Source: Candidatus Latescibacterota bacterium
GTDB taxonomy: Bacteria > Krumholzibacteriota > Krumholzibacteriia > WVZY01
Reading direction: 5' to 3'
Assembly (NCBI GenBank): GCA_011772205.1
Contig: WVZY01000017.1
Span: 1-62,993 of the forward strand
Length of the DNA stretch: 62,993 bases
How positions within the stretch are numbered: position 1 is the first letter of the stretch; every line of letters begins with the position of its first letter. This document shows positions 1-62,993 of the stretch, one piece after another. Below the pieces are notes generated by a model, which saw only the letters and a list, made by a program, of their open reading frames with translations, did no database searches and was not told the origin of the DNA. A program made the translations under genes and the position numbers.

Positions 1-391
1 CTTCTCGATAAGACTCTATTTTGCGTTTGGGACGTGTCTTTCATATGATACCTTCGCTCGGCCATCCGCCTCCGGCGGCGGATCCTCGCTCGCTCCGCGT
101 AACGGTTCGTCACCCCCGCAGAGCCTCCCTGCTTGCATCCGCGCAATGGTTCATCACCCCCACCACGCAGCACTCCTCCTCCCTCGCTCCGCGTAACGGT
201 TCGTCACCCCCACGGAGCCTCCCGCCTTGGCAACTTCAAATTTGTATTACATTTAACGTAATTATGTAGTAAGATAATATAGCGCACGCAGGCAGCGGCG
301 TTGTAGGTGGCGGTTACCACGGAAGACCTTCCATCGCCGCTCAATCGGCCCTCATCAGTTCCGGCAGGTTTGTATTTCTTTCGGAAGTATC
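1..391. other. Intergenic region with two copies of a dispersed GC-rich repeat
   Basis: No convincing gene. Two degenerate copies of a repeat lie at about 61-126 and 180-225; both contain CGCTCCGCGTAACGGTTCGT followed by CACCCC and GAGCCT. A short open frame across 21-269 merely translates this repeat. From about 237 to 290 the sequence turns AT-rich and probably carries the promoter of the radical SAM gene, but no -35/-10 pair could be fixed. Confidence 0.6.
61..225 (+). repeat. Dispersed GC-rich repeat, two partial copies
   Basis: The two copies share CGCTCCGCGTAACGGTTCGT and then CACCCC...GAGCCTCCC. The first also includes a palindromic CCGCCTCCGGCGGCGG stretch. The same element recurs at 19604-19740 (same strand) and, inverted, at 31341-31835 and 55612-55770. 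It is non-coding by appearance and its function is unknown. Confidence 0.75.
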
Positions 392-1420
392 ATGAGTCTA
401 AGTAGAGTCATTTTCAATGGCACGAATCATATATTATTTTACGCGCCGAAAGCCCTACGAAAAAGTTTTCTCAAGCTCATTTCCTATTTCCCCTTTGATG
501 TCGTATATCCCTCTGTCTTTATGATAGAGCCGACGAATATATGCAATGGTTTGTGCCCATTATGTCCAATCGGTGTGGATAGTGACGATCGGAAAAAAGG
601 ATATTTGCAGTATGAAACTTTTATCAGATTAGTCGATGAAATCAAAGATATCGCCAAGTTGATCATCATGAATTTCGCTGGGGATCCGATACTCCACCCG
701 CGTATCGGCGATTTGATCGCTTATGCAGAGAACAACGGAATCCAAACGATCATTGGGACAAATGGAACGATTGACAAAGCCGAAGAATTGATTCGCGCAG
801 GCGCGTCCGAAATTCTCTTTTCATTGGACGGAGCATCAGAGGAAACGTACCACAAATATCGCAATTACAAAGATGATAAGGGATTCGAGGAGATTGTGGA
901 GAATCTTCGGAAGCTGGTCGTCAAAAAGAGCGAGATAGGCAACGGTAAAACGAATATCGTCCTGCAATTCGTTGTTTTCAAGCACAACGAACATGAAATC
1001 GATGACATTGTCAAACTAGGCGACAATATTGGCGTTGATGCAGTTGATTTAAAGCCAGTCTGCCTGAACGATTTTTTTGATGATTCTTTGGACGAATTGA
1101 TAAAAAAATATCTACCCAAAGATCAGAATCATTATATTCGAAGGCGAAATAAATTTATTCTGAAAAAGCCGCCGCTGTGTTCTTTCGTCTTTCATGAAAC
1201 AGAAATACTTTGGAATGGCGATGTGACGATATGTTGTTATGATTATGATGGTGGTTATGTCATTGGAAATATTTCTGATGAGGGCGGCTTCAAAAAAATA
1301 TGGAAAAGCAAGAAATATCGTGAAATGCGCAGAAAAATCGTCAACTCGGAACTCGAGCTATGCAGAAAATGTGCGAATACATCCGTTTTCGGAACTAGGT
1401 TGCGGCTCAAAGAAATGTAA
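392..1420 (+). CDS. Radical SAM protein with C-terminal SPASM-type domain
   Basis: A 342-residue protein. Residues 51-58 (C-NGL-C-PL-C) give the CxxxCxxC site that binds the radical-SAM [4Fe-4S] cluster, followed by the usual GDP (NFAGDPILHP) and SLDGA motifs of the partial TIM barrel. The C-terminal third has a Cys-rich SPASM-like region: PPLCSF, then VTICCYDYDG, then CRKCANT. Such proteins modify peptides, sugars or other substrates by radical chemistry; nothing nearby identifies the substrate. It stands alone, with repeats on both sides and no co-directional partner. Composition is more AT-rich than most of the window, so acquisition by transfer is possible. The family call is secure; the function is not. 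Confidence 0.9.
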   Translation: MSLSRVIFNGTNHILFYAPKALRKSFLKLISYFPFDVVYPSVFMIEPTNICNGLCPLCPIGVDSDDRKKGYLQYETFIRLVDEIKDIAKLIIMNFAGDPILHPRIGDLIAYAENNGIQTIIGTNGTIDKAEELIRAGASEILFSLDGASEETYHKYRNYKDDKGFEEIVENLRKLVVKKSEIGNGKTNIVLQFVVFKHNEHEIDDIVKLGDNIGVDAVDLKPVCLNDFFDDSLDELIKKYLPKDQNHYIRRRNKFILKKPPLCSFVFHETEILWNGDVTICCYDYDGGYVIGNISDEGGFKKIWKSKKYREMRRKIVNSELELCRKCANTSVFGTRLRLKEM

Positions 1421-1550
1421 GATGAAAAACTCCCGGATTTCATTCAGTCGCAGGTGAGTGCGCCCAAAATGACATTGATACAGTAGTTGGCAATATACTT
1501 CAACAGTTAGCAAGACTCGCTAGATGCCAAAACAAACGAGAGCCTCTTAT

Positions 1551-1605
1551 CCTGCCAACGGTGAAACGTTGGCAGGCTCCGTGGGGAACCCGCATGGAGC
1601 CTGCC
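1551..1605. repeat. Two overlapping, mutually exclusive hairpins
   Basis: CCTGCCAACG (1551-1560) pairs perfectly with CGTTGGCAGG (1567-1576). GGCAGGCTCC (1571-1580) pairs perfectly with GGAGCCTGCC (1596-1605). The two 10-bp stems share 1571-1576, so only one can form at a time. There is no T-tract on either strand to make a simple terminator. It lies between the convergent radical SAM and subtilase genes, followed by weak similarity to the dispersed repeat at about 1615-1672. Confidence 0.7.
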
Positions 1606-1696
1606 AAAACCAGGAACATCCGCCGCCAGCGCGTGGTTCGTCACCCTCATCACGCAGCGGCTATCGTTGCAAACCAGCAGCTTCCGCTCAAAACAT

Positions 1697-3598
1697 TTAC
1701 TTCAACAGCGAAACCGATTGCTTCGGATGGATGAGCTTCAGTAGCTTCGATCCTTCGCTGATCGTCGCTCCCTTCTCGATCAATGCGATGACCCCAGGGG
1801 GCGAGAGCGACGGATCGAGTGCGATCAGTTTCGCTGCAAGATTGATCGCGTTCGGCGATGACATCGAGGTGCCGGAGAACGCCATGCGCGCCCCACCCGG
1901 AACGTAACTCTCCACTTCGAAGCCATTCGAATAAACGCTTACCCGGTCGCCGAAGCTCGTGAAACCCGTCTCTCTGCCCGTCTGGTCTACGGCGCCCACG
2001 GCAAGGAGATTCGGCAAATCGAATGACGCGGGACAGTCCTCGTTGAACGCAACGTCTTCATTGAAATTCCCGGCTGCAACGACGAATAGAATATCCGGCG
2101 TACTCTCGATCGCCGAGTACAGACCCTCCCTCATCACATCGAAGATTTCGCGTGCTATCTTGGCGCGTTCTTCCGCAGTTTCGCCGATGCCGTTTTTCTC
2201 GAGCTGTGTTTCGACCTCTTTTAGACCGATGCCCCAGCTCATGTTGACGGCCCGCACGCCGTGTTTCTTGAAATACGAAACAGTCTCCTTGAAACTCTTA
2301 GCCATCTTTTTGGCAAGTTCCATCGTTGGCGGTCTGGGAATCGTGTGATAATCCTCCTCCATTCTACCCACAATGAGACGCGCATAAGGATTACCATCGA
2401 TCGCAATTCCTCCCACGTGTGTACCGTGGACGTACAGGGCGCCTCGCATGAAATCTTCCAGGAAGGTTTTGACGTCTTCCGGCGGCATGGCTGAGAATTT
2501 TTTCTTGAGGGCAGAAGCTTCCGGGCTGTCAATGGCCGCCTGGAGATCGAAAAATCCTTTCATTTGATCGAGGATTTCCTGCGCCCGATCCTGTGCATCT
2601 CCCAGCGGGTAGAGAATCTCGGGCGATTTGTTCCCGTACATGTCGTAGGCAACGCCGTGCACGTCATCCACGAAGCCGTTGCCGTCGTTGTCTTTTCCAT
2701 CCATTTTTTCTTTTGGATTGGTGTAAACGATGTCTTTGAACACATCGCAATCCACGCCCGTGTCCCAGATGGCGATGAGTACCGGCTCGCCCCCCTCATC
2801 CCCCGTTAGCGCTACAGATCGTTCAGCCCAGATATCCGTCTTTGCGACCCGATGTTCATCGATCTTGCGCTGGAGCTCTTCGATGATCACGTCTCTGACG
2901 GGCATCGTAAAAGCGATCATCCCGCGGAGGTTTACCACCTGGAGCGCCAGGTCGGCACTGAGCTCCCCGGTCGTCTCGACCACGGGCTCGATCTGGGTTG
3001 CAACTACGCCCATGATTAGATTTTCGCCGAACATCTCCAAAACGCCTTTGAGCTGCTCGATTTCGTCCTGGACGATATCCCAGGGAAGATCCTTCACTCT
3101 CGCCGATAGCTCGCCGCGGAACACTTCCTTATAAATGGGATTTCCCGGGTCTCCCGCAGCCGCCTTGAGAGCCCTCGTGGTTGGCACCCCGAGGAGACCG
3201 CTCGTAAGCTTCTTGGCCGGCTTGTCTTGCAGTTCTCGCATGCGTTCGATTCCCTCGAGGGCTGAATCATAGCGACCGTCGAGCATATCCAGGTAGACGA
3301 GTGTGGCGTGCCACCTCCGGAGGGTCGTTTTGTCTTCGAGCTCGTATTTCGCCAGATCCGCTTCGATGTCCGCTCGGAGCTTGGTGGCGAACTCCTCGAA
3401 GGCCTTTTCGGACTTCACCAGGTCGGCGACCTTTCCGGTCACCTTGTACGCACGGCGCGGGAGCTGATCCACGGACTCGATTTTGATCTTTTCCTGCGGC
3501 GCGTCGCCGTAGAGCGTTTTCGCCGGGACGAGCTGGGATCCCCAAACGAGCACGCCAGCGAGTGTCAGCGTCAGCAGGACCGAATGATAGCGCTTCAT
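1697..3598 (-). CDS. Exported subtilisin-like serine protease (S8 family)
   Basis: A 633-residue secreted protease. The start at 3598 is chosen because AAGGGAG lies just upstream and the protein then begins with a signal peptide (MKRYHSVLLTLTLAGVLVWG); the open frame continues upstream to 3724. The catalytic triad is visible as Asp279 (AIWDTGVDC), His391 (HGTHVGG) and Ser578 (SGTSMSSP), with oxyanion Asn511 (VVAAGNFN). An N-terminal region of about 250 residues precedes the catalytic domain and may be a propeptide or binding domain. A DNDGNGFVDDVHG stretch (about 303-315) looks like the Ca-binding loop common in bacterial subtilases, and the Asp-His spacing is enlarged by a helical insertion. 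Monocistronic, convergent with the radical SAM gene. Confidence 0.92.
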   Translation of the reverse strand: MKRYHSVLLTLTLAGVLVWGSQLVPAKTLYGDAPQEKIKIESVDQLPRRAYKVTGKVADLVKSEKAFEEFATKLRADIEADLAKYELEDKTTLRRWHATLVYLDMLDGRYDSALEGIERMRELQDKPAKKLTSGLLGVPTTRALKAAAGDPGNPIYKEVFRGELSARVKDLPWDIVQDEIEQLKGVLEMFGENLIMGVVATQIEPVVETTGELSADLALQVVNLRGMIAFTMPVRDVIIEELQRKIDEHRVAKTDIWAERSVALTGDEGGEPVLIAIWDTGVDCDVFKDIVYTNPKEKMDGKDNDGNGFVDDVHGVAYDMYGNKSPEILYPLGDAQDRAQEILDQMKGFFDLQAAIDSPEASALKKKFSAMPPEDVKTFLEDFMRGALYVHGTHVGGIAIDGNPYARLIVGRMEEDYHTIPRPPTMELAKKMAKSFKETVSYFKKHGVRAVNMSWGIGLKEVETQLEKNGIGETAEERAKIAREIFDVMREGLYSAIESTPDILFVVAAGNFNEDVAFNEDCPASFDLPNLLAVGAVDQTGRETGFTSFGDRVSVYSNGFEVESYVPGGARMAFSGTSMSSPNAINLAAKLIALDPSLSPPGVIALIEKGATISEGSKLLKLIHPKQSVSLLK

Positions 3599-4080
3599 CG
3601 CGATCTCCCTTCCTTCGATAATTTTCAGAGCTTCCAGTTTGGCTCCAAGGGCACCGGCCGGGGCGAATAGACGGTGTATGGACCCTTTCGGGTCCGGCGA
3701 ACAGCGACGAGTTCCGGCCATCAATGCTCTATTTAATCATTCGCTGGGCTCCGGCTCCAGAGCAAAATTGATTGGAATTCAGGATGCTAAGTCGGCGGGG
3801 CCGCGGCACGGGAGGGCTTTTTCAACAAAAGGCAAGGGAATATGCTGCAGCGCGGAGCAAAAAAAACAGACCGCGTGGGCCTGCTGAGGGCGAAAAGAGT
3901 GATGGTTTTCCAGCGAAGCTGCTCAAAAAATGTCCGAGGGGAAGTTCTTGAGATCTCATGCAAACCCCGTAAAGGGACTGATGCGCTCCTTCCCCCCTGA
4001 CAAGCCGTGTAAACAACGTAAATGTTAACTTACCGGCTGGAAAAAGCAATGATCGGCGTCAACGGAACGATTGATTGTTA
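3599..4080. other. Intergenic region between crp/fnr and subtilase
   Basis: About 480 bases with no supported gene. Short open frames on both strands lack ribosome-binding sites and protein-like composition. It should contain the end of the ccm-crp transcript and the subtilase promoter, but no clear terminator hairpin or -35/-10 pair was found. Confidence 0.5.
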
Positions 4081-4809
4081 TCAAGGGAGTTCGAAGTCTG
4101 CGTTCATGCCGGCGAGCTGCCGGAGGCCTTCCGGATCGAGGATGCGCAGCTCAGTCCGCGTGGATTGGAGGAGCCCGCGCTGGCCGAAGTATCGCAGCGT
4201 GCGCGAGAGGGTTTCCGGAGTTGTTCCGATCATCTGGGCCATTTCGTTGCGCCGGATCGGGATCTTTAGCTCGATGTATTTATCATCCGCTTCCGGACTC
4301 CGCCGCATCAGCAGGAGCAGCAGTTGAGCGGCTCGCTGGCGCACGGACTTATGCGATAAGATCACCATCTGATCTTCCGACACGCGGAGTTCACGGGCCA
4401 GCCTGCCCATCAAGCGCATCGAGAGCTGAGGAGATTCTTCGAGCATCTTGAACAACGATTCTTTGGGAAGGGAGCATATCAAAGACGTCTGGATTGCCTC
4501 GGCGGTGGTCGAATACGGCTCGTTTGCCAGGACAGCACGGTGTCCGATCACATCTCCGGGCCCCAACAAGCGGACCACCTGCCGTTCGGCCCGGCTTCCC
4601 ACTTTGTACACTTTCACCCATCCGGTGAAGATGCAGTAGATCGCAAACGCAGGAGTGTTTTCGTAGAAAATCACATCGCCGCGCTGATACTCCCGCGTCA
4701 TTTTTTCCCTGTCCAGCCGGTCGATTTGCTCGCCCCTCAGCACGGAGAAGAGATTGTTCTTGCGAAGATCACAGGTTTTGCATTCCGGGTTGGTAATCAT
4801 CTGTTTCAA
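4081..4809 (-). CDS. Crp/Fnr-family transcriptional regulator
   Basis: A 242-residue regulator: N-terminal cyclic-nucleotide-binding-like beta-barrel (about 20-145, including GDVIFYENTPAF and LLGPGDVIGH), a dimerisation helix, and a C-terminal winged helix-turn-helix (about 190-225: NEMAQMIGTTPETLSRTLR). Only one CxxC pair (Cys9, Cys12) occurs near the N-terminus and no further Cys suits a classical four-Cys FNR cluster, so oxygen sensing by an FNR-type cluster is not supported. It is the last gene of the ccm operon, 79 bases after ccmD, which suggests control of respiratory or cytochrome genes in response to redox, CO, NO or a nucleotide. Confidence 0.9.
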   Translation of the reverse strand: MKQMITNPECKTCDLRKNNLFSVLRGEQIDRLDREKMTREYQRGDVIFYENTPAFAIYCIFTGWVKVYKVGSRAERQVVRLLGPGDVIGHRAVLANEPYSTTAEAIQTSLICSLPKESLFKMLEESPQLSMRLMGRLARELRVSEDQMVILSHKSVRQRAAQLLLLLMRRSPEADDKYIELKIPIRRNEMAQMIGTTPETLSRTLRYFGQRGLLQSTRTELRILDPEGLRQLAGMNADFELP

Positions 4810-4888
4810 TATGAGTTATTATTGGTGTCACTGCTTTGGGCAATGTTGGCCAGCGGGCGCCATCGACGTTTGCCGGTCCCTGCCGCGT

Positions 4889-5029
4889 CTAACCCAGCAG
4901 CTTTTTCTTCAGCGCGGCGATTTCCTTCATAATGGCTCTTTGCTTCAGATCAATGTTGAGCAAGTATAGAAAAATTGCAGTCCAGATGATTGCGTATGCC
5001 CAAAAGAGATGTTTGTATAGAACTCCCAT
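4889..5029 (-). CDS. ccmD: CcmD-like small membrane protein
   Basis: A 46-residue protein starting MGVLYKHLFWAYAIIWTAIF: one hydrophobic segment (about 8-24) followed by a charged, Lys-rich helix ending LKKKLLG. GGGAG lies about 10 bases before the ATG. Size, topology and position directly after ccmC match CcmD, which stabilises the CcmABC complex and helps release haem-loaded CcmE. Sequence conservation in the family is low, so the call rests mainly on context and topology. Confidence 0.75.
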   Translation of the reverse strand: MGVLYKHLFWAYAIIWTAIFLYLLNIDLKQRAIMKEIAALKKKLLG

Positions 5030-5100
5030 TCGTTGACTCCCTTTAAAGAATTGTACGGATCAGGTGAGCTCTTGTCCAATTGGAACGCACGGACAACGGC

Positions 5101-5802
5101 TCATTTTGGGTGCGTCTCTTCGACCCTCTCTTGGAGCCCATCGAGCTCTTCCCTCAGTTTCTCGAGCTTGACCCGCTTCATCAGTAAATATACGAAAAGG
5201 ATCGTGAACGCCGCAAGGCACGTGAAGAAAGCACGCGCCATATCCGGGTCGAGTCCGGAATCCGATCCGCCGGCCATGACGGGGCTCGGGTGCTGGGTGC
5301 GCCACCAGCGAATCGACAGGTAGACGAGCGGGACATCGATAAAACCAATGATACCGACAACTGCTGAAAGCGTCGCTTTCTTCTCGGGATCAGCTACGTA
5401 GTACCGGAGCATCATATATCCGACGTAGAGAAGCCAGAGGACGAGGGTAAGGGTGAGTCTGGAATCCCAGGTCCACCATACGCCCCAAACTGGTTTTGCC
5501 CAGATCGGTCCGGTAATCAGCACCAGCGAGCAGAACAGCACGCCTACCTCGGCCGAAGAGGAAGCAAGATCATCCCACTTCTTCTCCCGCCGCATGAGGT
5601 ATACGATGCTGAAAAGGAAGACGCAGAAAAATGCCAGAAACGCAATCCAGGCCGAGGGTACGTGAAAATAAAAAATCTTCTGCACGATCCCCATCGTTCT
5701 TTCGACCGGCGCGTATACGAAAACCATATAGACCGCAAAGAGCATGCTCAGGAACGTCAGCGCCGGAAGTATGAAGCTGGCAGGATTGCCTTTTCTTTCC
5801 AC
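5101..5802 (-). CDS. ccmC: Haem exporter protein CcmC
   Basis: A 233-residue polytopic inner-membrane protein of System I cytochrome c maturation. It delivers haem to the chaperone CcmE. It has the tryptophan-rich haem-handling motif WGVWWTWDSRLT (about 106-117) and flanking conserved histidine context (FHVPSAW), with six hydrophobic segments. The C-terminus extends into a charged helix (KRVKLEKLREELDGLQERVE). GTG start at 5802, with GAGGAG overlapping the end of ccmB, indicating translational coupling. Confidence 0.93.
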   Translation of the reverse strand: MERKGNPASFILPALTFLSMLFAVYMVFVYAPVERTMGIVQKIFYFHVPSAWIAFLAFFCVFLFSIVYLMRREKKWDDLASSSAEVGVLFCSLVLITGPIWAKPVWGVWWTWDSRLTLTLVLWLLYVGYMMLRYYVADPEKKATLSAVVGIIGFIDVPLVYLSIRWWRTQHPSPVMAGGSDSGLDPDMARAFFTCLAAFTILFVYLLMKRVKLEKLREELDGLQERVEETHPK

Positions 5803-5809
5803 AGTGTAT

Positions 5810-6475
5810 TCACTCCTCGACTACGTACTCAAAAGCGAGAAACGATGCGACTGTGAAGACAACATCATAGGCTATCAGAAGCCTGAACCAAAAGGAAGCC
5901 TCATCTCGAACTCCCATTGCGTATGCCGTTGTCTCCACGGCTGCGATGAGGACGGGAATGGTGATCGGCAGCAAGAGAATCGGGAGCATCACCTCCCGCA
6001 TCCGCGTGTTTGCGGCAATCGCCGAAAAGATCGTCCCAACAGAAGCAAAGCCGACAGTCCCAAGGAAAAATATCAACAGCAACGGCGGGATCTTCCCGCC
6101 GAGATCGAGATTGAAAAAAACGACGAATAAGGGAAGGATGATGATCTCCGTTACGAGCATGAATATAACGTTGGCGAGAAGCTTGCCGACATAAATAGCA
6201 CCCCTGTCCACAGGCGCCAGCATTAAGGCCTGCGCGCAGCCTTCTTCCTTTTCGAGTGCGAAGGATCGGTTGAGCGAGAGGACGCCGGCGAAGGCGAAAG
6301 CAACCCAGAGAAATCCCGGACCGAGGCGCAACGCCTCCTCGGTGGTCAGATCGAGCGTGAAGTTGAATATGACGAGAACGATAATACAAAAAACGAACGA
6401 TGCGCTGAACGCCTCTTTCGTTCTAAGCTCGATCTTCAAATCCTTCCAGAGAATTGTCAGTATCGTTCGCGTCAT
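5810..6475 (-). CDS. ccmB: Haem exporter protein CcmB
   Basis: A 221-residue ABC-type membrane subunit with six hydrophobic helices. Typical CcmB features are the N-terminal KDLKIELRTKEAFSA stretch, an ALEKEEGCAQALMLAPVD segment and GKLLANVIFML. It pairs with CcmA to form the ATP-driven complex that releases holo-CcmE from CcmC. It sits 17 bases after ccmA and 7 bases before ccmC, clearly co-transcribed. Confidence 0.94.
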   Translation of the reverse strand: MTRTILTILWKDLKIELRTKEAFSASFVFCIIVLVIFNFTLDLTTEEALRLGPGFLWVAFAFAGVLSLNRSFALEKEEGCAQALMLAPVDRGAIYVGKLLANVIFMLVTEIIILPLFVVFFNLDLGGKIPPLLLIFFLGTVGFASVGTIFSAIAANTRMREVMLPILLLPITIPVLIAAVETTAYAMGVRDEASFWFRLLIAYDVVFTVASFLAFEYVVEE

Positions 6476-6492
6476 GAGTCGGTTCTCATGTG

Positions 6493-7209
6493 CTATTGGG
6501 AAATTATCTCCCGGTATTCTTTCCGAAAATCATCGATGTTGATATCGGACGTCTTCGCTTTGTGAACGATCGATCCTTTGTCGAACACGACGATTCTGTT
6601 GGCCTGTTTCATACCGCGCTCGATGTTGTGCGTCGTCATGATGATCGTTCCACCTTCATTTATGAATCCTTCGAAAACCTCGTCCAGGATCTCACAGGCA
6701 CGCTCATCCAAACCGGTGTAGGGTTCGTCCAGCAGGAGAAGCTCCGGTTTGTGCAGGAAGGCCCTGGCAAGGGAAAGCCGTTGTTTCATGCCCCTGCTCA
6801 GCGCCCGCATCACCACGTTCCGCTTTTCTTCGAGGCCAACCCGCGCGATGATGTTTTCCACGCTCTCCTGGAGCGGATTGACGCCGTAGAGCCTGCCGTA
6901 AAATGTCAAATTGTCGGCAACGGTTAGATCCTTGTACAGGAAGCTCTCGTGGGAGATGAAACCGATTCTCCTTCTCGTATCTTCTTCCGCTTTCCTGAGG
7001 TCTTTTCCAAAGAGGGTGACCTTCCCCGAGTAAGATCGGATCAAAGAGGAAACGATTCTCAGAAAGGTTGTCTTTCCGGCACCGTTCCTGCCAAATATGG
7101 TAAGAAATTCGCCTAGCTCGACGGTAAGAGAGATGGACCTCAGCGCATGGAGCCTGCCGAACTGTTTGGCAAGCTCGGTGGTCTCGAGTACTAGGCCGTT
7201 TGGGGTCAT
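6493..7209 (-). CDS. ccmA: Cytochrome c maturation ABC ATPase CcmA
   Basis: A 238-residue ABC ATPase. Walker A is GRNGAGKTT (about 39-47), the signature is LSRGMKQRLSLARA, and Walker B is LLLLDEPYTGLD; the switch His is in MTTHN. It powers release of haem-loaded CcmE together with CcmB and CcmC. The start lies only three bases after the stop of the upstream gene, so expression is probably coupled. CcmA rather than another ABC ATPase is inferred from the direct link to ccmB and ccmC. Confidence 0.94.
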   Translation of the reverse strand: MTPNGLVLETTELAKQFGRLHALRSISLTVELGEFLTIFGRNGAGKTTFLRIVSSLIRSYSGKVTLFGKDLRKAEEDTRRRIGFISHESFLYKDLTVADNLTFYGRLYGVNPLQESVENIIARVGLEEKRNVVMRALSRGMKQRLSLARAFLHKPELLLLDEPYTGLDERACEILDEVFEGFINEGGTIIMTTHNIERGMKQANRIVVFDKGSIVHKAKTSDINIDDFRKEYREIISQ

Positions 7210-7212
7210 CTC

Positions 7213-8448
7213 TTACCCCCTCTTGCTTTTTTTCGCTTTTCCAGAGCGTTTGCCGGCGTGGCTTTTCGACTGGTAGAGAATCTGCGCGAGCTTGTTTTTG
7301 AGCTCCGCACGTTTTGCGTGGTAGAGCTTGTCGGGGACCGTGCCGGTGGCATGCAGGTCGTCCAGTTTAGCAATCTGGTTGTAGAGCAGGTTGCTCTGGG
7401 TTTTGAAGAGCCCCTCGTTTCCCTTTGCGCCAATGGGGCGTTTGCCGGTGAAAGCGGTAACGCTGAGAAGGATAAGCGTGAGAACGATGATGAGCGGGAC
7501 GGTGAATCCTTCCGATGCCTTTGATTGCACGATGACTCGGGAGGAAGTGGATGAGGCGGGCTGGACTTCTCCACTGCCCCCGGAGAACCTAATCGACAAA
7601 ACGCTGGATTTCTCGAGCGAAGCAACTCGAAATGAAGTGAAGCCGTGGACGTCGGTATCCTTTTCGAGGTTCACGGTTTCGCTCGTTATGCTCATTTCGG
7701 GATCGTTTACGAGAATGGTGAGTTCTTCGACGTCGTGGGGCAGTACCTCGCGATAATCATAAGTTCCGTCTGCATAAGGAACGTCGAAGGATAGTGCCAC
7801 GCGGCTAACTCCGGGCTTGAATGGATAATGGATGTGGTAGATGTCTTTCGTCTTGGTTGGCAGGGATTTCTGGTTGATGGGAATCCCCAGCTCTGTAACG
7901 TACAACGCATTCAGGCTTGTGCGATCTCCCGGGATGTACATCGAAAATTCATCCCCAACGAGCGTCTTGGGCGGGTGGGATGTGTTGCTGAGCTCGAAAA
8001 TCTTTTCGATTCTCAATTGGTCGTCCATTCGGCGGACCATAGCATGTGGGATGGAGATCTTGACGTTTTCCCACGAGGAGGTCGTGTCGTAGACCACAAA
8101 ATCCGCATGCAGATGCTCGTTCCCCTGATAGCGAATGATCTCCGAATAGGAGATTCCCTGGTAAATCAGTCTGAACACGTACACATGGGAAGTATCACTG
8201 AGGTTTTCAACGGTGAATTCACCGTCTGTTATATCAACCACCTGAAGCACATCCATGCCTGCGCGCGGATTCACCACATCGAGCTTCGCCTTTACGTTCG
8301 AGGCACCGGTGGTGCCGTTGGTGACTTTTCCATGAACTTCGAAGGCATGGACCGGCGAAGGGGCTGGTGCTGGGAGAACGAGCATGAGAGCAACCACGCC
8401 AAGCGCGATGCGGTGCCGCGGTGACTTATGATCCTTTTTTACCGGCAT
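7213..8448 (-). CDS. Exported, membrane-anchored protein of the ccm operon, function unknown
   Basis: A 411-residue protein starting MPVKKDHKSPRHRIALGVVA; GGAG lies nine bases before this ATG, and the frame extends upstream to 8616 without another good start. A signal peptide (to about residue 35) is followed by a beta-rich extracytoplasmic region resembling a carboxypeptidase-regulatory-like domain (HGKVTNGTTGASNVKA, about 39-85), further beta-sandwich sequence, one transmembrane helix (316-334) and a cytoplasmic tail with a short helical motif (LLYNQIAKLDDLHATGTV) ending in a Lys/Arg-rich tip. Lying inside ccm, it probably helps present apocytochrome or assemble the haem-transfer complex, but no known Ccm protein was recognised. 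Confidence 0.8.
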   Translation of the reverse strand: MPVKKDHKSPRHRIALGVVALMLVLPAPAPSPVHAFEVHGKVTNGTTGASNVKAKLDVVNPRAGMDVLQVVDITDGEFTVENLSDTSHVYVFRLIYQGISYSEIIRYQGNEHLHADFVVYDTTSSWENVKISIPHAMVRRMDDQLRIEKIFELSNTSHPPKTLVGDEFSMYIPGDRTSLNALYVTELGIPINQKSLPTKTKDIYHIHYPFKPGVSRVALSFDVPYADGTYDYREVLPHDVEELTILVNDPEMSITSETVNLEKDTDVHGFTSFRVASLEKSSVLSIRFSGGSGEVQPASSTSSRVIVQSKASEGFTVPLIIVLTLILLSVTAFTGKRPIGAKGNEGLFKTQSNLLYNQIAKLDDLHATGTVPDKLYHAKRAELKNKLAQILYQSKSHAGKRSGKAKKSKRG

Positions 8449-8530
8449 GCTATAGCTCCAAGCCGAATGGCGGCCAGAGAAGACTCTAACCGTGTTTTTA
8501 TAAATCTCTATATAGTAAAATGGAGTAGTT

Positions 8531-8624
8531 AGCGTGCCTCGATCGCCCCTCGGCTCATGGTCCTCGCGCGCGTCTAAAGTTGTAGCGCGCTGCGGAAATC
8601 GCCTCGCGGCGATCAAGGCACGCT
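8531..8624. repeat. Palindromic element inside the ccm operon
   Basis: AGCGTGCCTCGATCGCC (8531-8547) and GGCGATCAAGGCACGCT (8608-8624) are inverted repeats with one mismatch, bounding a 94-base element that could fold into a long hairpin. Part of it (8535-8567) recurs with two mismatches at 59151-59183, next to another decayed gene. It may be a small non-autonomous mobile element or an RNA processing or attenuation structure between operon segments. Confidence 0.75.
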
Positions 8625-8690
8625 GGCCATTCCCTTATGACACATCAAGATGATAATAGTGCCGAGTGCTGCGAATTGGGTCTAATTACG

Positions 8691-9041
8691 CTACTTGATC
8701 TTCCGTCGCGAGTCAATCTCGCTCTCGATCAGCTCTTCGATCTCCCGTTTGATCTTGAGGGCATCAATCGCTTTGTCTACTTCTTCTGTTTCTCTGTTGC
8801 AGTCCTTGCGAAGCCGGTCGAAATCCTCTTCGGACAGTTTCCCCATCTGGTACTCGAATTCGAGATCCGAGATGTTATCTTGAATGACCTGTTTCTTGGC
8901 GTCCAGATAGTCGAGCTTTCTTTCCCCGCCGAAATCGAACATATCTTCCAGGTAGAGGAGATACCTCTTCGAAGACAGCAGGGGCTGTGCAACAAAGAGG
9001 AGCGCCACGACGGCGAATATGCCGAGAAAAAAATACGCCAT
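8691..9041 (-). CDS. Small membrane-anchored coiled-coil protein (CcmI-like)
   Basis: A 116-residue protein: one N-terminal transmembrane helix (MAYFFLGIFAVVALLFVAQP) and a long charged helical tail. The central LEFEYQMGKLSEEDFDRLRK resembles the helical motif of the membrane part of CcmI-type proteins, which chaperone apocytochrome c. It lies between ccmF and the large exported protein, about 108 bases after ccmF. A TPR domain, present in full CcmI, is absent. The call is by topology, motif and context. Confidence 0.7.
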   Translation of the reverse strand: MAYFFLGIFAVVALLFVAQPLLSSKRYLLYLEDMFDFGGERKLDYLDAKKQVIQDNISDLEFEYQMGKLSEEDFDRLRKDCNRETEEVDKAIDALKIKREIEELIESEIDSRRKIK

Positions 9042-9149
9042 GATAACTATCCGGGTCTCTCAGTTTCCGATCCGCCGCTACAGCGGCCAATCGGTAGTTG
9101 AAGTTTCCCCACCTAAGCGATGTTGTTACTTCCAGCAACGCGTCGGGTA

Positions 9150-11180
9150 TTAAATCTTCTCCGACGCTTCCAGCATCCTCTCCAGCTCGCGCTTCCTGCG
9201 GTTGAACCTCACTTCCCTCGCATCGGGGAGCACGGTGAGAAGGGTGCCGAAGGCGAGCGTGAATCCGCCGATCCAAATCCAGACGACGAGGGGATTCACA
9301 TAAGCCTGAATAACGGCCGGTCCTCCATTCTCGTCCATCCCGGAGAATACCACGTAAAGGTCTTCTTTAAGGGTGCTCTTGATCGCGACCTCGGACGTCG
9401 CCTGCTCGCTCGCGAAATAATAGCGTTTTTCGGGATGCAGCGAGTAGGCTTGTTTTCCATTCTTGATAACGTCCAGTGTCGCTCTCAGATACGCGAAGTT
9501 CGGATTTTCCCCTTCTTCCACTTTACGGCAAACCAGCGTGTAATCTTTGATCGTGAACTGCTCTCCCTCTCTGATCTCCGCGTGAGTTTCCGTGTTGAAT
9601 GCGCTGCCGGTGAATCCGGCGAACATCATCACAACGCCAAGATGAACGACGTAACCGCCGTAGCGCCGTTTGTTCCTCAAGATGAGGTTGGTGAATGCCT
9701 CGATGAACTGCTCGCCCGTGGCTCTTATGCGCGCCGCGGTTCCGCGATAGAACTCGGAGACGATCGTTACCAGCACGAAAGCACAGAGGGCGAACGACAT
9801 CACCGGATAGACGGATCGGACACCGGCGATAATGAGCGCGACCGCGGCAATGATGCCGGCTGCTACCGGAGGGAGAAAGTTTTTCCTGAGGCTTCTTCCA
9901 GACGTCTTCCTCCATGCGAGCAGAGGCGCAATCCCTGTGAGAAAGAGGAGGAACAGGCCGATGGGAATGTTGATCTTATTGAAGAACGGAGGGCCAATGG
10001 TAATCTGCTCTCCACGGATTGCCTCAGAGAGCGTCGGAAACATCGTTCCCCACAGAACGGCGAAGCATGCAGCGAGCAGCACAATATTATTGAAGAGAAA
10101 ACTGCTCTCGCGGGAGACGAGGGTATCGAGCTCGTTTTCGCTCTTCAGGTATTTCAACCTGGTGAGGATGAGATAGGCGGAGCCGATCGCCATCAATCCG
10201 AGAAAAACCAGAAAATAGTAGCCGATGGACGACTTGGCGAACGCGTGGACGGACGAGACGATTCCGCTTCGCGTAATGAACGTGCCGAAGATACAGAGCA
10301 GGTACGTCGCGGAAATGAGGGACACGTTCCACACTTTGAGCATGTTCCTCCGTTCCTGAACGATAACGGAGTGCAGGAAAGCTGTTCCTGTCAGCCACGG
10401 CATCAACGATGCATTCTCCACGGGATCCCATGCCCAGTATCCTCCCCACCCGAGTTCGACGTACGCCCAGTTGGCACCGAGAAGAATACCGGCCCCCAGG
10501 AAAAACCATGAGGCAAGCGACCAGCGGCGGGTGATTTTGAGCCAGGCGTTCCCCATTTCCTTTGTCATGAGAGCGGCCATCGCAAATGCAAACGGTACCA
10601 CGAAGCCGACGAAGCCGACGTAGAGAACGGGCGGGTGGATCACCATCTCCGGGTGCTGGAGCAATGGGTTCAATCCCCTCCCGTCGCGCGGTGTAAACGG
10701 CACGGCGGATAGGCCTTCCTGATGTTGAATCCCTAGCGTATCGAAGGGATTGGCGACGAACTTGTTGAGAAGGAGGAAGAAGATGCTCGTGAGCATCATA
10801 ATACCGAGCGCGTAATTGATGAAGTCGCCTCGCAGGTGCCGCTGTCTGTAGGCAATGATGGCGCTGAACAAGGCGAGGAGCCACGTCCACAGAAGGAGCG
10901 ACCCTTTCTGCCCGCCCCAAAACGCGGCGAGCTTGTAGAACATCGGGAGGTCTCTATTGGTATAGTTCGCGACGTATTCGATATTGAAATCGCTTCTCGC
11001 CAGGAGGACGATCAGCGCTACGGTAGCGCAGGTCGCGAAAAACAAAACCGCATACAGTGCGTTGTAACCGCTCTTTACGACTTCCCTTCTTCCCGACTGG
11101 GTGCCAAAGAAGAGGGCGATGGTCGAATAGATCGAAAAACTGAATGCAAGGGCAAGGGAAAGGTTGCCGAAATTCGCCAT
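9150..11180 (-). CDS. ccmF: Cytochrome c haem lyase CcmF
   Basis: A 676-residue polytopic protein with more than a dozen hydrophobic helices. It carries the WWD haem-binding motif WGGYWAWDPVENASLMPW, the hallmark of the CcmF family, and a periplasmic domain near the C-terminus (about 530-620). CcmF transfers haem from CcmE to CxxCH motifs of apocytochrome c. The start MANFGNLSLALAFSFSIYST at 11180 leaves 26 bases after ccmE; the open frame extends upstream into ccmE, but the extra residues are charged and unlike the family. A charged C-terminal tail (RRKRELERMLEASEKI) follows the last helix. Confidence 0.94.
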   Translation of the reverse strand: MANFGNLSLALAFSFSIYSTIALFFGTQSGRREVVKSGYNALYAVLFFATCATVALIVLLARSDFNIEYVANYTNRDLPMFYKLAAFWGGQKGSLLLWTWLLALFSAIIAYRQRHLRGDFINYALGIMMLTSIFFLLLNKFVANPFDTLGIQHQEGLSAVPFTPRDGRGLNPLLQHPEMVIHPPVLYVGFVGFVVPFAFAMAALMTKEMGNAWLKITRRWSLASWFFLGAGILLGANWAYVELGWGGYWAWDPVENASLMPWLTGTAFLHSVIVQERRNMLKVWNVSLISATYLLCIFGTFITRSGIVSSVHAFAKSSIGYYFLVFLGLMAIGSAYLILTRLKYLKSENELDTLVSRESSFLFNNIVLLAACFAVLWGTMFPTLSEAIRGEQITIGPPFFNKINIPIGLFLLFLTGIAPLLAWRKTSGRSLRKNFLPPVAAGIIAAVALIIAGVRSVYPVMSFALCAFVLVTIVSEFYRGTAARIRATGEQFIEAFTNLILRNKRRYGGYVVHLGVVMMFAGFTGSAFNTETHAEIREGEQFTIKDYTLVCRKVEEGENPNFAYLRATLDVIKNGKQAYSLHPEKRYYFASEQATSEVAIKSTLKEDLYVVFSGMDENGGPAVIQAYVNPLVVWIWIGGFTLAFGTLLTVLPDAREVRFNRRKRELERMLEASEKI

Positions 11181-11206
11181 GGGTCGTCTCTCTATATGGT
11201 CTTTCT

Positions 11207-11626
11207 CTAGGATTGAGTCTTCGCTCTTGCGGCTCCGTACTCTTTTTCGTATTTCGAGGCGCACTTTGCCTGGATCTTCTTCGCCTCGAATGTGCCGTCC
11301 TCGTGATATTTGCCTTCGATGACGGCCTCGGCCCCATCCTTGAAGGTATCGGGCACGGGCGAGCTTCCCGTATACCGCACGGCAAGCAGTATATCATCCT
11401 GTTGGAGCTTGAAACTGACTTCCCTGCCGTGCCTCTCGATAGAACCGTCTTCCACGTAACCGGCTACCTTGAGACGCTTACCGTATGCCGACTCCCCCAT
11501 CGCGTTCAGCTCTTCAATAGTTTTATAATATGCTTTTCCTTCCTGGAAGCCGCTGATCGCGAAAAATATCAGTGCCGCGATGACGACACCAATACCAAGA
11601 GAGAATCTCAATGTTTTTCGACCCAT
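11207..11626 (-). CDS. ccmE: Haem chaperone CcmE, CxxxY variant
   Basis: A 139-residue periplasmic haem chaperone with an N-terminal membrane anchor (about 7-26) and an OB-fold beta-barrel (GKRLKVAGYVEDGSIERHG ... VEGKYHEDG-like region). The covalent haem-binding residue, His in the classical HxxxY motif, is replaced by Cys122: K-C-ASK-Y (122-126). This CxxxY form is known from some archaea and Desulfovibrio. AAAGGTGA precedes the ATG. First gene of the operon, about 90 bases downstream of a good promoter. Confidence 0.93.
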   Translation of the reverse strand: MGRKTLRFSLGIGVVIAALIFFAISGFQEGKAYYKTIEELNAMGESAYGKRLKVAGYVEDGSIERHGREVSFKLQQDDILLAVRYTGSSPVPDTFKDGAEAVIEGKYHEDGTFEAKKIQAKCASKYEKEYGAARAKTQS

Positions 11627-11974
11627 GGGCTCACCTTTCTGTTTGACGGGACGGCTCGGGCTTGGAAATGGCCCCTGACGAGGTGAGAATTGCTTTACCC
11701 GAGAGGAAATTTGGGTATAAATATACTGTAACTTAACTCGAATTGCAAAAAGTAAATCAGGGGATAGAATAGTTGTAATTGCTGTAGCATATTCAACACC
11801 AATTGTATATTATTCTACAAATCCTGGCTCTCGGGCGTTTTCGGCAAGGCCTGAAAACTGCTTAATAGCAATGCAACTAATTGTCGAATAATCAGTTGTA
11901 AAAAGCCGCTCGAGCAGCTGCTCAGTGATATCCAATTTGCCTTTTGGAAATGCGGGCAAGCTTGTCCGATTCCG
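11627..11974. other. Divergent intergenic region between ccm operon and efflux genes
   Basis: About 350 bases, AT-rich in the middle (11700-11830). It contains the ccmE promoter described separately. On the + strand TATATT at 11806-11811 could be a -10 for the efflux genes, but a -35 at proper spacing is not evident. No operator was recognised. Confidence 0.55.
11720..11748 (-). promoter_or_regulatory. Predicted sigma-70-type promoter of the ccm operon
   Basis: On the minus strand, TTGCAA (11748-11743), a 17-base spacer, then TATATT (11725-11720). This gives 4/6 and 5/6 matches to the sigma-70 consensus with ideal spacing, in an AT-rich stretch. Transcription would begin near 11713, leaving an 87-base leader before ccmE. 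Confidence 0.65.
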
Positions 11975-13462
11975 ATGAAGCGAGGTTTTGTGGAAATGAA
12001 ATTAATTATAATGAGACTTTTGTCTGCCGCGGCTGTGTGCGCCCTCCTGGGGGCGGCGTCGGCCGCTGGAGTCGCCCCTAGGGCGGCAACCGCTCCCGCT
12101 GAGAGCACCACTCCCGGTGCGAGCGCGGCCCAGAATGAGGGTAACACCCTCAGGGCAAGCACCTTTGGCGAGGGCGCACCTCTGAATGAGGGCGACCTTC
12201 GCGGGACCGGCATCACTCACGGCGCGAGCGCCACCTATAATGAGGGCGCCGTCCTCGGGACCAACGCAACCCTAGATGATTACGTCAGCTACGCGCTAGA
12301 AAGGAATCCGTTCCTTCGGTCGTATGCGGACCTCCATGACGCAATGAAATGGATCCCCGCCCAGCGGCGTGCGCTGCCCGATCCGACGCTCTCCTTCGGG
12401 TACTTTGCGAGAAGCATTGAAACACGAGTCGGCCCGCAGGAGCAGGTGTGGATGCTCCAACAGAAGTTTCCATTTTTCGGGAAGCTTTCACTGAAGGGCC
12501 AGATTGCCGAGAGAGAGGCATCCATCGCGGGGGAAACCTATAGAGATCAGGCCAACGATCTCGTAGAAAAGGTCAAGCGTGCTTACTTTGACTATTACCA
12601 CGTCTATCGCCTTATCGAAATCGCCAAGGAAGAAAAGAAAATACTCCTGCGGATGCAGGATGTCGCGCAGGTGAAATACGCTTCAGGGCAAGTTGGCCAG
12701 CAAGATGTCCTCAAAGCCCAGCTGTCTCATTCTGCGGTAGAAGATGATTTGACCAAGCTCGAACGCGCGCGCGTAGGAGTCACAGCCCGGCTGAATAACT
12801 TACTCAATCGGGATCCCGATGCGCCCCTCGCCATCCCGCGTGCGGATGTACCCGAGGCGGACCTGGGCGATATCGAGCGCTACTACGACGTTGCCGAAGC
12901 TCATCGTCCCGAGCTCAGCGCGGCGGCGCTCGCCGAGGAAAAAGCCGCAAAGGCCAAATCGCTTGCCAAAAGGCAGTATTTCCCGGACCTCGCCCTGTCG
13001 ATGCAATACGTTCGTGTGGACGAGAGGCCGGTGCCTCTACTCGAGGCCAATGGGAGAGACGCGCTCCTTTTCTCTGCATCGATCAATCTTCCCATTTGGT
13101 TTCACAAGCTCAGCGCCGGTGTGAAGGAGGCCGAGGCAAGAATAGCTCTCGCTAGGCACCGAAAAGAATCGGTGCGGACCACCATCCGAAGTGACGTGCA
13201 GGACGCCCATGCGCGCGTTCGAACAGCCGTAGAGCGCGTGATCCTATACAGAGATGTGATGATCCCGCAAGCTGAGCAGGTATTTCGTGCGAGTGAGGCG
13301 GGTTATCAAACGGGGAAAATCGATTTTCTCAGTTATCTGGACAGCGAGCGGATGCTCCTTGGTGTCCGCAAAATGCATGTCGAAGCAGTCGCCGATTTGG
13401 GCCGACAGATTGCCCATTTCGAGCGGATGATTGGTGTCGAACTGGATGAGATCGGCATGTAA
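11975..13462 (+). CDS. TolC-family outer-membrane efflux protein (CusC/CzcC-like)
   Basis: A protein of 495 residues (488 if the ATG at 11996, which is preceded by GCGAGG, is used). Signal peptide MKLIIMRLLSAAAVCALLGA, then a low-complexity linker with repeated NEG motifs (54-56, 71-73, 89-91), then two outer-membrane efflux protein repeats (about 100-290 and 300-490) rich in alternating helix such as AELSHSAVEDDLTKLERA-like and ARIALARHRKESV. It forms the outer-membrane channel for the adaptor and RND pump encoded directly downstream. The repetitive linker is unusual for the family. No lipobox Cys follows the signal sequence, unlike E. coli CusC. Confidence 0.9.
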   Translation: MKRGFVEMKLIIMRLLSAAAVCALLGAASAAGVAPRAATAPAESTTPGASAAQNEGNTLRASTFGEGAPLNEGDLRGTGITHGASATYNEGAVLGTNATLDDYVSYALERNPFLRSYADLHDAMKWIPAQRRALPDPTLSFGYFARSIETRVGPQEQVWMLQQKFPFFGKLSLKGQIAEREASIAGETYRDQANDLVEKVKRAYFDYYHVYRLIEIAKEEKKILLRMQDVAQVKYASGQVGQQDVLKAQLSHSAVEDDLTKLERARVGVTARLNNLLNRDPDAPLAIPRADVPEADLGDIERYYDVAEAHRPELSAAALAEEKAAKAKSLAKRQYFPDLALSMQYVRVDERPVPLLEANGRDALLFSASINLPIWFHKLSAGVKEAEARIALARHRKESVRTTIRSDVQDAHARVRTAVERVILYRDVMIPQAEQVFRASEAGYQTGKIDFLSYLDSERMLLGVRKMHVEAVADLGRQIAHFERMIGVELDEIGM

Positions 13463-13515
13463 AGAAACGGCCGACCGCTCGACTCAAAAGGACTAAGATA
13501 AAGAGAGGTGTCGAA

Positions 13516-15504
13516 ATGACTATGAAAAACAAGAGTCTCGTTAACAAGCTGCGTATGCCGATTGCTGCGATCGCTATCCTGGCTGTGGTGTTCGCCATTC
13601 CGGCCTCGAGGCATGCGATCCTCGATTTCTTCCAATTGGGTGGAGAGACCACCGAGGTGGGCGTGTACTACACCTGCCCGATGCACCCGGAAATCCGTCT
13701 TCCTCAGATGGGTGATTGTCCGATATGCGGGATGTCTCTCGTCGAGAAAAGCATTGGTGAAGATGAAGAGGAACAAACCGGTGTGGTATCTGTGACCACC
13801 CGCCAGATCCAGTTGAGTGGTGTTACGGTGGAGCCCGTCGCTCCCCGCAAGCTGGTGAGGGAAATCGACACGTATGGCACGATCGACTATGACGAAACGC
13901 GGCTCGGTGTTGTTTCCGCGTGGGTAGGTGGACGGATCGACGATCTTTATGTCGATTTCACAGGAGTGACAGTGAACAAGGGGCATCCACTCGTCCATCT
14001 GTACAGCCCCGATCTCATATCTACGGAGAAAGAATTTCTGCTTGCAAAAGAAAATCTGAGCAGGGTGGAGCGGAGTGGTCTTCATGACGCCATTTCCAGC
14101 GCCCGTGAGCTCGTCAACGCATCGAAACAGCGGTTGTTGTGGTGGGGGCTAAGCGAAGCGCAGATCGATAAGATTGCGAGGAACGGTAAAATAGAGGACC
14201 ACATCACCATCTACGCACCTCAGGGCGGCACGGTAACACACAAAGAGGCGTACGAAGGGATGTACGTCAAAGAAGGCGATGAGCTTTTCCACATTGCCGA
14301 CCTGTCGAAGGTGTGGCTCTTCGCCGATATCTACGAGGAAGACATACCTTTTCTCTACCAGGACAGGCCGGATGATTTTTACGAGTGCCCGATGCATCCG
14401 GAAGTGACATCGGATTCACCTTCCATGTGCCCGAAATGTGGTATGGATTTGATCCGGACCAATAAATCGATCCAGGCCGAAATTACGGCAAGAGCATTCC
14501 CCGGTGAAGTGTTCAAAGGCACGATCTCGTTCACCGATCCGTTCTTGAATCCGGAGACCCGAACCGTTCGCGTTCGTGTGAACATCGATAACCCCGAACT
14601 CAAGCTCAAACCAGATATGTATGCTCGCGTACAGATCAAGCTTCCGGTGGGTGAGCTGCTCGCTGTGCCTGAGAATGCCGTACTCCACTCGGGCAAGCGG
14701 AAGATCGTCCTCGTCGAGGAGGAACCGGGAAAATTCAGACCCCAGCCGGTCGAGCTCGGACGGATGTGGGTGAACGACATCGAGAGAGAAGAATCAGAGC
14801 ACAAGACGCTTGTTTTCAAACGCGAAGCGATCCGCTACCACGAAATCATCGCGGGCCTCAATGAGGGTGAGCGTGTCGTTACATCGGGTAACTTTCTCCT
14901 GGGCTCGGAGAGCAAGCTCCAGGGGGCGCTGGCGAAGATGCTGGGCGTGAGCGATGCCAACGCAACACCGGCTGATGCGCATATCGGCCATTCGCACGCC
15001 AAACCGGTAGCCGTTCAGAAGGAAGACAAGAAAGAGAAGCACCAAGGCCATGCGGGCCGCGAACAGGCCGGCGACAAGAAAGAAAAAGCTGAAGAGAGAC
15101 CATCGAAGCTCGAGTTTGTCGAAGAAAAAGCGTTTGCCGCCATCATCGATGCGTACTACGACATGGCCGACAAACTGGCGGGCGACAAGTATGAGGGAAT
15201 ATCGGCACTTGCCGATTCGATCAACGCCAAGGCTTCCAGCCCTTCGATCAAGAAGGCCGTGGAACCACTCCGTCACGCTCATCACAAGAAAGACATCGAG
15301 AAGATACGGGTGGACTTCGAAGGTCTTAGCGATATGCTGATCGCTTATGTCCAGAAGCACAAGGCCGGCATCAAAGATCTCCCGCTCAAAGCCTACTGCC
15401 CGATGAAGGATGCCAGCTGGCTCCAGAAAAGCAAGGACATCGCCAATCCGTATTACGGAAGCGCGATGTATAAATGCGGGGTGATTCAAGCGTGGGAGAA
15501 GTAA
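13516..15504 (+). CDS. CusB-type RND periplasmic adaptor with two heavy-metal-binding modules and DUF3347
   Basis: A 662-residue membrane-fusion protein linking inner-membrane pump and outer-membrane channel. An N-terminal anchor (about 12-32) is followed by a heavy-metal-binding domain (YYTCPMHPEI...CPICGMSLV, about 51-80). A second such module (YECPMHPEV...CPKCGMDLI, about 290-316) is inserted in the middle of the adaptor core. After the beta-barrel and membrane-proximal domains comes a His/Lys-rich linker (about 490-530) and a C-terminal DUF3347 domain (from about 540) with YCPMKDASWL. These Cys/Met/His motifs suit Cu(I)/Ag(I) chemistry. Its last 31 bases overlap the next frame, so the pump is translationally coupled. 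Confidence 0.92.
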   Translation: MTMKNKSLVNKLRMPIAAIAILAVVFAIPASRHAILDFFQLGGETTEVGVYYTCPMHPEIRLPQMGDCPICGMSLVEKSIGEDEEEQTGVVSVTTRQIQLSGVTVEPVAPRKLVREIDTYGTIDYDETRLGVVSAWVGGRIDDLYVDFTGVTVNKGHPLVHLYSPDLISTEKEFLLAKENLSRVERSGLHDAISSARELVNASKQRLLWWGLSEAQIDKIARNGKIEDHITIYAPQGGTVTHKEAYEGMYVKEGDELFHIADLSKVWLFADIYEEDIPFLYQDRPDDFYECPMHPEVTSDSPSMCPKCGMDLIRTNKSIQAEITARAFPGEVFKGTISFTDPFLNPETRTVRVRVNIDNPELKLKPDMYARVQIKLPVGELLAVPENAVLHSGKRKIVLVEEEPGKFRPQPVELGRMWVNDIEREESEHKTLVFKREAIRYHEIIAGLNEGERVVTSGNFLLGSESKLQGALAKMLGVSDANATPADAHIGHSHAKPVAVQKEDKKEKHQGHAGREQAGDKKEKAEERPSKLEFVEEKAFAAIIDAYYDMADKLAGDKYEGISALADSINAKASSPSIKKAVEPLRHAHHKKDIEKIRVDFEGLSDMLIAYVQKHKAGIKDLPLKAYCPMKDASWLQKSKDIANPYYGSAMYKCGVIQAWEK

Positions 15505-18500
15505 CGGCAAAACTCATCTCCTGGTGCATCGACAACAAGTTTCTCGTCATTATCCTCACATTGTTCGTAATTCTGGCCGGCGTCCTGGCAATGGCGAGGA
15601 CGCCGCTGGATGCCATTCCGGACTTGAGTGACACGCAGGTGATAATTTACAGCCAGTGGATGGGACGGGATCCCCAGACGATCGAGGACCAGGTCACCTA
15701 TCCCCTTACCACAGCCATGCTCGCCGTACCTATGGTGAAAGACGTCCGGGGATATTCTTTCTTCGGCTTTTCGCTCGTCTACATCATCTTCGAGGACGGA
15801 ACGGACATCTACTGGGCGAGAAGCCGCGTGCTCGAGTATCTCGATCAGGTCAAAGGGCAGATTCCCGAGGATGCGGTAACAGCCCTCGGGCCGGATGCCA
15901 CGGGTGTGGGGTGGGTCTACCAGTACACGCTAGAAGACAAAAGCGGGAAGTACAACCTCGGGGATCTCAGAGCGATCCAGGACTGGTATGTTCGCTACCA
16001 GCTGACGAGTGTTCCAGGAGTGGCGGAGGTGGCGAGCATCGGCGGATTTGTCCGGCAGTATCAGATTACCGTGCACCCCCATCTCCTCCAGACGTATCAG
16101 GTGTCGCTGAGAACCATCATCCAGTCGGTCAAGCGCAGCAATAATGACGTGGGAGGGAGACTTCTCGAAATCTCCGAGACGGAGTATATGGTGAGAGGAC
16201 GGGGCTATATCAGAAGCGTCGAAGACATCGAAAACGTTGTATTAAAGGTCAGTCGGGATGGCACGCCGGTTCGGGTGAAAGATATCGCCAGGGTTCAAAT
16301 CGGACCGGACATCCGCAGGGGCATTGCGGAAAAAGACGGGGAAGGGGAGGTGGTCGGCGGCATCGTCGTGATGAGGTTCGGCGACAATGCGCTGGAAGTC
16401 ATCAAAAACGTAAAGGAGAAAATCGAAGAGATCACCCCCGGCCTCCCCACCGGGGTTGAGATCCATACGGCGTATGATAGGAGCGCGCTAATCAAGCGGT
16501 CGATCAGGACATTGGAGCACGAGCTGATTCAGCAGATGATCATCGTGGCGCTCGTTTGCATCCTCTTTCTCTGGCACGCGCGCAGTGCGCTGGTAGCCGC
16601 GTTTTCGCTGCCGCTCGGAATTCTCATTTCATTCATTGTCATGCGATATCTAGGCGTCAACGCGAACATCATGTCGCTCGGGGGGATCGCAATCGCCATC
16701 GGAGCCATGGTGGATGCGGCCGTTGTCCTGGTGGAGAACGCTCACAAGCACATCGAGCGGGGCGGCGATGTGAGCGGAAAAGCCCGGTGGGATCTCATTC
16801 GAAATGCCGCGATGGAAGTCGGGCCGGCGCTCTTTTTCTCGTTGTTGATCATTACCGTGTCGTTCCTGCCCGTTTTTGCGTTGAAAGAACAGGCCGGACG
16901 TCTTTTCAAACCGCTCGCCTACACGAAGACCTTCGCGATGGCCGCATCTGCGTTGATCGCCATTACGATCACTCCGATCCTCATGGGCTTCTTCATCAGG
17001 GGCAAAATTCATCCCGAACACAAGCTGTGGATCAGCCGGGCGTTGATACGCGTCTACCGGCCAGTGATCGAATGGGTCCTCCGGCGCCGCGTGCTGGTGA
17101 TCATAGTATCTATTATAGTGCTGGTTCTCACCTACTTTCCCTACGCGAAGCTAGGATCCGAGTTCATGCCGCCGTTGAACGAGGGCGATATTCTCTACAT
17201 GCCCACTTCTCTCCCCGGCATTTCGGAAACTGAAGCGAAACGTGTTCTTCAAACCCAGGATAAGCTGTTTAAAACATTCCCTGAGGTAAAGGTGGTGTTC
17301 GGTAAGATCGGCAGGGCCGAAACGGCAACGGACCCTGCCCCCCTTACCATGGTGGAGACGACCGTGTCCCTCAAAGAGAGAAAAGATTGGCCAAAGCGGT
17401 GGATCGAGTATGGCTTTATAAGGGGAAAAGCCGAGCGCGTGTTGAAAGAGCTGCAGCGCGACGGACTTGTTGTGAAGGATGAATCGTTGAATGTGGAGAA
17501 TGCGGCCGGCGAGATCGAAGGCATGGCGAGGAAAACCGTTCAGGAACGCATTCGTTTGCTGCTCGCTGGAGGGGCTTCTCAGGATTTTGTCAACAGGGTG
17601 AGTGTGAATGCGGTGAGGGAAGCGATCGCGGAGGTGACGGAAGAGTACGTTCTTTCGGGAAGTCTGCTTACCGGAGTGGTAACGCCCGAGCGAAGGACCG
17701 AATTTCACGAGGCCATCGAAGAAATCGTTGAGTCCAAGCTCCGGATCGGATCGGTGCCGATGCGAAAGCTCAGCATCGAAGAGCTGATGTACGACGACAT
17801 GGACAAGGAGTTCCAGTTCATCGGGCTAACGAACGCGTGGATCATGCCGATCAAAACCCGCATCGACATGTTGTCCACCGGTATCAAAACGCCCATCGGC
17901 ATCAAGGTGTTCGGAGATGATCTTCGAGTGCTGGAGAAACTGGCGGTTGAGGTAGAGGGCGTAGTGAAAAAGGTTCCCGGCACGTTGAGCGCGATAGCGG
18001 AACGCGTAATGGGCGGCAATTACATTGATTTCGAGATCGACCGGCACGCGGTGGCCCGTCACGGTCTCACCGTGGGCGACGTGCAGGATGTGATCGAGAC
18101 AGCAGTGGGAGGGATGAACATCACACAGACAGTGGAAGGCCGGTACCGGTTTCCCGTGAACGTCCGGTATCCGAGGGAACTGAGGGACGATCCCGAAAAG
18201 CTCGGTCGTGTGATCATTCATACGCCGCGCGGTGAGCAGATACCGATCAACCAGCTGGCGACCATCGAAATCAAGAACGGTCCGCCGGGAATCAAGAGCG
18301 AGAATGCGCTCCTCCAGGCGATCGTGTATGTGGATCTTCAGAAAGGCCAGGATGTGGGCGGTTATGTGGCGCGCGCGAAAAAAGCGGTCGAGAAATCCGT
18401 CGCCCTCCCGCCTGGCTACTATGTCTCGTGGAGCGGACAATACGAGTACATGATCGAGGTGAACAGGCGGCTTCGGATCGTGGTGCCCATCACGCTTCTC

Positions 18501-19004
18501 ATTATATTCCTGCTTCTGTATTTCAATTTCGGGAGGATCACCGAAACGCTCATCGTGATGCTTTCGCTCCCTTTCGCGCTAGTGGGGGGCATCTGGTACA
18601 TGTATTTCCTCAATTATAATATGAGCGTGGCATCGGGTGTGGGCTTCATTGCCCTGGCGGGTCTCGCTGCAGAGACGGGGGTCGTGATGCTGCTCTTCTT
18701 GAACATTGCCTATAAAAATGAGCTGGCACGCGGCGGGGCTTTGACAAGAAAAAGGTTGTACGATGCAATCATCGAGGGCGCCGTGATGCGAGTCCGGCCA
18801 AAGCTCATGACGGTTATGACCACCATAATGGGGCTCATGCCGATCATGTGGATGACGGGCGCAGGCGCGCGACCGATGAAGCGAATGGCCGCCCCGATGA
18901 TCGGGGGCCTGGTGTCTTCGCTGCTCCTTACTTTAATTGTGATCCCGGCCGTTTATGCGATCGTTCAAGCGTGGAGGGGAAAGGTGAGGGAGAAGGATGC
19001 CTAG
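15474..19004 (+). CDS. CusA/CzcA-family heavy-metal RND efflux pump
   Basis: An inner-membrane proton-driven RND transporter of 1176 residues, longer than E. coli CusA (1047). Family motifs include DLSDTQVII near the N-terminus, AIAIGAMVDAAVVLVENAHK in TM4 (proton relay Asp), FGKIGRAETATDPAPL, TRIDMLSTGIKTPIGIKVFG and GFIALAGLAAETGVVML. Twelve hydrophobic segments fall in the usual two blocks. About 120 extra residues lie between MVETTVSLKERKDW (about 626) and NAWIMPIK (about 786), in the first part of the second periplasmic loop. A GTG start at 15492 (GGGGTGA upstream) is an alternative to the ATG at 15474. Metal range is probably Cu/Ag given the adaptor. Confidence 0.94.
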   Translation: MRGDSSVGEVTAKLISWCIDNKFLVIILTLFVILAGVLAMARTPLDAIPDLSDTQVIIYSQWMGRDPQTIEDQVTYPLTTAMLAVPMVKDVRGYSFFGFSLVYIIFEDGTDIYWARSRVLEYLDQVKGQIPEDAVTALGPDATGVGWVYQYTLEDKSGKYNLGDLRAIQDWYVRYQLTSVPGVAEVASIGGFVRQYQITVHPHLLQTYQVSLRTIIQSVKRSNNDVGGRLLEISETEYMVRGRGYIRSVEDIENVVLKVSRDGTPVRVKDIARVQIGPDIRRGIAEKDGEGEVVGGIVVMRFGDNALEVIKNVKEKIEEITPGLPTGVEIHTAYDRSALIKRSIRTLEHELIQQMIIVALVCILFLWHARSALVAAFSLPLGILISFIVMRYLGVNANIMSLGGIAIAIGAMVDAAVVLVENAHKHIERGGDVSGKARWDLIRNAAMEVGPALFFSLLIITVSFLPVFALKEQAGRLFKPLAYTKTFAMAASALIAITITPILMGFFIRGKIHPEHKLWISRALIRVYRPVIEWVLRRRVLVIIVSIIVLVLTYFPYAKLGSEFMPPLNEGDILYMPTSLPGISETEAKRVLQTQDKLFKTFPEVKVVFGKIGRAETATDPAPLTMVETTVSLKERKDWPKRWIEYGFIRGKAERVLKELQRDGLVVKDESLNVENAAGEIEGMARKTVQERIRLLLAGGASQDFVNRVSVNAVREAIAEVTEEYVLSGSLLTGVVTPERRTEFHEAIEEIVESKLRIGSVPMRKLSIEELMYDDMDKEFQFIGLTNAWIMPIKTRIDMLSTGIKTPIGIKVFGDDLRVLEKLAVEVEGVVKKVPGTLSAIAERVMGGNYIDFEIDRHAVARHGLTVGDVQDVIETAVGGMNITQTVEGRYRFPVNVRYPRELRDDPEKLGRVIIHTPRGEQIPINQLATIEIKNGPPGIKSENALLQAIVYVDLQKGQDVGGYVARAKKAVEKSVALPPGYYVSWSGQYEYMIEVNRRLRIVVPITLLIIFLLLYFNFGRITETLIVMLSLPFALVGGIWYMYFLNYNMSVASGVGFIALAGLAAETGVVMLLFLNIAYKNELARGGALTRKRLYDAIIEGAVMRVRPKLMTVMTTIMGLMPIMWMTGAGARPMKRMAAPMIGGLVSSLLLTLIVIPAVYAIVQAWRGKVREKDA

Positions 19005-19105
19005 CCGCGCCGGATGCGTGGGCAATGGTACTTGTACAAGCTTGGGACTTCGATTTATTAAAGAAACATCGGCCGGAAACTTCGGTCGTTGGCTTATAAG
19101 ATTGA

Positions 19106-19591
19106 GTGATTCACGGGAAGCAAACATTGAGTTCGAAAAAGAAGAAACTTCCCTGGCGGGAACGCTATAAACCAAGAGCACCGGTAAGGGTCCAGCTTCT
19201 CCTGGCGGCGCTCTTCTGGAGTATCTTTGGAGCGGTGTTGTTCTCGGTCGGCCTGCTCTGGGCGTACGGCTGGCAGGGCGCTGCCATTGCAGTCCCGGTC
19301 TGTATCGCAGCGGGCCTGCTCAAGTCCGTCGTCGTCCTGGACAGAACGGCCGCACGGTATGTGAATCGGATTGTCGAGCGGGGTGACAATCGGTGTGTGG
19401 GGAGTTTTTTTTCCTGGAAGAGCTGGATGCTGGTGGTCGTGATGGCGGGTCTTGGAAGAATCATTCGAACGAGCTACTTGGAAGCGTGGACGGTGGGGCT
19501 GCTCTATGCAGCGGTCGGCACGGCGCTTTTATTTTCGAGCCGGCTGATTTGGAAGGGAATGGGTGATTGGGCGGGGCGGGACAGCGCGTGA
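19106..19591 (+). CDS. Small integral membrane protein downstream of the efflux pump
   Basis: Up to 161 residues, with basic N-terminus (KKKKLPWRERYKPR) and about four hydrophobic segments (approximately 30-50, 56-74, 105-120, 128-145). The start is uncertain: GTG at 19106 opens the frame, but TTG at 19127 has GGGAAG six bases upstream and is the better-placed signal. No family recognised. It follows the CusCBA-type genes by about 100 bases on the same strand and may assist metal handling, but that is context only. Confidence 0.65.
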   Translation: MIHGKQTLSSKKKKLPWRERYKPRAPVRVQLLLAALFWSIFGAVLFSVGLLWAYGWQGAAIAVPVCIAAGLLKSVVVLDRTAARYVNRIVERGDNRCVGSFFSWKSWMLVVVMAGLGRIIRTSYLEAWTVGLLYAAVGTALLFSSRLIWKGMGDWAGRDSA

Positions 19592-19603
19592 TCTTTGCGT
19601 AGT

Positions 19604-19740
19604 CGGCTCCGCGGGGGTTCCTCACCACGCTCCCGCTCAGGTCGGCTTCCAGCCTTCGGCGGGCGATCCTCGCTCGCTCCGCGTAACGGTTCGTCACCCC
19701 CGCGGAGCCTTCCTGTTTGCTTCCGCGCAAGGGTTCATGA
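19604..19740 (+). repeat. Dispersed GC-rich repeat
   Basis: Same element as at 61-225, here more complete: GGTTCCTCACCACGCTCCCG, then GTCGGCTTCCAGCCTTCGGC, then CGCTCCGCGTAACGGTTCGT, then CACCCCCGCGGAGCCTTCC and a tail ending in AAGGGTTCATGATCCC. It separates the efflux genes from a decayed gene fragment. Confidence 0.75.
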
Positions 19741-19752
19741 TCCCCTCGCGTA

Positions 19753-19968
19753 TCAATCCTCCACCGCACGACACTTTATCAAAAGCACCGACTTACGAAT
19801 ATGCGTCCGGTAACCCGCCGTGAGATGATAAAAATAGATGCCGTTCACCAGCCGCTCTCCCCGCGTGTCCATCCCATCCCATTCCACCTCATACGCGCGC
19901 GTCACGACTTCGCTCCGCCGGGACCTTGTTGCAGTCGCCGTTCCACCGCAACAAGGAGTTTTTGGCAA
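19753..19968 (-). pseudogene. Remnant of a Por-type C-terminal sorting domain
   Basis: The last 43 or so residues match the end of FlgD-Ig/sorting domains: VEWDGMDTRGERLVNGIYFY followed by HLTAGYRTHIRKSVLLIK, with the usual W(D/N)G...NG.YFY.L pattern. The preceding residues in this frame (PCCGGTATATRSRRSE) do not belong to the domain and no signal peptide or NPFNP segment precedes it. It is therefore the tail of a lost or frameshifted secreted protein. Expression is unlikely. Confidence 0.75.
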
Positions 19969-20572
19969 GTTTTCAACTCACTGCCTTTACTCGTCACACT
20001 CGAACTCGTTGTCTTGGATCGCTCCTGATTGAACGCGAACCCATCCTCCAGCGGGGGGGCCTGTAAAGGCGCGAGAGAAAGCGGCTACTTCGCCTCACCG
20101 GTAGGCTCAAGAAGCCGGTTCCCTTCCAAAACATTTGTCATAAACGCCATGATTCGCATCGAACTCCCGCATCGAGGACATAGCAAGGTAGGGTTTGGTG
20201 ATATAATGAAAGCCTCGAAAAATTCGCAACTTTATGGTAAAATAGCGATTACATCACACTAGGGGGGAGGATCATGCCTGGTGACTTCGTTCGCGAGCCC
20301 ACAGGGAAGCCTGAGAGGCTTCTTGCATCCTGGAAGAGCGAACGGTTTTCCCCCTCGGCCTGTTCTTATAGCGATCCAAATGGTATTGCCTGGATCGTTT
20401 TCGTGCCCTTAACACCTTCTCGGGAGCCGATTGAGCTCACGAGCTCTCGAAATTTCCACACTCATCACTGCACGTGCGCTCCGATATCATTGCGATTTCC
20501 ACGCTCAACAGCTCATCGGCATATTCCTTCAAAATTGGAGCACGCAAATGCGGTCGAAAGTGAGGAGTGAAA

Positions 20573-23074
20573 ATGAAAACGATTTGTTACTCGATGGGTT
20601 GGCTTCTCATCGTTACTTTGCTCGTATCGCCATTATCTGCCCGCGATAATCCACGAAAATCGGTGCGAAAAAATTTCCAGACGCGTGTGATGTCTGGAAG
20701 CCGGTTGAACCTCGACCATTTCCAACCAGGGGAAACACGGCTGCTTACCGCACAGCCGGACACTTTTTTTCTCGGCTCGTGGACGTTCGAGCCCATTCCG
20801 TCTTGTGATCCCCAAGGATGGATCGGTGTAGATCGCACCGTGCAGGATGGCTGCTATTTTCATATTGACGACTTCTTCGGATTGGGCGGGGGCGATTTCG
20901 GACGGCTCGAGCCACTGCAGGGAGATCAATCTCTTTGGTGCGGTGCCCGTCCGGATACGGTGGCGTCGCCGTTGTGCAACTATGCAGTGCTTCCGGGCTA
21001 TGGAGACGATTGGGATCAGAGCTGGTGCTTCGATTGTATCGAGGTGCCGGATACGGAGGCGGTATCCATCGATTATCTCATCGCCTGGGATACGGAGATG
21101 GATTACGATTTCGTCTTTGTGGAATACGCAACAAAGAGCACATGTGATTCGCTGCAAGGTATTGATGACATCTATTTTGATGATTGGGTTGAACTCACCG
21201 CGCTCGATGGTATTGGGGTTGAGCAATTCCGGTCGGATACCATTCCTTCCGGCCATCGCGGTGCACTAAAAATCCGCTTTCGCTTTGTATCCAACGGGAC
21301 CGCGTCGGATGAGGATGGTGTGTGGGATACCGACGGGGCGGTCATACTGGACAGCACGACGGTAAGGAGCGCATCCGCCGTTTACGACTTCGAGGATTTT
21401 GAGGACGAATCCGCCGGTGACCTTGCTACAACCGATGGTGATTGGGAATGTGCTGAACGCCCCGGTTTTGGCGATTATGCCGGTCTCTATTACGGCATGA
21501 CAGTAGTGCAGGAGGATCATTGCGAGGTCAATCTATCGTGTATTTGGGCGTTCATTAATGGGTCCACGGATCGATATACGTGCGGTGGACATCCTTATAT
21601 GATTTCCGTTCCGTATGGATACGAACCCGATCGTTACTTGATAAACGAGATCTGGTCGCCGCTAATCGAATGGACGGGCAGCGGCTCTGAGGTGGAGCTG
21701 CAGTTCGATGTATATCGGGATCTGCGATTTGATGGTCTTGTGTTTTATGTGTGGCATGTCCGTACGTTTGTGAATGAGTGTCCAGGCCCGTGGCTGGACC
21801 GGGGATACGTATATTACGGCTTTGAAAAAGCATGGATGACCATCACGGAGCCAGTGAGCGATCTCATCGATCCGAACGCTTCTCAAATACAAGTTGCGCT
21901 GGGTGCCTGGGATATGTGCGAGTATTGGTGCGGTATATACGGTTCCAGTGGTTGTCACAGCGATGCACCGCTATTTGACAATGTGAAAGTGTACCGCATC
22001 GACAATCATGGACCTTCTTGGTATGTGGAACCTATCCATCTATTTCAGGACAATTTTGCATCCGACGGAACACTGACCGGTACCGTACGTGCCGATATGG
22101 CAGCCGACATTCTTCCAATTGACAATCCCGCAATTCGCCCAGGTGATTCGGTCGTCGTGAGCGTAAACGATCTGGAAAACAACATCGGTACTTGCCCTTA
22201 TACCGGCGGACCGGCCGTTTATCTGTATGCCGCAGTATGGCCGAAATACCAGGGCACAAAAGCAGCAAGCGCTCTTTCGCAGGATCACTCACGCTGGCCG
22301 CTGGTAGACTCTGTTAATGCCGGCGGCAACACGTGGTACGGCTTCCGGATGGATACTGTGTTCACGGGCAGCGAGGGATCCCGTACCACACCTGTGCCGC
22401 ACCGGTTTTGCGTGGACCTGAACGACAATCTGTTCACGCCCGGTGATACCGTTTTCTTTTTCTTCAAAGCGGTGAGCGGGCCGCCTGCGAACAATATTAC
22501 CTACTGGAGCGAGTTCACCGGTACGAAGAACAATATGTCAGAAGTCATCGAGGATCCGATGGAGTTTACGTGCCTGCCTGCGGGATGGTGGGGTCTGTCC
22601 GATAAGCTCTATGTGGACAACTACGATGGTTTGGGTGCCGAAGCGTTTTTTCAATGGACTTTCGGGTATACTTGCCTGGGTTGTTATGGCGAAATTGATC
22701 GCTATGATGTCCGGGGGCCCGCTTCACTGGCGGGTAACAGCCTCGCGAGCCGTGTGGTGGATGTATCACAGCAAATGATTCCGCGCTATCGGACCATCAT
22801 ATGGAACAGCGGAGATCTCCAGAAAGGCACCGTTGGTGAAGGAGAACTCTACCGGCGCAAGGAAGACGACTATAGCGTTCTCTATATGTTTCTCGATCAG
22901 CATACCGAAAACAACGCGGGCATTTATTTCTCGGGGGATAACATCGCACAAGAGCTCGATGGTATGACCACCATGAGTTCACAAAATTTCAAGAACGACT
23001 TCATGCCTCATGAACTCATCACGGGTGATCATACCGATCTTCACCGGATCCTCCTCCCCGCTTGGGATCGGTGA
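20573..23074 (+). CDS. Large secreted protein, N-terminal part of a frameshifted gene
   Basis: An 833-residue exported protein starting MKTICYSMGWLLIVTLLVSP at an ATG five bases after GAGGAG; signal peptide to about residue 25. The mature part is acidic, rich in Asp, Trp, Tyr and Cys, with repeated immunoglobulin/jelly-roll-like blocks (for example QLQFDVYRDLRFDG-like and AVILDSTTVRS), typical of extracellular proteins from FCB bacteria. No catalytic domain was recognised. The frame ends abruptly at 23074 (DLHRILLPAWDR), while the natural continuation, including the sorting domain, is in another frame starting within the overlap at 23010. The two parts almost certainly were one gene of about 1050 codons. 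Frameshift mutation or sequencing error cannot be told apart here. Confidence 0.82.
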   Translation: MKTICYSMGWLLIVTLLVSPLSARDNPRKSVRKNFQTRVMSGSRLNLDHFQPGETRLLTAQPDTFFLGSWTFEPIPSCDPQGWIGVDRTVQDGCYFHIDDFFGLGGGDFGRLEPLQGDQSLWCGARPDTVASPLCNYAVLPGYGDDWDQSWCFDCIEVPDTEAVSIDYLIAWDTEMDYDFVFVEYATKSTCDSLQGIDDIYFDDWVELTALDGIGVEQFRSDTIPSGHRGALKIRFRFVSNGTASDEDGVWDTDGAVILDSTTVRSASAVYDFEDFEDESAGDLATTDGDWECAERPGFGDYAGLYYGMTVVQEDHCEVNLSCIWAFINGSTDRYTCGGHPYMISVPYGYEPDRYLINEIWSPLIEWTGSGSEVELQFDVYRDLRFDGLVFYVWHVRTFVNECPGPWLDRGYVYYGFEKAWMTITEPVSDLIDPNASQIQVALGAWDMCEYWCGIYGSSGCHSDAPLFDNVKVYRIDNHGPSWYVEPIHLFQDNFASDGTLTGTVRADMAADILPIDNPAIRPGDSVVVSVNDLENNIGTCPYTGGPAVYLYAAVWPKYQGTKAASALSQDHSRWPLVDSVNAGGNTWYGFRMDTVFTGSEGSRTTPVPHRFCVDLNDNLFTPGDTVFFFFKAVSGPPANNITYWSEFTGTKNNMSEVIEDPMEFTCLPAGWWGLSDKLYVDNYDGLGAEAFFQWTFGYTCLGCYGEIDRYDVRGPASLAGNSLASRVVDVSQQMIPRYRTIIWNSGDLQKGTVGEGELYRRKEDDYSVLYMFLDQHTENNAGIYFSGDNIAQELDGMTTMSSQNFKNDFMPHELITGDHTDLHRILLPAWDR

Positions 23075-23735
23075 GGGAGCTGGAACAGGAATGCCGCCGT
23101 CTGTTGGGGTTTTCGACAACGGCCCTCCTTTTGGAACGGATACGCTGGTGGTATTCGGCGGGTGCCCGATCATCAATGATTTCGACGTCATTGCGCCGGC
23201 GGGAAGCGCGACTCTCGAGATGTGCTATGATCCGAGGAATGAGGACGACGACTCGAATCCCGCCATCATCGTCTTCGATACGACGAACACATTTGACAAC
23301 CGGGTGGCTGTCGTGCTGTCCGGCTTTAGCTTCCATAATGTTAGATGCGATCGCCAATGGCAGTGGGATCGAGAGGTGCATTTAGCGAATATCATGTGGT
23401 ACTTGGGCGTATGGACCCATTTAGGAGGGGCGGGAGACGATCCTTCTCTGAATTGGACCAATCACCTAGCACAGAATTTCCCCAATCCCTTCAATCCGGT
23501 AACGACGATCCGTTACTCGATTCAGGAGCGCGATCACGTTTCGTTGAAAATCTATAACGTTGCCGGTCAGCTCGTGAAAACGCTGGTAAACGAAACCAAG
23601 CGCCCCGGCATCATTCATGAAGTGCGTTGGGACGGCCGGAGCGATTCGGGCGATCCGGCCGCGAGCGGTGTGTATTTCTATAAACTCGTTACGAAGAGCT
23701 ACGCCAAGACGAAAAAAATGGTTCTTCTGAAATGA
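23010..23735 (+). CDS. C-terminal part of the frameshifted secreted protein, with sorting domain
   Basis: From about 23055 this frame continues the preceding protein (SSPLGIGEGAGTGMPP ...), through a CYDPRNEDDDSNPAIIVFD segment to a typical C-terminal FlgD-Ig/Por sorting domain: NFPNPFNPVTTIRYSI, VSLKIYNVAGQLVKTLV, HEVRWDGRSDSG, SGVYFYKLVTKSY, ending KKMVLLK. No ribosome-binding site supports separate translation. The domain directs secretion or cell-surface attachment in FCB bacteria. A close relative of this tail occurs at 59240-59617 on the other strand. Confidence 0.8.
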   Translation: MNSSRVIIPIFTGSSSPLGIGEGAGTGMPPSVGVFDNGPPFGTDTLVVFGGCPIINDFDVIAPAGSATLEMCYDPRNEDDDSNPAIIVFDTTNTFDNRVAVVLSGFSFHNVRCDRQWQWDREVHLANIMWYLGVWTHLGGAGDDPSLNWTNHLAQNFPNPFNPVTTIRYSIQERDHVSLKIYNVAGQLVKTLVNETKRPGIIHEVRWDGRSDSGDPAASGVYFYKLVTKSYAKTKKMVLLK

Positions 23736-24267
23736 GCCGCGGCTCTTTTGAGGATTAAGGGTATAAGAGGCTCGGTTGTTGAGTTGATGGAGACCCGACA
23801 ACGTGACGTTGAACTCAAGAGATACTTAGGATGCCTTGTCCAATCCAGCCCCGGCTGCGGGGGGCCTCTTCCCGGATTCATGCACACGAATTCACTGCGA
23901 TCGCGAAGCAGAGGGACGAGATTTATGGTCCTTCTCTTCGCTTTTAAGCCCATTTATTGATATCCCTGTGCCATTCATGCAATTGCAGGGGTCGTTGAAA
24001 CTCCTTCTTTCGGGAACTCTTACGCGTGACTTCGTGTATGATTCTGGTATAATCACATTCCATAGGGGCATCGATCGTTTGCAGCTTCCGCGATCTGCGT
24101 GAGTGTTTCTTGGGACACTTCCCGGTCGAGGAGCTATTTGAATTGGGTTTGGGTTGGGATGAGAATGCCGCCGAGCTTGGGCTGCGATCATCTGCTTATC
24201 TAAATAAACCCTTATAAATTAAAAGGTTAACTTGCTGCGGCAATGTTGAAACAGGAAAGGAGCTTGC
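23736..24267. other. Intergenic region before the ABC/Gld-like cluster
   Basis: About 530 bases with no supported gene. A possible promoter lies at 24026-24053: GTGACT, 16 bases, TATAAT. This would give a leader of about 200 bases before the ABC ATPase gene. The last 70 bases are AT-rich. Confidence 0.5.
24026..24053 (+). promoter_or_regulatory. Possible promoter of the ABC/Gld-like operon
   Basis: GTGACT (24026-24031, 4/6 to TTGACA), 16-base spacer, perfect TATAAT (24048-24053). The -10 is strong and the -35 weak. A leader of about 200 bases would precede the first gene at 24268. Confidence 0.4.
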
Positions 24268-25203
24268 ATGATCGAGATTTCAGACCTGACCAGATACTAC
24301 GGCGATCTTCGTGCCCTCGATCATATCAGTCTGTCCATCAAGAGGGGGGAGATCCTGGGGCTTCTCGGGCCGAATGGAGCCGGCAAGACGACCTTATTGA
24401 GGATCCTGACGGGCTATCTGGCGCCGACGAGCGGCGCCGTAACCGCAATGGGCTTCTCGATCGATGAAAAACCGCTGGAAATCAAGAAATTCATCGGTTA
24501 CTTGCCCGAGGAAGCGCCTCTTTACAAGGATATGCTGGTATATGATTACTTGAATTATGTTGCGGCAGTCCGGGGGATCACGCGCGAGAGAAAGACCCGG
24601 CGCATTCGCGAGCTCACCGACATTTGCGGCTTGTCCGAGATTATGCACCGCTCGATTCATGAACTCTCCAAAGGGTACAAACAGCGAGTTGGACTGGCCC
24701 ACGCGATGATGAGCGATCCAGAGATCCTCATACTCGACGAGCCAACATCGGGACTCGATCCGAATCAGATCGTCGAAATCCGCGACATCATCAAAGTGAT
24801 TGGCAAGGAAAAGACTGTTATTCTCTCGACTCATATTCTGAGCGAAGTCGAGGCGACCTGTGATCGGGTCGTTATCATCAACAAGGGCCGGATCGTCGCA
24901 GATGGCAGCACCGCCGAGCTCAAACAATCTTCCGAGTTGGAGTATGCATTGAACATCACTTTGAAGGGCGCGGAAGGGCAGGATGTGAAAACTTTGCTGT
25001 CGCCTGTCGAAGGAATCAAGGAAGTGAGGGAACTCGGTGCGACCAACGGCGAACTCGCTTTCCGACTGGTTTGCGATACGGCGAAGGACATCCGTGACGA
25101 GGTATACGGGAAAATCAAGCAGAGAGATTGGATTCTTCTCGAGTTCACACAGGAGTACAAGAGCTTAGAGAAGATATTCAGAGAGTTGACAAAGGAGAGT
25201 TGA
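24268..25203 (+). CDS. ABC transporter ATPase (GldA-like)
   Basis: A 311-residue ABC ATPase: Walker A LLGPNGAGKTTLL, Q-loop region GYLPEEAPLYKDM, signature LSKGYKQRVGLA, Walker B ILILDEPTSGLD, switch His in LSTHIL. About 80 C-terminal residues beyond the nucleotide-binding domain form an accessory domain usual in this exporter class. AGGAAAGGAG precedes the ATG. It heads a four-gene operon with an ABC-2 permease, a GldG-like protein and a DUF4340 protein, a set found in many phyla. In Bacteroidetes GldA/F/G assist gliding; here the substrate is unknown. Confidence 0.92.
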   Translation: MIEISDLTRYYGDLRALDHISLSIKRGEILGLLGPNGAGKTTLLRILTGYLAPTSGAVTAMGFSIDEKPLEIKKFIGYLPEEAPLYKDMLVYDYLNYVAAVRGITRERKTRRIRELTDICGLSEIMHRSIHELSKGYKQRVGLAHAMMSDPEILILDEPTSGLDPNQIVEIRDIIKVIGKEKTVILSTHILSEVEATCDRVVIINKGRIVADGSTAELKQSSELEYALNITLKGAEGQDVKTLLSPVEGIKEVRELGATNGELAFRLVCDTAKDIRDEVYGKIKQRDWILLEFTQEYKSLEKIFRELTKES

Positions 25204-25205
25204 CA

Positions 25206-25919
25206 ATGTTTATGGCCGGTAACGTGATAAACATTTTCAAGAAAGAGCTCAGGACGTACTTCACAACGCCGATCGCCTACATCGTCATTGCAATTTTCCT
25301 CGTCTTAACGGGTTGGTTCTTCTTCTCGACGTTTTTTCTCTTCGGCCAAACGGAGCTGAGGTCTTTCTTTACACTTCTGCCCATCATCTTTTCATTTGTA
25401 ATTCCTGCCGTTACGATGAGGCTCTTTTCGGAGGAATTCAACATCGGTTCTTACGAGATCCTGGTGACCCTGCCGGTAAGCCTCAATGAAATCGTTCTCG
25501 GCAAATTTCTTGCCGGAACGGTGTTCGTGGCGATGATGTTGGTTCCTACGCTGAGTTATGCCATCTGTGTTGGCTTTCTCGGTCAACTCGACTGGGGCCC
25601 GGTTGTTGGAGGCTACTTGGGTGCATTGCTCCTCGGAGCAGCCTTCACCGCGGTGGGTCTTTTCGCATCATCATTGACGAAAAACCAGATCATCGCATTC
25701 ATCATTGGCATGATCGTCTGCTTTACCCTGACGATGGTCGACAAGGTCCTTTTCTTTCTGCCCGAAAGCATGCTCGGATTCTTTCAATTTCTCGGGGCGG
25801 ATTATCACTTCCAGAATACAGCGAAAGGCATTCTGGACTCACGGGATATCATCTATTTCCTGAGCGCTACTTTTATCGCTCTGTATATGGCCAGTTTGAG
25901 AATTCAAGAGAAGCAGTAG
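25206..25919 (+). CDS. ABC-2 type permease (GldF-like)
   Basis: A 237-residue membrane protein with six hydrophobic helices (for example TPIAYIVIAIFLVLTGWFFF, FIIGMIVCFTLTMV) and the ABC-2 motif RLFSEEFNIGSYEILVTLPV. The ATG at 25206 lies two bases after the stop of the ATPase gene, so the two are coupled, and an upstream extension in frame overlaps the ATPase gene and is not family-like. It forms the transmembrane part of the transporter with the preceding ATPase. Confidence 0.92.
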   Translation: MFMAGNVINIFKKELRTYFTTPIAYIVIAIFLVLTGWFFFSTFFLFGQTELRSFFTLLPIIFSFVIPAVTMRLFSEEFNIGSYEILVTLPVSLNEIVLGKFLAGTVFVAMMLVPTLSYAICVGFLGQLDWGPVVGGYLGALLLGAAFTAVGLFASSLTKNQIIAFIIGMIVCFTLTMVDKVLFFLPESMLGFFQFLGADYHFQNTAKGILDSRDIIYFLSATFIALYMASLRIQEKQ

Positions 25920-25928
25920 GGGTGCAAA

Positions 25929-28199
25929 ATGACGAAGAGGAAGCGGTACAATAAGTATTACAGATTCGGGGCGTACTTGCTCGTGGTCGTGCTGCTGAAC
26001 GTGGCCGGAGTGACCCTCTTTTTCAGGGCTGACCTGACGGCGGACAATATATATTCGCTTTCCAAAGCGAGTAAACAGGCGGTAGCTTCACTCAGGGAGC
26101 CCCTTACGATCAACGTTTTCTTCACGAAAAATCTTCCCGCTCCGCACAACAACACGGAACGGTACCTTCACGACATGCTGGAGGAGTATTCCATCCACTC
26201 GAACAGATATTTCAATTACCGTTTTTATGACGTGAGCGCCGAAGAGGGAGACATCGACGACGAAGCGAAAAAAAACCAACAGATGGCGCGAAACTACGGG
26301 ATTTTTCCCGTGCAGATACAAAACATCGAGCAGGACGAGGTCAAGTTTCAGAACGCCTACATGGGATTGGTCCTGATTCACGGGGATGTTATTGAAAAGA
26401 TCCCCACCATTACAACTACCGAGGATCTCGAGTATCAGATCACTTCAAAAATAGAGAAAATGAGCAACAAGATCAGCACGCTGCTCAACATGGAAGAAAC
26501 TGTGCAATTGAAGCTCTTTTTCTCGTCCTCGATCGAAGCGGTGGCGCCGCAGCTCCGGATGGAGGGACTGATGGACATGCCGCGGAAGATCGAGGAAATG
26601 GCCAACCGACTCAACGAGAAATATTATAGAAAATTGGCGCTCTCGATTCTGGATCCATCCACGGATCCATCACTCGAAGGGCTAGTGACCCGCTACAACG
26701 TCCTCACGCTGAGGTGGCCGTCGCTCAAAGACGCGATGGGAAACGAGGTCGTTCCTCCCGGTCATGCATCAGCGGGGCTCGTTGTCGAAAAAGGGGATAA
26801 GTCCCAGACGATCTCTCTCATTCGGGTGATCAATCTCCCTCTTTTCGGAACGCAGTACCAGATGGCCAACCTCAATGAGATCGAGGAGCAAATCGGCGAA
26901 GTGATCGATGATGTCATCGATATCAACAAGAAAATCGGTTATCTATCTAGCCACGGTACCATCCCACTTCGTGGGATGCCCCAGATTCCAGGGATGCAGC
27001 AGCCACAAGAAGAGAACCTCGGCAATTTCAGCCGGCTCATTTCGAGTGACTATTCCATTGTTGAGGTGAACCTGAAGGAGGAAGACGCAATTCCCGAGGG
27101 GATCGACTGTCTCATTTTGGCGGGACCAAAGGAAGAATTCAACGACTACGAACTTTTTCAAATAGACCAGTTTCTCATGAAGGGCAAATCGCTGGCCCTG
27201 TTCCTGGATGCTTACCAGGAAATCAGGCTGCCGCAGACTCAGTCTCAGTTCAGCCGGCAGCCGATGTTCAGGCCAATCAATACGGGCATCGAAAAGCTCC
27301 TCGGACATTATGGTGCGGAAGTAGAGAAGGCGTACGTTCTCGACAAGAGCTGTTACGAACAGAGAGTACCGCAGATATACGGCGGTGGAACACGCTCTTT
27401 ATATTTCGCGCCTCTTATCAAGAATGAAAAGATCAATGACGACCTCCCGTTCATGAAGAACATCAAGGGCCTCGTCATGCTTCTCTCAGCTCCGGTCAAG
27501 CTCGATAAGAGCGCCATCGCTGAAAACGGTCTTCGCGGAAATGTTGTTTTTTCCTCGTCCGATCAATCGTGGCTCATGAAAGGCAGGATCGATCTGAACA
27601 TGTGGGCGATGCGGCCTCCGGCGAACGATACGGACATGGAAAGTTATCCTATGGCGGTTCTGATCGATGGCGAGTTTCCGAGTTACTTTGCCGGTAAGGA
27701 GATCCCTGAGAGACCCGCCGAGGAAAAGGAGGAAGAAGGCGAACCTGCCACTGAGGGCACGACAACGGACACTGGAGACGTGAAGGATGAAGACAGCGCC
27801 CAACTCGCCGATATCGGCAGTGAGGTGAACGACACGGAAACGTTCAAGGATTTCACTCCAGTGGGCGCGGTCATCGATCGAGGAAGCCTCGGTAAAATAT
27901 TCCTGGCCGGAAGTGCCGAGATCCTCAAGGATAACGTGATCGATGAAAAGGGAAGCTCGACGAATGCGATGTTTATCCTCAATGTTCTCGACAACCTCAA
28001 CAATCGCGATGAATATGCCGAAATGAGGAGCAAAACCCAGCGCTTCAATCCGTTGAAAGAAACAGGCCCTGGCGTGAAGGCGTTCGTCAAGACGTTCAAC
28101 GTCGCCGGTTTGCCTGTCTTGGTCGTTGTTTTCGGCATCATCGTGTGGGTTCGAAGGACGGCGAGGAAGAAAGCCATCCAGGCGATGTTCAGCAGGTAG
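25929..28199 (+). CDS. GldG-like ABC transporter auxiliary protein
   Basis: A 756-residue protein with an N-terminal transmembrane helix (about 14-35), a large extracytoplasmic region beginning with the characteristic LTADNIYSLSKASKQAVASL motif and a thioredoxin-like/SGNH-like fold (ABC_transp_aux family), and a C-terminal transmembrane helix (VAGLPVLVVVFGIIVWV) followed by a basic tail. A Glu-rich, low-complexity linker (PAEEKEEEGEPATEGTTTDT) sits at about 598-625. It starts nine bases after the permease. It is the auxiliary subunit of the ABC complex. Confidence 0.9.
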   Translation: MTKRKRYNKYYRFGAYLLVVVLLNVAGVTLFFRADLTADNIYSLSKASKQAVASLREPLTINVFFTKNLPAPHNNTERYLHDMLEEYSIHSNRYFNYRFYDVSAEEGDIDDEAKKNQQMARNYGIFPVQIQNIEQDEVKFQNAYMGLVLIHGDVIEKIPTITTTEDLEYQITSKIEKMSNKISTLLNMEETVQLKLFFSSSIEAVAPQLRMEGLMDMPRKIEEMANRLNEKYYRKLALSILDPSTDPSLEGLVTRYNVLTLRWPSLKDAMGNEVVPPGHASAGLVVEKGDKSQTISLIRVINLPLFGTQYQMANLNEIEEQIGEVIDDVIDINKKIGYLSSHGTIPLRGMPQIPGMQQPQEENLGNFSRLISSDYSIVEVNLKEEDAIPEGIDCLILAGPKEEFNDYELFQIDQFLMKGKSLALFLDAYQEIRLPQTQSQFSRQPMFRPINTGIEKLLGHYGAEVEKAYVLDKSCYEQRVPQIYGGGTRSLYFAPLIKNEKINDDLPFMKNIKGLVMLLSAPVKLDKSAIAENGLRGNVVFSSSDQSWLMKGRIDLNMWAMRPPANDTDMESYPMAVLIDGEFPSYFAGKEIPERPAEEKEEEGEPATEGTTTDTGDVKDEDSAQLADIGSEVNDTETFKDFTPVGAVIDRGSLGKIFLAGSAEILKDNVIDEKGSSTNAMFILNVLDNLNNRDEYAEMRSKTQRFNPLKETGPGVKAFVKTFNVAGLPVLVVVFGIIVWVRRTARKKAIQAMFSR

Positions 28200-28289
28200 A
28201 GTTGAGAACAACCGCTGAAGGTGATATATAGCGGGCGGAGGATAGTTATTCGTTCAGCTAATCTTGAAAAGTTTGGAGGATAAATAGAA

Positions 28290-29252
28290 ATGAAGCTAAA
28301 AAAGGAATATATGGTTTTAGCAGTCATTGTGGTGGCGCTATTACTCTACATTCTTTTTAAGAGTCCCGACAAAACCCATTACCGTCTGCCCGAAGTGGGG
28401 AAAATCGTTACAAACGACATCTCGAAGCTTGTCATCGTGCGCCCCACCGGCGCGCTGACACTCGAACGGCAGGGCGACAAATGGAGGATACAACCTCAGG
28501 GATACCCGGCTGACCAAAATCTGGTCGACCGGATGCTGAAGACGGTGGGAGATTTCGAGTTGAGCACTCTCGTATCGGAATCGAAAAACTACACCCAGTT
28601 TGATCTAACGGAGGACAAGAAGATCAGCTTGGAAGTGTTCGGTGGAGAGAAGTCTCTTAGGAAACTGGATATCGGAAAAACGGCATCCACGTACCAGCAT
28701 ACGTTTGTTCGACTCGAGGGCGATCATAGGGTATACCAAGCAAAGGGGAACATCCGTCAGCCTCTTGATACCGATATCGACCGGTTGCGCGATAAAACCG
28801 TGGCAACGATCGAACGAGATTATGTGACCGGCATTTCTCTGAAGATCGGTGAGGAGACCTTGACGGTAAAGAAACGCGAGGAGCCGGCCCCTCCTCCGTA
28901 CGCAGGGACAGAGGATTCCGTGATGAGCGAGCCGGGACCGGTTTGGGCGACAGAAGACGGTCTGGTGGCCAAAGAAAACATCATCAACGGCATAATCAAT
29001 ACTCTCGCTAATTTGAGGTGCTCTGAATACATCGAAGGAAAAAACAAAGAAGATTTCACCGGCCCGATGTTATCCATTACCGTGGAAAGCACATCGACCG
29101 TCACTCTGGAGATATTCGATAAACGAGACGATAACAAATACCCCGCCATTTCATCTCAAAGTGACTACCCATTCCTGCTTGCCGAAGGTGTAGTAAATCG
29201 GATTAAAAAAACGCCGGATGAGCTACTCGTAAAAGCCGGCGAAGAGGATTGA
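28290..29252 (+). CDS. DUF4340 domain-containing membrane-anchored protein
   Basis: A 320-residue protein with an N-terminal transmembrane helix (MVLAVIVVALLLYILF, about 8-23) and a periplasmic beta-rich domain built from repeats like KLVIVRPTGALTLERQGDKW and ISLEVFGGEKSLRKLDIGK, typical of DUF4340. This family regularly sits behind GldG-like genes and probably works with the transporter at the cell envelope. GGAGG lies about 12 bases before the ATG. The 90-base gap after the GldG gene is the largest in the operon. Confidence 0.85.
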   Translation: MKLKKEYMVLAVIVVALLLYILFKSPDKTHYRLPEVGKIVTNDISKLVIVRPTGALTLERQGDKWRIQPQGYPADQNLVDRMLKTVGDFELSTLVSESKNYTQFDLTEDKKISLEVFGGEKSLRKLDIGKTASTYQHTFVRLEGDHRVYQAKGNIRQPLDTDIDRLRDKTVATIERDYVTGISLKIGEETLTVKKREEPAPPPYAGTEDSVMSEPGPVWATEDGLVAKENIINGIINTLANLRCSEYIEGKNKEDFTGPMLSITVESTSTVTLEIFDKRDDNKYPAISSQSDYPFLLAEGVVNRIKKTPDELLVKAGEED

Positions 29253-29364
29253 GTTGGTGCAATCTATATCCGTTGAAAATGGTCCAAGATTCGCATTAAC
29301 TAACTCAAAATATAGTACGATTATATTGGGTCGGCTCTTCGTTGAGGCAAGAACGGTGTTCCCA

Positions 29365-29856
29365 TCAGAAATAGCACGTTAAATTATCCGTCGGTGTTCT
29401 TCTTCTTGTCTCTCCGTATTCAGAAGTAGTAATAATTATGTCTATGTAGACATCTTCCCAGCATGGTTCCGGAAATATTTGTGAATCTTCTACAATCTTA
29501 TTCACCACAACAGTAACGGTATCGCCGGCGCTGACAGTGCCATCCCAATCCGTTTCAAACGCTATTTCTCCCAGTAGCTGGTTGTCTGAACTCAGGTATA
29601 CTTGACCAGAGGGAATCGATATTCCCGAATACGAGTGTTTTGAACTTTTGTTCTCAACTGTCAGTGTTAATTGACATCTGATAGGATCAGGAGGCATCGT
29701 TGAAAATGCGTATATGTCAAAATCAAGCACCTCGACTGCGAGAATCGATACAAGAGGAGGTCCCGTGATACAAGGAGGACACCCATCATCGTCACATGCG
29801 TATGTGCCGAATAAAATGAGTGCTGAGACTGCGATTATTAGCTTTTTCATATTCAT
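29365..29856 (-). CDS. Predicted lipoprotein, function unknown
   Basis: A 163-residue protein starting MNMKKLIIAVSALILFGTYA with a Cys directly after (C21), consistent with a lipoprotein signal though the lipobox (TYAC) is imperfect. GAAGG lies about ten bases upstream; the frame runs further upstream to 29949 without a better start. The mature part (CQLTLTVENKSSKHSYSGI) is beta-rich and resembles intracellular-protease-inhibitor-like (BsuPI) domains: QLTLTVEN, then a central NQLLGEIAFETDWDGTVSAG, but this is tentative. It is followed 100 bases away by a convergent DUF4340 gene. Confidence 0.7.
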   Translation of the reverse strand: MNMKKLIIAVSALILFGTYACDDDGCPPCITGPPLVSILAVEVLDFDIYAFSTMPPDPIRCQLTLTVENKSSKHSYSGISIPSGQVYLSSDNQLLGEIAFETDWDGTVSAGDTVTVVVNKIVEDSQIFPEPCWEDVYIDIIITTSEYGETRRRTPTDNLTCYF

Positions 29857-29958
29857 CGCCTGGGCCTTCAGGTTAATTTTTTTACCTCGTAGCTCCCACG
29901 CTACTACAGATGCACCCATCGAGCAACCCGTATCGCTCCCATGATCCAACTGTCCGGC

Positions 29959-31227
29959 TCACTCTTCCGCATCACCGTCCAGGTCCTCAATAGTCGCAGT
30001 AGAAGCGGGTCGCAACTTCTGGATGCGCCGGGCCGCGGCCTCCGCCTCCCGGAACGCGCGGAGAAAATTTTCACCCGCAAGTTTCTTCAGCTCCGAATCA
30101 CTCCAGCCCCTGCGGATCAGCTCGGCGAAAAGGTAAGGGAATCTGGATGTATCCTCCAAGCCGATGGGCATCTCGCTGCTTCCTGAAAAGTCGCTTCCAA
30201 TACCCACATGATCGATTCCGGCAACTTTTTGCACGTGATCAATGTGGTCTGCCACCTGACTGATGGTGGCACGGGGCATTGGATGTTCCTCGGCATATTT
30301 TTCTCGAATCTGTTTGCGCTCTTCTCTCGAGTCGATCCCCTTGAAAAGTTCCTCAAGAGCTGCTTCCCAATCGGCAACATCCTGTGAAACAAAATCGGGA
30401 ACGAAAGACACCATCACGATGCCTCCGTTTTCAGGCAATCGGGTGAGGATGGTATCCGGAACGTTTCGGGGATGATCCGTGAGCGCCCGCGCTGAAGAGT
30501 GAGAGAAAATCACCGGCGCTTCGCTGATATCGAGCGCGTCGCTCATTACTTCCGGTGTGACATGGGATAAATCAACAAGCATCCCCAGGCGGTTCATTTC
30601 GCGGATCACTTCTTTTCCGAAGGCAGTGAGGCCGTTGTGTTTGGGCTCATCCGTAGCGGCGTCGGCCCAATCCACCGTGGCGCTGTGCGTAAGGGTCATG
30701 TAACGAACGCCTAGGGCATAGAAAGCCCGCAGCGCACCTAGAGAGTTTTCTATGGCATGGCCGCCTTCCATGCCGATGAGCGAGGCTATGCGGCCCTGTT
30801 CGAAGATCGTCTCTATATCAGAGGCGGTGAGGGCCAGTCCGAGGCTTTCGGAATAGTGATCGATCATGCGCCGGACGAGGTCGATTTGTTCGAGCTGAAC
30901 TTTGGCGTAACTCTCATCCTCCAAACCGGGGGGAATCCATACGGACCAGAACTGAGCGCCCACATGACCTTCTTTCATTCTCTCGAGGTCGGTGTCTCCT
31001 GGCGTCCGCTTTCGAAGGTCGTGAGCCTCCACGTCTCCCGGCGCCTCCGGGTATCTCCGAATCACCCATGGCAGATCGTTATGCCCGTCAATGAGAAGTG
31101 TAGATCTCAGGATCCAGCGAGCGTGCTCGAGCGCAGGGTCCTCGTCCTCGGGGACGGTTTGAGCTCCAAGCGCAGCAAGGAGAATCGAGCTCACAAGCAG
31201 GAATCCGACTGGGAGGAGTTTTCTCAT
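29959..31227 (-). CDS. Membrane dipeptidase (renal dipeptidase-like, peptidase M19)
   Basis: A 422-residue zinc dipeptidase with an N-terminal signal peptide (MRKLLPVGFLLVSSILLAAL). Metal-ligand motifs are visible: IDGHNDLPW (His-x-Asp), GMEGGHAIE (bridging Glu), LVDLSHVTPE and FSHSSARAL (His ligands), and GIGSDFSG (Asp). M19 enzymes cleave dipeptides, including D-residue-containing ones, after export. AGGAAGATGC-type sequence precedes the start. Its C-terminus extends into an acidic tail (TIEDLDGDAEE). The lipoprotein gene behind it starts about 100 bases further on and may be co-transcribed. Confidence 0.93.
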   Translation of the reverse strand: MRKLLPVGFLLVSSILLAALGAQTVPEDEDPALEHARWILRSTLLIDGHNDLPWVIRRYPEAPGDVEAHDLRKRTPGDTDLERMKEGHVGAQFWSVWIPPGLEDESYAKVQLEQIDLVRRMIDHYSESLGLALTASDIETIFEQGRIASLIGMEGGHAIENSLGALRAFYALGVRYMTLTHSATVDWADAATDEPKHNGLTAFGKEVIREMNRLGMLVDLSHVTPEVMSDALDISEAPVIFSHSSARALTDHPRNVPDTILTRLPENGGIVMVSFVPDFVSQDVADWEAALEELFKGIDSREERKQIREKYAEEHPMPRATISQVADHIDHVQKVAGIDHVGIGSDFSGSSEMPIGLEDTSRFPYLFAELIRRGWSDSELKKLAGENFLRAFREAEAAARRIQKLRPASTATIEDLDGDAEE

Positions 31228-32203
31228 AGCATCTTCCTTTGTATCGGCTTAGAAGCAAAGCGCTTAAAACATGAGAATGCCAATAATGTATCACGGCTCC
31301 AGGCGAAAGGCGATCAGATCTACACCGATGGCACTGTGGGGAACAGGAGGCTCCCTGGGGGTGACGAACCGTTACGCAGAGCGAGGGAGGATCTCCCGCC
31401 GCAGGCGGGAAGCCGACCGAAGCGGGCGCAGGTGAGGAATCCCCCTCACACAGCAATCATACAAGCATCCTCCGCCGCAGGCGGGAAGCCCGCGCGGAGC
31501 GGGAGCGTGGTGAGGAACCCCTATGGAGCCTTTCACAACAAGGCTCATCCAGCGAAGGCGGATAGCCGAGCGAAGGGAGTGGGTGGGGTGGAACTCCCCA
31601 CGGAGTCAGCCGATAAGAGGCTCCTCCGTCGGGGGTGGGAAGCCGACAGAAGCGAGCGTGTGGGGAAAACCCCCCGAGGAGCCGACCAATAGGAGGAACC
31701 ACCGCCGGAGACGGGAAGCCGAGCAAAGCGGGCGTATGGGGAAGAACTCCCCGCGGTGCCAACCAATAGGAGGAACCTCCACCGGAGGCGGAAATCCGAG
31801 CGAAGCAGCGGGATCAGCCTCAGTGGGAGGCGCCGCTGAGTGACATGAGTTCCTCGTCGAGTACGTCGACACAATGCGCGCAACAGATCGTCATCATGTC
31901 CGGGGAGTCGCCGGATCGATTCCCCACTTCATGAAGATGCGTGAGCGAACGGCGTGGCCCCGGGGCCGTACACTAAATAACGCTGCACAGACAGAACCTC
32001 CTTGACAACTTGTGCGCGTATCCGATTTACTGGGTTTCGAAGATCGAAATCCCACGTACTCGACATGTATTAAATCGGGTTGGCGTTCAGGGGATTCTAA
32101 GCGGCCGGTGTGATCGTGAATTTGAATTTGTCTACCACGCGGCCTTGAGCCAGGTCTGTATTTCAGATCGGGCTTTTTTATTGGTAAGGAGGTGGAGTTT
32201 CGA
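31228..32203. other. Long intergenic region with tandem repeats ahead of the glycogen operon
   Basis: 31341-31835 is filled by tandem degenerate repeats described separately; open frames here just translate the repeats. 31836-32203 contains no gene. TTGACA at 32002-32007 is a perfect -35 but the candidate -10 (GATTTA at 32024-32029) is poor. AAGGAGG at 32186-32192 is the ribosome-binding site of the ParA-like gene. Confidence 0.55.
31341..31835 (-). repeat. Tandem array of the GC-rich repeat, about six degenerate units
   Basis: Units of about 75-85 bases begin near 31341, 31455, 31541, 31616, 31691 and 31768. Each runs AGG..G..(A/C)TCC.CCG..GGAGGCGGGAAGCC, then GAGCGAAGCGGGCGTGGTG, then AGGAA.CCCC.GCGGAGCC. 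The first unit carries GACGAACCGTTACGC, the inverse of the sequence shared by the copies at 61-225 and 19604-19740. Neighbouring units diverge, and no protein is likely. CRISPR is excluded because there are no constant repeats with unique spacers. Confidence 0.8.
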
Positions 32204-33280
32204 ATGCGGACCATTGCCGTGATGAACTACAAGGGAGGGTGCGGAAAAACGACAATCGCGGTCAATTTGTCGTGTGCGTTGAGTCGACTGGACAAGCGCG
32301 TTCTATTGGTCGACATCGATCCGCAATCGCACGCCACCGTCGGTCTGGGGATCGACAGCGCCGGTCTAAATGCGACGACCAGCGAACTCCTGATGGACCC
32401 GTCCGTCCGCCTGGAGGATGCGATCGTCCGGCGCACCGACACTCTGAGTGTAATTCCCGCCAGTACCGTTCTCAGTGGTGTCGAGCAAGAGCTTGCAGGC
32501 GTTGACGGCCGGGAAAGGCGGTTGGCGGAGAAGCTCTACCAGATCGGAGAGGATGCGTTCGATTTCGTTTTGATCGACTGTCCACCGAGCATCGGCGTAT
32601 TGACCTTCAACGCGCTCATCGCCTCGGGCGAGGTGTTGATTCCCGCAGATGCAAGCTACTTCTCGCTGCACGGACTCGTCAACTTACGAGAAACCATTGA
32701 TTTATTACAAGATGCGCTCGACCACCGTCTGCACGTCCGTGTCTTGTGCAACAACCTCGAAACCCGAACGCGTTTTGCCAGGGAGGTCGTCGCCGAGGTC
32801 GAAAAGATCCATTCCGGAGTGATGATCGATACGTTTATCAGCCACACGGTGAGGCTCAAAGAGTGCTCGGCAAGGGGAGTCTCCATTTTTGACATCGACG
32901 AACGCTCCAAGGTGAGCCAGCAGTTCCTGTCACTCGCGCAGGAGCTGATTGAGAAAGCACCGAAGTTGAAGACAAGAGACATGAAAGCGTGGATGGAGCG
33001 GATCCACGGTCCGAGGAAAGTCCCCGAGGGTGTGTTGTTTACATTGGAAGCCCCGAACGCGACCTTTGTGACTGTCACCGGTGATTTCACGAATTGGTCC
33101 TGGGAAGGGATTCCGCTCGTTCGTGATCCGAAAGACGGGATCTGGAAGGCCGTCATCGACATCGAACCCGGCCGGTACGAATACCGGTTCATTATAGACG
33201 GAAGGTGGTCCCGCGACCCGGCAAACACCCAGGCCATAAGGAACGAATTCGGCCAGGAGAATTCGCTCCTCGTTGTTTAG
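32204..33280 (+). CDS. ParA/MinD-type ATPase fused to a C-terminal glycogen-binding (CBM48/AMPK-beta-like) domain
   Basis: A 358-residue two-domain protein. Residues 1-255 form a ParA ATPase: deviant Walker A K10-GGCG-K15-TT, Walker A' LLVDIDPQS (about 35-42) and Walker B FVLIDCPPS (about 121-129), plus the ParA-like LIPADASYFSLHGL segment. After a short helix and linker, residues 275-358 form a carbohydrate-binding module: VTVTGDFTNWSW, DGIWKAVIDIEPGRYEYRF, IDGRWSRDP and ENSLLVV, the pattern of glycogen-binding CBM48/AMPK1. ATG at 32204 is 11 bases after AAGGAGG. It heads a co-directional glycogen operon and has no ParB partner nearby. Role inferred: ATP-dependent positioning or partitioning of glycogen granules. 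Confidence 0.93.
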   Translation: MRTIAVMNYKGGCGKTTIAVNLSCALSRLDKRVLLVDIDPQSHATVGLGIDSAGLNATTSELLMDPSVRLEDAIVRRTDTLSVIPASTVLSGVEQELAGVDGRERRLAEKLYQIGEDAFDFVLIDCPPSIGVLTFNALIASGEVLIPADASYFSLHGLVNLRETIDLLQDALDHRLHVRVLCNNLETRTRFAREVVAEVEKIHSGVMIDTFISHTVRLKECSARGVSIFDIDERSKVSQQFLSLAQELIEKAPKLKTRDMKAWMERIHGPRKVPEGVLFTLEAPNATFVTVTGDFTNWSWEGIPLVRDPKDGIWKAVIDIEPGRYEYRFIIDGRWSRDPANTQAIRNEFGQENSLLVV

Positions 33281-33998
33281 AGGCGTTTCAACTGCACCGG
33301 GCGATTGGATGCGACAACCCGGCAGCAAAATGGACCGTATATTAGCCGGATTTCTCCAGCTGTACACCTCACGGAGCCGCGCGTAATCCTGGATTGCTGC
33401 GAACCGGCTGTTCGGAACTACATCGCCCCCGGTTACAAACAGTTTCCACTTGCAAAACGCCGAATTAGTGATCTATGTTCAAGTGTACGTGCGAGCCCGT
33501 TGGTTGGTGGTATTTCCAGGTGTTACGTCTCACCCGAGCTCATTCGGAGACAGGGACTAGACACAAGGAAACCTTCCCCGTGAACGGAAGTTGGGCCGGC
33601 GATGGGTAGGCTCGTAAGGTGCTTTTCATCACTCACGTTGTGTCCGACCGAAACTTGCGAACCTCTCCGTACCGACCGATTCTCGTTGACACCCCGCCCG
33701 GTTGCAGCCGGGCCGTTTGAGCGGCTTTTTGTTAAACGCCGATTGGCTCCCAGTGTCTCGTTTGCCGACACGCATCGTCCGTTTAACATCGCCGCCCGCG
33801 AAACCAGACACCCGAGGAACGAATCCTTTGGGAGTCAGTATGCAATGCGTGTGGATCGATGGATCCTCACCGGGGTCGATGGCGACGATGGAATGTCCGG
33901 TTTATTTGACACAACCAGTTTAAAAGGTGACAGGCAAGAATTACTTTTGATCTTTTGCGATCGAGGTGTCAGTATGGAAACCAAGAAAGGAGGATGCG
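33281..33998. other. Long leader with nested inverted repeats before the CBM48 gene
   Basis: About 720 bases without a credible gene (open frames at 33602-34057 lack coding character). TGTTAAACG (33730-33738) is inversely repeated as CGTTTAACA (33780-33788), enclosing a second stem GTGTC (33753-33757) / GACAC (33767-33771). CCCGG...CCGGG at 33697-33712 is a further weak hairpin followed by a TTTTTG run at 33726. TTGACA occurs at 33906-33911 without a good -10. It may hold a second promoter and a structured RNA. Confidence 0.5.
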
Positions 33999-34343
33999 AT
34001 GAGTGGGAAGAGTTTGAAATACGCGGATCCGCAGCGAACCTCCCCGAAAAAGGCTAAAGGAGCGAGGTCGGAGAACGATACTGTGTTCGTATGCGGGCTG
34101 AAACCGACCGCCAAAGAGGTGTACCTCGTCGGCGATTTCAATGACTGGGATCCGCAGTCGGATCGGATGGTCAAGAAAAAAGGCGTGTTTCAAAAGACGA
34201 AGCGCCTGGCCCCCGGAGAATATCAGTACAAGTTCCTCGTCGATGGAGAATGGCACAGTGATCCTTCTGCGCCGAGACAGGTGCCAAACGAATTCGGCAC
34301 GACGAACAGCGTAATCCGGATCGAGGCGGGTTCCAAAAAGTGA
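33999..34343 (+). CDS. Stand-alone glycogen-binding CBM48 protein
   Basis: A 114-residue cytoplasmic protein: a basic, Lys/Ser-rich N-terminal tail (1-28) and a single CBM48/AMPK-beta-type domain (29-112: VYLVGDFNDWDPQSDRM, GEYQYKFLVDGEWHSDP, NEFGTTNSVIRI). The domain is clearly similar to the C-terminal domain of the ParA fusion upstream. Start at 33999 is set by AAAGGAGG seven bases upstream; the frame extends to 33966. It is 62 bases before the first glycosyltransferase. It probably binds glycogen and could bridge granules to enzymes or to the ParA-like ATPase. Confidence 0.88.
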   Translation: MSGKSLKYADPQRTSPKKAKGARSENDTVFVCGLKPTAKEVYLVGDFNDWDPQSDRMVKKKGVFQKTKRLAPGEYQYKFLVDGEWHSDPSAPRQVPNEFGTTNSVIRIEAGSKK

Positions 34344-34405
34344 ACGCCCGCGTGCGGGCGCACGTCGAGTATCACCATCGGATTTGTTCATGAGAGAAGC
34401 GACGA

Positions 34406-35806
34406 ATGCGTGTATTGATGTTGGGTTGGGAATTCCCTCCCTTTATAAGCGGAGGACTGGGTACAGCATGTCGGGGGTTGACCGACGCGATGCGACGTTT
34501 GGAGACACGGATTCTGTTTGTCCTCCCCAGATCGATCGAATCGCAAGAGCATTCGTATTCGAGCGAGGAGGTTGAATCACCAGACGGAATGCCGCGCTCT
34601 AACGATACGGCGAACGTATCCGAACACCCGGCCGGGGAAGTCGAATTGTCCCCGGTACAGAGCGAAATAACAAATCCGTATCGAACAGCGACTCCACATC
34701 GAATGAATACATCGACCCGATCCGCCGAGATAAAAAAAAGGGCGCAGGAAGTCCGTATCCGGAGAGCGGGTTCGTCATCCGTTCGGGTCATGGGCGTCGG
34801 CGCGGAAGACGGGTACGACGGGGATCTGCTGCAAAAAACCCACGCTTACGCCGATCGTTGCGCAGAGCTCACGCGTCGTGAGTTGTTCGATGTGATTCAC
34901 GCTCATGATTGGATGACGTTCCCGGCCGCGATCAGGATTGCGGCGTTTTCGGGAAGACCGCTGGTCGTGCATTTACACGCCACCGAGTTCGATCGTTCGG
35001 GAGAGTGGATCAATCGGTCCGTGTTCGACATCGAACGGTGCGGCATGCATGCTGCGACGAGAGTGATCGCCGTTTCCGAAAGAACCAAACAAATCATAGT
35101 TCAAAGGTACGGCGTACCGGCCGAAAAGGTCGTGGTGGTTCACAACGGGATCGATTTCAACCCGCTCGAAGAGACCGCTCGGCACAACGGGCGGCGCGAA
35201 AAAACCGTTCTTTTCCTTGGACGTATCACGATGCAGAAAGGTCCCGAGTATTTTGTCCGGGCCGCCGCACGTGTCGCGGAATGGATGGATAAAGTGAGAT
35301 TCGTCGTCGCGGGAAAAGGCGATCAGCTGCCTTTCATCATCGGTCTCGCGAATGAATTGGGACTCGGAGACAGGGTTGAGTTCGCCGGATTCTTGCACGG
35401 TGCGGATGTGGACAGGGCGTACCGGACGGCAGATGTCTTCGCCATGCCCTCGGTCAGCGAGCCGTTCGGGCTCACCGCTCTGGAGGCGGCACGGCACGGC
35501 GTCCCGGTGATAATGTCCAAGAGCTCGGGCGTCGCCGAAGTTCTCCGGCGCGGGGCGTTGAAAGTGGATTTCTGGGACGTAGAATTAATGGCCAAAATGA
35601 TCGTCTCGGTTCTCAAGTACCCACATCTAGCCGAGACACTCCGTCGTGAGAGTGCCGCCGAGATCCGCGGACTCACATGGGATGCAGCGGCTCGCAAGTG
35701 CATAAGTTCTTATTATGATGCTTTGAAACATAGTAGCGACGGGTCGCGTTCGTTACGAGTCGAGGACGTGCAGGAAGAATTGACGGTCGTCAGCGCTTCC
35801 AACTGA
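34406..35806 (+). CDS. Glycogen synthase-like glycosyltransferase (GT4/GT-B)
   Basis: A 466-residue GT-B enzyme. The N-terminus (MLGWEFPPFISGGLGTACRG) has the sugar-nucleotide/acceptor loop GGLGT; the C-terminal half has DVIHAHDWMT, FLGRITMQKGPEYFV and the catalytic E-x7-E region MPSVSEPFGLTALEAARHG. Residues about 50-130 form a hydrophilic, Ser/Thr/Glu-rich insertion with no fold evident. Alpha-1,4-glucan synthesis from ADP- or UDP-glucose is inferred from operon context. The start follows GAGAAGCGACGA with weak spacing. Confidence 0.88.
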   Translation: MRVLMLGWEFPPFISGGLGTACRGLTDAMRRLETRILFVLPRSIESQEHSYSSEEVESPDGMPRSNDTANVSEHPAGEVELSPVQSEITNPYRTATPHRMNTSTRSAEIKKRAQEVRIRRAGSSSVRVMGVGAEDGYDGDLLQKTHAYADRCAELTRRELFDVIHAHDWMTFPAAIRIAAFSGRPLVVHLHATEFDRSGEWINRSVFDIERCGMHAATRVIAVSERTKQIIVQRYGVPAEKVVVVHNGIDFNPLEETARHNGRREKTVLFLGRITMQKGPEYFVRAAARVAEWMDKVRFVVAGKGDQLPFIIGLANELGLGDRVEFAGFLHGADVDRAYRTADVFAMPSVSEPFGLTALEAARHGVPVIMSKSSGVAEVLRRGALKVDFWDVELMAKMIVSVLKYPHLAETLRRESAAEIRGLTWDAAARKCISSYYDALKHSSDGSRSLRVEDVQEELTVVSASN

Positions 35807-35835
35807 GGCAATCAACTGGAAAGGAAGATACGCCG

Positions 35836-37059
35836 GTGAAGATTGCGATGTTGTCCTGGGAGACGCTCCATTCGATATCGGTGGGTGGGGTGGCCTCGCA
35901 CGTTACCGAACTCGCTGCCGCCTTGGAGCGGCGGGGGCATGATGTCCACATTTTCACGCGAATGGCACCCGGGCAGAGATATCACGACTGGATCGACGGT
36001 GTGCATTATCACCGCTGTCCCTACCCGGGCCACAGTGACTTCGTCGACGACGTCAATAACATGTGCCGCGCGTTCGTGGAGCGCGTATTCGTCATCGAGG
36101 ATTTGTTCGGCCCCTTCGACGTCGTGCACGCCCACGACTGGCTCGCCGCAAACGCGATGATCTGGATCAAACAGGGACGCGGCCGGAAGTGCGTGCTGAC
36201 CATTCATTCGACGGAATATGCCCGCTGCGGCAACACCTTTCCAGGTGGGCGCTCCGTCCGCGTGCGCGATCAGGAGCGTGCCGGGACATACTGGGCGGAC
36301 AAGGTGATATGTGTTTCGAACGAAACCAAGAACGAGATCACTTGGATGTACGAAACACCGGAAGACAAAACGGCCGTCGTCTACAACGGCGTGAGCTCGG
36401 GCCGGTTCAACGTGGATCTCGATGTCGGCAGTACCAGGCGAGGCTATGGCATCGGTCCCATGGATCCGACCATCCTATTCTGCGGACGGCTCGAATGGCA
36501 AAAAGGTCCCGATCTCATGGTGGAAGCGATCCCACCCGTGCTTCGCTACTATTCGAACGCCAAGTTCGTCTTCGCCGGAGACGGGGGGATGAGAAACGAG
36601 CTGGAACGCCGGGCATGGCAGATCGGAGCTGGACCGGCCTGCCGGTTTCTGGGCTACCGAAACAGCGATGAAATCGTCGAGATATTCAAGCTCAGCGACG
36701 GCGTATGCGTGCCCAGCCGAAACGAACCGTTCGGGATCGTGATTCTCGAGGCTTGGAGCGCGGGGAAACCGGTGGTCGCAACGGATAGGGGCGGACCGGC
36801 GGAATTCGTGCTGCACGAATTCAACGGTTTGAGAATCTCTCCACACCCCGAATCGATCGCGTGGGGACTGGGGACGCTATTCGCCGATTTCCATCGGGCT
36901 CGATGGATGGGCGAGAACGGGCGCCGAACGGTGCTCGAACATTTCACATGGGACGTGATCGCGGGCCAAATGCTCAATGCGTACGGCATCGTGCCTTTCG
37001 AACGGGTGGTCCCGCAGGCGGTACGCGTTCCGGGAAAAGGTGAAAAGGCCGCGGCCTGA
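35836..37059 (+). CDS. Second GT4-family glycosyltransferase, glycogen synthase-like
   Basis: A 407-residue GT-B glycosyltransferase: MLSWETLHSISVGGVASHVT (acceptor/GGV loop), DVVHAHDWLAANAMIW, LFCGRLEWQKGPDLMVEAI and the E-x7-E region PSRNEPFGIVILEAWSAGKP with DRGGPAEFV. GTG start with AAAGGAAG nine bases before it, 29 bases after the first glycosyltransferase. The two are related but clearly different, so they may elongate different primers or use different donors. Confidence 0.88.
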   Translation: MKIAMLSWETLHSISVGGVASHVTELAAALERRGHDVHIFTRMAPGQRYHDWIDGVHYHRCPYPGHSDFVDDVNNMCRAFVERVFVIEDLFGPFDVVHAHDWLAANAMIWIKQGRGRKCVLTIHSTEYARCGNTFPGGRSVRVRDQERAGTYWADKVICVSNETKNEITWMYETPEDKTAVVYNGVSSGRFNVDLDVGSTRRGYGIGPMDPTILFCGRLEWQKGPDLMVEAIPPVLRYYSNAKFVFAGDGGMRNELERRAWQIGAGPACRFLGYRNSDEIVEIFKLSDGVCVPSRNEPFGIVILEAWSAGKPVVATDRGGPAEFVLHEFNGLRISPHPESIAWGLGTLFADFHRARWMGENGRRTVLEHFTWDVIAGQMLNAYGIVPFERVVPQAVRVPGKGEKAAA

Positions 37060-37152
37060 GGCGTGATCGTCGGTCGTCCGATCGGATCCGGGTTCAGCGG
37101 CGGTTGGGGTAATCAAAAACAATCAGCATCAAAACAGAGAAGACGAGTACCT

Positions 37153-38853
37153 GTGAGTGTGGGGAGTTTCTGTCTGGTTTTGCACGGGCATCTTCCGTAT
37201 GTCCTGCGTCATGGTACGTGGCCCCACGGCGAAGACTGGTTGTACGAGGCGGCTGCGGAGACCTATCTGCCTCTTTTGTCCGCGATTCAGGAGTGCGATT
37301 TCCTAAATGGCAACCCGAAACTCACCATCGGCCTGACGCCGGTCCTTCTCGAGCAGTTCATTCACGATGATTTCGAGCGTGGCTTCGAAAGATACCTCAT
37401 CGAACGTCACGAACGCGCCGTGTCGGACCGAAGAGAGTTCGAGAACACGAACAATCTTCATTTTGCCCATCTGGCCGCCAGGTGGGAGGATTTCTACGAA
37501 AACCTTGCGAAGCGATTCTCGGAGATCGGGGGCAACATCCCCGCCGCGTTCGCCGCTCTCGCGCGTCGGGGCTTCGTTGAAATCCTCACGTCGAGCGCCA
37601 CCCACGCGTACCTTCCCCTGCTTTACGAAGACTCGTCGGTCTTCGCCCAGTTTCGCGGCGGAGTGGCGACGTCGGCACGCATTCTGGGCTTCAAACCCGA
37701 GGGTGTCTGGTTACCCGAGTGCGCCTACCGTCCACCCGGCCCGTGGTATGCGCCGATTCCCTGGGGTTACACCCGCAACCGCATGGGCTCCGAACAATTC
37801 TTGGAGCGAGAAGGGCTGAGTTACTTTTTCGTCGAAAATCAGCTCATCGAACACTGCCGGAGTGAATGGGTGGACAATGCCGGATGGCAGAAGGTGGATT
37901 GGGAAGAGGCGGTCAAGTATCCAAACCGCGGATGGCGGTCGGTTCAAGAACCCGTGCGGGTGACGAGCGACGGATCGATGCCTGGACGTGTGACGGCGTT
38001 CGCCCGTGATCCGGAGATCTGCGAACAGGTCTGGTCCGGCGATATCGGATACCCCGCCGACGGTGTCTATCTCGAGTTTCACAAGAAATTCGGTGAGCGC
38101 CGCGGCTTGCGGTACTGGAAAATCACCGGATCGAAACTGGATCTCGGCGCCAAGGAACCCTACTATCCGGATGATGTCCCCGGAAAAATATACGAGCATG
38201 TGTCTCATTTCTGCGGTCGGGTCAAACAAAGGCTCCATGACTATCACAACCAAACCGGAAGGTACGGTGTCGTCGTCGCGTCTTTCGATGCGGAACTCTT
38301 CGGGCACTGGTGGTTCGAGGGACCGCAGTTTCTCCGGGACGTTCTGCTATCGCTCAATGCGGACCCGGATGTAGATCTATGCACCCCATCCGAGTATCTC
38401 GAAAATCATCCGCCGGACAAGGCGGTGGCGCTTCCCGAGGGCTCTTGGGGAGATGGAGGAGATCATCGGGTTTGGGTGAACGACAGGGTCAACTGGATGT
38501 GGGATGTGGAATACCGCTGCGAAACGCACTTCGGGAAGCTGACCTACAATCTGCCGTGGCGGAATCGTCCGGAACTCCGGGATATCCTGGAAAAGGCGGC
38601 CCGTGAACTTCTTCTGCTGCAAGCAAGCGACTGGCCGTTCGTCATCGCCCGCAACCAAGCAGTCGATTACGGGATCAAACGCTTCGTACAACACGTCGGG
38701 CGGTTCGAATGTCTCACCGATGTCGCCGAGAAAATCGCGTCGGCTCCTGATGGCCTGGATCGTCTCACCGACCTGGAAAAATTCGAAATTCGCGATGCGG
38801 AACTCCACGACGTGGTGTTTGCGGATATCGACTTGAACTGGTGGAACATGTGA
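37153..38853 (+). CDS. GH57 glycoside hydrolase, probable 1,4-alpha-glucan branching enzyme
   Basis: A 566-residue GH57 enzyme beginning at GTG 37153 with SVGSFCLVLHGHLPYVLRHG, the typical GH57 start; the frame extends to a GTG at 37063. Conserved regions: EILTSSATHAYLPLL, GVWLPECAYRP (catalytic Glu nucleophile) and SFDAELFGHWWFEGPQFL (catalytic Asp), followed by a C-terminal helical domain (DUF1957-like). This set matches GH57 branching enzymes, which form alpha-1,6 branches in glycogen. No GH13 GlgB is seen in the window. Confidence 0.87.
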   Translation: MSVGSFCLVLHGHLPYVLRHGTWPHGEDWLYEAAAETYLPLLSAIQECDFLNGNPKLTIGLTPVLLEQFIHDDFERGFERYLIERHERAVSDRREFENTNNLHFAHLAARWEDFYENLAKRFSEIGGNIPAAFAALARRGFVEILTSSATHAYLPLLYEDSSVFAQFRGGVATSARILGFKPEGVWLPECAYRPPGPWYAPIPWGYTRNRMGSEQFLEREGLSYFFVENQLIEHCRSEWVDNAGWQKVDWEEAVKYPNRGWRSVQEPVRVTSDGSMPGRVTAFARDPEICEQVWSGDIGYPADGVYLEFHKKFGERRGLRYWKITGSKLDLGAKEPYYPDDVPGKIYEHVSHFCGRVKQRLHDYHNQTGRYGVVVASFDAELFGHWWFEGPQFLRDVLLSLNADPDVDLCTPSEYLENHPPDKAVALPEGSWGDGGDHRVWVNDRVNWMWDVEYRCETHFGKLTYNLPWRNRPELRDILEKAARELLLLQASDWPFVIARNQAVDYGIKRFVQHVGRFECLTDVAEKIASAPDGLDRLTDLEKFEIRDAELHDVVFADIDLNWWNM

Positions 38854-38940
38854 CGTTCGTGAAGGACGATCGCCCAAAAGAAGGCCCGTGCGTGCCGTTT
38901 CGCCCGGCGCAAATGGCTCCGGCCCCGGGAGAGTTTTGCA

Positions 38941-41130
38941 ATGGGCTTGAATCACCGAGAGGAGAGCGCTGTGGAAATTCGGGATAGACTCAATGAGCTG
39001 GCGTGCAATCTCTACTGGACGTGGCATTCTGAAGTCTACCAGATATTCCAGGATCTCAATCCCGACTTGTGGCGGGATCTGAGCCGCAACCCGGTTGCAT
39101 TCCTCGACCGGCTGTCCGATGAGTACCTCGAAGAGAGAACGAATATCATGGCTCTCAAGTCCCGCATTACCCGCGCGTACTACACGTTGCGTGATTATCT
39201 GGAAAAGGAGGATACGTGGGGGCGCCAGTACGTCCGGTCGCTTCGCATCCGGCCGGTGGCCTATTTTTCAGCTGAATTCGGTCTTCACGAATCGCTGCCG
39301 ATTTACTCCGGCGGTCTTGGAGTGTTGTCCGGTGACCATATCAAGGCTGCGTCCGATCTCGACGTGCCGCTCACCGGTGTCGGCCTGTTGTACGCCAAGG
39401 GCTACTTCAGTCAATGCCTCGACATCAACGGGTGGCAGCAGGAACACTATTTCGACGCCGATATCAAACGCCTCCCCCTCGTGGCGGCTGCCGACCGCGA
39501 TGGCAAGCCGCTCCGGATCGTCCTGAAGACGGCGGATGACGCGATACACGTTCGAGCCTGGACGGCCAAAGTGGGCAGATGCCAATTGGTGCTGCTCGAT
39601 ACGAACGTCGAAGATAACTCGGAGGTCAACAGGGGATTGACCGCGCAGCTCTACGGCGGTGATCAACGGGTTCGTGTCCGCCAGGAGTACGTGCTTGGGA
39701 TCGGGGGTCTGCGGGCGCTGCATTTGATGGGGATCCGGCCTGGTGTGGTCCATCTCAACGAGGGTCACAGTGCCTTTGCCCTGCTCGAACTCGCCCGGTC
39801 GCTGATGGAACGCAACGGTGAGTCGTTCGACAACATCCGCGAGACGGCGGCCGGTATGAGCGTCTTCACGACCCATACGCCGGTCCCTGCCGGGCACGAT
39901 CGTTTCGACGCCGGGTTGATCGAGGAGACTCTTGGGCCGTTCAGGAAACAGATCGGTCTTTTGCCGAAGGAGTTTATGGCACTCGGCCGGACAAAACCCG
40001 ACGATGAGAATGAATCGTTTTGCATGACGGTTCTCGGTCTGAAGATGTCGAGGTCGAGAAACGCCGTATCCAATCTCCACCGGCGGGTCAGCAAAGCGAT
40101 GTGGGGTTCAATCTGGCCGAACAAATCACAGGACGAGATCCCGATCGGGCACATCACCAACGGCATCCACGTCGGAACGTGGCTTGCCCCCGACATGGAT
40201 CGTTTGTACCGACGGTGGTTGGGGGAAGACTGGCAGGAACAAATGCACGATCCCAAAACGTGGGAGTCGATCGATGACATGAACGATGAGGAACTGTGGG
40301 AGATCAATGAAATCCTCCGGAGCCACCTCGTCGATTTCGCCCGGGATCGGGTCCGCTGGCAGCGTACGGCCCGGGGCGAGCCCGACCCCACCCAGGATCC
40401 CAACACTCCGTTTCTCTACGAGACCGCTTTGACCATCGGAGTCGCTCGGCGGTTCACCCCTTACAAACGGGCGGATCTGTTGCTTCGCGATCCGGACCGG
40501 CTCGACAAGGTGATCAATAATCCCGGCAAACAGGTCCAGGTGATCTTCGCCGGCAAGGCGCATCCGCGTGATGAAGAAGGAAAGAAACTCATTCAGCGGA
40601 TCTTTACCGTGGCGCGGGATCCGCGTTTTGCGGGGAGGATCGTGTTTATCGAGGATTACGACATCAACGTGACCCGGCAGCTCGTGCAGGGCGTCGACCT
40701 TTGGCTCAACACTCCGAGGCGTCCTCTCGAGGCGTGCGGAACCAGCGGAATGAAAGCAGTTCTGAACGGCGCGCTCAATTTCTCCGTTCTCGATGGATGG
40801 TGGGCGGAAGCGTACGATGGGACGAACGGCTTCGTCATCGGTGACGGGGGAGAGCATAAGGAACCGCACGTGCAGGATCAACGAGATCTCGATTCGCTGT
40901 ACGACACGCTCGAACGAGAAGTCGTCCCCATGTTCTACGGCCGTGACGAAGACGACGTTCCCCGCGCGTGGATCCAGCGTCAGAAAAATGCAATGAGAAC
41001 ATTGGCGTGGCGTTTCAGCAGTCACCGCATGGTGACCGAGTATGTCAAGAACTGCTACGTGTCCGCCGCCGGAGGAACGACGTCGACATTCTGCCTCACG
41101 GAGTCTCCTCTCCGGACAGAAAACTGGTAA
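38941..41130 (+). CDS. glgP: Alpha-glucan (glycogen) phosphorylase
   Basis: A 729-residue GT35 phosphorylase of the short, DUF3417-containing bacterial type. The N-terminal region (ELACNLYWTWHSEVYQIFQD) is DUF3417-like; the core has FSAEFGLHESLPIYSGGLGV, TTHTPVPAGHDRF, and the PLP site EACGTSGMKAVLNGALN with the lysine that binds pyridoxal phosphate. It releases glucose-1-phosphate from glycogen ends. GGGAGA precedes the ATG. It sits between the two GH57 genes, 16 bases before the second. Confidence 0.93.
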   Translation: MGLNHREESAVEIRDRLNELACNLYWTWHSEVYQIFQDLNPDLWRDLSRNPVAFLDRLSDEYLEERTNIMALKSRITRAYYTLRDYLEKEDTWGRQYVRSLRIRPVAYFSAEFGLHESLPIYSGGLGVLSGDHIKAASDLDVPLTGVGLLYAKGYFSQCLDINGWQQEHYFDADIKRLPLVAAADRDGKPLRIVLKTADDAIHVRAWTAKVGRCQLVLLDTNVEDNSEVNRGLTAQLYGGDQRVRVRQEYVLGIGGLRALHLMGIRPGVVHLNEGHSAFALLELARSLMERNGESFDNIRETAAGMSVFTTHTPVPAGHDRFDAGLIEETLGPFRKQIGLLPKEFMALGRTKPDDENESFCMTVLGLKMSRSRNAVSNLHRRVSKAMWGSIWPNKSQDEIPIGHITNGIHVGTWLAPDMDRLYRRWLGEDWQEQMHDPKTWESIDDMNDEELWEINEILRSHLVDFARDRVRWQRTARGEPDPTQDPNTPFLYETALTIGVARRFTPYKRADLLLRDPDRLDKVINNPGKQVQVIFAGKAHPRDEEGKKLIQRIFTVARDPRFAGRIVFIEDYDINVTRQLVQGVDLWLNTPRRPLEACGTSGMKAVLNGALNFSVLDGWWAEAYDGTNGFVIGDGGEHKEPHVQDQRDLDSLYDTLEREVVPMFYGRDEDDVPRAWIQRQKNAMRTLAWRFSSHRMVTEYVKNCYVSAAGGTTSTFCLTESPLRTENW

Positions 41131-41146
41131 CCATTGGAGATCGTAC

Positions 41147-42355
41147 ATGAACACTATCAGACAGGACAATCCAGGTGCGCAGGGAACAGCGATCCGTCAC
41201 GCACTGGGGCTTCACATGCACCAGCCGCCGGACAACCTCGGGTTGCTTATCGAGGAAAACGAATGGGAAGCCCAGCAGATCATCCGGTGTTACGAAAGGG
41301 TTCCCCGATACGCCCGCAAATTCCGGGATGTGGCCCGGATCCACGTCGGATTTTCGGGGATTCTTCTCGAACAGTTCCGCTCGCCGGAGAACATCGATAG
41401 GTACCGGCATTTCGTGGACATTCCCGCGATGATCGAGAGCTACAAAGAGTCTGATAACATTGAAATCATTGGAATGGGATACTATCATCCGATCTTTCCG
41501 CTCATTCCTCGCGAGGATTGGGATGATCACCTGATATCCGGAAAACAGATCGCAGCGGAGATGTTCGGACGCGAACCCCGGGGATTCTGGCCGTCCGAGA
41601 TGGCCTTCGATATGGAGATGATTCCCGCCTTGGCAAAGACGGGTTACGAATACGTCGTGGTGGACAGTGTCCACGTCCAGCCAAAAGACGGAGCGGCCGC
41701 ACCCAATCCCTTCCAGCCCTACATCGCGCGTCACGCCGATGCCCGGATCGTCGTGGTCCCCCGAGACCGGGACATATCGAACGCTCAGGAGAGCGGTATG
41801 AACGCCGAGTGGTTTTCGGACGAAGTTTCGAACAAGGTCGAGACACGCCCGGACAACGCGGCGCCGCATCTCGTCACAACGTGGTCCGATGGTGAAAACG
41901 GGGGCTGGTTCCGTCAGATGGCGGAGGAGGCCGGATTCTTCGGTCACTTCTTTACGCCGTTTGTCGAACGGGTCAGGTCGGGTGACTCGCTGATCTCTCC
42001 TGTTCTCCTCTCCGATTTCCTCGAATACCATCCTCCCCAGACCGAGGCGCACGTCCAAACCGGGGCGTGGAACGTGGCCGACACGTCGGGGTACGATTTC
42101 TCGCAGTGGGCGGGCTCGGACAAGCAACGCGAGGCGATCGGCAAGATATTCGATGTCAGCCGCCGGTACTGGGCGCTCGCCCGGGGACGCGTCCCGGAGA
42201 ACGTACGGGACACGATGAGCCGGATCCGCCGAATCGTTCTCGAGAGTGAAACGAGCTGTTTCCTGTTTTGGGGCGACTATTGGATCCCCAAGTTGTACGA
42301 GCGAACCCGATTGGCCGAGGAATTGCTGGGTACCGTAGAACGCGCAACGCACTGA
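41147..42355 (+). CDS. GH57 glycoside hydrolase (alpha-amylase/amylopullulanase-type)
   Basis: A 402-residue GH57 protein. The start MNTIRQDNPGAQGTAIRHAL at 41147 has TTGGAG upstream; an earlier in-frame ATG (41042) lies inside the phosphorylase gene and is rejected. Motifs: ALGLHMHQPPDNL, GFWPSEMAFD (candidate nucleophile Glu) and TTWSDGENGGWFR (candidate Asp). It is shorter than and distinct from the GH57 branching enzyme upstream. Probable role: endo-type trimming of alpha-glucan. Confidence 0.87.
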   Translation: MNTIRQDNPGAQGTAIRHALGLHMHQPPDNLGLLIEENEWEAQQIIRCYERVPRYARKFRDVARIHVGFSGILLEQFRSPENIDRYRHFVDIPAMIESYKESDNIEIIGMGYYHPIFPLIPREDWDDHLISGKQIAAEMFGREPRGFWPSEMAFDMEMIPALAKTGYEYVVVDSVHVQPKDGAAAPNPFQPYIARHADARIVVVPRDRDISNAQESGMNAEWFSDEVSNKVETRPDNAAPHLVTTWSDGENGGWFRQMAEEAGFFGHFFTPFVERVRSGDSLISPVLLSDFLEYHPPQTEAHVQTGAWNVADTSGYDFSQWAGSDKQREAIGKIFDVSRRYWALARGRVPENVRDTMSRIRRIVLESETSCFLFWGDYWIPKLYERTRLAEELLGTVERATH

Positions 42356-42364
42356 CCAATTTCA

Positions 42365-43876
42365 ATGCACGTAAATATGCTACGATTGCGAGCCAATGGC
42401 ATATTATTGCACATTTCCTCGCTGCCCTCCGCTTATGGCATCGGGGATCTCGGGCCGGAAGCTTACCGGTGGGTCGATTTCCTCAAGGACGCGAAACAGG
42501 GCTTCTGGCTCGTCCTTCCAGTCAATCCGGTCACGCCGGAAAACCACCACTCTCCGTATCAGGCCACGTCCGTGTTTGCCGGAAATCCCCTTTTCATAAG
42601 CCCTTCCGGGCTTCTCGATGAGGGTCTATTGGCCCGGGAAGATCTCCATGATACTCCCCATTTTCCCGAGGATAGGGTCGATTATCCTCGAGCTGTTACC
42701 GAGAAAAGAAGGCTTCTCGACATTGCCTACCGGCGTTTCAGTACCGCAGGGCCGTCGCACGATTTCGAGGCGTTTTGCGAACGCAACTCGCACTGGCTAA
42801 AAGATTTTGCGGTTTTCACGGCGCTGGCCGAGCGGTTTCCGCAAACGAGCTGGGCGAACTGGCCGCCCCCGCTTCGGGACGGGCACCGGGACGAGATCGA
42901 CCGCCTCGTCGTGGAGCTCCGGGATTTGGTCGAGCGCACGAAGTTCTGCCAGTATATATTTAACAAACAATGGTTTCGTCTCAAGCGTTACGCGAATGAG
43001 CGGGGCGTACGGATGATCGGCGATCTTCCCTTCTACGTCGGATACGAGAGCGCGGATGTGTGGAGCCACGCGGATCTTTTCAAGCTGGATGAATCGAAGC
43101 GCCGGGAGTTCGTCGCCGGTGTTCCACCCGATGCCTTCAGTGACACCGGACAGCTGTGGGGCAACCCGGTGTACGATTGGCCCGAGCACACGGAGACCGG
43201 TTACGCCTGGTGGATTTCCCGCTTCGGACGGAACCTCGAGTTGTTCGACATGGTCCGGATCGATCACTTCAGGGGTTTCGCAGCGTACTGGGAGGTTCCC
43301 GGGGACCACGCGAACGCCGTCGACGGGAAATGGGTGAAAAGTCCCGGAGAGAACATCTTCCGGACACTGCTCAGATACTACCCGTTCCCGCCGCTCATTG
43401 CAGAGGATCTCGGTACGATCACACCTGACGTCCGTGAGTTGATGCACACCTTTGGCTTTCCCGGGATGAAGGTGATCCTCTTTGCGTTCGACGGCGACAC
43501 CGCTTCCAATCCGTACTCGGCGCACAACCATGTACGCAACTCGGTTCTTTTTACCGGAACGCACGACAACAACACGATGCGGGGCTGGTTCGAGAACGAA
43601 GCGACAGAGGAACAAAAACAGCGGTTGGCCGATTATCTGGGCCATATGCCCGGCGCCTCGGAGGTTCACTCCGATCTGATCCGGCTCGCTATGATGTCGG
43701 TCTGCAGGCTTGTCGTCGTTCCCATGCAGGATGTTCTGGGTCTCGGCAGTGAGGCACGCATGAACCGTCCCGCCGTGGCGGAGGGCAACTGGGAGTGGCG
43801 GATGAAAATGGAGCAAGCGACACCGGGCTTGGCCGAACACCTGGCCAGGCTTACGCAGATCTACGGGAGAGCCTGA
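42365..43876 (+). CDS. malQ: 4-alpha-glucanotransferase (GH77)
   Basis: A 503-residue GH77 enzyme starting MHVNMLRLRANGILLHISSL; the second ATG at 42377 is an alternative. Conserved motifs: PSAYGIGDLG, IGDLPFYVGYESADVW, DMVRIDHFRGFAAYW (catalytic Asp nucleophile), LIAEDLGTITPDV (Glu acid/base) and FTGTHDNNTM. It disproportionates maltodextrins so that phosphorylase can work on longer chains. It is nine bases after the GH57 gene and eight before the debranching enzyme. Confidence 0.94.
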   Translation: MHVNMLRLRANGILLHISSLPSAYGIGDLGPEAYRWVDFLKDAKQGFWLVLPVNPVTPENHHSPYQATSVFAGNPLFISPSGLLDEGLLAREDLHDTPHFPEDRVDYPRAVTEKRRLLDIAYRRFSTAGPSHDFEAFCERNSHWLKDFAVFTALAERFPQTSWANWPPPLRDGHRDEIDRLVVELRDLVERTKFCQYIFNKQWFRLKRYANERGVRMIGDLPFYVGYESADVWSHADLFKLDESKRREFVAGVPPDAFSDTGQLWGNPVYDWPEHTETGYAWWISRFGRNLELFDMVRIDHFRGFAAYWEVPGDHANAVDGKWVKSPGENIFRTLLRYYPFPPLIAEDLGTITPDVRELMHTFGFPGMKVILFAFDGDTASNPYSAHNHVRNSVLFTGTHDNNTMRGWFENEATEEQKQRLADYLGHMPGASEVHSDLIRLAMMSVCRLVVVPMQDVLGLGSEARMNRPAVAEGNWEWRMKMEQATPGLAEHLARLTQIYGRA

Positions 43877-43883
43877 TGGGCGG

Positions 43884-45992
43884 ATGCCTATGAAGATATC
43901 CAGGGGACGTCCTTATCCGTTAGGGAGCGCATACGACGGAGGAGGCACCAACTTCTCCGTCTTCTCATCGATCGCTCAAAAGGTCGAAGTGTGCTTTTTC
44001 GACGATAACCACAATGAGCGGCGGTTCGAACTCCCCGGACAACACGGATCCGTCTGGCACGGTTACTTCGAATCGATCGCCCCCGGGCAGCGGTATGGTT
44101 TCCGGGTCCACGGTCCGTGGGATCCCGCGGAGGGCCACCTGTGCAATCCACAGAAACTCCTACTCGATCCGTACGGCAAGGCTGTCGATGGGAGTGTGAC
44201 GTGGGACGATTCTCTCTTCCCATTGGATCCCGAAAATCCGGCGTCTCCGGTGAACAACGAAGACACGGCGCCGTTCGTGCCGAAGTCCGTTGTCGTTGAT
44301 ACAGTCTTCGACTGGCAGAATGGGGCGCCCTTGAGAATGCGGCTCGAGGACACGGTCATTTATGAAGTGCACGTCAAGGGCTTCACCATCCGGCATCCCG
44401 AGATACCGCCCGAGCTGCGCGGGACCTATGCGGCGTTGGCCCACCCCGCGTCCATCGAACATCTCATGCGGCTGGGTGTGACCGCGGTGGAACTGCTCCC
44501 TATCCAACAGTTCGTTCATCGGCGTCGCCTCGCCGATCTGGGTCTTCGCAACTACTGGGGTTACGATCCCATTTGTCTATTTGCACCGCACAACGAGTAC
44601 GCCAGCGACCAGAGCCCCGGAGGTGCTGTGAACGAGTTCAAAGAGATGATCCGCTCATTCCATGCGGTGGGAATCGAGGTCATCATGGACGTCGTATTCA
44701 ATCATACCGCGGAGGGAGGGTCAAACGGTCCAATCCTCGGGTTCAAGGGCCTCGACAACAGCACGTACTACCGGCTGAAGCCCGGCAATCGTATCGAGCA
44801 CATCGACTATACCGGTACCCGGAACACGCTGAGAACCGATCACACTCAGGTGCGGCAGTTGATCCTCGATTCCCTTCGCTACTGGGCGACCGAGATGCAA
44901 GTCGACGGCTTCCGGTTCGATCTCGCTCCCGTACTGGCACGCGAGGGGGACGCCATCGATTTCGAGAATGCGTTTTTCACCGCCGTTCGCCGGGATCCGG
45001 CGTTGAGCCGTGTCAAGCTCATCGCCGAGCCGTGGGATCTCAGGGACGATGGCTACCAGCTGGGCCGGTTTCCCGCGGAGTGGTCGGAGTGGAACGACAA
45101 ATACCGCGACGATATCCGGGACTTCTGGGGCGGGCGCGGTGGTGCGGCAGGCCGATTCGCGATGCGTTTTGCCGGGAGCCCGGACATTTTTGCAACGGGA
45201 GAGAAACCGCCACAGGTCAGTGTGAATATGGTTACCTGCCATGACGGATTTACGCTGCATGACCTCGTATCGTACGAGACGAAGCACAACGAGGCTAACG
45301 GCGAGGGAAACAGCGACGGTCACGACGACAACCGCTCGTGGAACTGCGGAGTGGAAGGACCGTCGGACGATGCCGATATCAACGCCCTCCGCGCCCGCCA
45401 GAAACGGAACTTCCTCGCAACGCTGCTCCTCTCGCATGGTGTGCCGATGCTTCTCGGCGGCGATGAACTGGGAAGGACTCAGCGTGGCAACAACAACGCC
45501 TATTGCCAGGACAACGAGATGTCCTGGTTCGACTGGGAAGGCGCCGACCAAGAGCTACTCGAGTTCGTCTCGTTTTTGACGCGTCTTCGGAAGCAACACG
45601 CCATAACCAACCAGAGAGCGTGGCCTCATCCGGGCGGCTCGGGTGCCAAGGAGCCGTTGACTCACGTGTGGTACGACGCGGGCGGCAGCGAAATCCAGAC
45701 GGCGGGCCTGGAGAATTCCGATCCACAACCGCTCCAAGTCCTGATCTCGGCTCGTTTCGAAGAAAAGGCGAACAGCGGCGAAACAACGTCGGTAGACGAT
45801 ATGCTCGTCATGTTCAATCCCACAGAGATCGAAGCCACATTCCAAATCCCCGACTCGAGCCCTTCCGATCCGTGGCACGCAGTGCTGGATACAGCGCCTT
45901 CGGTTCAACCAGGTCCGGTACGAACCGCTCAGGCCGGTGAGATGGTCACATCGATCCCGCATTCACTCATCGTGTGGGTCCGCCGGGCATAA
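43884..45992 (+). CDS. glgX: Glycogen debranching enzyme (GlgX/TreX-type, GH13)
   Basis: A 702-residue isoamylase-type enzyme. N-terminal CBM48 region (PLGSAYDGGGTNFSVFS), then GH13 motifs EVIMDVVFNHTAEG, DGFRFDLAPVLARE (Asp nucleophile), LIAEPWDLRDDGY (Glu acid/base) and NMVTCHDGFTLHDLV (transition-state Asp). GGDELGRTQRGNNNAYCQD is the usual GlgX signature. It removes alpha-1,6 branches. It is the last gene of the operon; ATG at 43884 or 43890. Confidence 0.95.
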   Translation: MPMKISRGRPYPLGSAYDGGGTNFSVFSSIAQKVEVCFFDDNHNERRFELPGQHGSVWHGYFESIAPGQRYGFRVHGPWDPAEGHLCNPQKLLLDPYGKAVDGSVTWDDSLFPLDPENPASPVNNEDTAPFVPKSVVVDTVFDWQNGAPLRMRLEDTVIYEVHVKGFTIRHPEIPPELRGTYAALAHPASIEHLMRLGVTAVELLPIQQFVHRRRLADLGLRNYWGYDPICLFAPHNEYASDQSPGGAVNEFKEMIRSFHAVGIEVIMDVVFNHTAEGGSNGPILGFKGLDNSTYYRLKPGNRIEHIDYTGTRNTLRTDHTQVRQLILDSLRYWATEMQVDGFRFDLAPVLAREGDAIDFENAFFTAVRRDPALSRVKLIAEPWDLRDDGYQLGRFPAEWSEWNDKYRDDIRDFWGGRGGAAGRFAMRFAGSPDIFATGEKPPQVSVNMVTCHDGFTLHDLVSYETKHNEANGEGNSDGHDDNRSWNCGVEGPSDDADINALRARQKRNFLATLLLSHGVPMLLGGDELGRTQRGNNNAYCQDNEMSWFDWEGADQELLEFVSFLTRLRKQHAITNQRAWPHPGGSGAKEPLTHVWYDAGGSEIQTAGLENSDPQPLQVLISARFEEKANSGETTSVDDMLVMFNPTEIEATFQIPDSSPSDPWHAVLDTAPSVQPGPVRTAQAGEMVTSIPHSLIVWVRRA

Positions 45993-46242
45993 GCGCACCG
46001 TAACCTTGAGGATCCTCCCCATCGACACCATCAGCTAAGGACATCTTGTTTTGGGAAATCCAGAACAAACCCGCTAAAGATTCTTCACCAACATTTCCCT
46101 GGAACATCGTTTGACTCCCCGCGTATAGTTGCCGTATCCCCTGGCTGTCATACGAATCTCATGAAATCTCTCAATCATACGATTCCAAACGATCTCATGC
46201 GCAAGGTGACATGAGCAGCGTCCATCCAAAGGAGGTCCGTCG

Positions 46243-48768
46243 ATGAACCGGTCCTTGTGGCTCGGCCTTTTGGTGACCGTCCTCATTATATGCGGTGCCG
46301 GATACCAGAACCCAGCGAGTGCGGATGATCTGATCCCCTCTTATTATTCTCACCTCGATTTCAACCTCACGAGCCCCGGCGCTCGGGCCACAAGCGTGGG
46401 CGCATTTGCCAACCCGGCCGTGTACCGCATGCTTCCCGATGGAGAAATCCAGTTTTACTGGTCGGATGAGGCAGCGACGCTTCGTTCCATTCCCAAGTGG
46501 GGGCTCTTCCTCGGTGCACCTCATCTCGGATTCGGCACCATCCATACGAGATTCACCCATCCGCTCACCGGCGGCCCGGCGAGCGTCACCGATTACCGCC
46601 TGGCCCTTGCCCTTGGAAACAAGAGCAGCTCCGTTGGCCTGGGCTTCGGCTGGTCCGGAGGAGATGAGGATCTCGCCGGCAGGTCCCGCATCATCCAGAC
46701 GGGGGCCATTCGCCGGTTCGGGCGGTATGCATCGCTCGGGCTCGTGGGCGCCTTTTCGACGCAAACCGATGCGCGCTCAGGCCTCGTCGATGTGGCGGTC
46801 CGGCCTTTGGGAGACCTGCATGTCACCGTGTTTGCCGATGCCGAATTTCAAAATGGCATCCGGTTCGAGGACTCCCCGTGGAGCGTGGGCGCGATGGTGG
46901 AACCGCTGCCCGGTCTCCAGATCACGGGTCGGTATTTCGAAGACGAAAGCTATGCGATCTCGGTTGGGTTTAGCTTTGGACGCCTGAGTGCCTCCGCCTC
47001 TCCGCGGATCGACAAGAATGGCGATCTCGACAGGACGCTTTATGGTATCCGGATCGGTTATCGAGAGCCGAACATCTACAACGCTTATCTCGCAAAGGAT
47101 CGGTCATATCTCCACCTCCAGCTCACAGGCAGCGTCAAGCACCGGAAATACCGGTTCTTCGACGAGGAAACCCACACTTTGAGCAGCATCCTCGCGGCAC
47201 TCGACGCGGCAAGAGAGGATCCCCGGGTCAAAGGTGTAGCGCTAAACCTCTCCGGTGCGATGATCTCCAAGGGCAAAGCGTGGGAGATCAGAGACAAGCT
47301 CAAGGAACTGAAAAAGGAGGGCAAACGCGTTGTCGTTTATGTCGACGAAGTGGGAATGACGCACTACCACATCGCTTCCGTGGCCGATAAAATCGTAATG
47401 GACCCTCTCGGCACGATGATCCTTCCCGGGTACGTGATGGGACGTACGTTCCTCGTCAACCTTCTCGAAAAGCTCGGACTGGGCGTGGACGAGTGGCGGT
47501 TTTTCAAGTACAAGTCCGCTTTTGAGGTACTCTCGCGCGATAAGATGTCCGAACCGGAAAGGGAGCAGCGTCTCGCGCTAATCGAAGGCTACTACGATGA
47601 GATCAAAAAAAGTGCGATGGCGGAACGTGGCGTCAGCGCACAGGAGTTCGACCGGTGGATCAACGAAGAGGGAATATTCTTAGCCGATAAAGCGCTTTCC
47701 GAAGGTCTGGTGGATGAGATCGGTCGCTGGGAAGATGTGAAAGACGTCGTCGAAGAACTCGAAGGATCGAAAAAGCGCTACATATCTCCCTCGAAGCTCG
47801 AGCGCTTCGCGATTCCATCGACGCTTTGGGGGGAGAATTCACAGATAGCGCTCGTCTATGGATTGGGTGTATGCGCGATGGATGAAGGAATCCGTGCCCG
47901 CTCGCTCGGTAAAATTTTCGATCGCGTCAAGAAGGACCGGCGCGTAAAAGCCGTGGTGTTCCGCGTCGATTCGCCGGGCGGGGACGCGCTGGCTTCGGAT
48001 ATCGTGGCGGAAGCGCTGCGGAAATGCGCGGAGAAAAAACCCGTCATTGTGAGCCAGGGCGATGTTGCCGGCTCCGGCGGGTACTGGATTTCGATGTATG
48101 GGACGGAGATCCTCGCCCTTCCCACAACGATCACCGGTTCGATCGGCGTGATCGGCGGGTGGGTCTGGAACGATGGGATCGGTGAGAAGCTCGGCCTTAC
48201 TTCGGATCACGTAAAAGTCGGGAAGCATGCCGATCTCGGGTTTGGCATAGTGGTGCCGCTGCTCGGCGTGGGCATCCCCGACCGGAACCTCACCGAAGAG
48301 GAGCGCGACAAAGCGAAACGCCTGCTGCTCGATCTATACGATGATTTTCTTGACAAAGTGGCGAAGGGGAGAAAAATGGACAGGGAACAGGTGCATGAGA
48401 TCGGCCAGGGCCGTGTATGGACGGGTGCTGCGGGAAAGGCAAACGGTCTGGTTGACCGCATCGGGGGGCTCGATCTCGCCGTTCGCCTTGCAAAAGAGGC
48501 AGCCGGTATAAAACCGGATGATATCGTGGATGTGGTCGAGTATCCGAAGGCGCCCCTTATCAATCTGAGTTTTCTAAAGCCGCGCCGGTTGCTTCCGTTC
48601 GGCGGTTCTTCGAGCGAAAAAGAACTGTTGCCGGGAAATCCGGACGAGGACTATGCTGACAACTACGAATGGCTGTACCTTCAAGCGCTGGCCCGCAGCA
48701 AGGGCCGCCCTCTTTATATGGTGCCGCCGGAGTTGTTGCCCCGCGAGGCAGGTTTGATGCGAAAATAA
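46243..48768 (+). CDS. Beta-barrel / signal peptide peptidase SppA fusion (S49)
   Basis: An 841-residue exported protein. Signal peptide (about 1-27), then about 260 residues of outer-membrane barrel-like sequence (alternating Gly/aromatic strands, with a GAFANPAVYRM motif as in FadL/PorV-type barrels), then a duplicated S49 domain (about 285-760). Catalytic residues by comparison with E. coli SppA: Lys424 (YKSAFEVLSRDKMSE) and Ser611 (GSGGYWIS); SPGGDALASD and TGSIGVIGG are also present. An excellent AAAGGAGG ribosome-binding site precedes the ATG. SppA is usually inner-membrane; the barrel suggests an outer-membrane-linked protease. A strong terminator follows about 80 bases on. Confidence 0.87.
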   Translation: MNRSLWLGLLVTVLIICGAGYQNPASADDLIPSYYSHLDFNLTSPGARATSVGAFANPAVYRMLPDGEIQFYWSDEAATLRSIPKWGLFLGAPHLGFGTIHTRFTHPLTGGPASVTDYRLALALGNKSSSVGLGFGWSGGDEDLAGRSRIIQTGAIRRFGRYASLGLVGAFSTQTDARSGLVDVAVRPLGDLHVTVFADAEFQNGIRFEDSPWSVGAMVEPLPGLQITGRYFEDESYAISVGFSFGRLSASASPRIDKNGDLDRTLYGIRIGYREPNIYNAYLAKDRSYLHLQLTGSVKHRKYRFFDEETHTLSSILAALDAAREDPRVKGVALNLSGAMISKGKAWEIRDKLKELKKEGKRVVVYVDEVGMTHYHIASVADKIVMDPLGTMILPGYVMGRTFLVNLLEKLGLGVDEWRFFKYKSAFEVLSRDKMSEPEREQRLALIEGYYDEIKKSAMAERGVSAQEFDRWINEEGIFLADKALSEGLVDEIGRWEDVKDVVEELEGSKKRYISPSKLERFAIPSTLWGENSQIALVYGLGVCAMDEGIRARSLGKIFDRVKKDRRVKAVVFRVDSPGGDALASDIVAEALRKCAEKKPVIVSQGDVAGSGGYWISMYGTEILALPTTITGSIGVIGGWVWNDGIGEKLGLTSDHVKVGKHADLGFGIVVPLLGVGIPDRNLTEEERDKAKRLLLDLYDDFLDKVAKGRKMDREQVHEIGQGRVWTGAAGKANGLVDRIGGLDLAVRLAKEAAGIKPDDIVDVVEYPKAPLINLSFLKPRRLLPFGGSSSEKELLPGNPDEDYADNYEWLYLQALARSKGRPLYMVPPELLPREAGLMRK

Positions 48769-49192
48769 ACTGAGAGCAGGGAGGATGTGTGCGGCCGTTT
48801 CCAACGCTCGCACCACGCTCATCGATCACTCGAGGCGTTCGGAAACGATGGACGCCCGCGCGTGAGAGGCCCCGCGCGGGCGTTTTGCTTTTGTGCTCGA
48901 AGCCTCAGGATCGCACCCGATACAGGAGGTGCTGCCGGAGCTGTCCAATAGGCGATTCCCCGCCTTGCATATCGGAACGATACCGCCCGCCGGCCGGCAG
49001 GACCCACCGCCGGACTCGCTCATTCCGAAATCGGCATCTCCTTTATCACTAATAGATTAAGCCGATAATGCAGGACGCCAGGTCGATCGGCCTGCTAATT
49101 GCATCGCTCGGCATCGATTCGTACATCCATTCAATTAGAGGAATTGCTGGAGTTTCATTGCAATGAACGGCTCGCCTAAGGGAGGTACCTCT
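48769..49192. other. Intergenic region with terminator
   Basis: About 420 bases: an intrinsic terminator at 48852-48886 (see separate entry), then sequence without a supported gene. AAGGGAGG at 49179-49186 is the ribosome-binding site of the following gene. No promoter could be fixed. Confidence 0.5.
48852..48886 (+). terminator. Intrinsic terminator after the SppA-type gene
   Basis: An 11-bp perfect stem (ACGCCCGCGCG, 48852-48862, with CGCGCGGGCGT, 48873-48883), a ten-base loop and TTTTGCTTTT following. It ends about 85-120 bases after the stop codon of the upstream gene. Confidence 0.85.
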
Positions 49193-49741
49193 ATGAAGCG
49201 TACAGCTGCTATCGTTCTCGCTATTTCACTCGTTGGTCTTTGGATCGCGTCGGCCGGCGCCCAAGGCAATGTGATGCTCTACTTCGATCCGTGGGGCTCT
49301 GTCGGAAGCAAAGATTGCCCGCCGATTCCAAGTATGATCGACTCCGCGTACGTTTACGCAAAGAATTTCGACATGTGGTTGAGTGCGGTCGAGTACAAGG
49401 TCGATTATCCCCCGCAGATGATCTGGCTCTCTGAAGTCCCTACGTCGGACCTCACCATCGGAAATACACGTGACGGCATCGCACAAGCATGGCAGTATCC
49501 GCAAAATGCGTTCACTTCGCTGAAGCTTGTGAAAATAGTATTTGCATGGAATTGCACCACGTGCGGCACACAGGACATTCCCATTCTCGTCAATGTGAAT
49601 CCGCACACAGGTGGGCTGACAGCCATACGGTGGCCTGACAATGCTATAATACCAGGAGTCGGAATGGTGTCGCTCATCTGCGCAACCGTGTCGACGGATG
49701 TGACGAGCTGGGGGAAAATCAAAGCTCTCTATAACCAATAA
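49193..49741 (+). CDS. Small secreted protein, function unknown
   Basis: A 182-residue protein starting MKRTAAIVLAISLVGLWIAS with AAGGGAGG seven bases upstream; the signal peptide ends near SAGAQ. The mature part has a beta-sandwich look, with a Cys pair region (NCTTCG) and motifs common in short secreted proteins of FCB bacteria (GNVMLYFDPWGSVGSKDC, VNVNPHTGGL). No sorting domain and no known family. A terminator follows directly (49788-49826), so it is probably a single-gene unit. Confidence 0.75.
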   Translation: MKRTAAIVLAISLVGLWIASAGAQGNVMLYFDPWGSVGSKDCPPIPSMIDSAYVYAKNFDMWLSAVEYKVDYPPQMIWLSEVPTSDLTIGNTRDGIAQAWQYPQNAFTSLKLVKIVFAWNCTTCGTQDIPILVNVNPHTGGLTAIRWPDNAIIPGVGMVSLICATVSTDVTSWGKIKALYNQ

Positions 49742-49787
49742 AAGATACGAGGCTGCGGCCACAAGGGAGGGCAAACCCAACCCTCGA

Positions 49788-49826
49788 GCGCCTTGCCGCT
49801 CTGACCGGGCGACAAGGCGCTTTTTT
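49788..49826 (+). terminator. Intrinsic terminator
   Basis: GCGCCTTG (49788-49795) pairs perfectly with CAAGGCGC (49813-49820) across a 17-base loop, followed by TTTTTTC. Confidence 0.85.
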
Positions 49827-49949
49827 CTTCTCTATTGGACGATTCTTTGCATTTGATTTTAAAAGCAATATTTGTTGACAATTTTTTTGCCTCTGAGGAA
49901 ACTCACCCAAAATGCACGTGACTCTACTGGCCTAACGAAAGGAGTTGGC

Positions 49950-50735
49950 GTGAAACGTTCTCTGTGGCTATTAAGCTGCTTGCTACTTGTTTTTGTGTTT
50001 GTAGGCTGCGGCGGTGAAGACGGCCCGCAAGGAGTAACAGGACCATCCGGAAATCCCGGATCTCCGCGGCCGATCAAGCTGCTTCTTGCCGGTGCAGAAA
50101 GCGGTGCCCCAGCTGTGCTGGAGCAAACGGCCCTGCGCTGCATATCATCGGGAGTGTTCCCCATCGGAACCGAGGTGAATTACATCGACATCACGAACGC
50201 GGTACCTGCTTTGAGTACGCTTCAGCAGTATGATGTGGTTGCCTGTTGGGGAAACTGGGTGTTTACTGCTGATCCAGTTGATATAGGCAATGTGATGGCG
50301 GATTACGTCGATGCAGGCGGTGGTGTCGTTATTTCAACGTATTCATTTAATACGATGTATCAGATCGAAGGGCGGATTATGACACAAGGGTATAGTCCAT
50401 TTGGCAACGGACAGACTGGGATCACGCCTAGCGGAACGATCGATGTCAGCTCGCTTGCCCTTCCTCTGCATCCGATCTTCAACGGAGTTGACGTCGCCAA
50501 TTTGACCTATTGGCAAAATCCTAACTACACCAATCCCCCCCTCACTACGGGAGCGGAGTTGTTGGCGACGGATGAGCTTGGGAACAATCTTATTGCGATC
50601 AATGCAAACGAAGATGTCGTTGGTATCGTGATGTATGTGCCTTATCAGTTCTGGAATGGCATGACGTCATACCCAGAGTCGATGCAGCTCTTCGCAAACG
50701 CGTGCTTGATCGCAGGAGGAGCAGTGGGACAGTAA
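49950..50735 (+). CDS. Lipoprotein with collagen-like linker, first of three tandem paralogues
   Basis: A 261-residue lipoprotein. GTG start at 49950 (AAAGGAG eight bases upstream); lipobox FVGC with Cys20. A short Gly-x-y linker (GPQGVTGPSGNPGSP, about 25-39) leads to a Rossmann-like domain: PIKLLLAGAESG, YDVVACWGNWVF, DYVDAGGGVVISTYSF, LIAINANEDVVGIV. This looks like a class I glutamine amidotransferase-like (ThuA/GATase) fold without obvious catalytic Cys-His. Two close paralogues follow. The first copy is the most divergent. Confidence 0.8.
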   Translation: MKRSLWLLSCLLLVFVFVGCGGEDGPQGVTGPSGNPGSPRPIKLLLAGAESGAPAVLEQTALRCISSGVFPIGTEVNYIDITNAVPALSTLQQYDVVACWGNWVFTADPVDIGNVMADYVDAGGGVVISTYSFNTMYQIEGRIMTQGYSPFGNGQTGITPSGTIDVSSLALPLHPIFNGVDVANLTYWQNPNYTNPPLTTGAELLATDELGNNLIAINANEDVVGIVMYVPYQFWNGMTSYPESMQLFANACLIAGGAVGQ

Positions 50736-50790
50736 GAAATATTCAGTCAACGCGAGCCTGAATTCTTTTCATTGCGTGAAAGGAGATGGC

Positions 50791-51573
50791 GTGAAACGAT
50801 ACAGAACATATTTGTTTTATAGTCTTCTAATCGTACTTTTTCTCGTGGGGTGCGGTGAAGACGGACCTGCAGGGCCAGCCGGTCCTGCAGGCGGTTCCGG
50901 AAATCCGCAGCCGATCAAGTTGTTGCTTCTTGGCTCTGAGGGCAGCGTATCCCGTTTGTCGAACACGGCGCTCGAAGTTATTGCGAGCGGCGTGCTTCCC
51001 ATCGGGTCCGAAGTGCATTATATCCAGGCAACGGATTCGGTGCCTCCCCTGAGTGTGCTACGGCAGTATGATGCGGTGCTCGTTTGGAGCAATTCGGCAT
51101 TCTCGGATAGCGCGGCAACTGGAAACGTGCTGGCAAATTATGTCGATGCCGGAGGTGGTGTGGTCATTTCGACCTACTCCTTCAAGACAGACGCGCCCGA
51201 TGCACATTTAGCAGGCAGAATCATGACGCCGGGTTATTCCCCATTCGCGAATGTGAGCGTGGAGACGCCTCACAGCGGGGTGCTAGATGTAAACTCTCTC
51301 GATGTTCCGCTCCATCCCATTTTCAATGGAACGGATGTGCATAACTTCACCTATTGGTGGAATTTGAATTATTCCAATCCTCCTCTTACGGCGGGGGCGG
51401 ATTTGCTTGCAAAGGATACGATTGGAAACAACCTCGTTGCAATCAATGCAAACGAAAATGTCATCGGCATCACCATCTACCCGCCGAGACATTTCGAGGA
51501 TCCGGCTTACCAAAATGTACGCCAGCTGTACGGAAACGCCTGCATGATCGTGGCAAATGCGGTGGCGTTCTAG
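50791..51573 (+). CDS. Lipoprotein paralogue, second tandem copy
   Basis: A 260-residue lipoprotein, GTG start, AAAGGAG upstream, lipobox LVGC (Cys21) and linker GEDGPAGPAGPAGGSGNPQP. It shares most of its sequence with the following copy, including a long run from PIKLLLLGSEG to the end. The GATase-like domain (VDAGGGVVISTYSFKTD) is shared with copy one. Surface exposure is likely, function unknown. Confidence 0.82.
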   Translation: MKRYRTYLFYSLLIVLFLVGCGEDGPAGPAGPAGGSGNPQPIKLLLLGSEGSVSRLSNTALEVIASGVLPIGSEVHYIQATDSVPPLSVLRQYDAVLVWSNSAFSDSAATGNVLANYVDAGGGVVISTYSFKTDAPDAHLAGRIMTPGYSPFANVSVETPHSGVLDVNSLDVPLHPIFNGTDVHNFTYWWNLNYSNPPLTAGADLLAKDTIGNNLVAINANENVIGITIYPPRHFEDPAYQNVRQLYGNACMIVANAVAF

Positions 51574-51634
51574 CTGGAGCTGAAACATTTTCGAATCGCG
51601 GCGGAGAGCAATTCCTCACGCGAAAGGAGATGGA

Positions 51635-52420
51635 GTGAAACGATACAGAACATATTTATTTTATAGTCTTCTAACCGTACTTTTTCTCGTGGGGTGCGGT
51701 GAAGACGGACCTGCAGGGCCAGCCGGCCCCGCCGGAGGTTCCGGAAATCCACAACCGATCAAGTTGCTGCTCCTTGGCGCTGAGGGCAGCGAGCCCCGCT
51801 TGGAGAACATGGCGCTCGAAGTGATCGCAAGCGGCGTCCTTCCCATTGGATCCGAAGTGCATTATATCCAGGCAACAGACTCAGTGCCTCCGCTGAGTGT
51901 GCTCAACCAATATGATGCGGTGCTCGTGTGGAGCAATTCAGCATTCTCGGATAGCACAGCAACGGGAGATGTGCTGGCAAATTATGTTGATGCCGGAGGA
52001 GGCGTTGTCATTTCGACGTACTCCTTCAAGACGGACGTGCCCGATGCACATTTGGCAGGCAGGATCATGACGCAAGGTTACTCCCCATTCGCGAATGTGA
52101 GCGTGGAGACGCCTCACAGCGGGATACTCGACGTGAACTCTCTCGACGTTCCGCTCCATCCCATTTTCAATGGAACGGATGTGCATAACTTTAACTATTG
52201 GTGGAATTCGAATTATTCCAATCCTCCTCTTAGATCAGGGGCGGATTTGCTAGCGACGGATACGATTGGTAACAACCTTATTGCGATCAATGCAAACGAA
52301 AATGTGATCGGCATCACCATCTTCCCGCCGAGACATTTCGAGGATCCGGCTTACCTGAACGTAAGGCAGCTGTACGGAAACGCCTGCCTGGTTGTGGCTG
52401 ATGCGGTTCCGTCTCCCTAA
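51635..52420 (+). CDS. Lipoprotein paralogue, third tandem copy
   Basis: A 261-residue lipoprotein nearly identical to the preceding copy in the signal sequence, collagen-like linker and domain, differing by scattered substitutions (for example ...LNQYDAVLVW for ...LRQYDAVLVW). GTG start after AAAGGAG. The strong nucleotide identity from about 20 bases before each start indicates recent duplication. A terminator follows the stop. Confidence 0.82.
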   Translation: MKRYRTYLFYSLLTVLFLVGCGEDGPAGPAGPAGGSGNPQPIKLLLLGAEGSEPRLENMALEVIASGVLPIGSEVHYIQATDSVPPLSVLNQYDAVLVWSNSAFSDSTATGDVLANYVDAGGGVVISTYSFKTDVPDAHLAGRIMTQGYSPFANVSVETPHSGILDVNSLDVPLHPIFNGTDVHNFNYWWNSNYSNPPLRSGADLLATDTIGNNLIAINANENVIGITIFPPRHFEDPAYLNVRQLYGNACLVVADAVPSP

Positions 52421-52450
52421 AGAACCCCGCGGGTCGATTCATAGAAACGA

Positions 52451-52475
52451 GGGCGCCTGTTTAGGCGCCCTTTTT
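52451..52475 (+). terminator. Intrinsic terminator of the lipoprotein cluster
   Basis: GGGCGCC (52451-52457), loop TGTTTA, GGCGCCC (52464-52470), then TTTTT. The same GGCGCC-type hairpin appears at 55544-55566. Confidence 0.88.
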
Positions 52476-52531
52476 CTATAAGAACTGCAAACAGTTATAT
52501 CGCCAGCATCGCGCTAAGTCAATAATATTGC

Positions 52532-52560
52532 TTTACTTTCAGATGCTCTTCTGGTATAAT
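52532..52560 (+). promoter_or_regulatory. Predicted promoter of the Asp-box protein gene
   Basis: TTTACT (52532-52537, 4/6 to TTGACA), a 17-base spacer, and perfect TATAAT (52555-52560). Start of transcription would be near 52567, leaving a leader of about 37 bases containing AAGGAGG. Confidence 0.7.
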
Positions 52561-52603
52561 GATTTTTTAGCGCCCACCATAACGCGATCAAGGAGGAAGG
52601 CAC

Positions 52604-55486
52604 GTGCGCAGCAACAAAAGGATTCCCTTTGTGCGAAATACCAACCACGGTCCGGGGGAGCCTCGACGGAACAAGGCTTCGCGCCGCCGGCCTGAGAGGC
52701 ATACATCTTCGGGCTGCCGGCCGTCATCCCCAGCGCTTTCGAATGTGCCGGCAATGTCACTCAGTGCACTCACCGTGCTGGTGCTTCTGCTTGTCGTTTC
52801 CCTGATGCCGGCGGATACGTTTTCGTCCGATAAAAAAATCCCATCGCAAGAACCTCAGATCTCACCGATGGGAGCGATTGCTAGGGGGGATGTCCCCAGA
52901 CCGGACTATCAGGATTATCTAAAGAAATTCAATGGACCCCTTCGCGTTCCCTTCACTCCTCTCGGTCTGCAAGGCGACGACCGGCTCGTTCACGATCCGA
53001 CGGCCGCCGGTTTTCAAAGCGAAAACACCATTGCGGTCAACGGCAGTGACGTCGTGGTCGGATTCAACGATATCCGGGGATTTGGTGCCACGGTGAGCGT
53101 GTCCGGCTATGCGTACTCGAGCGACGGCGGAATGACATGGACGGATGGGGGACAGCTGCCGCTTCTTACAGGGGCCGATCAAGTTTATGGGGATCCCGAT
53201 GTAAAGACGTGGACGGATCCCGTGAGCAGTGACGTGTATTTCTTCTATTCATCGCTCTATTTTTTTTCAAGCCGGAGCAGTCTCTGCCTTCATGTCTCTA
53301 CCGATGGAGGAGCCACGTGGAGCACGCCCCGCGAAGTCACATCGGCAACCAGCCTGACGGATTTTTGCGATAAAGAGTTCATGGGAGTCGATCCGGAGAC
53401 GGGCAGAATTTTCATCAGCTGGACGAACTTCGGGGCGACCACCACGATGCGGGTGACGTACAGCGACGACTTCGGCCTCACGTGGTCACCAGCGCAAGTG
53501 TTCAATATCAGCGGGCAGGGATCGATTCCGCGCGCGGATCCGAACTCCAACCGGGTGTATATCGCCTGGCGAAGCAGCGGTGCGATCAAGTTTGTCCGGT
53601 CTTCCGACAACGGAGCGACCTGGAGCGGGGTCATGAACGCCGCAACCGGTAACGTCGATCCCGAAAGCCCATACGGTTCGGATCGGATCCATGGGTTCCC
53701 GTCCATGGATGTGGACGGAGCAACAGGGAATGTCTATATCGTTTATGCGTCACGGAACCTCCCTCCTGATTTCAGCGACATTTACTTCGTGATGAGCACC
53801 GACACGGGTGCCACGTGGAGCGCTCCGGCCGCGATCAACTCGAATCCGGGAAACGACCGCGCGCAGTTTTTCCCATGGGTAAGCGTCGAGCAGAATACGG
53901 GGAGAGTCGATGTTATCTGGTACGATCAGATCAGCGGGACGGGGACGTCCGATCTCACCGATGTGTTTCATACACACTCCTTTGATCAGGGTGCCACATG
54001 GGCGTGCCCCGCCCCGCTCACCGATAAGCCGTTTCACGCCGAATACGGCAATGATACCAGCCAACCGAACATCGGCGATTACATTCAGTGCGTGTCGATC
54101 GATGACTTCCTGTATGCATCCTTTGCGAAGACGGATGAGCCGTCGCATCTCACTTATGCTCCGGATAGCTATGTGGATATTTCCGAGGTGGTGCCGGATG
54201 CGGCACCGATCGGTATCATGGATGTAGGGTTCGACGATAAAGGCTGCAATGTACCCAATGGTTGGCTCGAACCGAGGGAGTTCGCCGAACTCAACATAAC
54301 CATCAACTCATTCACCGACTGCGGGACGATTACCGGCATTCACGGCACTCTCTCCACGACAACGGCGCTGGTGGATATTAAAGATGGCAGCGCCGACTTC
54401 GCCGATCTCCTGGGAGCCGGCGCAACCAGCATCAACGTGGATTCGCTGATCGTCTGGATCGACAGCACATTCAGCTGCGGAGATCCGATTGATTTCGTGC
54501 TGAACCTGACGTCGTCAGCAGGAGAGGCGATCATCCCATTCAGGTTATGGACAGGAGTTGAATATGCCACTCTTCTCCTGGAGGAGAATTTTGATACGGT
54601 TACCGCCCCCACGTTGCCTGCCGGATGGGCATGGACGCCCGTATCCGGCACGGCTAATCCGTGGGTTACATCGACGACGTTTTCCTCAACTCCTCCGAAT
54701 GCCGTGTTTTGTGCTGACATCTCTTCCTGGAGCAACAACCGGCTGGTGAGCCCGGTGATCAATGTTCCGGCAGATTGCGATCTGCTCGATGTGGTGTTCC
54801 AAGTCACGCACAACCTGGAAAATTACAATGATCGCAGGGCATGGGACGGCGCGCTTCTCAAAGTGAATATCGGCGGCAGCCAAACGGAGCTTGCCGGCGC
54901 GTTTGCCTCGCTTTTCGATCCGTTCTATCCCTGGCAGCATCTTCGGATGAGCGGTACCGGTTCCAATCCGCTTCAGGATCTCGCTTGCTGGTCGGGTGAT
55001 GTGACGGCCGGCGGCCTCTATGACGTGCATCTTCAGTTTCCGGGTCTCGGCGGGGAGCAGGTCAAGCTGTTCTGGGAGCTTGGCACGGATAACGCCGTTG
55101 GAACGTCTTCGGGAATGTTCGTCGACGACATTGTTGTCACGAGCATCACTCGCGCTTGCCCTACGTGCTCGACGGGTACGGCGGTTGTCACGGAATTGCC
55201 GCGAGCGCCGTTCCAAATTACGGCCATCGTGCCCAATCCGTTCAATCCGGAAACCACGATCCGGTTCACGCTCCCCGAGAGATTGGCAGTAACCGGCGAG
55301 GTGTGGTCTGTCAGCGGCGAGCGGATCCGCGTGCTGGCGCGTGACCGCTACTTCGATGCGGGCGTCAATGATCTTCGCTGGAATGGGAAGAACGACCAGG
55401 GTGAAACGGTTGCGTCGGGCGTTTATTTCGTGCGGTTGAAAACGCGTCTTGGCGCGCAGACCGCACGCGCGGTGCTGTTGAAATAG
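52604..55486 (+). CDS. Large secreted Asp-box (sialidase-fold) protein with Por-type sorting domain
   Basis: A 960-residue protein. GTG start preceded by AAGGAGG. A long basic N-region leads to a hydrophobic export helix at about 51-68 (SLSALTVLVLLLVVSL). Six Asp-boxes mark a beta-propeller: SSDGGMTWT, STDGGATWS, SDDFGLTWS, SSDNGATWS, STDTGATWS and SFDQGATWA. Then come Ig-like domains and a C-terminal FlgD-Ig domain (VPNPFNPETTIRFTL, LRWNGKNDQGE, ASGVYFVRL). Catalytic sialidase residues are not evident, so enzymatic activity is uncertain. Monocistronic, with its own promoter and downstream hairpin. Confidence 0.87.
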   Translation: MRSNKRIPFVRNTNHGPGEPRRNKASRRRPERHTSSGCRPSSPALSNVPAMSLSALTVLVLLLVVSLMPADTFSSDKKIPSQEPQISPMGAIARGDVPRPDYQDYLKKFNGPLRVPFTPLGLQGDDRLVHDPTAAGFQSENTIAVNGSDVVVGFNDIRGFGATVSVSGYAYSSDGGMTWTDGGQLPLLTGADQVYGDPDVKTWTDPVSSDVYFFYSSLYFFSSRSSLCLHVSTDGGATWSTPREVTSATSLTDFCDKEFMGVDPETGRIFISWTNFGATTTMRVTYSDDFGLTWSPAQVFNISGQGSIPRADPNSNRVYIAWRSSGAIKFVRSSDNGATWSGVMNAATGNVDPESPYGSDRIHGFPSMDVDGATGNVYIVYASRNLPPDFSDIYFVMSTDTGATWSAPAAINSNPGNDRAQFFPWVSVEQNTGRVDVIWYDQISGTGTSDLTDVFHTHSFDQGATWACPAPLTDKPFHAEYGNDTSQPNIGDYIQCVSIDDFLYASFAKTDEPSHLTYAPDSYVDISEVVPDAAPIGIMDVGFDDKGCNVPNGWLEPREFAELNITINSFTDCGTITGIHGTLSTTTALVDIKDGSADFADLLGAGATSINVDSLIVWIDSTFSCGDPIDFVLNLTSSAGEAIIPFRLWTGVEYATLLLEENFDTVTAPTLPAGWAWTPVSGTANPWVTSTTFSSTPPNAVFCADISSWSNNRLVSPVINVPADCDLLDVVFQVTHNLENYNDRRAWDGALLKVNIGGSQTELAGAFASLFDPFYPWQHLRMSGTGSNPLQDLACWSGDVTAGGLYDVHLQFPGLGGEQVKLFWELGTDNAVGTSSGMFVDDIVVTSITRACPTCSTGTAVVTELPRAPFQITAIVPNPFNPETTIRFTLPERLAVTGEVWSVSGERIRVLARDRYFDAGVNDLRWNGKNDQGETVASGVYFVRLKTRLGAQTARAVLLK

Positions 55487-55543
55487 CGTCCCGCGCCGCG
55501 GTGAGAATATCGCTAGCCCCGATTTAGCATAGTTGATGCATGG

Positions 55544-55566
55544 TAGGGCGCCTTTTAGGCGCCCTA
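55544..55566 (+). terminator. Possible terminator hairpin (no T-tract)
   Basis: TAGGGCGCC (55544-55552) and GGCGCCCTA (55558-55566), a 9-bp perfect stem with loop TTTTA, about 55 bases after the Asp-box protein. It lacks a trailing run of T, so it may be weak or may stabilise the RNA 3' end. Its core matches the terminator at 52451-52470. Confidence 0.6.
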
Positions 55567-55611
55567 CTCTATGGCCGAAAAGTGGCGGGGTGGGGAACGA
55601 TTGCACGGCAG

Positions 55612-55770
55612 CGAGTAGGAAGGCTTCGTCGGGGTGACGAACCGCTACGCGGGGCGAGCGAGGATCCGCCGCCGGAGGCGGCTAGCCGAGCGAAGGGGGA
55701 ACGTGGTGAGGAATCCCCGCGGAGCCTTCCCACTCTTTTCGGCGCAATGATGTGTCACCCTCATCACGCA
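55612..55770 (-). repeat. Dispersed GC-rich repeat, inverted copy
   Basis: Reads GGGGTGACGAACCGCTACGC, then GAGCGAGGATCCGCCGCCGG, then GAGCGAAGGGGGAACGTGGT and CCCCGCGGAGCC: the inverse of the copies at 61-225 and 19604-19740. Confidence 0.75.
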
Positions 55771-55903
55771 GCTCTTGTGTTCGCGTTGCGGGCACGTTCC
55801 TATTCCCTTGAATGTCCGCGGGCATTCCAGTATGCTTCAAGTTTTAGATACACATCCCTGCATTGAATCTGTTGTTGAGGCATTTCATCAAAGGCTTCGA
55901 ACA

Positions 55904-57217
55904 ATGTCTGGATCCATGATCCGCCGGAATCGCAGCTCGAGCCATGATAACGTAAGTCCGATTATCGTTCTTTGCGTTCTTTTGCTCCTCTTTTGCCCGC
56001 CGATCTCGAGCGCAGCTCAAGATGAAACCATTCGCAATAAAATAGAAGAAGCCCGTTCCCTCCGGGCGGAGGGGAGATACGATCAGGCGCTCGACATGAT
56101 CCAAGCACTTTTCGAGGAACGTATCGAATCCGCCGAACTTCAAAAGCAGCTCCACAACGAGATGATCTTCACTATATTTCTCAAAGGCGATACGAATTTA
56201 TGCGAGGAAAAGGCAAAAGAGGCGCTGCTCATTTTTCCAGAACTTAACGCCGATCCCACGTATTTTCCGCCCCAGCTGAACGATCTGTATGAAAAGCTCA
56301 GAAACGACCTGTTTGGCTCGGTTATCCTCACAACCCGACCTGATTCCTGCAACGTCCTGTTCGGAGATGGTTTTCATGATTATTCGCCGATTCATCGAAA
56401 GTATGTCAAGTCCGGCGAATACGAAGTGACTATTCAGAAGAAAGGCTATCACAAAAAGAAGGATCTGATTCAAATCGAGCCCGGTAAATCGGTCAATGTC
56501 GAGATTTCGCTCGAGAGAGTGGGAAGCCGCCAGGTAAGGATGCTCAGGCCGGGCGTAGAGCTGGGAGGCAGTTTTACGAATTTCGATTACTCTATCGAAG
56601 CGCCGTCTCTTGGTGCAGGTGAAAGACGCGATGGAATCTTTAACTTCACGGCGGGAGGATTTGTTGATATCAGGATTCTCTCCAGGATCATCCTTCAGCC
56701 GGGAATACGGTGGCTTCGTTTTGGGGAAAGCGCCCGGTTCAGCGTCGATCCAGCCACACTCTCGCCTGCGCCGCCGGTCTCCGATCCGGTCCAGCCTCAA
56801 TATATCGAGCGGGCGTTTACCGACTTTACAAGAACCCTCAATTACCTGGCAGTTCCGGTCAAGACCAAGGCGTTGCTCCTCAACAATCCCCGCCTGTTTC
56901 TCACCATTGGATCGGAGTTTGGCTACTTGATATCCGCAAAAGCAAGCGGGGTGACTATCGTTGAAACGGTTCAGCTCGATACCGGCGAGGTAATAAATGT
57001 CGCGGAGACCGAGTTCGACCGGGATGAGACGAGCTCCATGAAATCCATCAATTATAGCATTGATGGAGGCCTTGGTGTGGAATTCCCGATGGGCAATCAT
57101 GCGGCATTCATTTATATGAGGTATTCTCACGGCCTCAGAGGCCTCGTAAAGGAAGGTCAACCGATACCCGACCGGCGGACTCGTGAAATATTGCTATCGG
57201 CAGGGTTTATTTTTTAG
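55904..57217 (+). CDS. PEGA-domain / outer-membrane beta-barrel protein (first paralogue)
   Basis: A 437-residue exported protein: signal peptide (about 18-38, VSPIIVLCVLLLLFCPPISS), a helical repeat segment like TPR (RSLRAEGRYDQALDMIQALF, about 48-115), a PEGA domain (SVILTTRPDSCNVLFG ... EYEVTIQKKGYHKKKD, about 140-195) and a C-terminal barrel (about 210-437) with GFVDIRILSRIILQPGIRWL and a terminal Phe. ATG at 55904 with AAGG seven to ten bases upstream; 55916 is possible. It is a paralogue of the next gene. Confidence 0.82.
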   Translation: MSGSMIRRNRSSSHDNVSPIIVLCVLLLLFCPPISSAAQDETIRNKIEEARSLRAEGRYDQALDMIQALFEERIESAELQKQLHNEMIFTIFLKGDTNLCEEKAKEALLIFPELNADPTYFPPQLNDLYEKLRNDLFGSVILTTRPDSCNVLFGDGFHDYSPIHRKYVKSGEYEVTIQKKGYHKKKDLIQIEPGKSVNVEISLERVGSRQVRMLRPGVELGGSFTNFDYSIEAPSLGAGERRDGIFNFTAGGFVDIRILSRIILQPGIRWLRFGESARFSVDPATLSPAPPVSDPVQPQYIERAFTDFTRTLNYLAVPVKTKALLLNNPRLFLTIGSEFGYLISAKASGVTIVETVQLDTGEVINVAETEFDRDETSSMKSINYSIDGGLGVEFPMGNHAAFIYMRYSHGLRGLVKEGQPIPDRRTREILLSAGFIF

Positions 57218-57276
57218 CGCTTGAAGGACATTGGGACCCGCTGGACTTACAGAAGCTTTTTAAAGGTGGGAGTTCA

Positions 57277-58515
57277 TTGATACTGACACTAAATAACGCT
57301 GCAGGAAGCTCGAGGCAAAGACATCAGCTCCATCTATTCTTGATGATCGCCCTCCTGGTTCCTTCAATTGTATTCGCACAAGCCACTCAAACATTTCCCA
57401 GCATCGAAGACATCAGATCCTTGCGCACGCAGGGTAAATACGACGAGGCGATCGAAATTTTGAATAACATCATTACAGATGACTCTTCACCTGAGGATGT
57501 GCTCGAACAGGTTTATAACGAACTCATTTTTTCGCTGCTTCTGAAAGAGGAGAAAGAAGCGGCAATGGAGGCGGCTCGGAGAGCGCTGCTTCGATTCCCG
57601 GATCTGAAACCTGATCCCGTTTATTATCCGCCAACACTCGGACAAATGTACGACGACCTCAAGAAAGAGATGTTTGGATCGCTGGAACTCCAAACGATTC
57701 CGGAAGCATGCGAAGTGTATTTCGATAACGATTACAAGGGATTGTCACCGTTACGCATCGAATATCTTACCGTGGGACAATACGACGTGAACATAAAAAA
57801 ACAGGGATATAATGATGAGGCATTGAGCGTTCGGATTGATCCCAATACGCTTACCAAGAAAGATGTAGTGCTGAGCAGGATTATCGAATTCCAAAAGCGA
57901 AAGCGAGTTCGCATCGGAGTGGATATCGGTGCGGTCTATGCGTTCATGAAGTATAAAAATCCAGGCGATTCGGATAACGGCGCGCCTTTTTTGGGATTGG
58001 GAGATATTAACGAAGAAAAGGGCGCGTTCCGGTACTCATTCGGTTTGCTGGCAGATATCGCACTCCATGATCGGTTTTCGCTTCAACCAGGTGTGCGCTA
58101 TACGAGACTTGGCGATAGAATTGGTTTCAGCAGCGTGGAGGTTCCCGAGGGGGGCGAGTTCAATTTATACTACGATTACGTATCACTTCCGCTGTCATTC
58201 AAATTTTATCTGTACGGAGCGCCCTCCCTTTATCTGGCTGTTGGAGGCGAACCCGGTTATTTACTGTCGGCTCGGTTGTCGGGAGCGGACCTTCCTCAAG
58301 AGTGGGATATACTGGATTTTTCGAATCGCATGAACCTCTGTATGGTTGGCAACCTGGGAATCGAATTCAAAATAAAAAATTACTACCTTTTCTTTGCCGG
58401 CCATTATTCCTTCGGCCTGACGAGCCTGATCAAGGATTCTCTCAAACAAGCTCCTGTTTCCAGCTCAGATGTGCACACTCGCGAATTGAAATTCTCGACA
58501 GGTATCCTGTTCTAG
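57277..58515 (+). CDS. PEGA-domain / outer-membrane beta-barrel protein (second paralogue)
   Basis: A 412-residue paralogue of the gene before it: signal peptide (about 20-36, LFLMIALLVPSIVFA), TPR-like helices (RSLRTQGKYDEAIEILNNI), PEGA domain (SLELQTIPEACEVYF ... QYDVNIKKQGYNDEAL) and barrel ending TRELKFSTGILF, with the C-terminal Phe typical of outer-membrane proteins. TTG start with AAAGGTGGGAG upstream. Only 59 bases after the first copy, so co-transcribed. Confidence 0.82.
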   Translation: MILTLNNAAGSSRQRHQLHLFLMIALLVPSIVFAQATQTFPSIEDIRSLRTQGKYDEAIEILNNIITDDSSPEDVLEQVYNELIFSLLLKEEKEAAMEAARRALLRFPDLKPDPVYYPPTLGQMYDDLKKEMFGSLELQTIPEACEVYFDNDYKGLSPLRIEYLTVGQYDVNIKKQGYNDEALSVRIDPNTLTKKDVVLSRIIEFQKRKRVRIGVDIGAVYAFMKYKNPGDSDNGAPFLGLGDINEEKGAFRYSFGLLADIALHDRFSLQPGVRYTRLGDRIGFSSVEVPEGGEFNLYYDYVSLPLSFKFYLYGAPSLYLAVGGEPGYLLSARLSGADLPQEWDILDFSNRMNLCMVGNLGIEFKIKNYYLFFAGHYSFGLTSLIKDSLKQAPVSSSDVHTRELKFSTGILF

Positions 58516-58600
58516 ATAATTGCCGTTCGAGCAGTGATAATCAAAAAATCTCGAGGGGCAATCAGCATCCATAAATCGTGGAACGAAGGAAAATGAGCCC

Positions 58601-59089
58601 ATGCGTTGTCTCCGCTGTGCGGTCTTGGTTTGTGTTCAGCTGACTTCGCTGCCGCCCGCACTTCCCTCAGGAGTTTTTTCGGCAAAACCCCTTCTGGCGT
58701 CTCTCACCGGCGTCGCGCAAGCCGAGCGCCTCCCAATCGAGCCCGAAGAGGATAACTCCGAATACATACTCGATCTCGAGACAAATGCTTACAGCCGTCT
58801 GTGGAGAGAAATATGGGACGATGAAGACAACCGCCTCCGGCTCCGGTTGGGAAGCAACAACGTCAGAGATTGGTTTATCGAAGAGGAGCTCAAGTGGACA
58901 GGAACGTCTACCTTCCTGTCTCATAGCAGAGAGAATATCCGCGATCACCGTTTCTACATCGCTTACGAATACCACTTCGGACCGGACAAGGCGGTGCGCA
59001 TCATCGAATCAATAGACTTGGACAGCGAAGACTGGGGACAGTTTTCGATTCACGATCACGGATTTTTCCAGATGCAGTTCGGGTTTTGA
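58601..59089 (+). CDS. Small exported protein, function unknown
   Basis: A 162-residue protein with a hydrophobic N-terminus (CLRCAVLVCVQLTSLPPALP) that probably serves for export. The mature part is acidic and has DHRFYIAYEYHFGPDKAVRI and SIHDHGFFQMQFGF at the end, hinting at beta strands and a C-terminal Phe. AAGGAAAA precedes the ATG. It follows the two PEGA/barrel genes on the same strand and may belong with them. Confidence 0.65.
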   Translation: MRCLRCAVLVCVQLTSLPPALPSGVFSAKPLLASLTGVAQAERLPIEPEEDNSEYILDLETNAYSRLWREIWDDEDNRLRLRLGSNNVRDWFIEEELKWTGTSTFLSHSRENIRDHRFYIAYEYHFGPDKAVRIIESIDLDSEDWGQFSIHDHGFFQMQFGF

Positions 59090-59150
59090 GTTTTCTGCGA
59101 TGTCCCTGAGCTGCTTCAACGTGTAAAGCCTGGGAGGTAATTGATGGGCA

Positions 59151-59183
59151 TGCCTTGATCGCCCCCCGGCTCATGGTCCTCGC
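59151..59183. repeat. Partial copy of the ccm palindromic element
   Basis: 31 of 33 bases match 8535-8567 (TGCCTTGATCGCCCCCCGGC, then TCATGGTCCTCGC). Here the other half of the palindrome is absent. It lies next to the decayed gene at 59240-59857. Confidence 0.7.
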
Positions 59184-59239
59184 ATGATCGCTGCGTGATG
59201 GGGCTTCCTCACCTGCGACTGCCTACTCAAATCCGTCCC

Positions 59240-59857
59240 CTACTTCAGCACGATTAACTTCTTGGTTTGCGTGAAGCCCTTTGTCACCAGTCGATAGAAG
59301 TAAACACCGCTGGGGACAGGGTTGCCCGAATTGCTCCGGCCGTTCCAATGGACCGTGTGGCCGTCGCTTCTCGGGATCTGCTCCCCGCTCACCAGGGTCT
59401 TCACCAACTGACCCGCCGCGTTGTAGATCTTGAGGGAAACATGCGCACGCTCCTTGATTGAGTACTCGATCGTCGTACTCGGTTTGAACGGATTCGGGTA
59501 GTTCTGGGCCAGGTAAGTTGTGGCCGGCATGAGGGTCGGCGATCCGCTTCCTGTAATGCCGTCTGGGCCCAGAAGTGCCCAATCACTTTCGTTTCCATTT
59601 CTATCAATGGCCGACACTTTTTAGTAGTACATTTCATACCACTGCCATTCGGCATCAAAGTAAAACGGATCGGTTGGTGAGCCAATGAGATTTTGAGGTG
59701 CGGGAACGAAACTCTCATCGGGTCCCCTGTAGACGGCGTAGCCGGTAAGATCGGATTCACCGTTCGGGTTCCACGTGATATTTAAACCAGGTGGCTCATC
59801 GCTCTTCTCGCCGGCGAGTGCGGTGGGCGGACTTGGTGCCGTGTTATCCTGTGCCTT
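59240..59857 (-). pseudogene. Decayed secreted protein fragment: Fn3 domain with in-frame stop plus sorting domain
   Basis: Reading the minus strand from about 59857: APSPPTALAGEKSD, then GLNITWNPNGESDLTGYAVY, a fibronectin type III domain, to EWQWYEMYY, where TAA (59621-59623) replaces an expected Tyr codon. The frame then continues with KVSAIDRNGNESDWALLG and the FlgD-Ig domain YPNPFKPSTTIEYSIKE ... SGVYFYRLVTKGFTQTKKL to the stop at 59240. A further stop closes the frame upstream. The C-terminal piece (59240-59617) alone would start with GTG. It resembles the tail at 23735. Confidence 0.8.
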
Positions 59858-60159
59858 CTATTTATTTCGTCCGCTTTGCCATATTTGCACTTAGACTTTT
59901 TCTATTATACCATGCATTTCATGCTTAAGATCATCTTACGTTCCATCAAACTCAAATAACTCCAGACGTTCTCAGTCATCAATTTGGCTCCCCGGTCTGG
60001 ACGTTTAGCGAACCTTTCCAGTGGTTTTCCCCAGGTTCTACTAAGCCGTCCACTACGATCCCAAGGTAGATGAAGCTCAAACTTTTTGTCGGAAATATTG
60101 CCATATTCTGAAGTCTGCAGTATAATACTAGATAGGCGATTTGAAGAGGTGATCAAGTC
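59858..60159. other. Intergenic region before an AT-rich lipoprotein gene
   Basis: About 300 bases; a minus-strand open frame at 59905-60156 shows no recognisable domain and no good start. A near-consensus promoter at 60098-60126 serves the next gene. Confidence 0.5.
60098..60126 (+). promoter_or_regulatory. Near-consensus sigma-70-type promoter
   Basis: TTGCCA (60098-60103, 5/6), 17-base spacer, TATAAT (60121-60126, 6/6). GAGGTGAT lies ahead of the ATG at 60160. This is the best promoter in the window. Confidence 0.8.
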
Positions 60160-60681
60160 ATGAAAAGCACCAACATATTATTGGTTTTCCTCTTAATGAT
60201 AACAGTGTCTTGTTCTGATGAGCGGATTGTACTGGAAAAGCCACCTTTCGAAGGGGGGGCGATTGGCGGTTTAGTCTTCGTTTGGTCGATTTCACAAAAA
60301 AGTACAGGTGATTATGTCAATATAGAAGTAGGTAGCTACTTTTTTGAAAGGATAAGAGATAGAATCGTACGAAAGATTTATCTTCGTAAGGAGATGTCGG
60401 GAGAAATCTCAAGTTCAAGTGCTGATATTTCTAAAGAAGACTGGGATCGAATTGAAAACTTAGTCCAAGGAATATTTACAACCCATCCATATGATATACA
60501 TTGTGATTGCTGTGATGAGACACTTTCATATAGTGAAACGCTTTATTATATACGCGGGATACACGAATGTATTATTGATTCCAAGAGGATTGAAGGATGC
60601 ACGGACGAAGATATTGAGCTTGTCAGAGAACTGTTCAAAGAGCTCAAGGAATCATATTTCCCTGGAGAAAATATGTACTAA
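60160..60681 (+). CDS. Predicted lipoprotein, AT-rich, function unknown
   Basis: A 173-residue protein with signal MKSTNILLVFLLMITVS and Cys18 (lipobox TVSC). The mature part is acidic, with a cluster HCDCCDETLSYSE around 112-124 and a helical C-terminus ending SYFPGENMY. No family recognised. It is visibly richer in A/T than its neighbours, has its own strong promoter, and is followed by a 21-bp hairpin. Together with the adjacent recombinase remnant this suggests acquired DNA. Confidence 0.72.
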   Translation: MKSTNILLVFLLMITVSCSDERIVLEKPPFEGGAIGGLVFVWSISQKSTGDYVNIEVGSYFFERIRDRIVRKIYLRKEMSGEISSSSADISKEDWDRIENLVQGIFTTHPYDIHCDCCDETLSYSETLYYIRGIHECIIDSKRIEGCTDEDIELVRELFKELKESYFPGENMY

Positions 60682-60701
60682 AGAATGTCGCCTAACACTT
60701 A

Positions 60702-60753
60702 TGAGGCCCCCTCCCGAGCATACCCTTTCGAGTATGCTCGGGAGGAGGCCTCA
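60702..60753. terminator. Long near-perfect hairpin after the AT-rich gene
   Basis: TGAGGCC (60702-60708) pairs with GGCCTCA (60747-60753) and CCTCCCGAGCATAC (60710-60723) with GTATGCTCGGGAGG (60732-60745), with one mismatch between them. The eight-base loop is 60724-60731. No T-run follows. It could be a bidirectional terminator or the end of a mobile unit; the preceding GCCTAAC at 60690-60696 resembles an integron core site. Confidence 0.6.
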
Positions 60754-60900
60754 ATGAGTATCAAACCGCTTAAGCTGACGGCTCCCCAAGCTGGACGAAG
60801 TTAGGACGCTAGCTGTAAATTGCCCCCTATAAATCATTGGCTCCCCGGGTCGTTACTCTTCAACTAACCACTCTCTGTTTTTGAGATGCTTTAGCGAGCT

Positions 60901-61398
60901 TTGAGGAATTCGCTATGTGCAAGATTTGCAAGACGGTCGGAATTTTTGGAAGCTACAGGGCTCCTGCGATGCGGTAAATGCAACGCGGTGATGATCTGCT
61001 GTCCTGCAAAATCGGGACAATATTATTACTACACTTGCAACAGTCATTTCAGGCAAGGGAAACACGCTTGTGATTCAAAGTCGGTCGCCAAGGATATGCT
61101 TGAAGCATTTGTTATCGAGAGGCTTAAACAGAATCTCCTCACCGAGGAAAACCTGGCGGAGTTAGTGAAGCTGACAAACGAGGAGATTAAGCAAGGCAAG
61201 AGCCAATATAGAGAGAAGCTTTTGGCCATCGATGCTCAGTTAGAAGCTTTGAAGGGAAAGCTAGATAAGCTCTATGACGCTCTTGAGAGTGGGATGCTGG
61301 ATTTATCCGATTTAGCACCGAGAATCAAAGAGATGAAATCACAGATCGACAAGCTGGAGAACACACGAGCTGATCTTGCTGACGGGAAACAAAGGTGA
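60901..61398 (+). pseudogene. C-terminal remnant of a large serine recombinase
   Basis: Residues from about 20 on match the zinc-ribbon and coiled-coil tail of large serine recombinases: GLLRCGKCNAVMICC, YYYYTCNSHFRQGKHACD (zinc-ribbon Cys pairs) and a long Lys/Glu-rich coiled coil (LLAIDAQLEALKGKLDKLYD ... LAPRIKEMKSQIDKLENTRA). The N-terminal resolvase catalytic domain and the DNA-binding Recombinase domain are missing; upstream sequence has no trace of them. A TTG start is nominal. This is a truncated gene, inactive on its own. Confidence 0.85.
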
Positions 61399-61479
61399 GA
61401 AAGGAAACGTTGATCAGACCAGCAGAACTGAGGGAAAGTGTCTATTAATTTTGGGCAGAGGTTGTCGCATTCAAGCTGA

Positions 61480-62993
61480 AGACAAACACCCTTTATACAC
61501 ATTTTTTGGGGAGATAGCCCCCTGGATAGCATTATCGATTTGCAGACGTATCTGGGCAACATTTCTAAGATTATCGCCCCCAACGTAGACGATGGACTTT
61601 GGTCAAGTTTAACATCTGGGGATTATAACAACGACGGATTCGATGACCTTGTTCTCGGACTCCCAAGGGGCCTGGCCGGGAAGGCATACGCTATTTTTGG
61701 GCGCTCACCCTTTCCGGATACACTCTGTCTGGAAATCCCGAACCAAAACGTCACAACCATTTATGGTGTATACGACAGCCATTGTTGGCTCGGCCATGGG
61801 ACGACATCTGGCGATATAAATGGAGACGGCTATGACGACCTTGTTGTTGGAGCGCCAGCTTTTGATCCAGGTGGGAGGGTTTACATCATATATGGGCGGG
61901 ATAGTCTCCCAGAGGAAATCTATCTAGATTCCTTCCAAGACAGTATTATAAAGATTATTGATCCAGATTGGTACCAAGCGACGGGACAAAGCATGGATTG
62001 TGAAGATGTCGACGGTGATGGATACGGCGATCTTTTGATCGGCTCGCCTGGAGAAGCAAGTGGTTACAACCAAGGTACGGCAAGGCTCCTCTTTGGCGCA
62101 CCGTCCTACCCGGATACGATATGGCTATCCGATGAAGCGATCTCAATGAAGGTAATCCATGGAGAATACCCCAGTGGTCATCTAGGAAATAGAGTTGCGA
62201 TAGGCAACATAGATGGATGTAATTACAAGGACTTGATTCTCGGCTCCTATTCGGCTGATCCCCTGGGATGCGATGCTTGCGGAGAGGTCTACGTAATTCA
62301 TGGAAGCGATACTTTGCCGGATACGCTTCATGTAAATTCAACAGAAGTCCTTATGACACGAATCATAGGGATGGGTACAAGCCAGTGGTACGGAGTGGCG
62401 ATGACTTGTGGGGATGTTACTGGAGATAACTATGATGATATCATCATAGGGAGCGAACCAGATGATTACATCGAAACCGATCGTGGCAAAGTGACGGTTG
62501 TGTATGGAGCTTATCACTTACCTGATACGATCTTTGTTGAGACCGACTCATCGATCAGCGTATTCATCGCTGAGGAACGTTCGGACTATTTTGGGCGAAG
62601 CTTGAGGATAGGAGATCTCAATGCGGATGATGTTTCAGACCTATTAATTGGTGCATACTTCGCTGATCCACCCGGACGGTCAGATGCAGGCAAAGCGTTT
62701 TTGTTCTACGGTATTGAGGATCTCACTGGTATCCCCCATTTACCCATGCTGAGCTTTAAGGTTAAGCAGAATTACCCCAATCCATTTTCATCAAATACAA
62801 CAATCGAATATTCCCTACCCTTCAGCGCTCCTGTCATCCTCACCGTCTATAACATCTTGGGCGAGCGAGTGGCCAGGATCATTGAGCCCATGCAATCCAA
62901 AGGTCCTCATTCGATCGTTTGGAACGGAAGGGATGAAAACGGCAAGAAGGTCGCGTCAGGCATCTATTTCTACCGCTTGCAAGCAGGCGCATT
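61480..62993 (+). pseudogene. 5'-truncated FG-GAP repeat secreted protein with Por-type sorting domain, incomplete at window end
   Basis: An open frame from the TGA at 61477-61479 to the window edge, at least 504 residues. It has a series of FG-GAP/integrin-like repeats (SGDYNNDGFDDLVLGLP, SGDINGDGYDDLVVGAP, CEDVDGDGYGDLLIGSP, CGDVTGDNYDDIIIGSE, IGDLNADDVSDLLIGAY) and a C-terminal FlgD-Ig domain (QNYPNPFSSNTTIEYSL, VWNGRDENGKKV, ASGIYFYRL). It starts in the middle of a repeat (HIFWGDSPLDSII) with no signal peptide or start codon, so the 5' end has been lost at the junction with the recombinase remnant. The stop codon lies outside the window. Confidence 0.85.

Follow-up and report, generated by a model that had tools for sequence, protein, structure and literature searches.

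Plasmids, chromosomes, carboxysomes and chemoreceptor arrays are positioned in the cell by ATPases of the ParA/MinD group, none of which is known to act on a polysaccharide. In the McdA/McdB system a ParA-type ATPase has been proposed to position a carbon-related body, the carboxysome, and in both ParAB and McdAB the cargo is marked by the partner protein (PMC13052382). Storage granules are tied to the nucleoid by single proteins that bind both, namely PhaM, PhaF and PhaH for PHB and AlgP for polyphosphate (PMC13052382). Carboxysomes, magnetosomes, PHB and polyphosphate are all treated in a review on the positioning of bacterial organelles that makes no mention of glycogen (PMC13052382), and glycogen is also unmentioned in a survey of ParA/MinD cargos.

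The window analysed here, a stretch of 62,993 nucleotides from a Candidatus Latescibacterota bacterium (contig WVZY01000017.1), encodes at 32204-33280 an intact ParA ATPase ending in a CBM48/AMPK-beta module. We put at about 0.4 the probability of our main reading, that this protein represents a family of ParA-type positioning ATPases with their own alpha-glucan-binding module, which may tether or spread glucan. Neither a ParA-CBM48 protein nor ParA-type glycogen positioning was found in the open-licence literature, where absence is not proof, in agreement with the first-pass annotation, whose author was aware of no described bacterial system of this kind.

Domain composition and predicted structure of the fusion protein

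The fusion ORF runs uninterrupted from an ATG at 32204 to a stop that ends at 33280, with 358 codons preceded by a strong Shine-Dalgarno sequence, AAGGAGGTGGAG. The gene, its domains and its leader are as follows:

32204-33280, plus strand: ParA-CBM48 fusion gene, 358 amino acids (ORF with Shine-Dalgarno sequence, Pfam, orthologues, AlphaFold2 model)
32204-32956, plus strand: ParA ATPase domain, residues 1-251 (AAA_31, Foldseek, residue conservation)
32957-33025, plus strand: linker, residues 252-274, with a conserved LHGP-type element (pLDDT drop, alignment)
33026-33277, plus strand: CBM48/AMPK-beta glycogen-binding module, residues 275-358 (Pfam, AMPK beta-2 match, Trp conservation)
32147-32179, plus strand: leader hairpin and T-run just 5' of the Shine-Dalgarno sequence, attenuator-like (alignment, folding, terminator scan)

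Three Pfam families matched the protein above their curated cut-offs: AAA_31 at residues 1-177 (3.7e-51), AMPK1_CBM at residues 286-357 (1.8e-11; 44.5 bits against a cut-off of 26.8) and CBM_48 at residues 274-332 (6.6e-10; 39.6 bits against 22.4). When the C-terminal 85 amino acids were searched alone, the glycogen-binding domain of AMPK beta-2 was the top match (2.7e-10), followed by AMPK beta-1, the SEX4/DSP4 glucan phosphatases (SEX4 at 2.6e-5) and GlgB, and among solved structures the AMPK beta subunits are nearest to the module. The ParA domain also passed the Pfam cut-off for BcsQ (3e-12), but at 77.2 bits it missed the equivalog cut-off of NCBIfam BcsQ (TIGR03371; 157.85 bits). The first-pass annotation had read this gene as a ParA ATPase fused to a glycogen-binding module, and the profile and sequence matches bear this out.

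An AlphaFold2 model built with 23 sequences had a mean pLDDT of 85.2 and consisted of the ParA domain, a weakly predicted linker at residues 251-270 (pLDDT about 56) and a beta-rich C-terminus. Foldseek matched the model to Soj (9a6n; TM 0.92 of the target, 3.2e-27), to ATP-bound ParA (8ray; TM 0.91 of the target) and to McdA (6non), and the fusion matched ParA 8ray at 7e-47, which together identify a ParA fold. The modelling that the first-pass annotation had proposed supported its ParA domain in this way, but no CBM structure appeared among the top 50 Foldseek matches, which were mostly ParA/MinD-type ATPases. Because ParA matches fill these positions, the CBM fold is assigned from sequence and predicted strands.

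Conservation of individual residues was counted over 92-93 fusion proteins from two phyla. Walker A residues K10 and K15, D39 of Walker A' and D125 of Walker B were invariant wherever a sequence covered the position, giving the fusions the deviant Walker A with its signature lysine and the two aspartates that characterise ParA/MinD ATPases. R188 was arginine in 88 of 93 fusions and R217 arginine or lysine in 79 of 93; these positions presumably correspond to the two DNA-binding arginines of Bacillus subtilis Soj. Two arginines are needed for DNA binding by Soj (PMC7229837). The positions that presumably match them have stayed mostly basic, which is consistent with a fusion protein that may bind DNA.

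W298 and W335 were invariant in 93 fusions, N353 was N or D throughout, and R328 was basic (R or K) in 80 of 93, being an arginine in the window protein and a lysine in some relatives. We take these residues to correspond to W100, W133, N150 and K126 of AMPK beta, respectively. The fusions therefore carry the two sugar-stacking tryptophans and the Lys/Asn contact positions typical of CBM48/AMPK-beta modules, while the position equivalent to AMPK-beta Thr148 was variable. Conservation of glucan-contact residues across the family suggests that the module may bind glycogen. Of the motifs named in the first-pass annotation, KGGCGKTT, the conserved tryptophan and DGRW were all recovered, but the conserved lysine was not, its AMPK-beta equivalent being Arg328 in the window protein.

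The leader of the fusion gene (32002-32179) is conserved with those of both fusion copies in the closed relative G004 and contains a TTGACA box, then a hairpin and T-run ahead of the Shine-Dalgarno sequence. The hairpin at 32147-32179 has a folding energy of -15.0 kcal/mol (z -4.1), and hairpin and T-run occur in all three leaders with z of about -4 each. This element looks like a transcription attenuator. Rfam matched no known regulatory RNA in the window, and a promoter scan did not find a full sigma-70 promoter in the leader. A non-coding tandem repeat (31564-31810; 77-bp unit, 3.2 copies) lies upstream of the fusion.

Distribution and origin of the family

Full-length orthologues of the fusion with 40-72% identity were present in most of the relatives first sampled. 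Across the window's phylum, which is one class in the genome collection used, the fusion was found in 62 of 80 species genomes, and G037 is counted as one further carrier because the contig break in this genome falls within the fusion, beside the partner gene P1 described below. 142 of 193 sampled Omnitrophota genomes matched the fusion at E <= 1e-75, and the CBM module was present in all 60 Omnitrophota loci fetched, with a longer linker in some. Because the fusion recurs at full length in dozens of independent genomes, chance or misassembly is excluded, and the ParA-CBM48 fusion is a conserved family in two phyla, not a local accident.

A ParA-domain tree placed every fusion on one side of a branch, with plain ParAs on the other (support 100/100). 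The fusion could thus have arisen once, though this is unproven. Genomes carrying the fusion also keep separate plain ParAs. No fusion was seen in 28 genomes, a thin sample chosen for their plain ParAs and drawn mostly from other phyla. The closed genome G004 holds two fusion copies (L107 and L108), each with P1.

The window genome contains six AMPK1_CBM matches (contigs C33, C34 and C69), including matches in ORFs of 735 and 961 amino acids, which indicates that glycogen-binding modules are widely reused there.

Gene neighbourhood and the proposed link to glycogen genes

Downstream of the fusion, the window holds the following features:

33281-33998, no strand: non-coding gap of 719 bp, the place of P1 in relatives (ORF map, P1 searches)
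33710-33727, plus strand: intrinsic-terminator-like hairpin, separating the fusion from the glycogen genes (terminator scan)
33999-34343, plus strand: stand-alone CBM48/AMPK-beta protein, 114 amino acids (AMPK1_CBM 1.4e-17)
34406-35806, plus strand: glycosyltransferase, GT4/GT5-like, glycogen-synthase-like (family profile matches)
35836-37059, plus strand: glycosyltransferase (best NCBIfam match glgA_Coryne, 1.3e-39, under the cut-off of that model)
37063-38853, plus strand: GH57 1,4-alpha-glucan branching enzyme (family profile matches)
38941-41130, plus strand: alpha-glucan phosphorylase, TIGR02094 (family profile matches)
41141-42355, plus strand: second GH57 family protein (family profile match)
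42365-43876, plus strand: 4-alpha-glucanotransferase MalQ, GH77 (family profile matches)
43884-45992, plus strand: glycogen debranching enzyme GlgX (family profile matches)

The first-pass annotation had placed the fusion at the head of a glycogen operon. Glycogen genes do follow it on the same strand, but the non-coding gap and the terminator-like hairpin lie between them, and the fusion gene is therefore probably transcribed on its own. As a general setting the proposed link was only partly borne out: most relatives in the window's phylum have other neighbours. The window and G004 are the only places in the phylum where the fusion has adjoining glycogen genes, and those of G004 are a remnant: P1 follows the fusion, then come a CBM protein and a truncated glycosyltransferase, and the remaining operon is gone. 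Elsewhere in the phylum, fusion and P1 lie beside DUF212/PAP2-like, solute-binding, peptidase or exopolysaccharide-type genes. In one large family (L122-L134) they are followed by an exopolysaccharide-like cluster with O-antigen-ligase-like, glycosyltransferase and WecA/MraY-like genes.

Among the Omnitrophota, alpha-glucan enzymes were encoded near the fusion in 20 of 60 loci, which are mutually related (16 with GH57, three with phosphorylase and one branching-enzyme-like), and the 16 GH57 genes lie a fixed short distance upstream of the fusion. A second arrangement in this phylum (L159-L218) runs from an Alginate_exp porin, often through GH57, to a gene termed c1, the fusion, a DUF4870-like gene and a basic protein. 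The Alginate_exp outer-membrane protein is encoded upstream in 31 of the 60 loci, and c1, which has one hydrophobic segment by sequence and no Pfam match, in 33. In a third arrangement (14 loci of 60), the fusion and a P1-type gene lie upstream of the division genes mraZ/rsmH.

Co-occurrence of the fusion with glycogen genes, also raised in the first-pass annotation, was seen in the 20 Omnitrophota loci, but across the genomes of the window's phylum it was weak: GlgP occurred in 52 of the 62 fusion-bearing genomes against 11 of the 18 others (P = 0.05), and GT5-type GlgA in 51 of 62 and 12 of 18, respectively (P = 0.19). GlgP and GlgA are both missing from five of the fusion-bearing genomes, all incomplete except the closed G004. 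The latter, from the same family as the window genome, has two fusions and no GlgP, GT5-type GlgA or GH57, so the fusion is not strictly dependent on a classical glycogen pathway.

The partner gene P1

In the other members of the window's phylum the fusion is almost always followed directly, usually within about 60 bp, by P1, a conserved partner that the first-pass annotation had overlooked and that the window genome lacks. P1 encodes 240-320 amino acids with a conserved N-terminal motif (HIRDIAHLYLS or LKDVSHLFLS), and four P1 proteins scanned matched no Pfam family. The region after the motif aligned with the ParA N-terminus (hhalign E 1e-5, 52 columns) and weakly with FleN (0.003). This region is missing the Walker A motif, so P1 looks like a degenerate ParA. 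Its structure, predicted from one sequence, had a pLDDT of 34, too low to be informative. A class-wide search returned strong P1 matches adjoining fusions; the contigs of G035 and G037 are broken at that point, and in G005 the C-terminal half of P1 follows a run of N.

In 14 of the 60 Omnitrophota loci the fusion is likewise followed by a P1-type gene (c6), and a P1 motif matrix scored c6 as P1-type (8.7). The neighbour c1 (IYEHLAKIYLD) resembled the motif by eye only and was rejected with a matrix score of -5.7 against a background of -6.2. A ParB-type ParA-binding motif at the N-terminus of P1 and c6 was likewise rejected, as the ParB matrix score was like background.

The sole P1 match in the window genome was the fusion's own ParA N-terminus. 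A relocated or relic P1 was rejected, with no other match in the genome and none convincing within the window. In L027, P1 and a gap of about 750 bp occupy the place of the window's 719-bp gap, from which P1 seems to be cleanly missing in the window.

Possible functions of the fusion

In the positioning reading that we favour, the ParA part would form ATP-dependent dimers on nucleoid DNA while the CBM48 module would hold alpha-glucan particles or glucan-bound enzyme clusters. ATP-driven cycling could then tether or spread this cargo, keeping the store evenly spaced or dividing it between daughter cells, and the fusion may partition glycogen granules as the first-pass annotation had suggested. 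The reading draws on the preserved ATPase and glucan-contact residues, the model's match to Soj/ParA and McdA, and the alpha-glucan genes close to some fusions. Weighing against it are the rarity of adjoining glycogen genes in the window's phylum, the gene content of G004, the weak correlation with GlgP and GlgA, and a geometry unlike that of ParAB and McdAB. Where P1 is adjacent, as in most members of the window's phylum, it probably serves as a binding partner of the ATPase that regulates the cycle. With P1 gone from the window genome, another factor must set the cycle there or the protein works without one. A more specific form of this reading, in which a nucleoid-based ParA in two phyla positions glycogen by gripping the polysaccharide, under the control of P1 in most members of the window's phylum, is put forward tentatively.

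The CBM of the AMPK beta subunit lets glycogen influence the kinase, and the close relationship of the fusion's module to these subunits raises the possibility, on balance doubtful, of a glucan-sensing switch in which glycogen on CBM48 alters the ATPase or dimer state of ParA to act on division, envelope growth or expression. Such a switch would suit the weak tie of the fusion to glycogen genes, the placement of the CBM on the ATPase and not on a cargo adaptor, and the 14 Omnitrophota loci upstream of division genes. However, CBM48 is a plain anchor in many enzymes too, no effector partner was identified, and G004 has no obvious glycogen pathway to sense. The variety of neighbours, and the persistence of a fusion where glycogen genes are missing, would fit a CBM48-like module that no longer binds carbohydrate and is a protein-interaction or folding domain of an otherwise ordinary cargo ParA, and the variable Thr148 position points the same way. 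We consider this improbable, since the two tryptophans are invariant and the other contact positions largely kept down to about 40% identity.

Neighbours with roles at the envelope could point instead to a ParA that, like BcsQ or CpsD, places a machine for polysaccharide synthesis or export, with the CBM binding a nascent or precursor glucan and not stored glycogen. The exopolysaccharide-like cluster of L122-L134, the frequent Alginate_exp and c1 genes of the Omnitrophota and the match to Pfam BcsQ are in line with this. We nevertheless regard it as unlikely, as CBM48 is typical of alpha-1,4-glucans, the NCBIfam BcsQ cut-off was missed, and envelope neighbours are not common to different families.

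Comparison with known systems

With the ParA-CBM48 family, which occurs in two phyla known mainly through metagenomes, the placement, sharing or sensing of glycogen becomes directly testable on one protein, and its loci supply P1 as an undescribed partner family. With ParA/Soj of ParABS the fusion shares its fold, Walker motifs and the positions of the DNA-contact arginines. It differs in its C-terminal CBM48, in its separation from plain ParAs in the tree and in its neighbours, with no ParB-like neighbour found: adjacent P1 or c6 was not recognised as ParB, and the window genome has no neighbouring partner.

BcsQ (cellulose) and the BY-kinases CpsD and Wzc are also ParA-like P-loop ATPases linked to polysaccharide production, but unlike the fusion they have no CBM. 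AMPK beta and SEX4/DSP4 resemble it in joining a CBM48-type glycogen or starch module to a signalling enzyme; these are eukaryotic, and the enzyme is a kinase or phosphatase where the fusion has a ParA ATPase. PhaM, PhaF, PhaH and AlgP, which link storage granules to the nucleoid, are not ParA ATPases. McdA is, like the fusion, a ParA-type ATPase and matched it in fold; in the family hits and neighbour clusters that were inspected, no carboxysome or microcompartment genes were found, and the N-terminal part of P1 resembles ParA, which is not known of McdB. The geometry of the fusion is unusual in that the partner, and not the ATPase, marks the cargo in ParAB and McdAB, whereas in the ParA-CBM48 protein the putative cargo-binding domain is fused to the ATPase itself.
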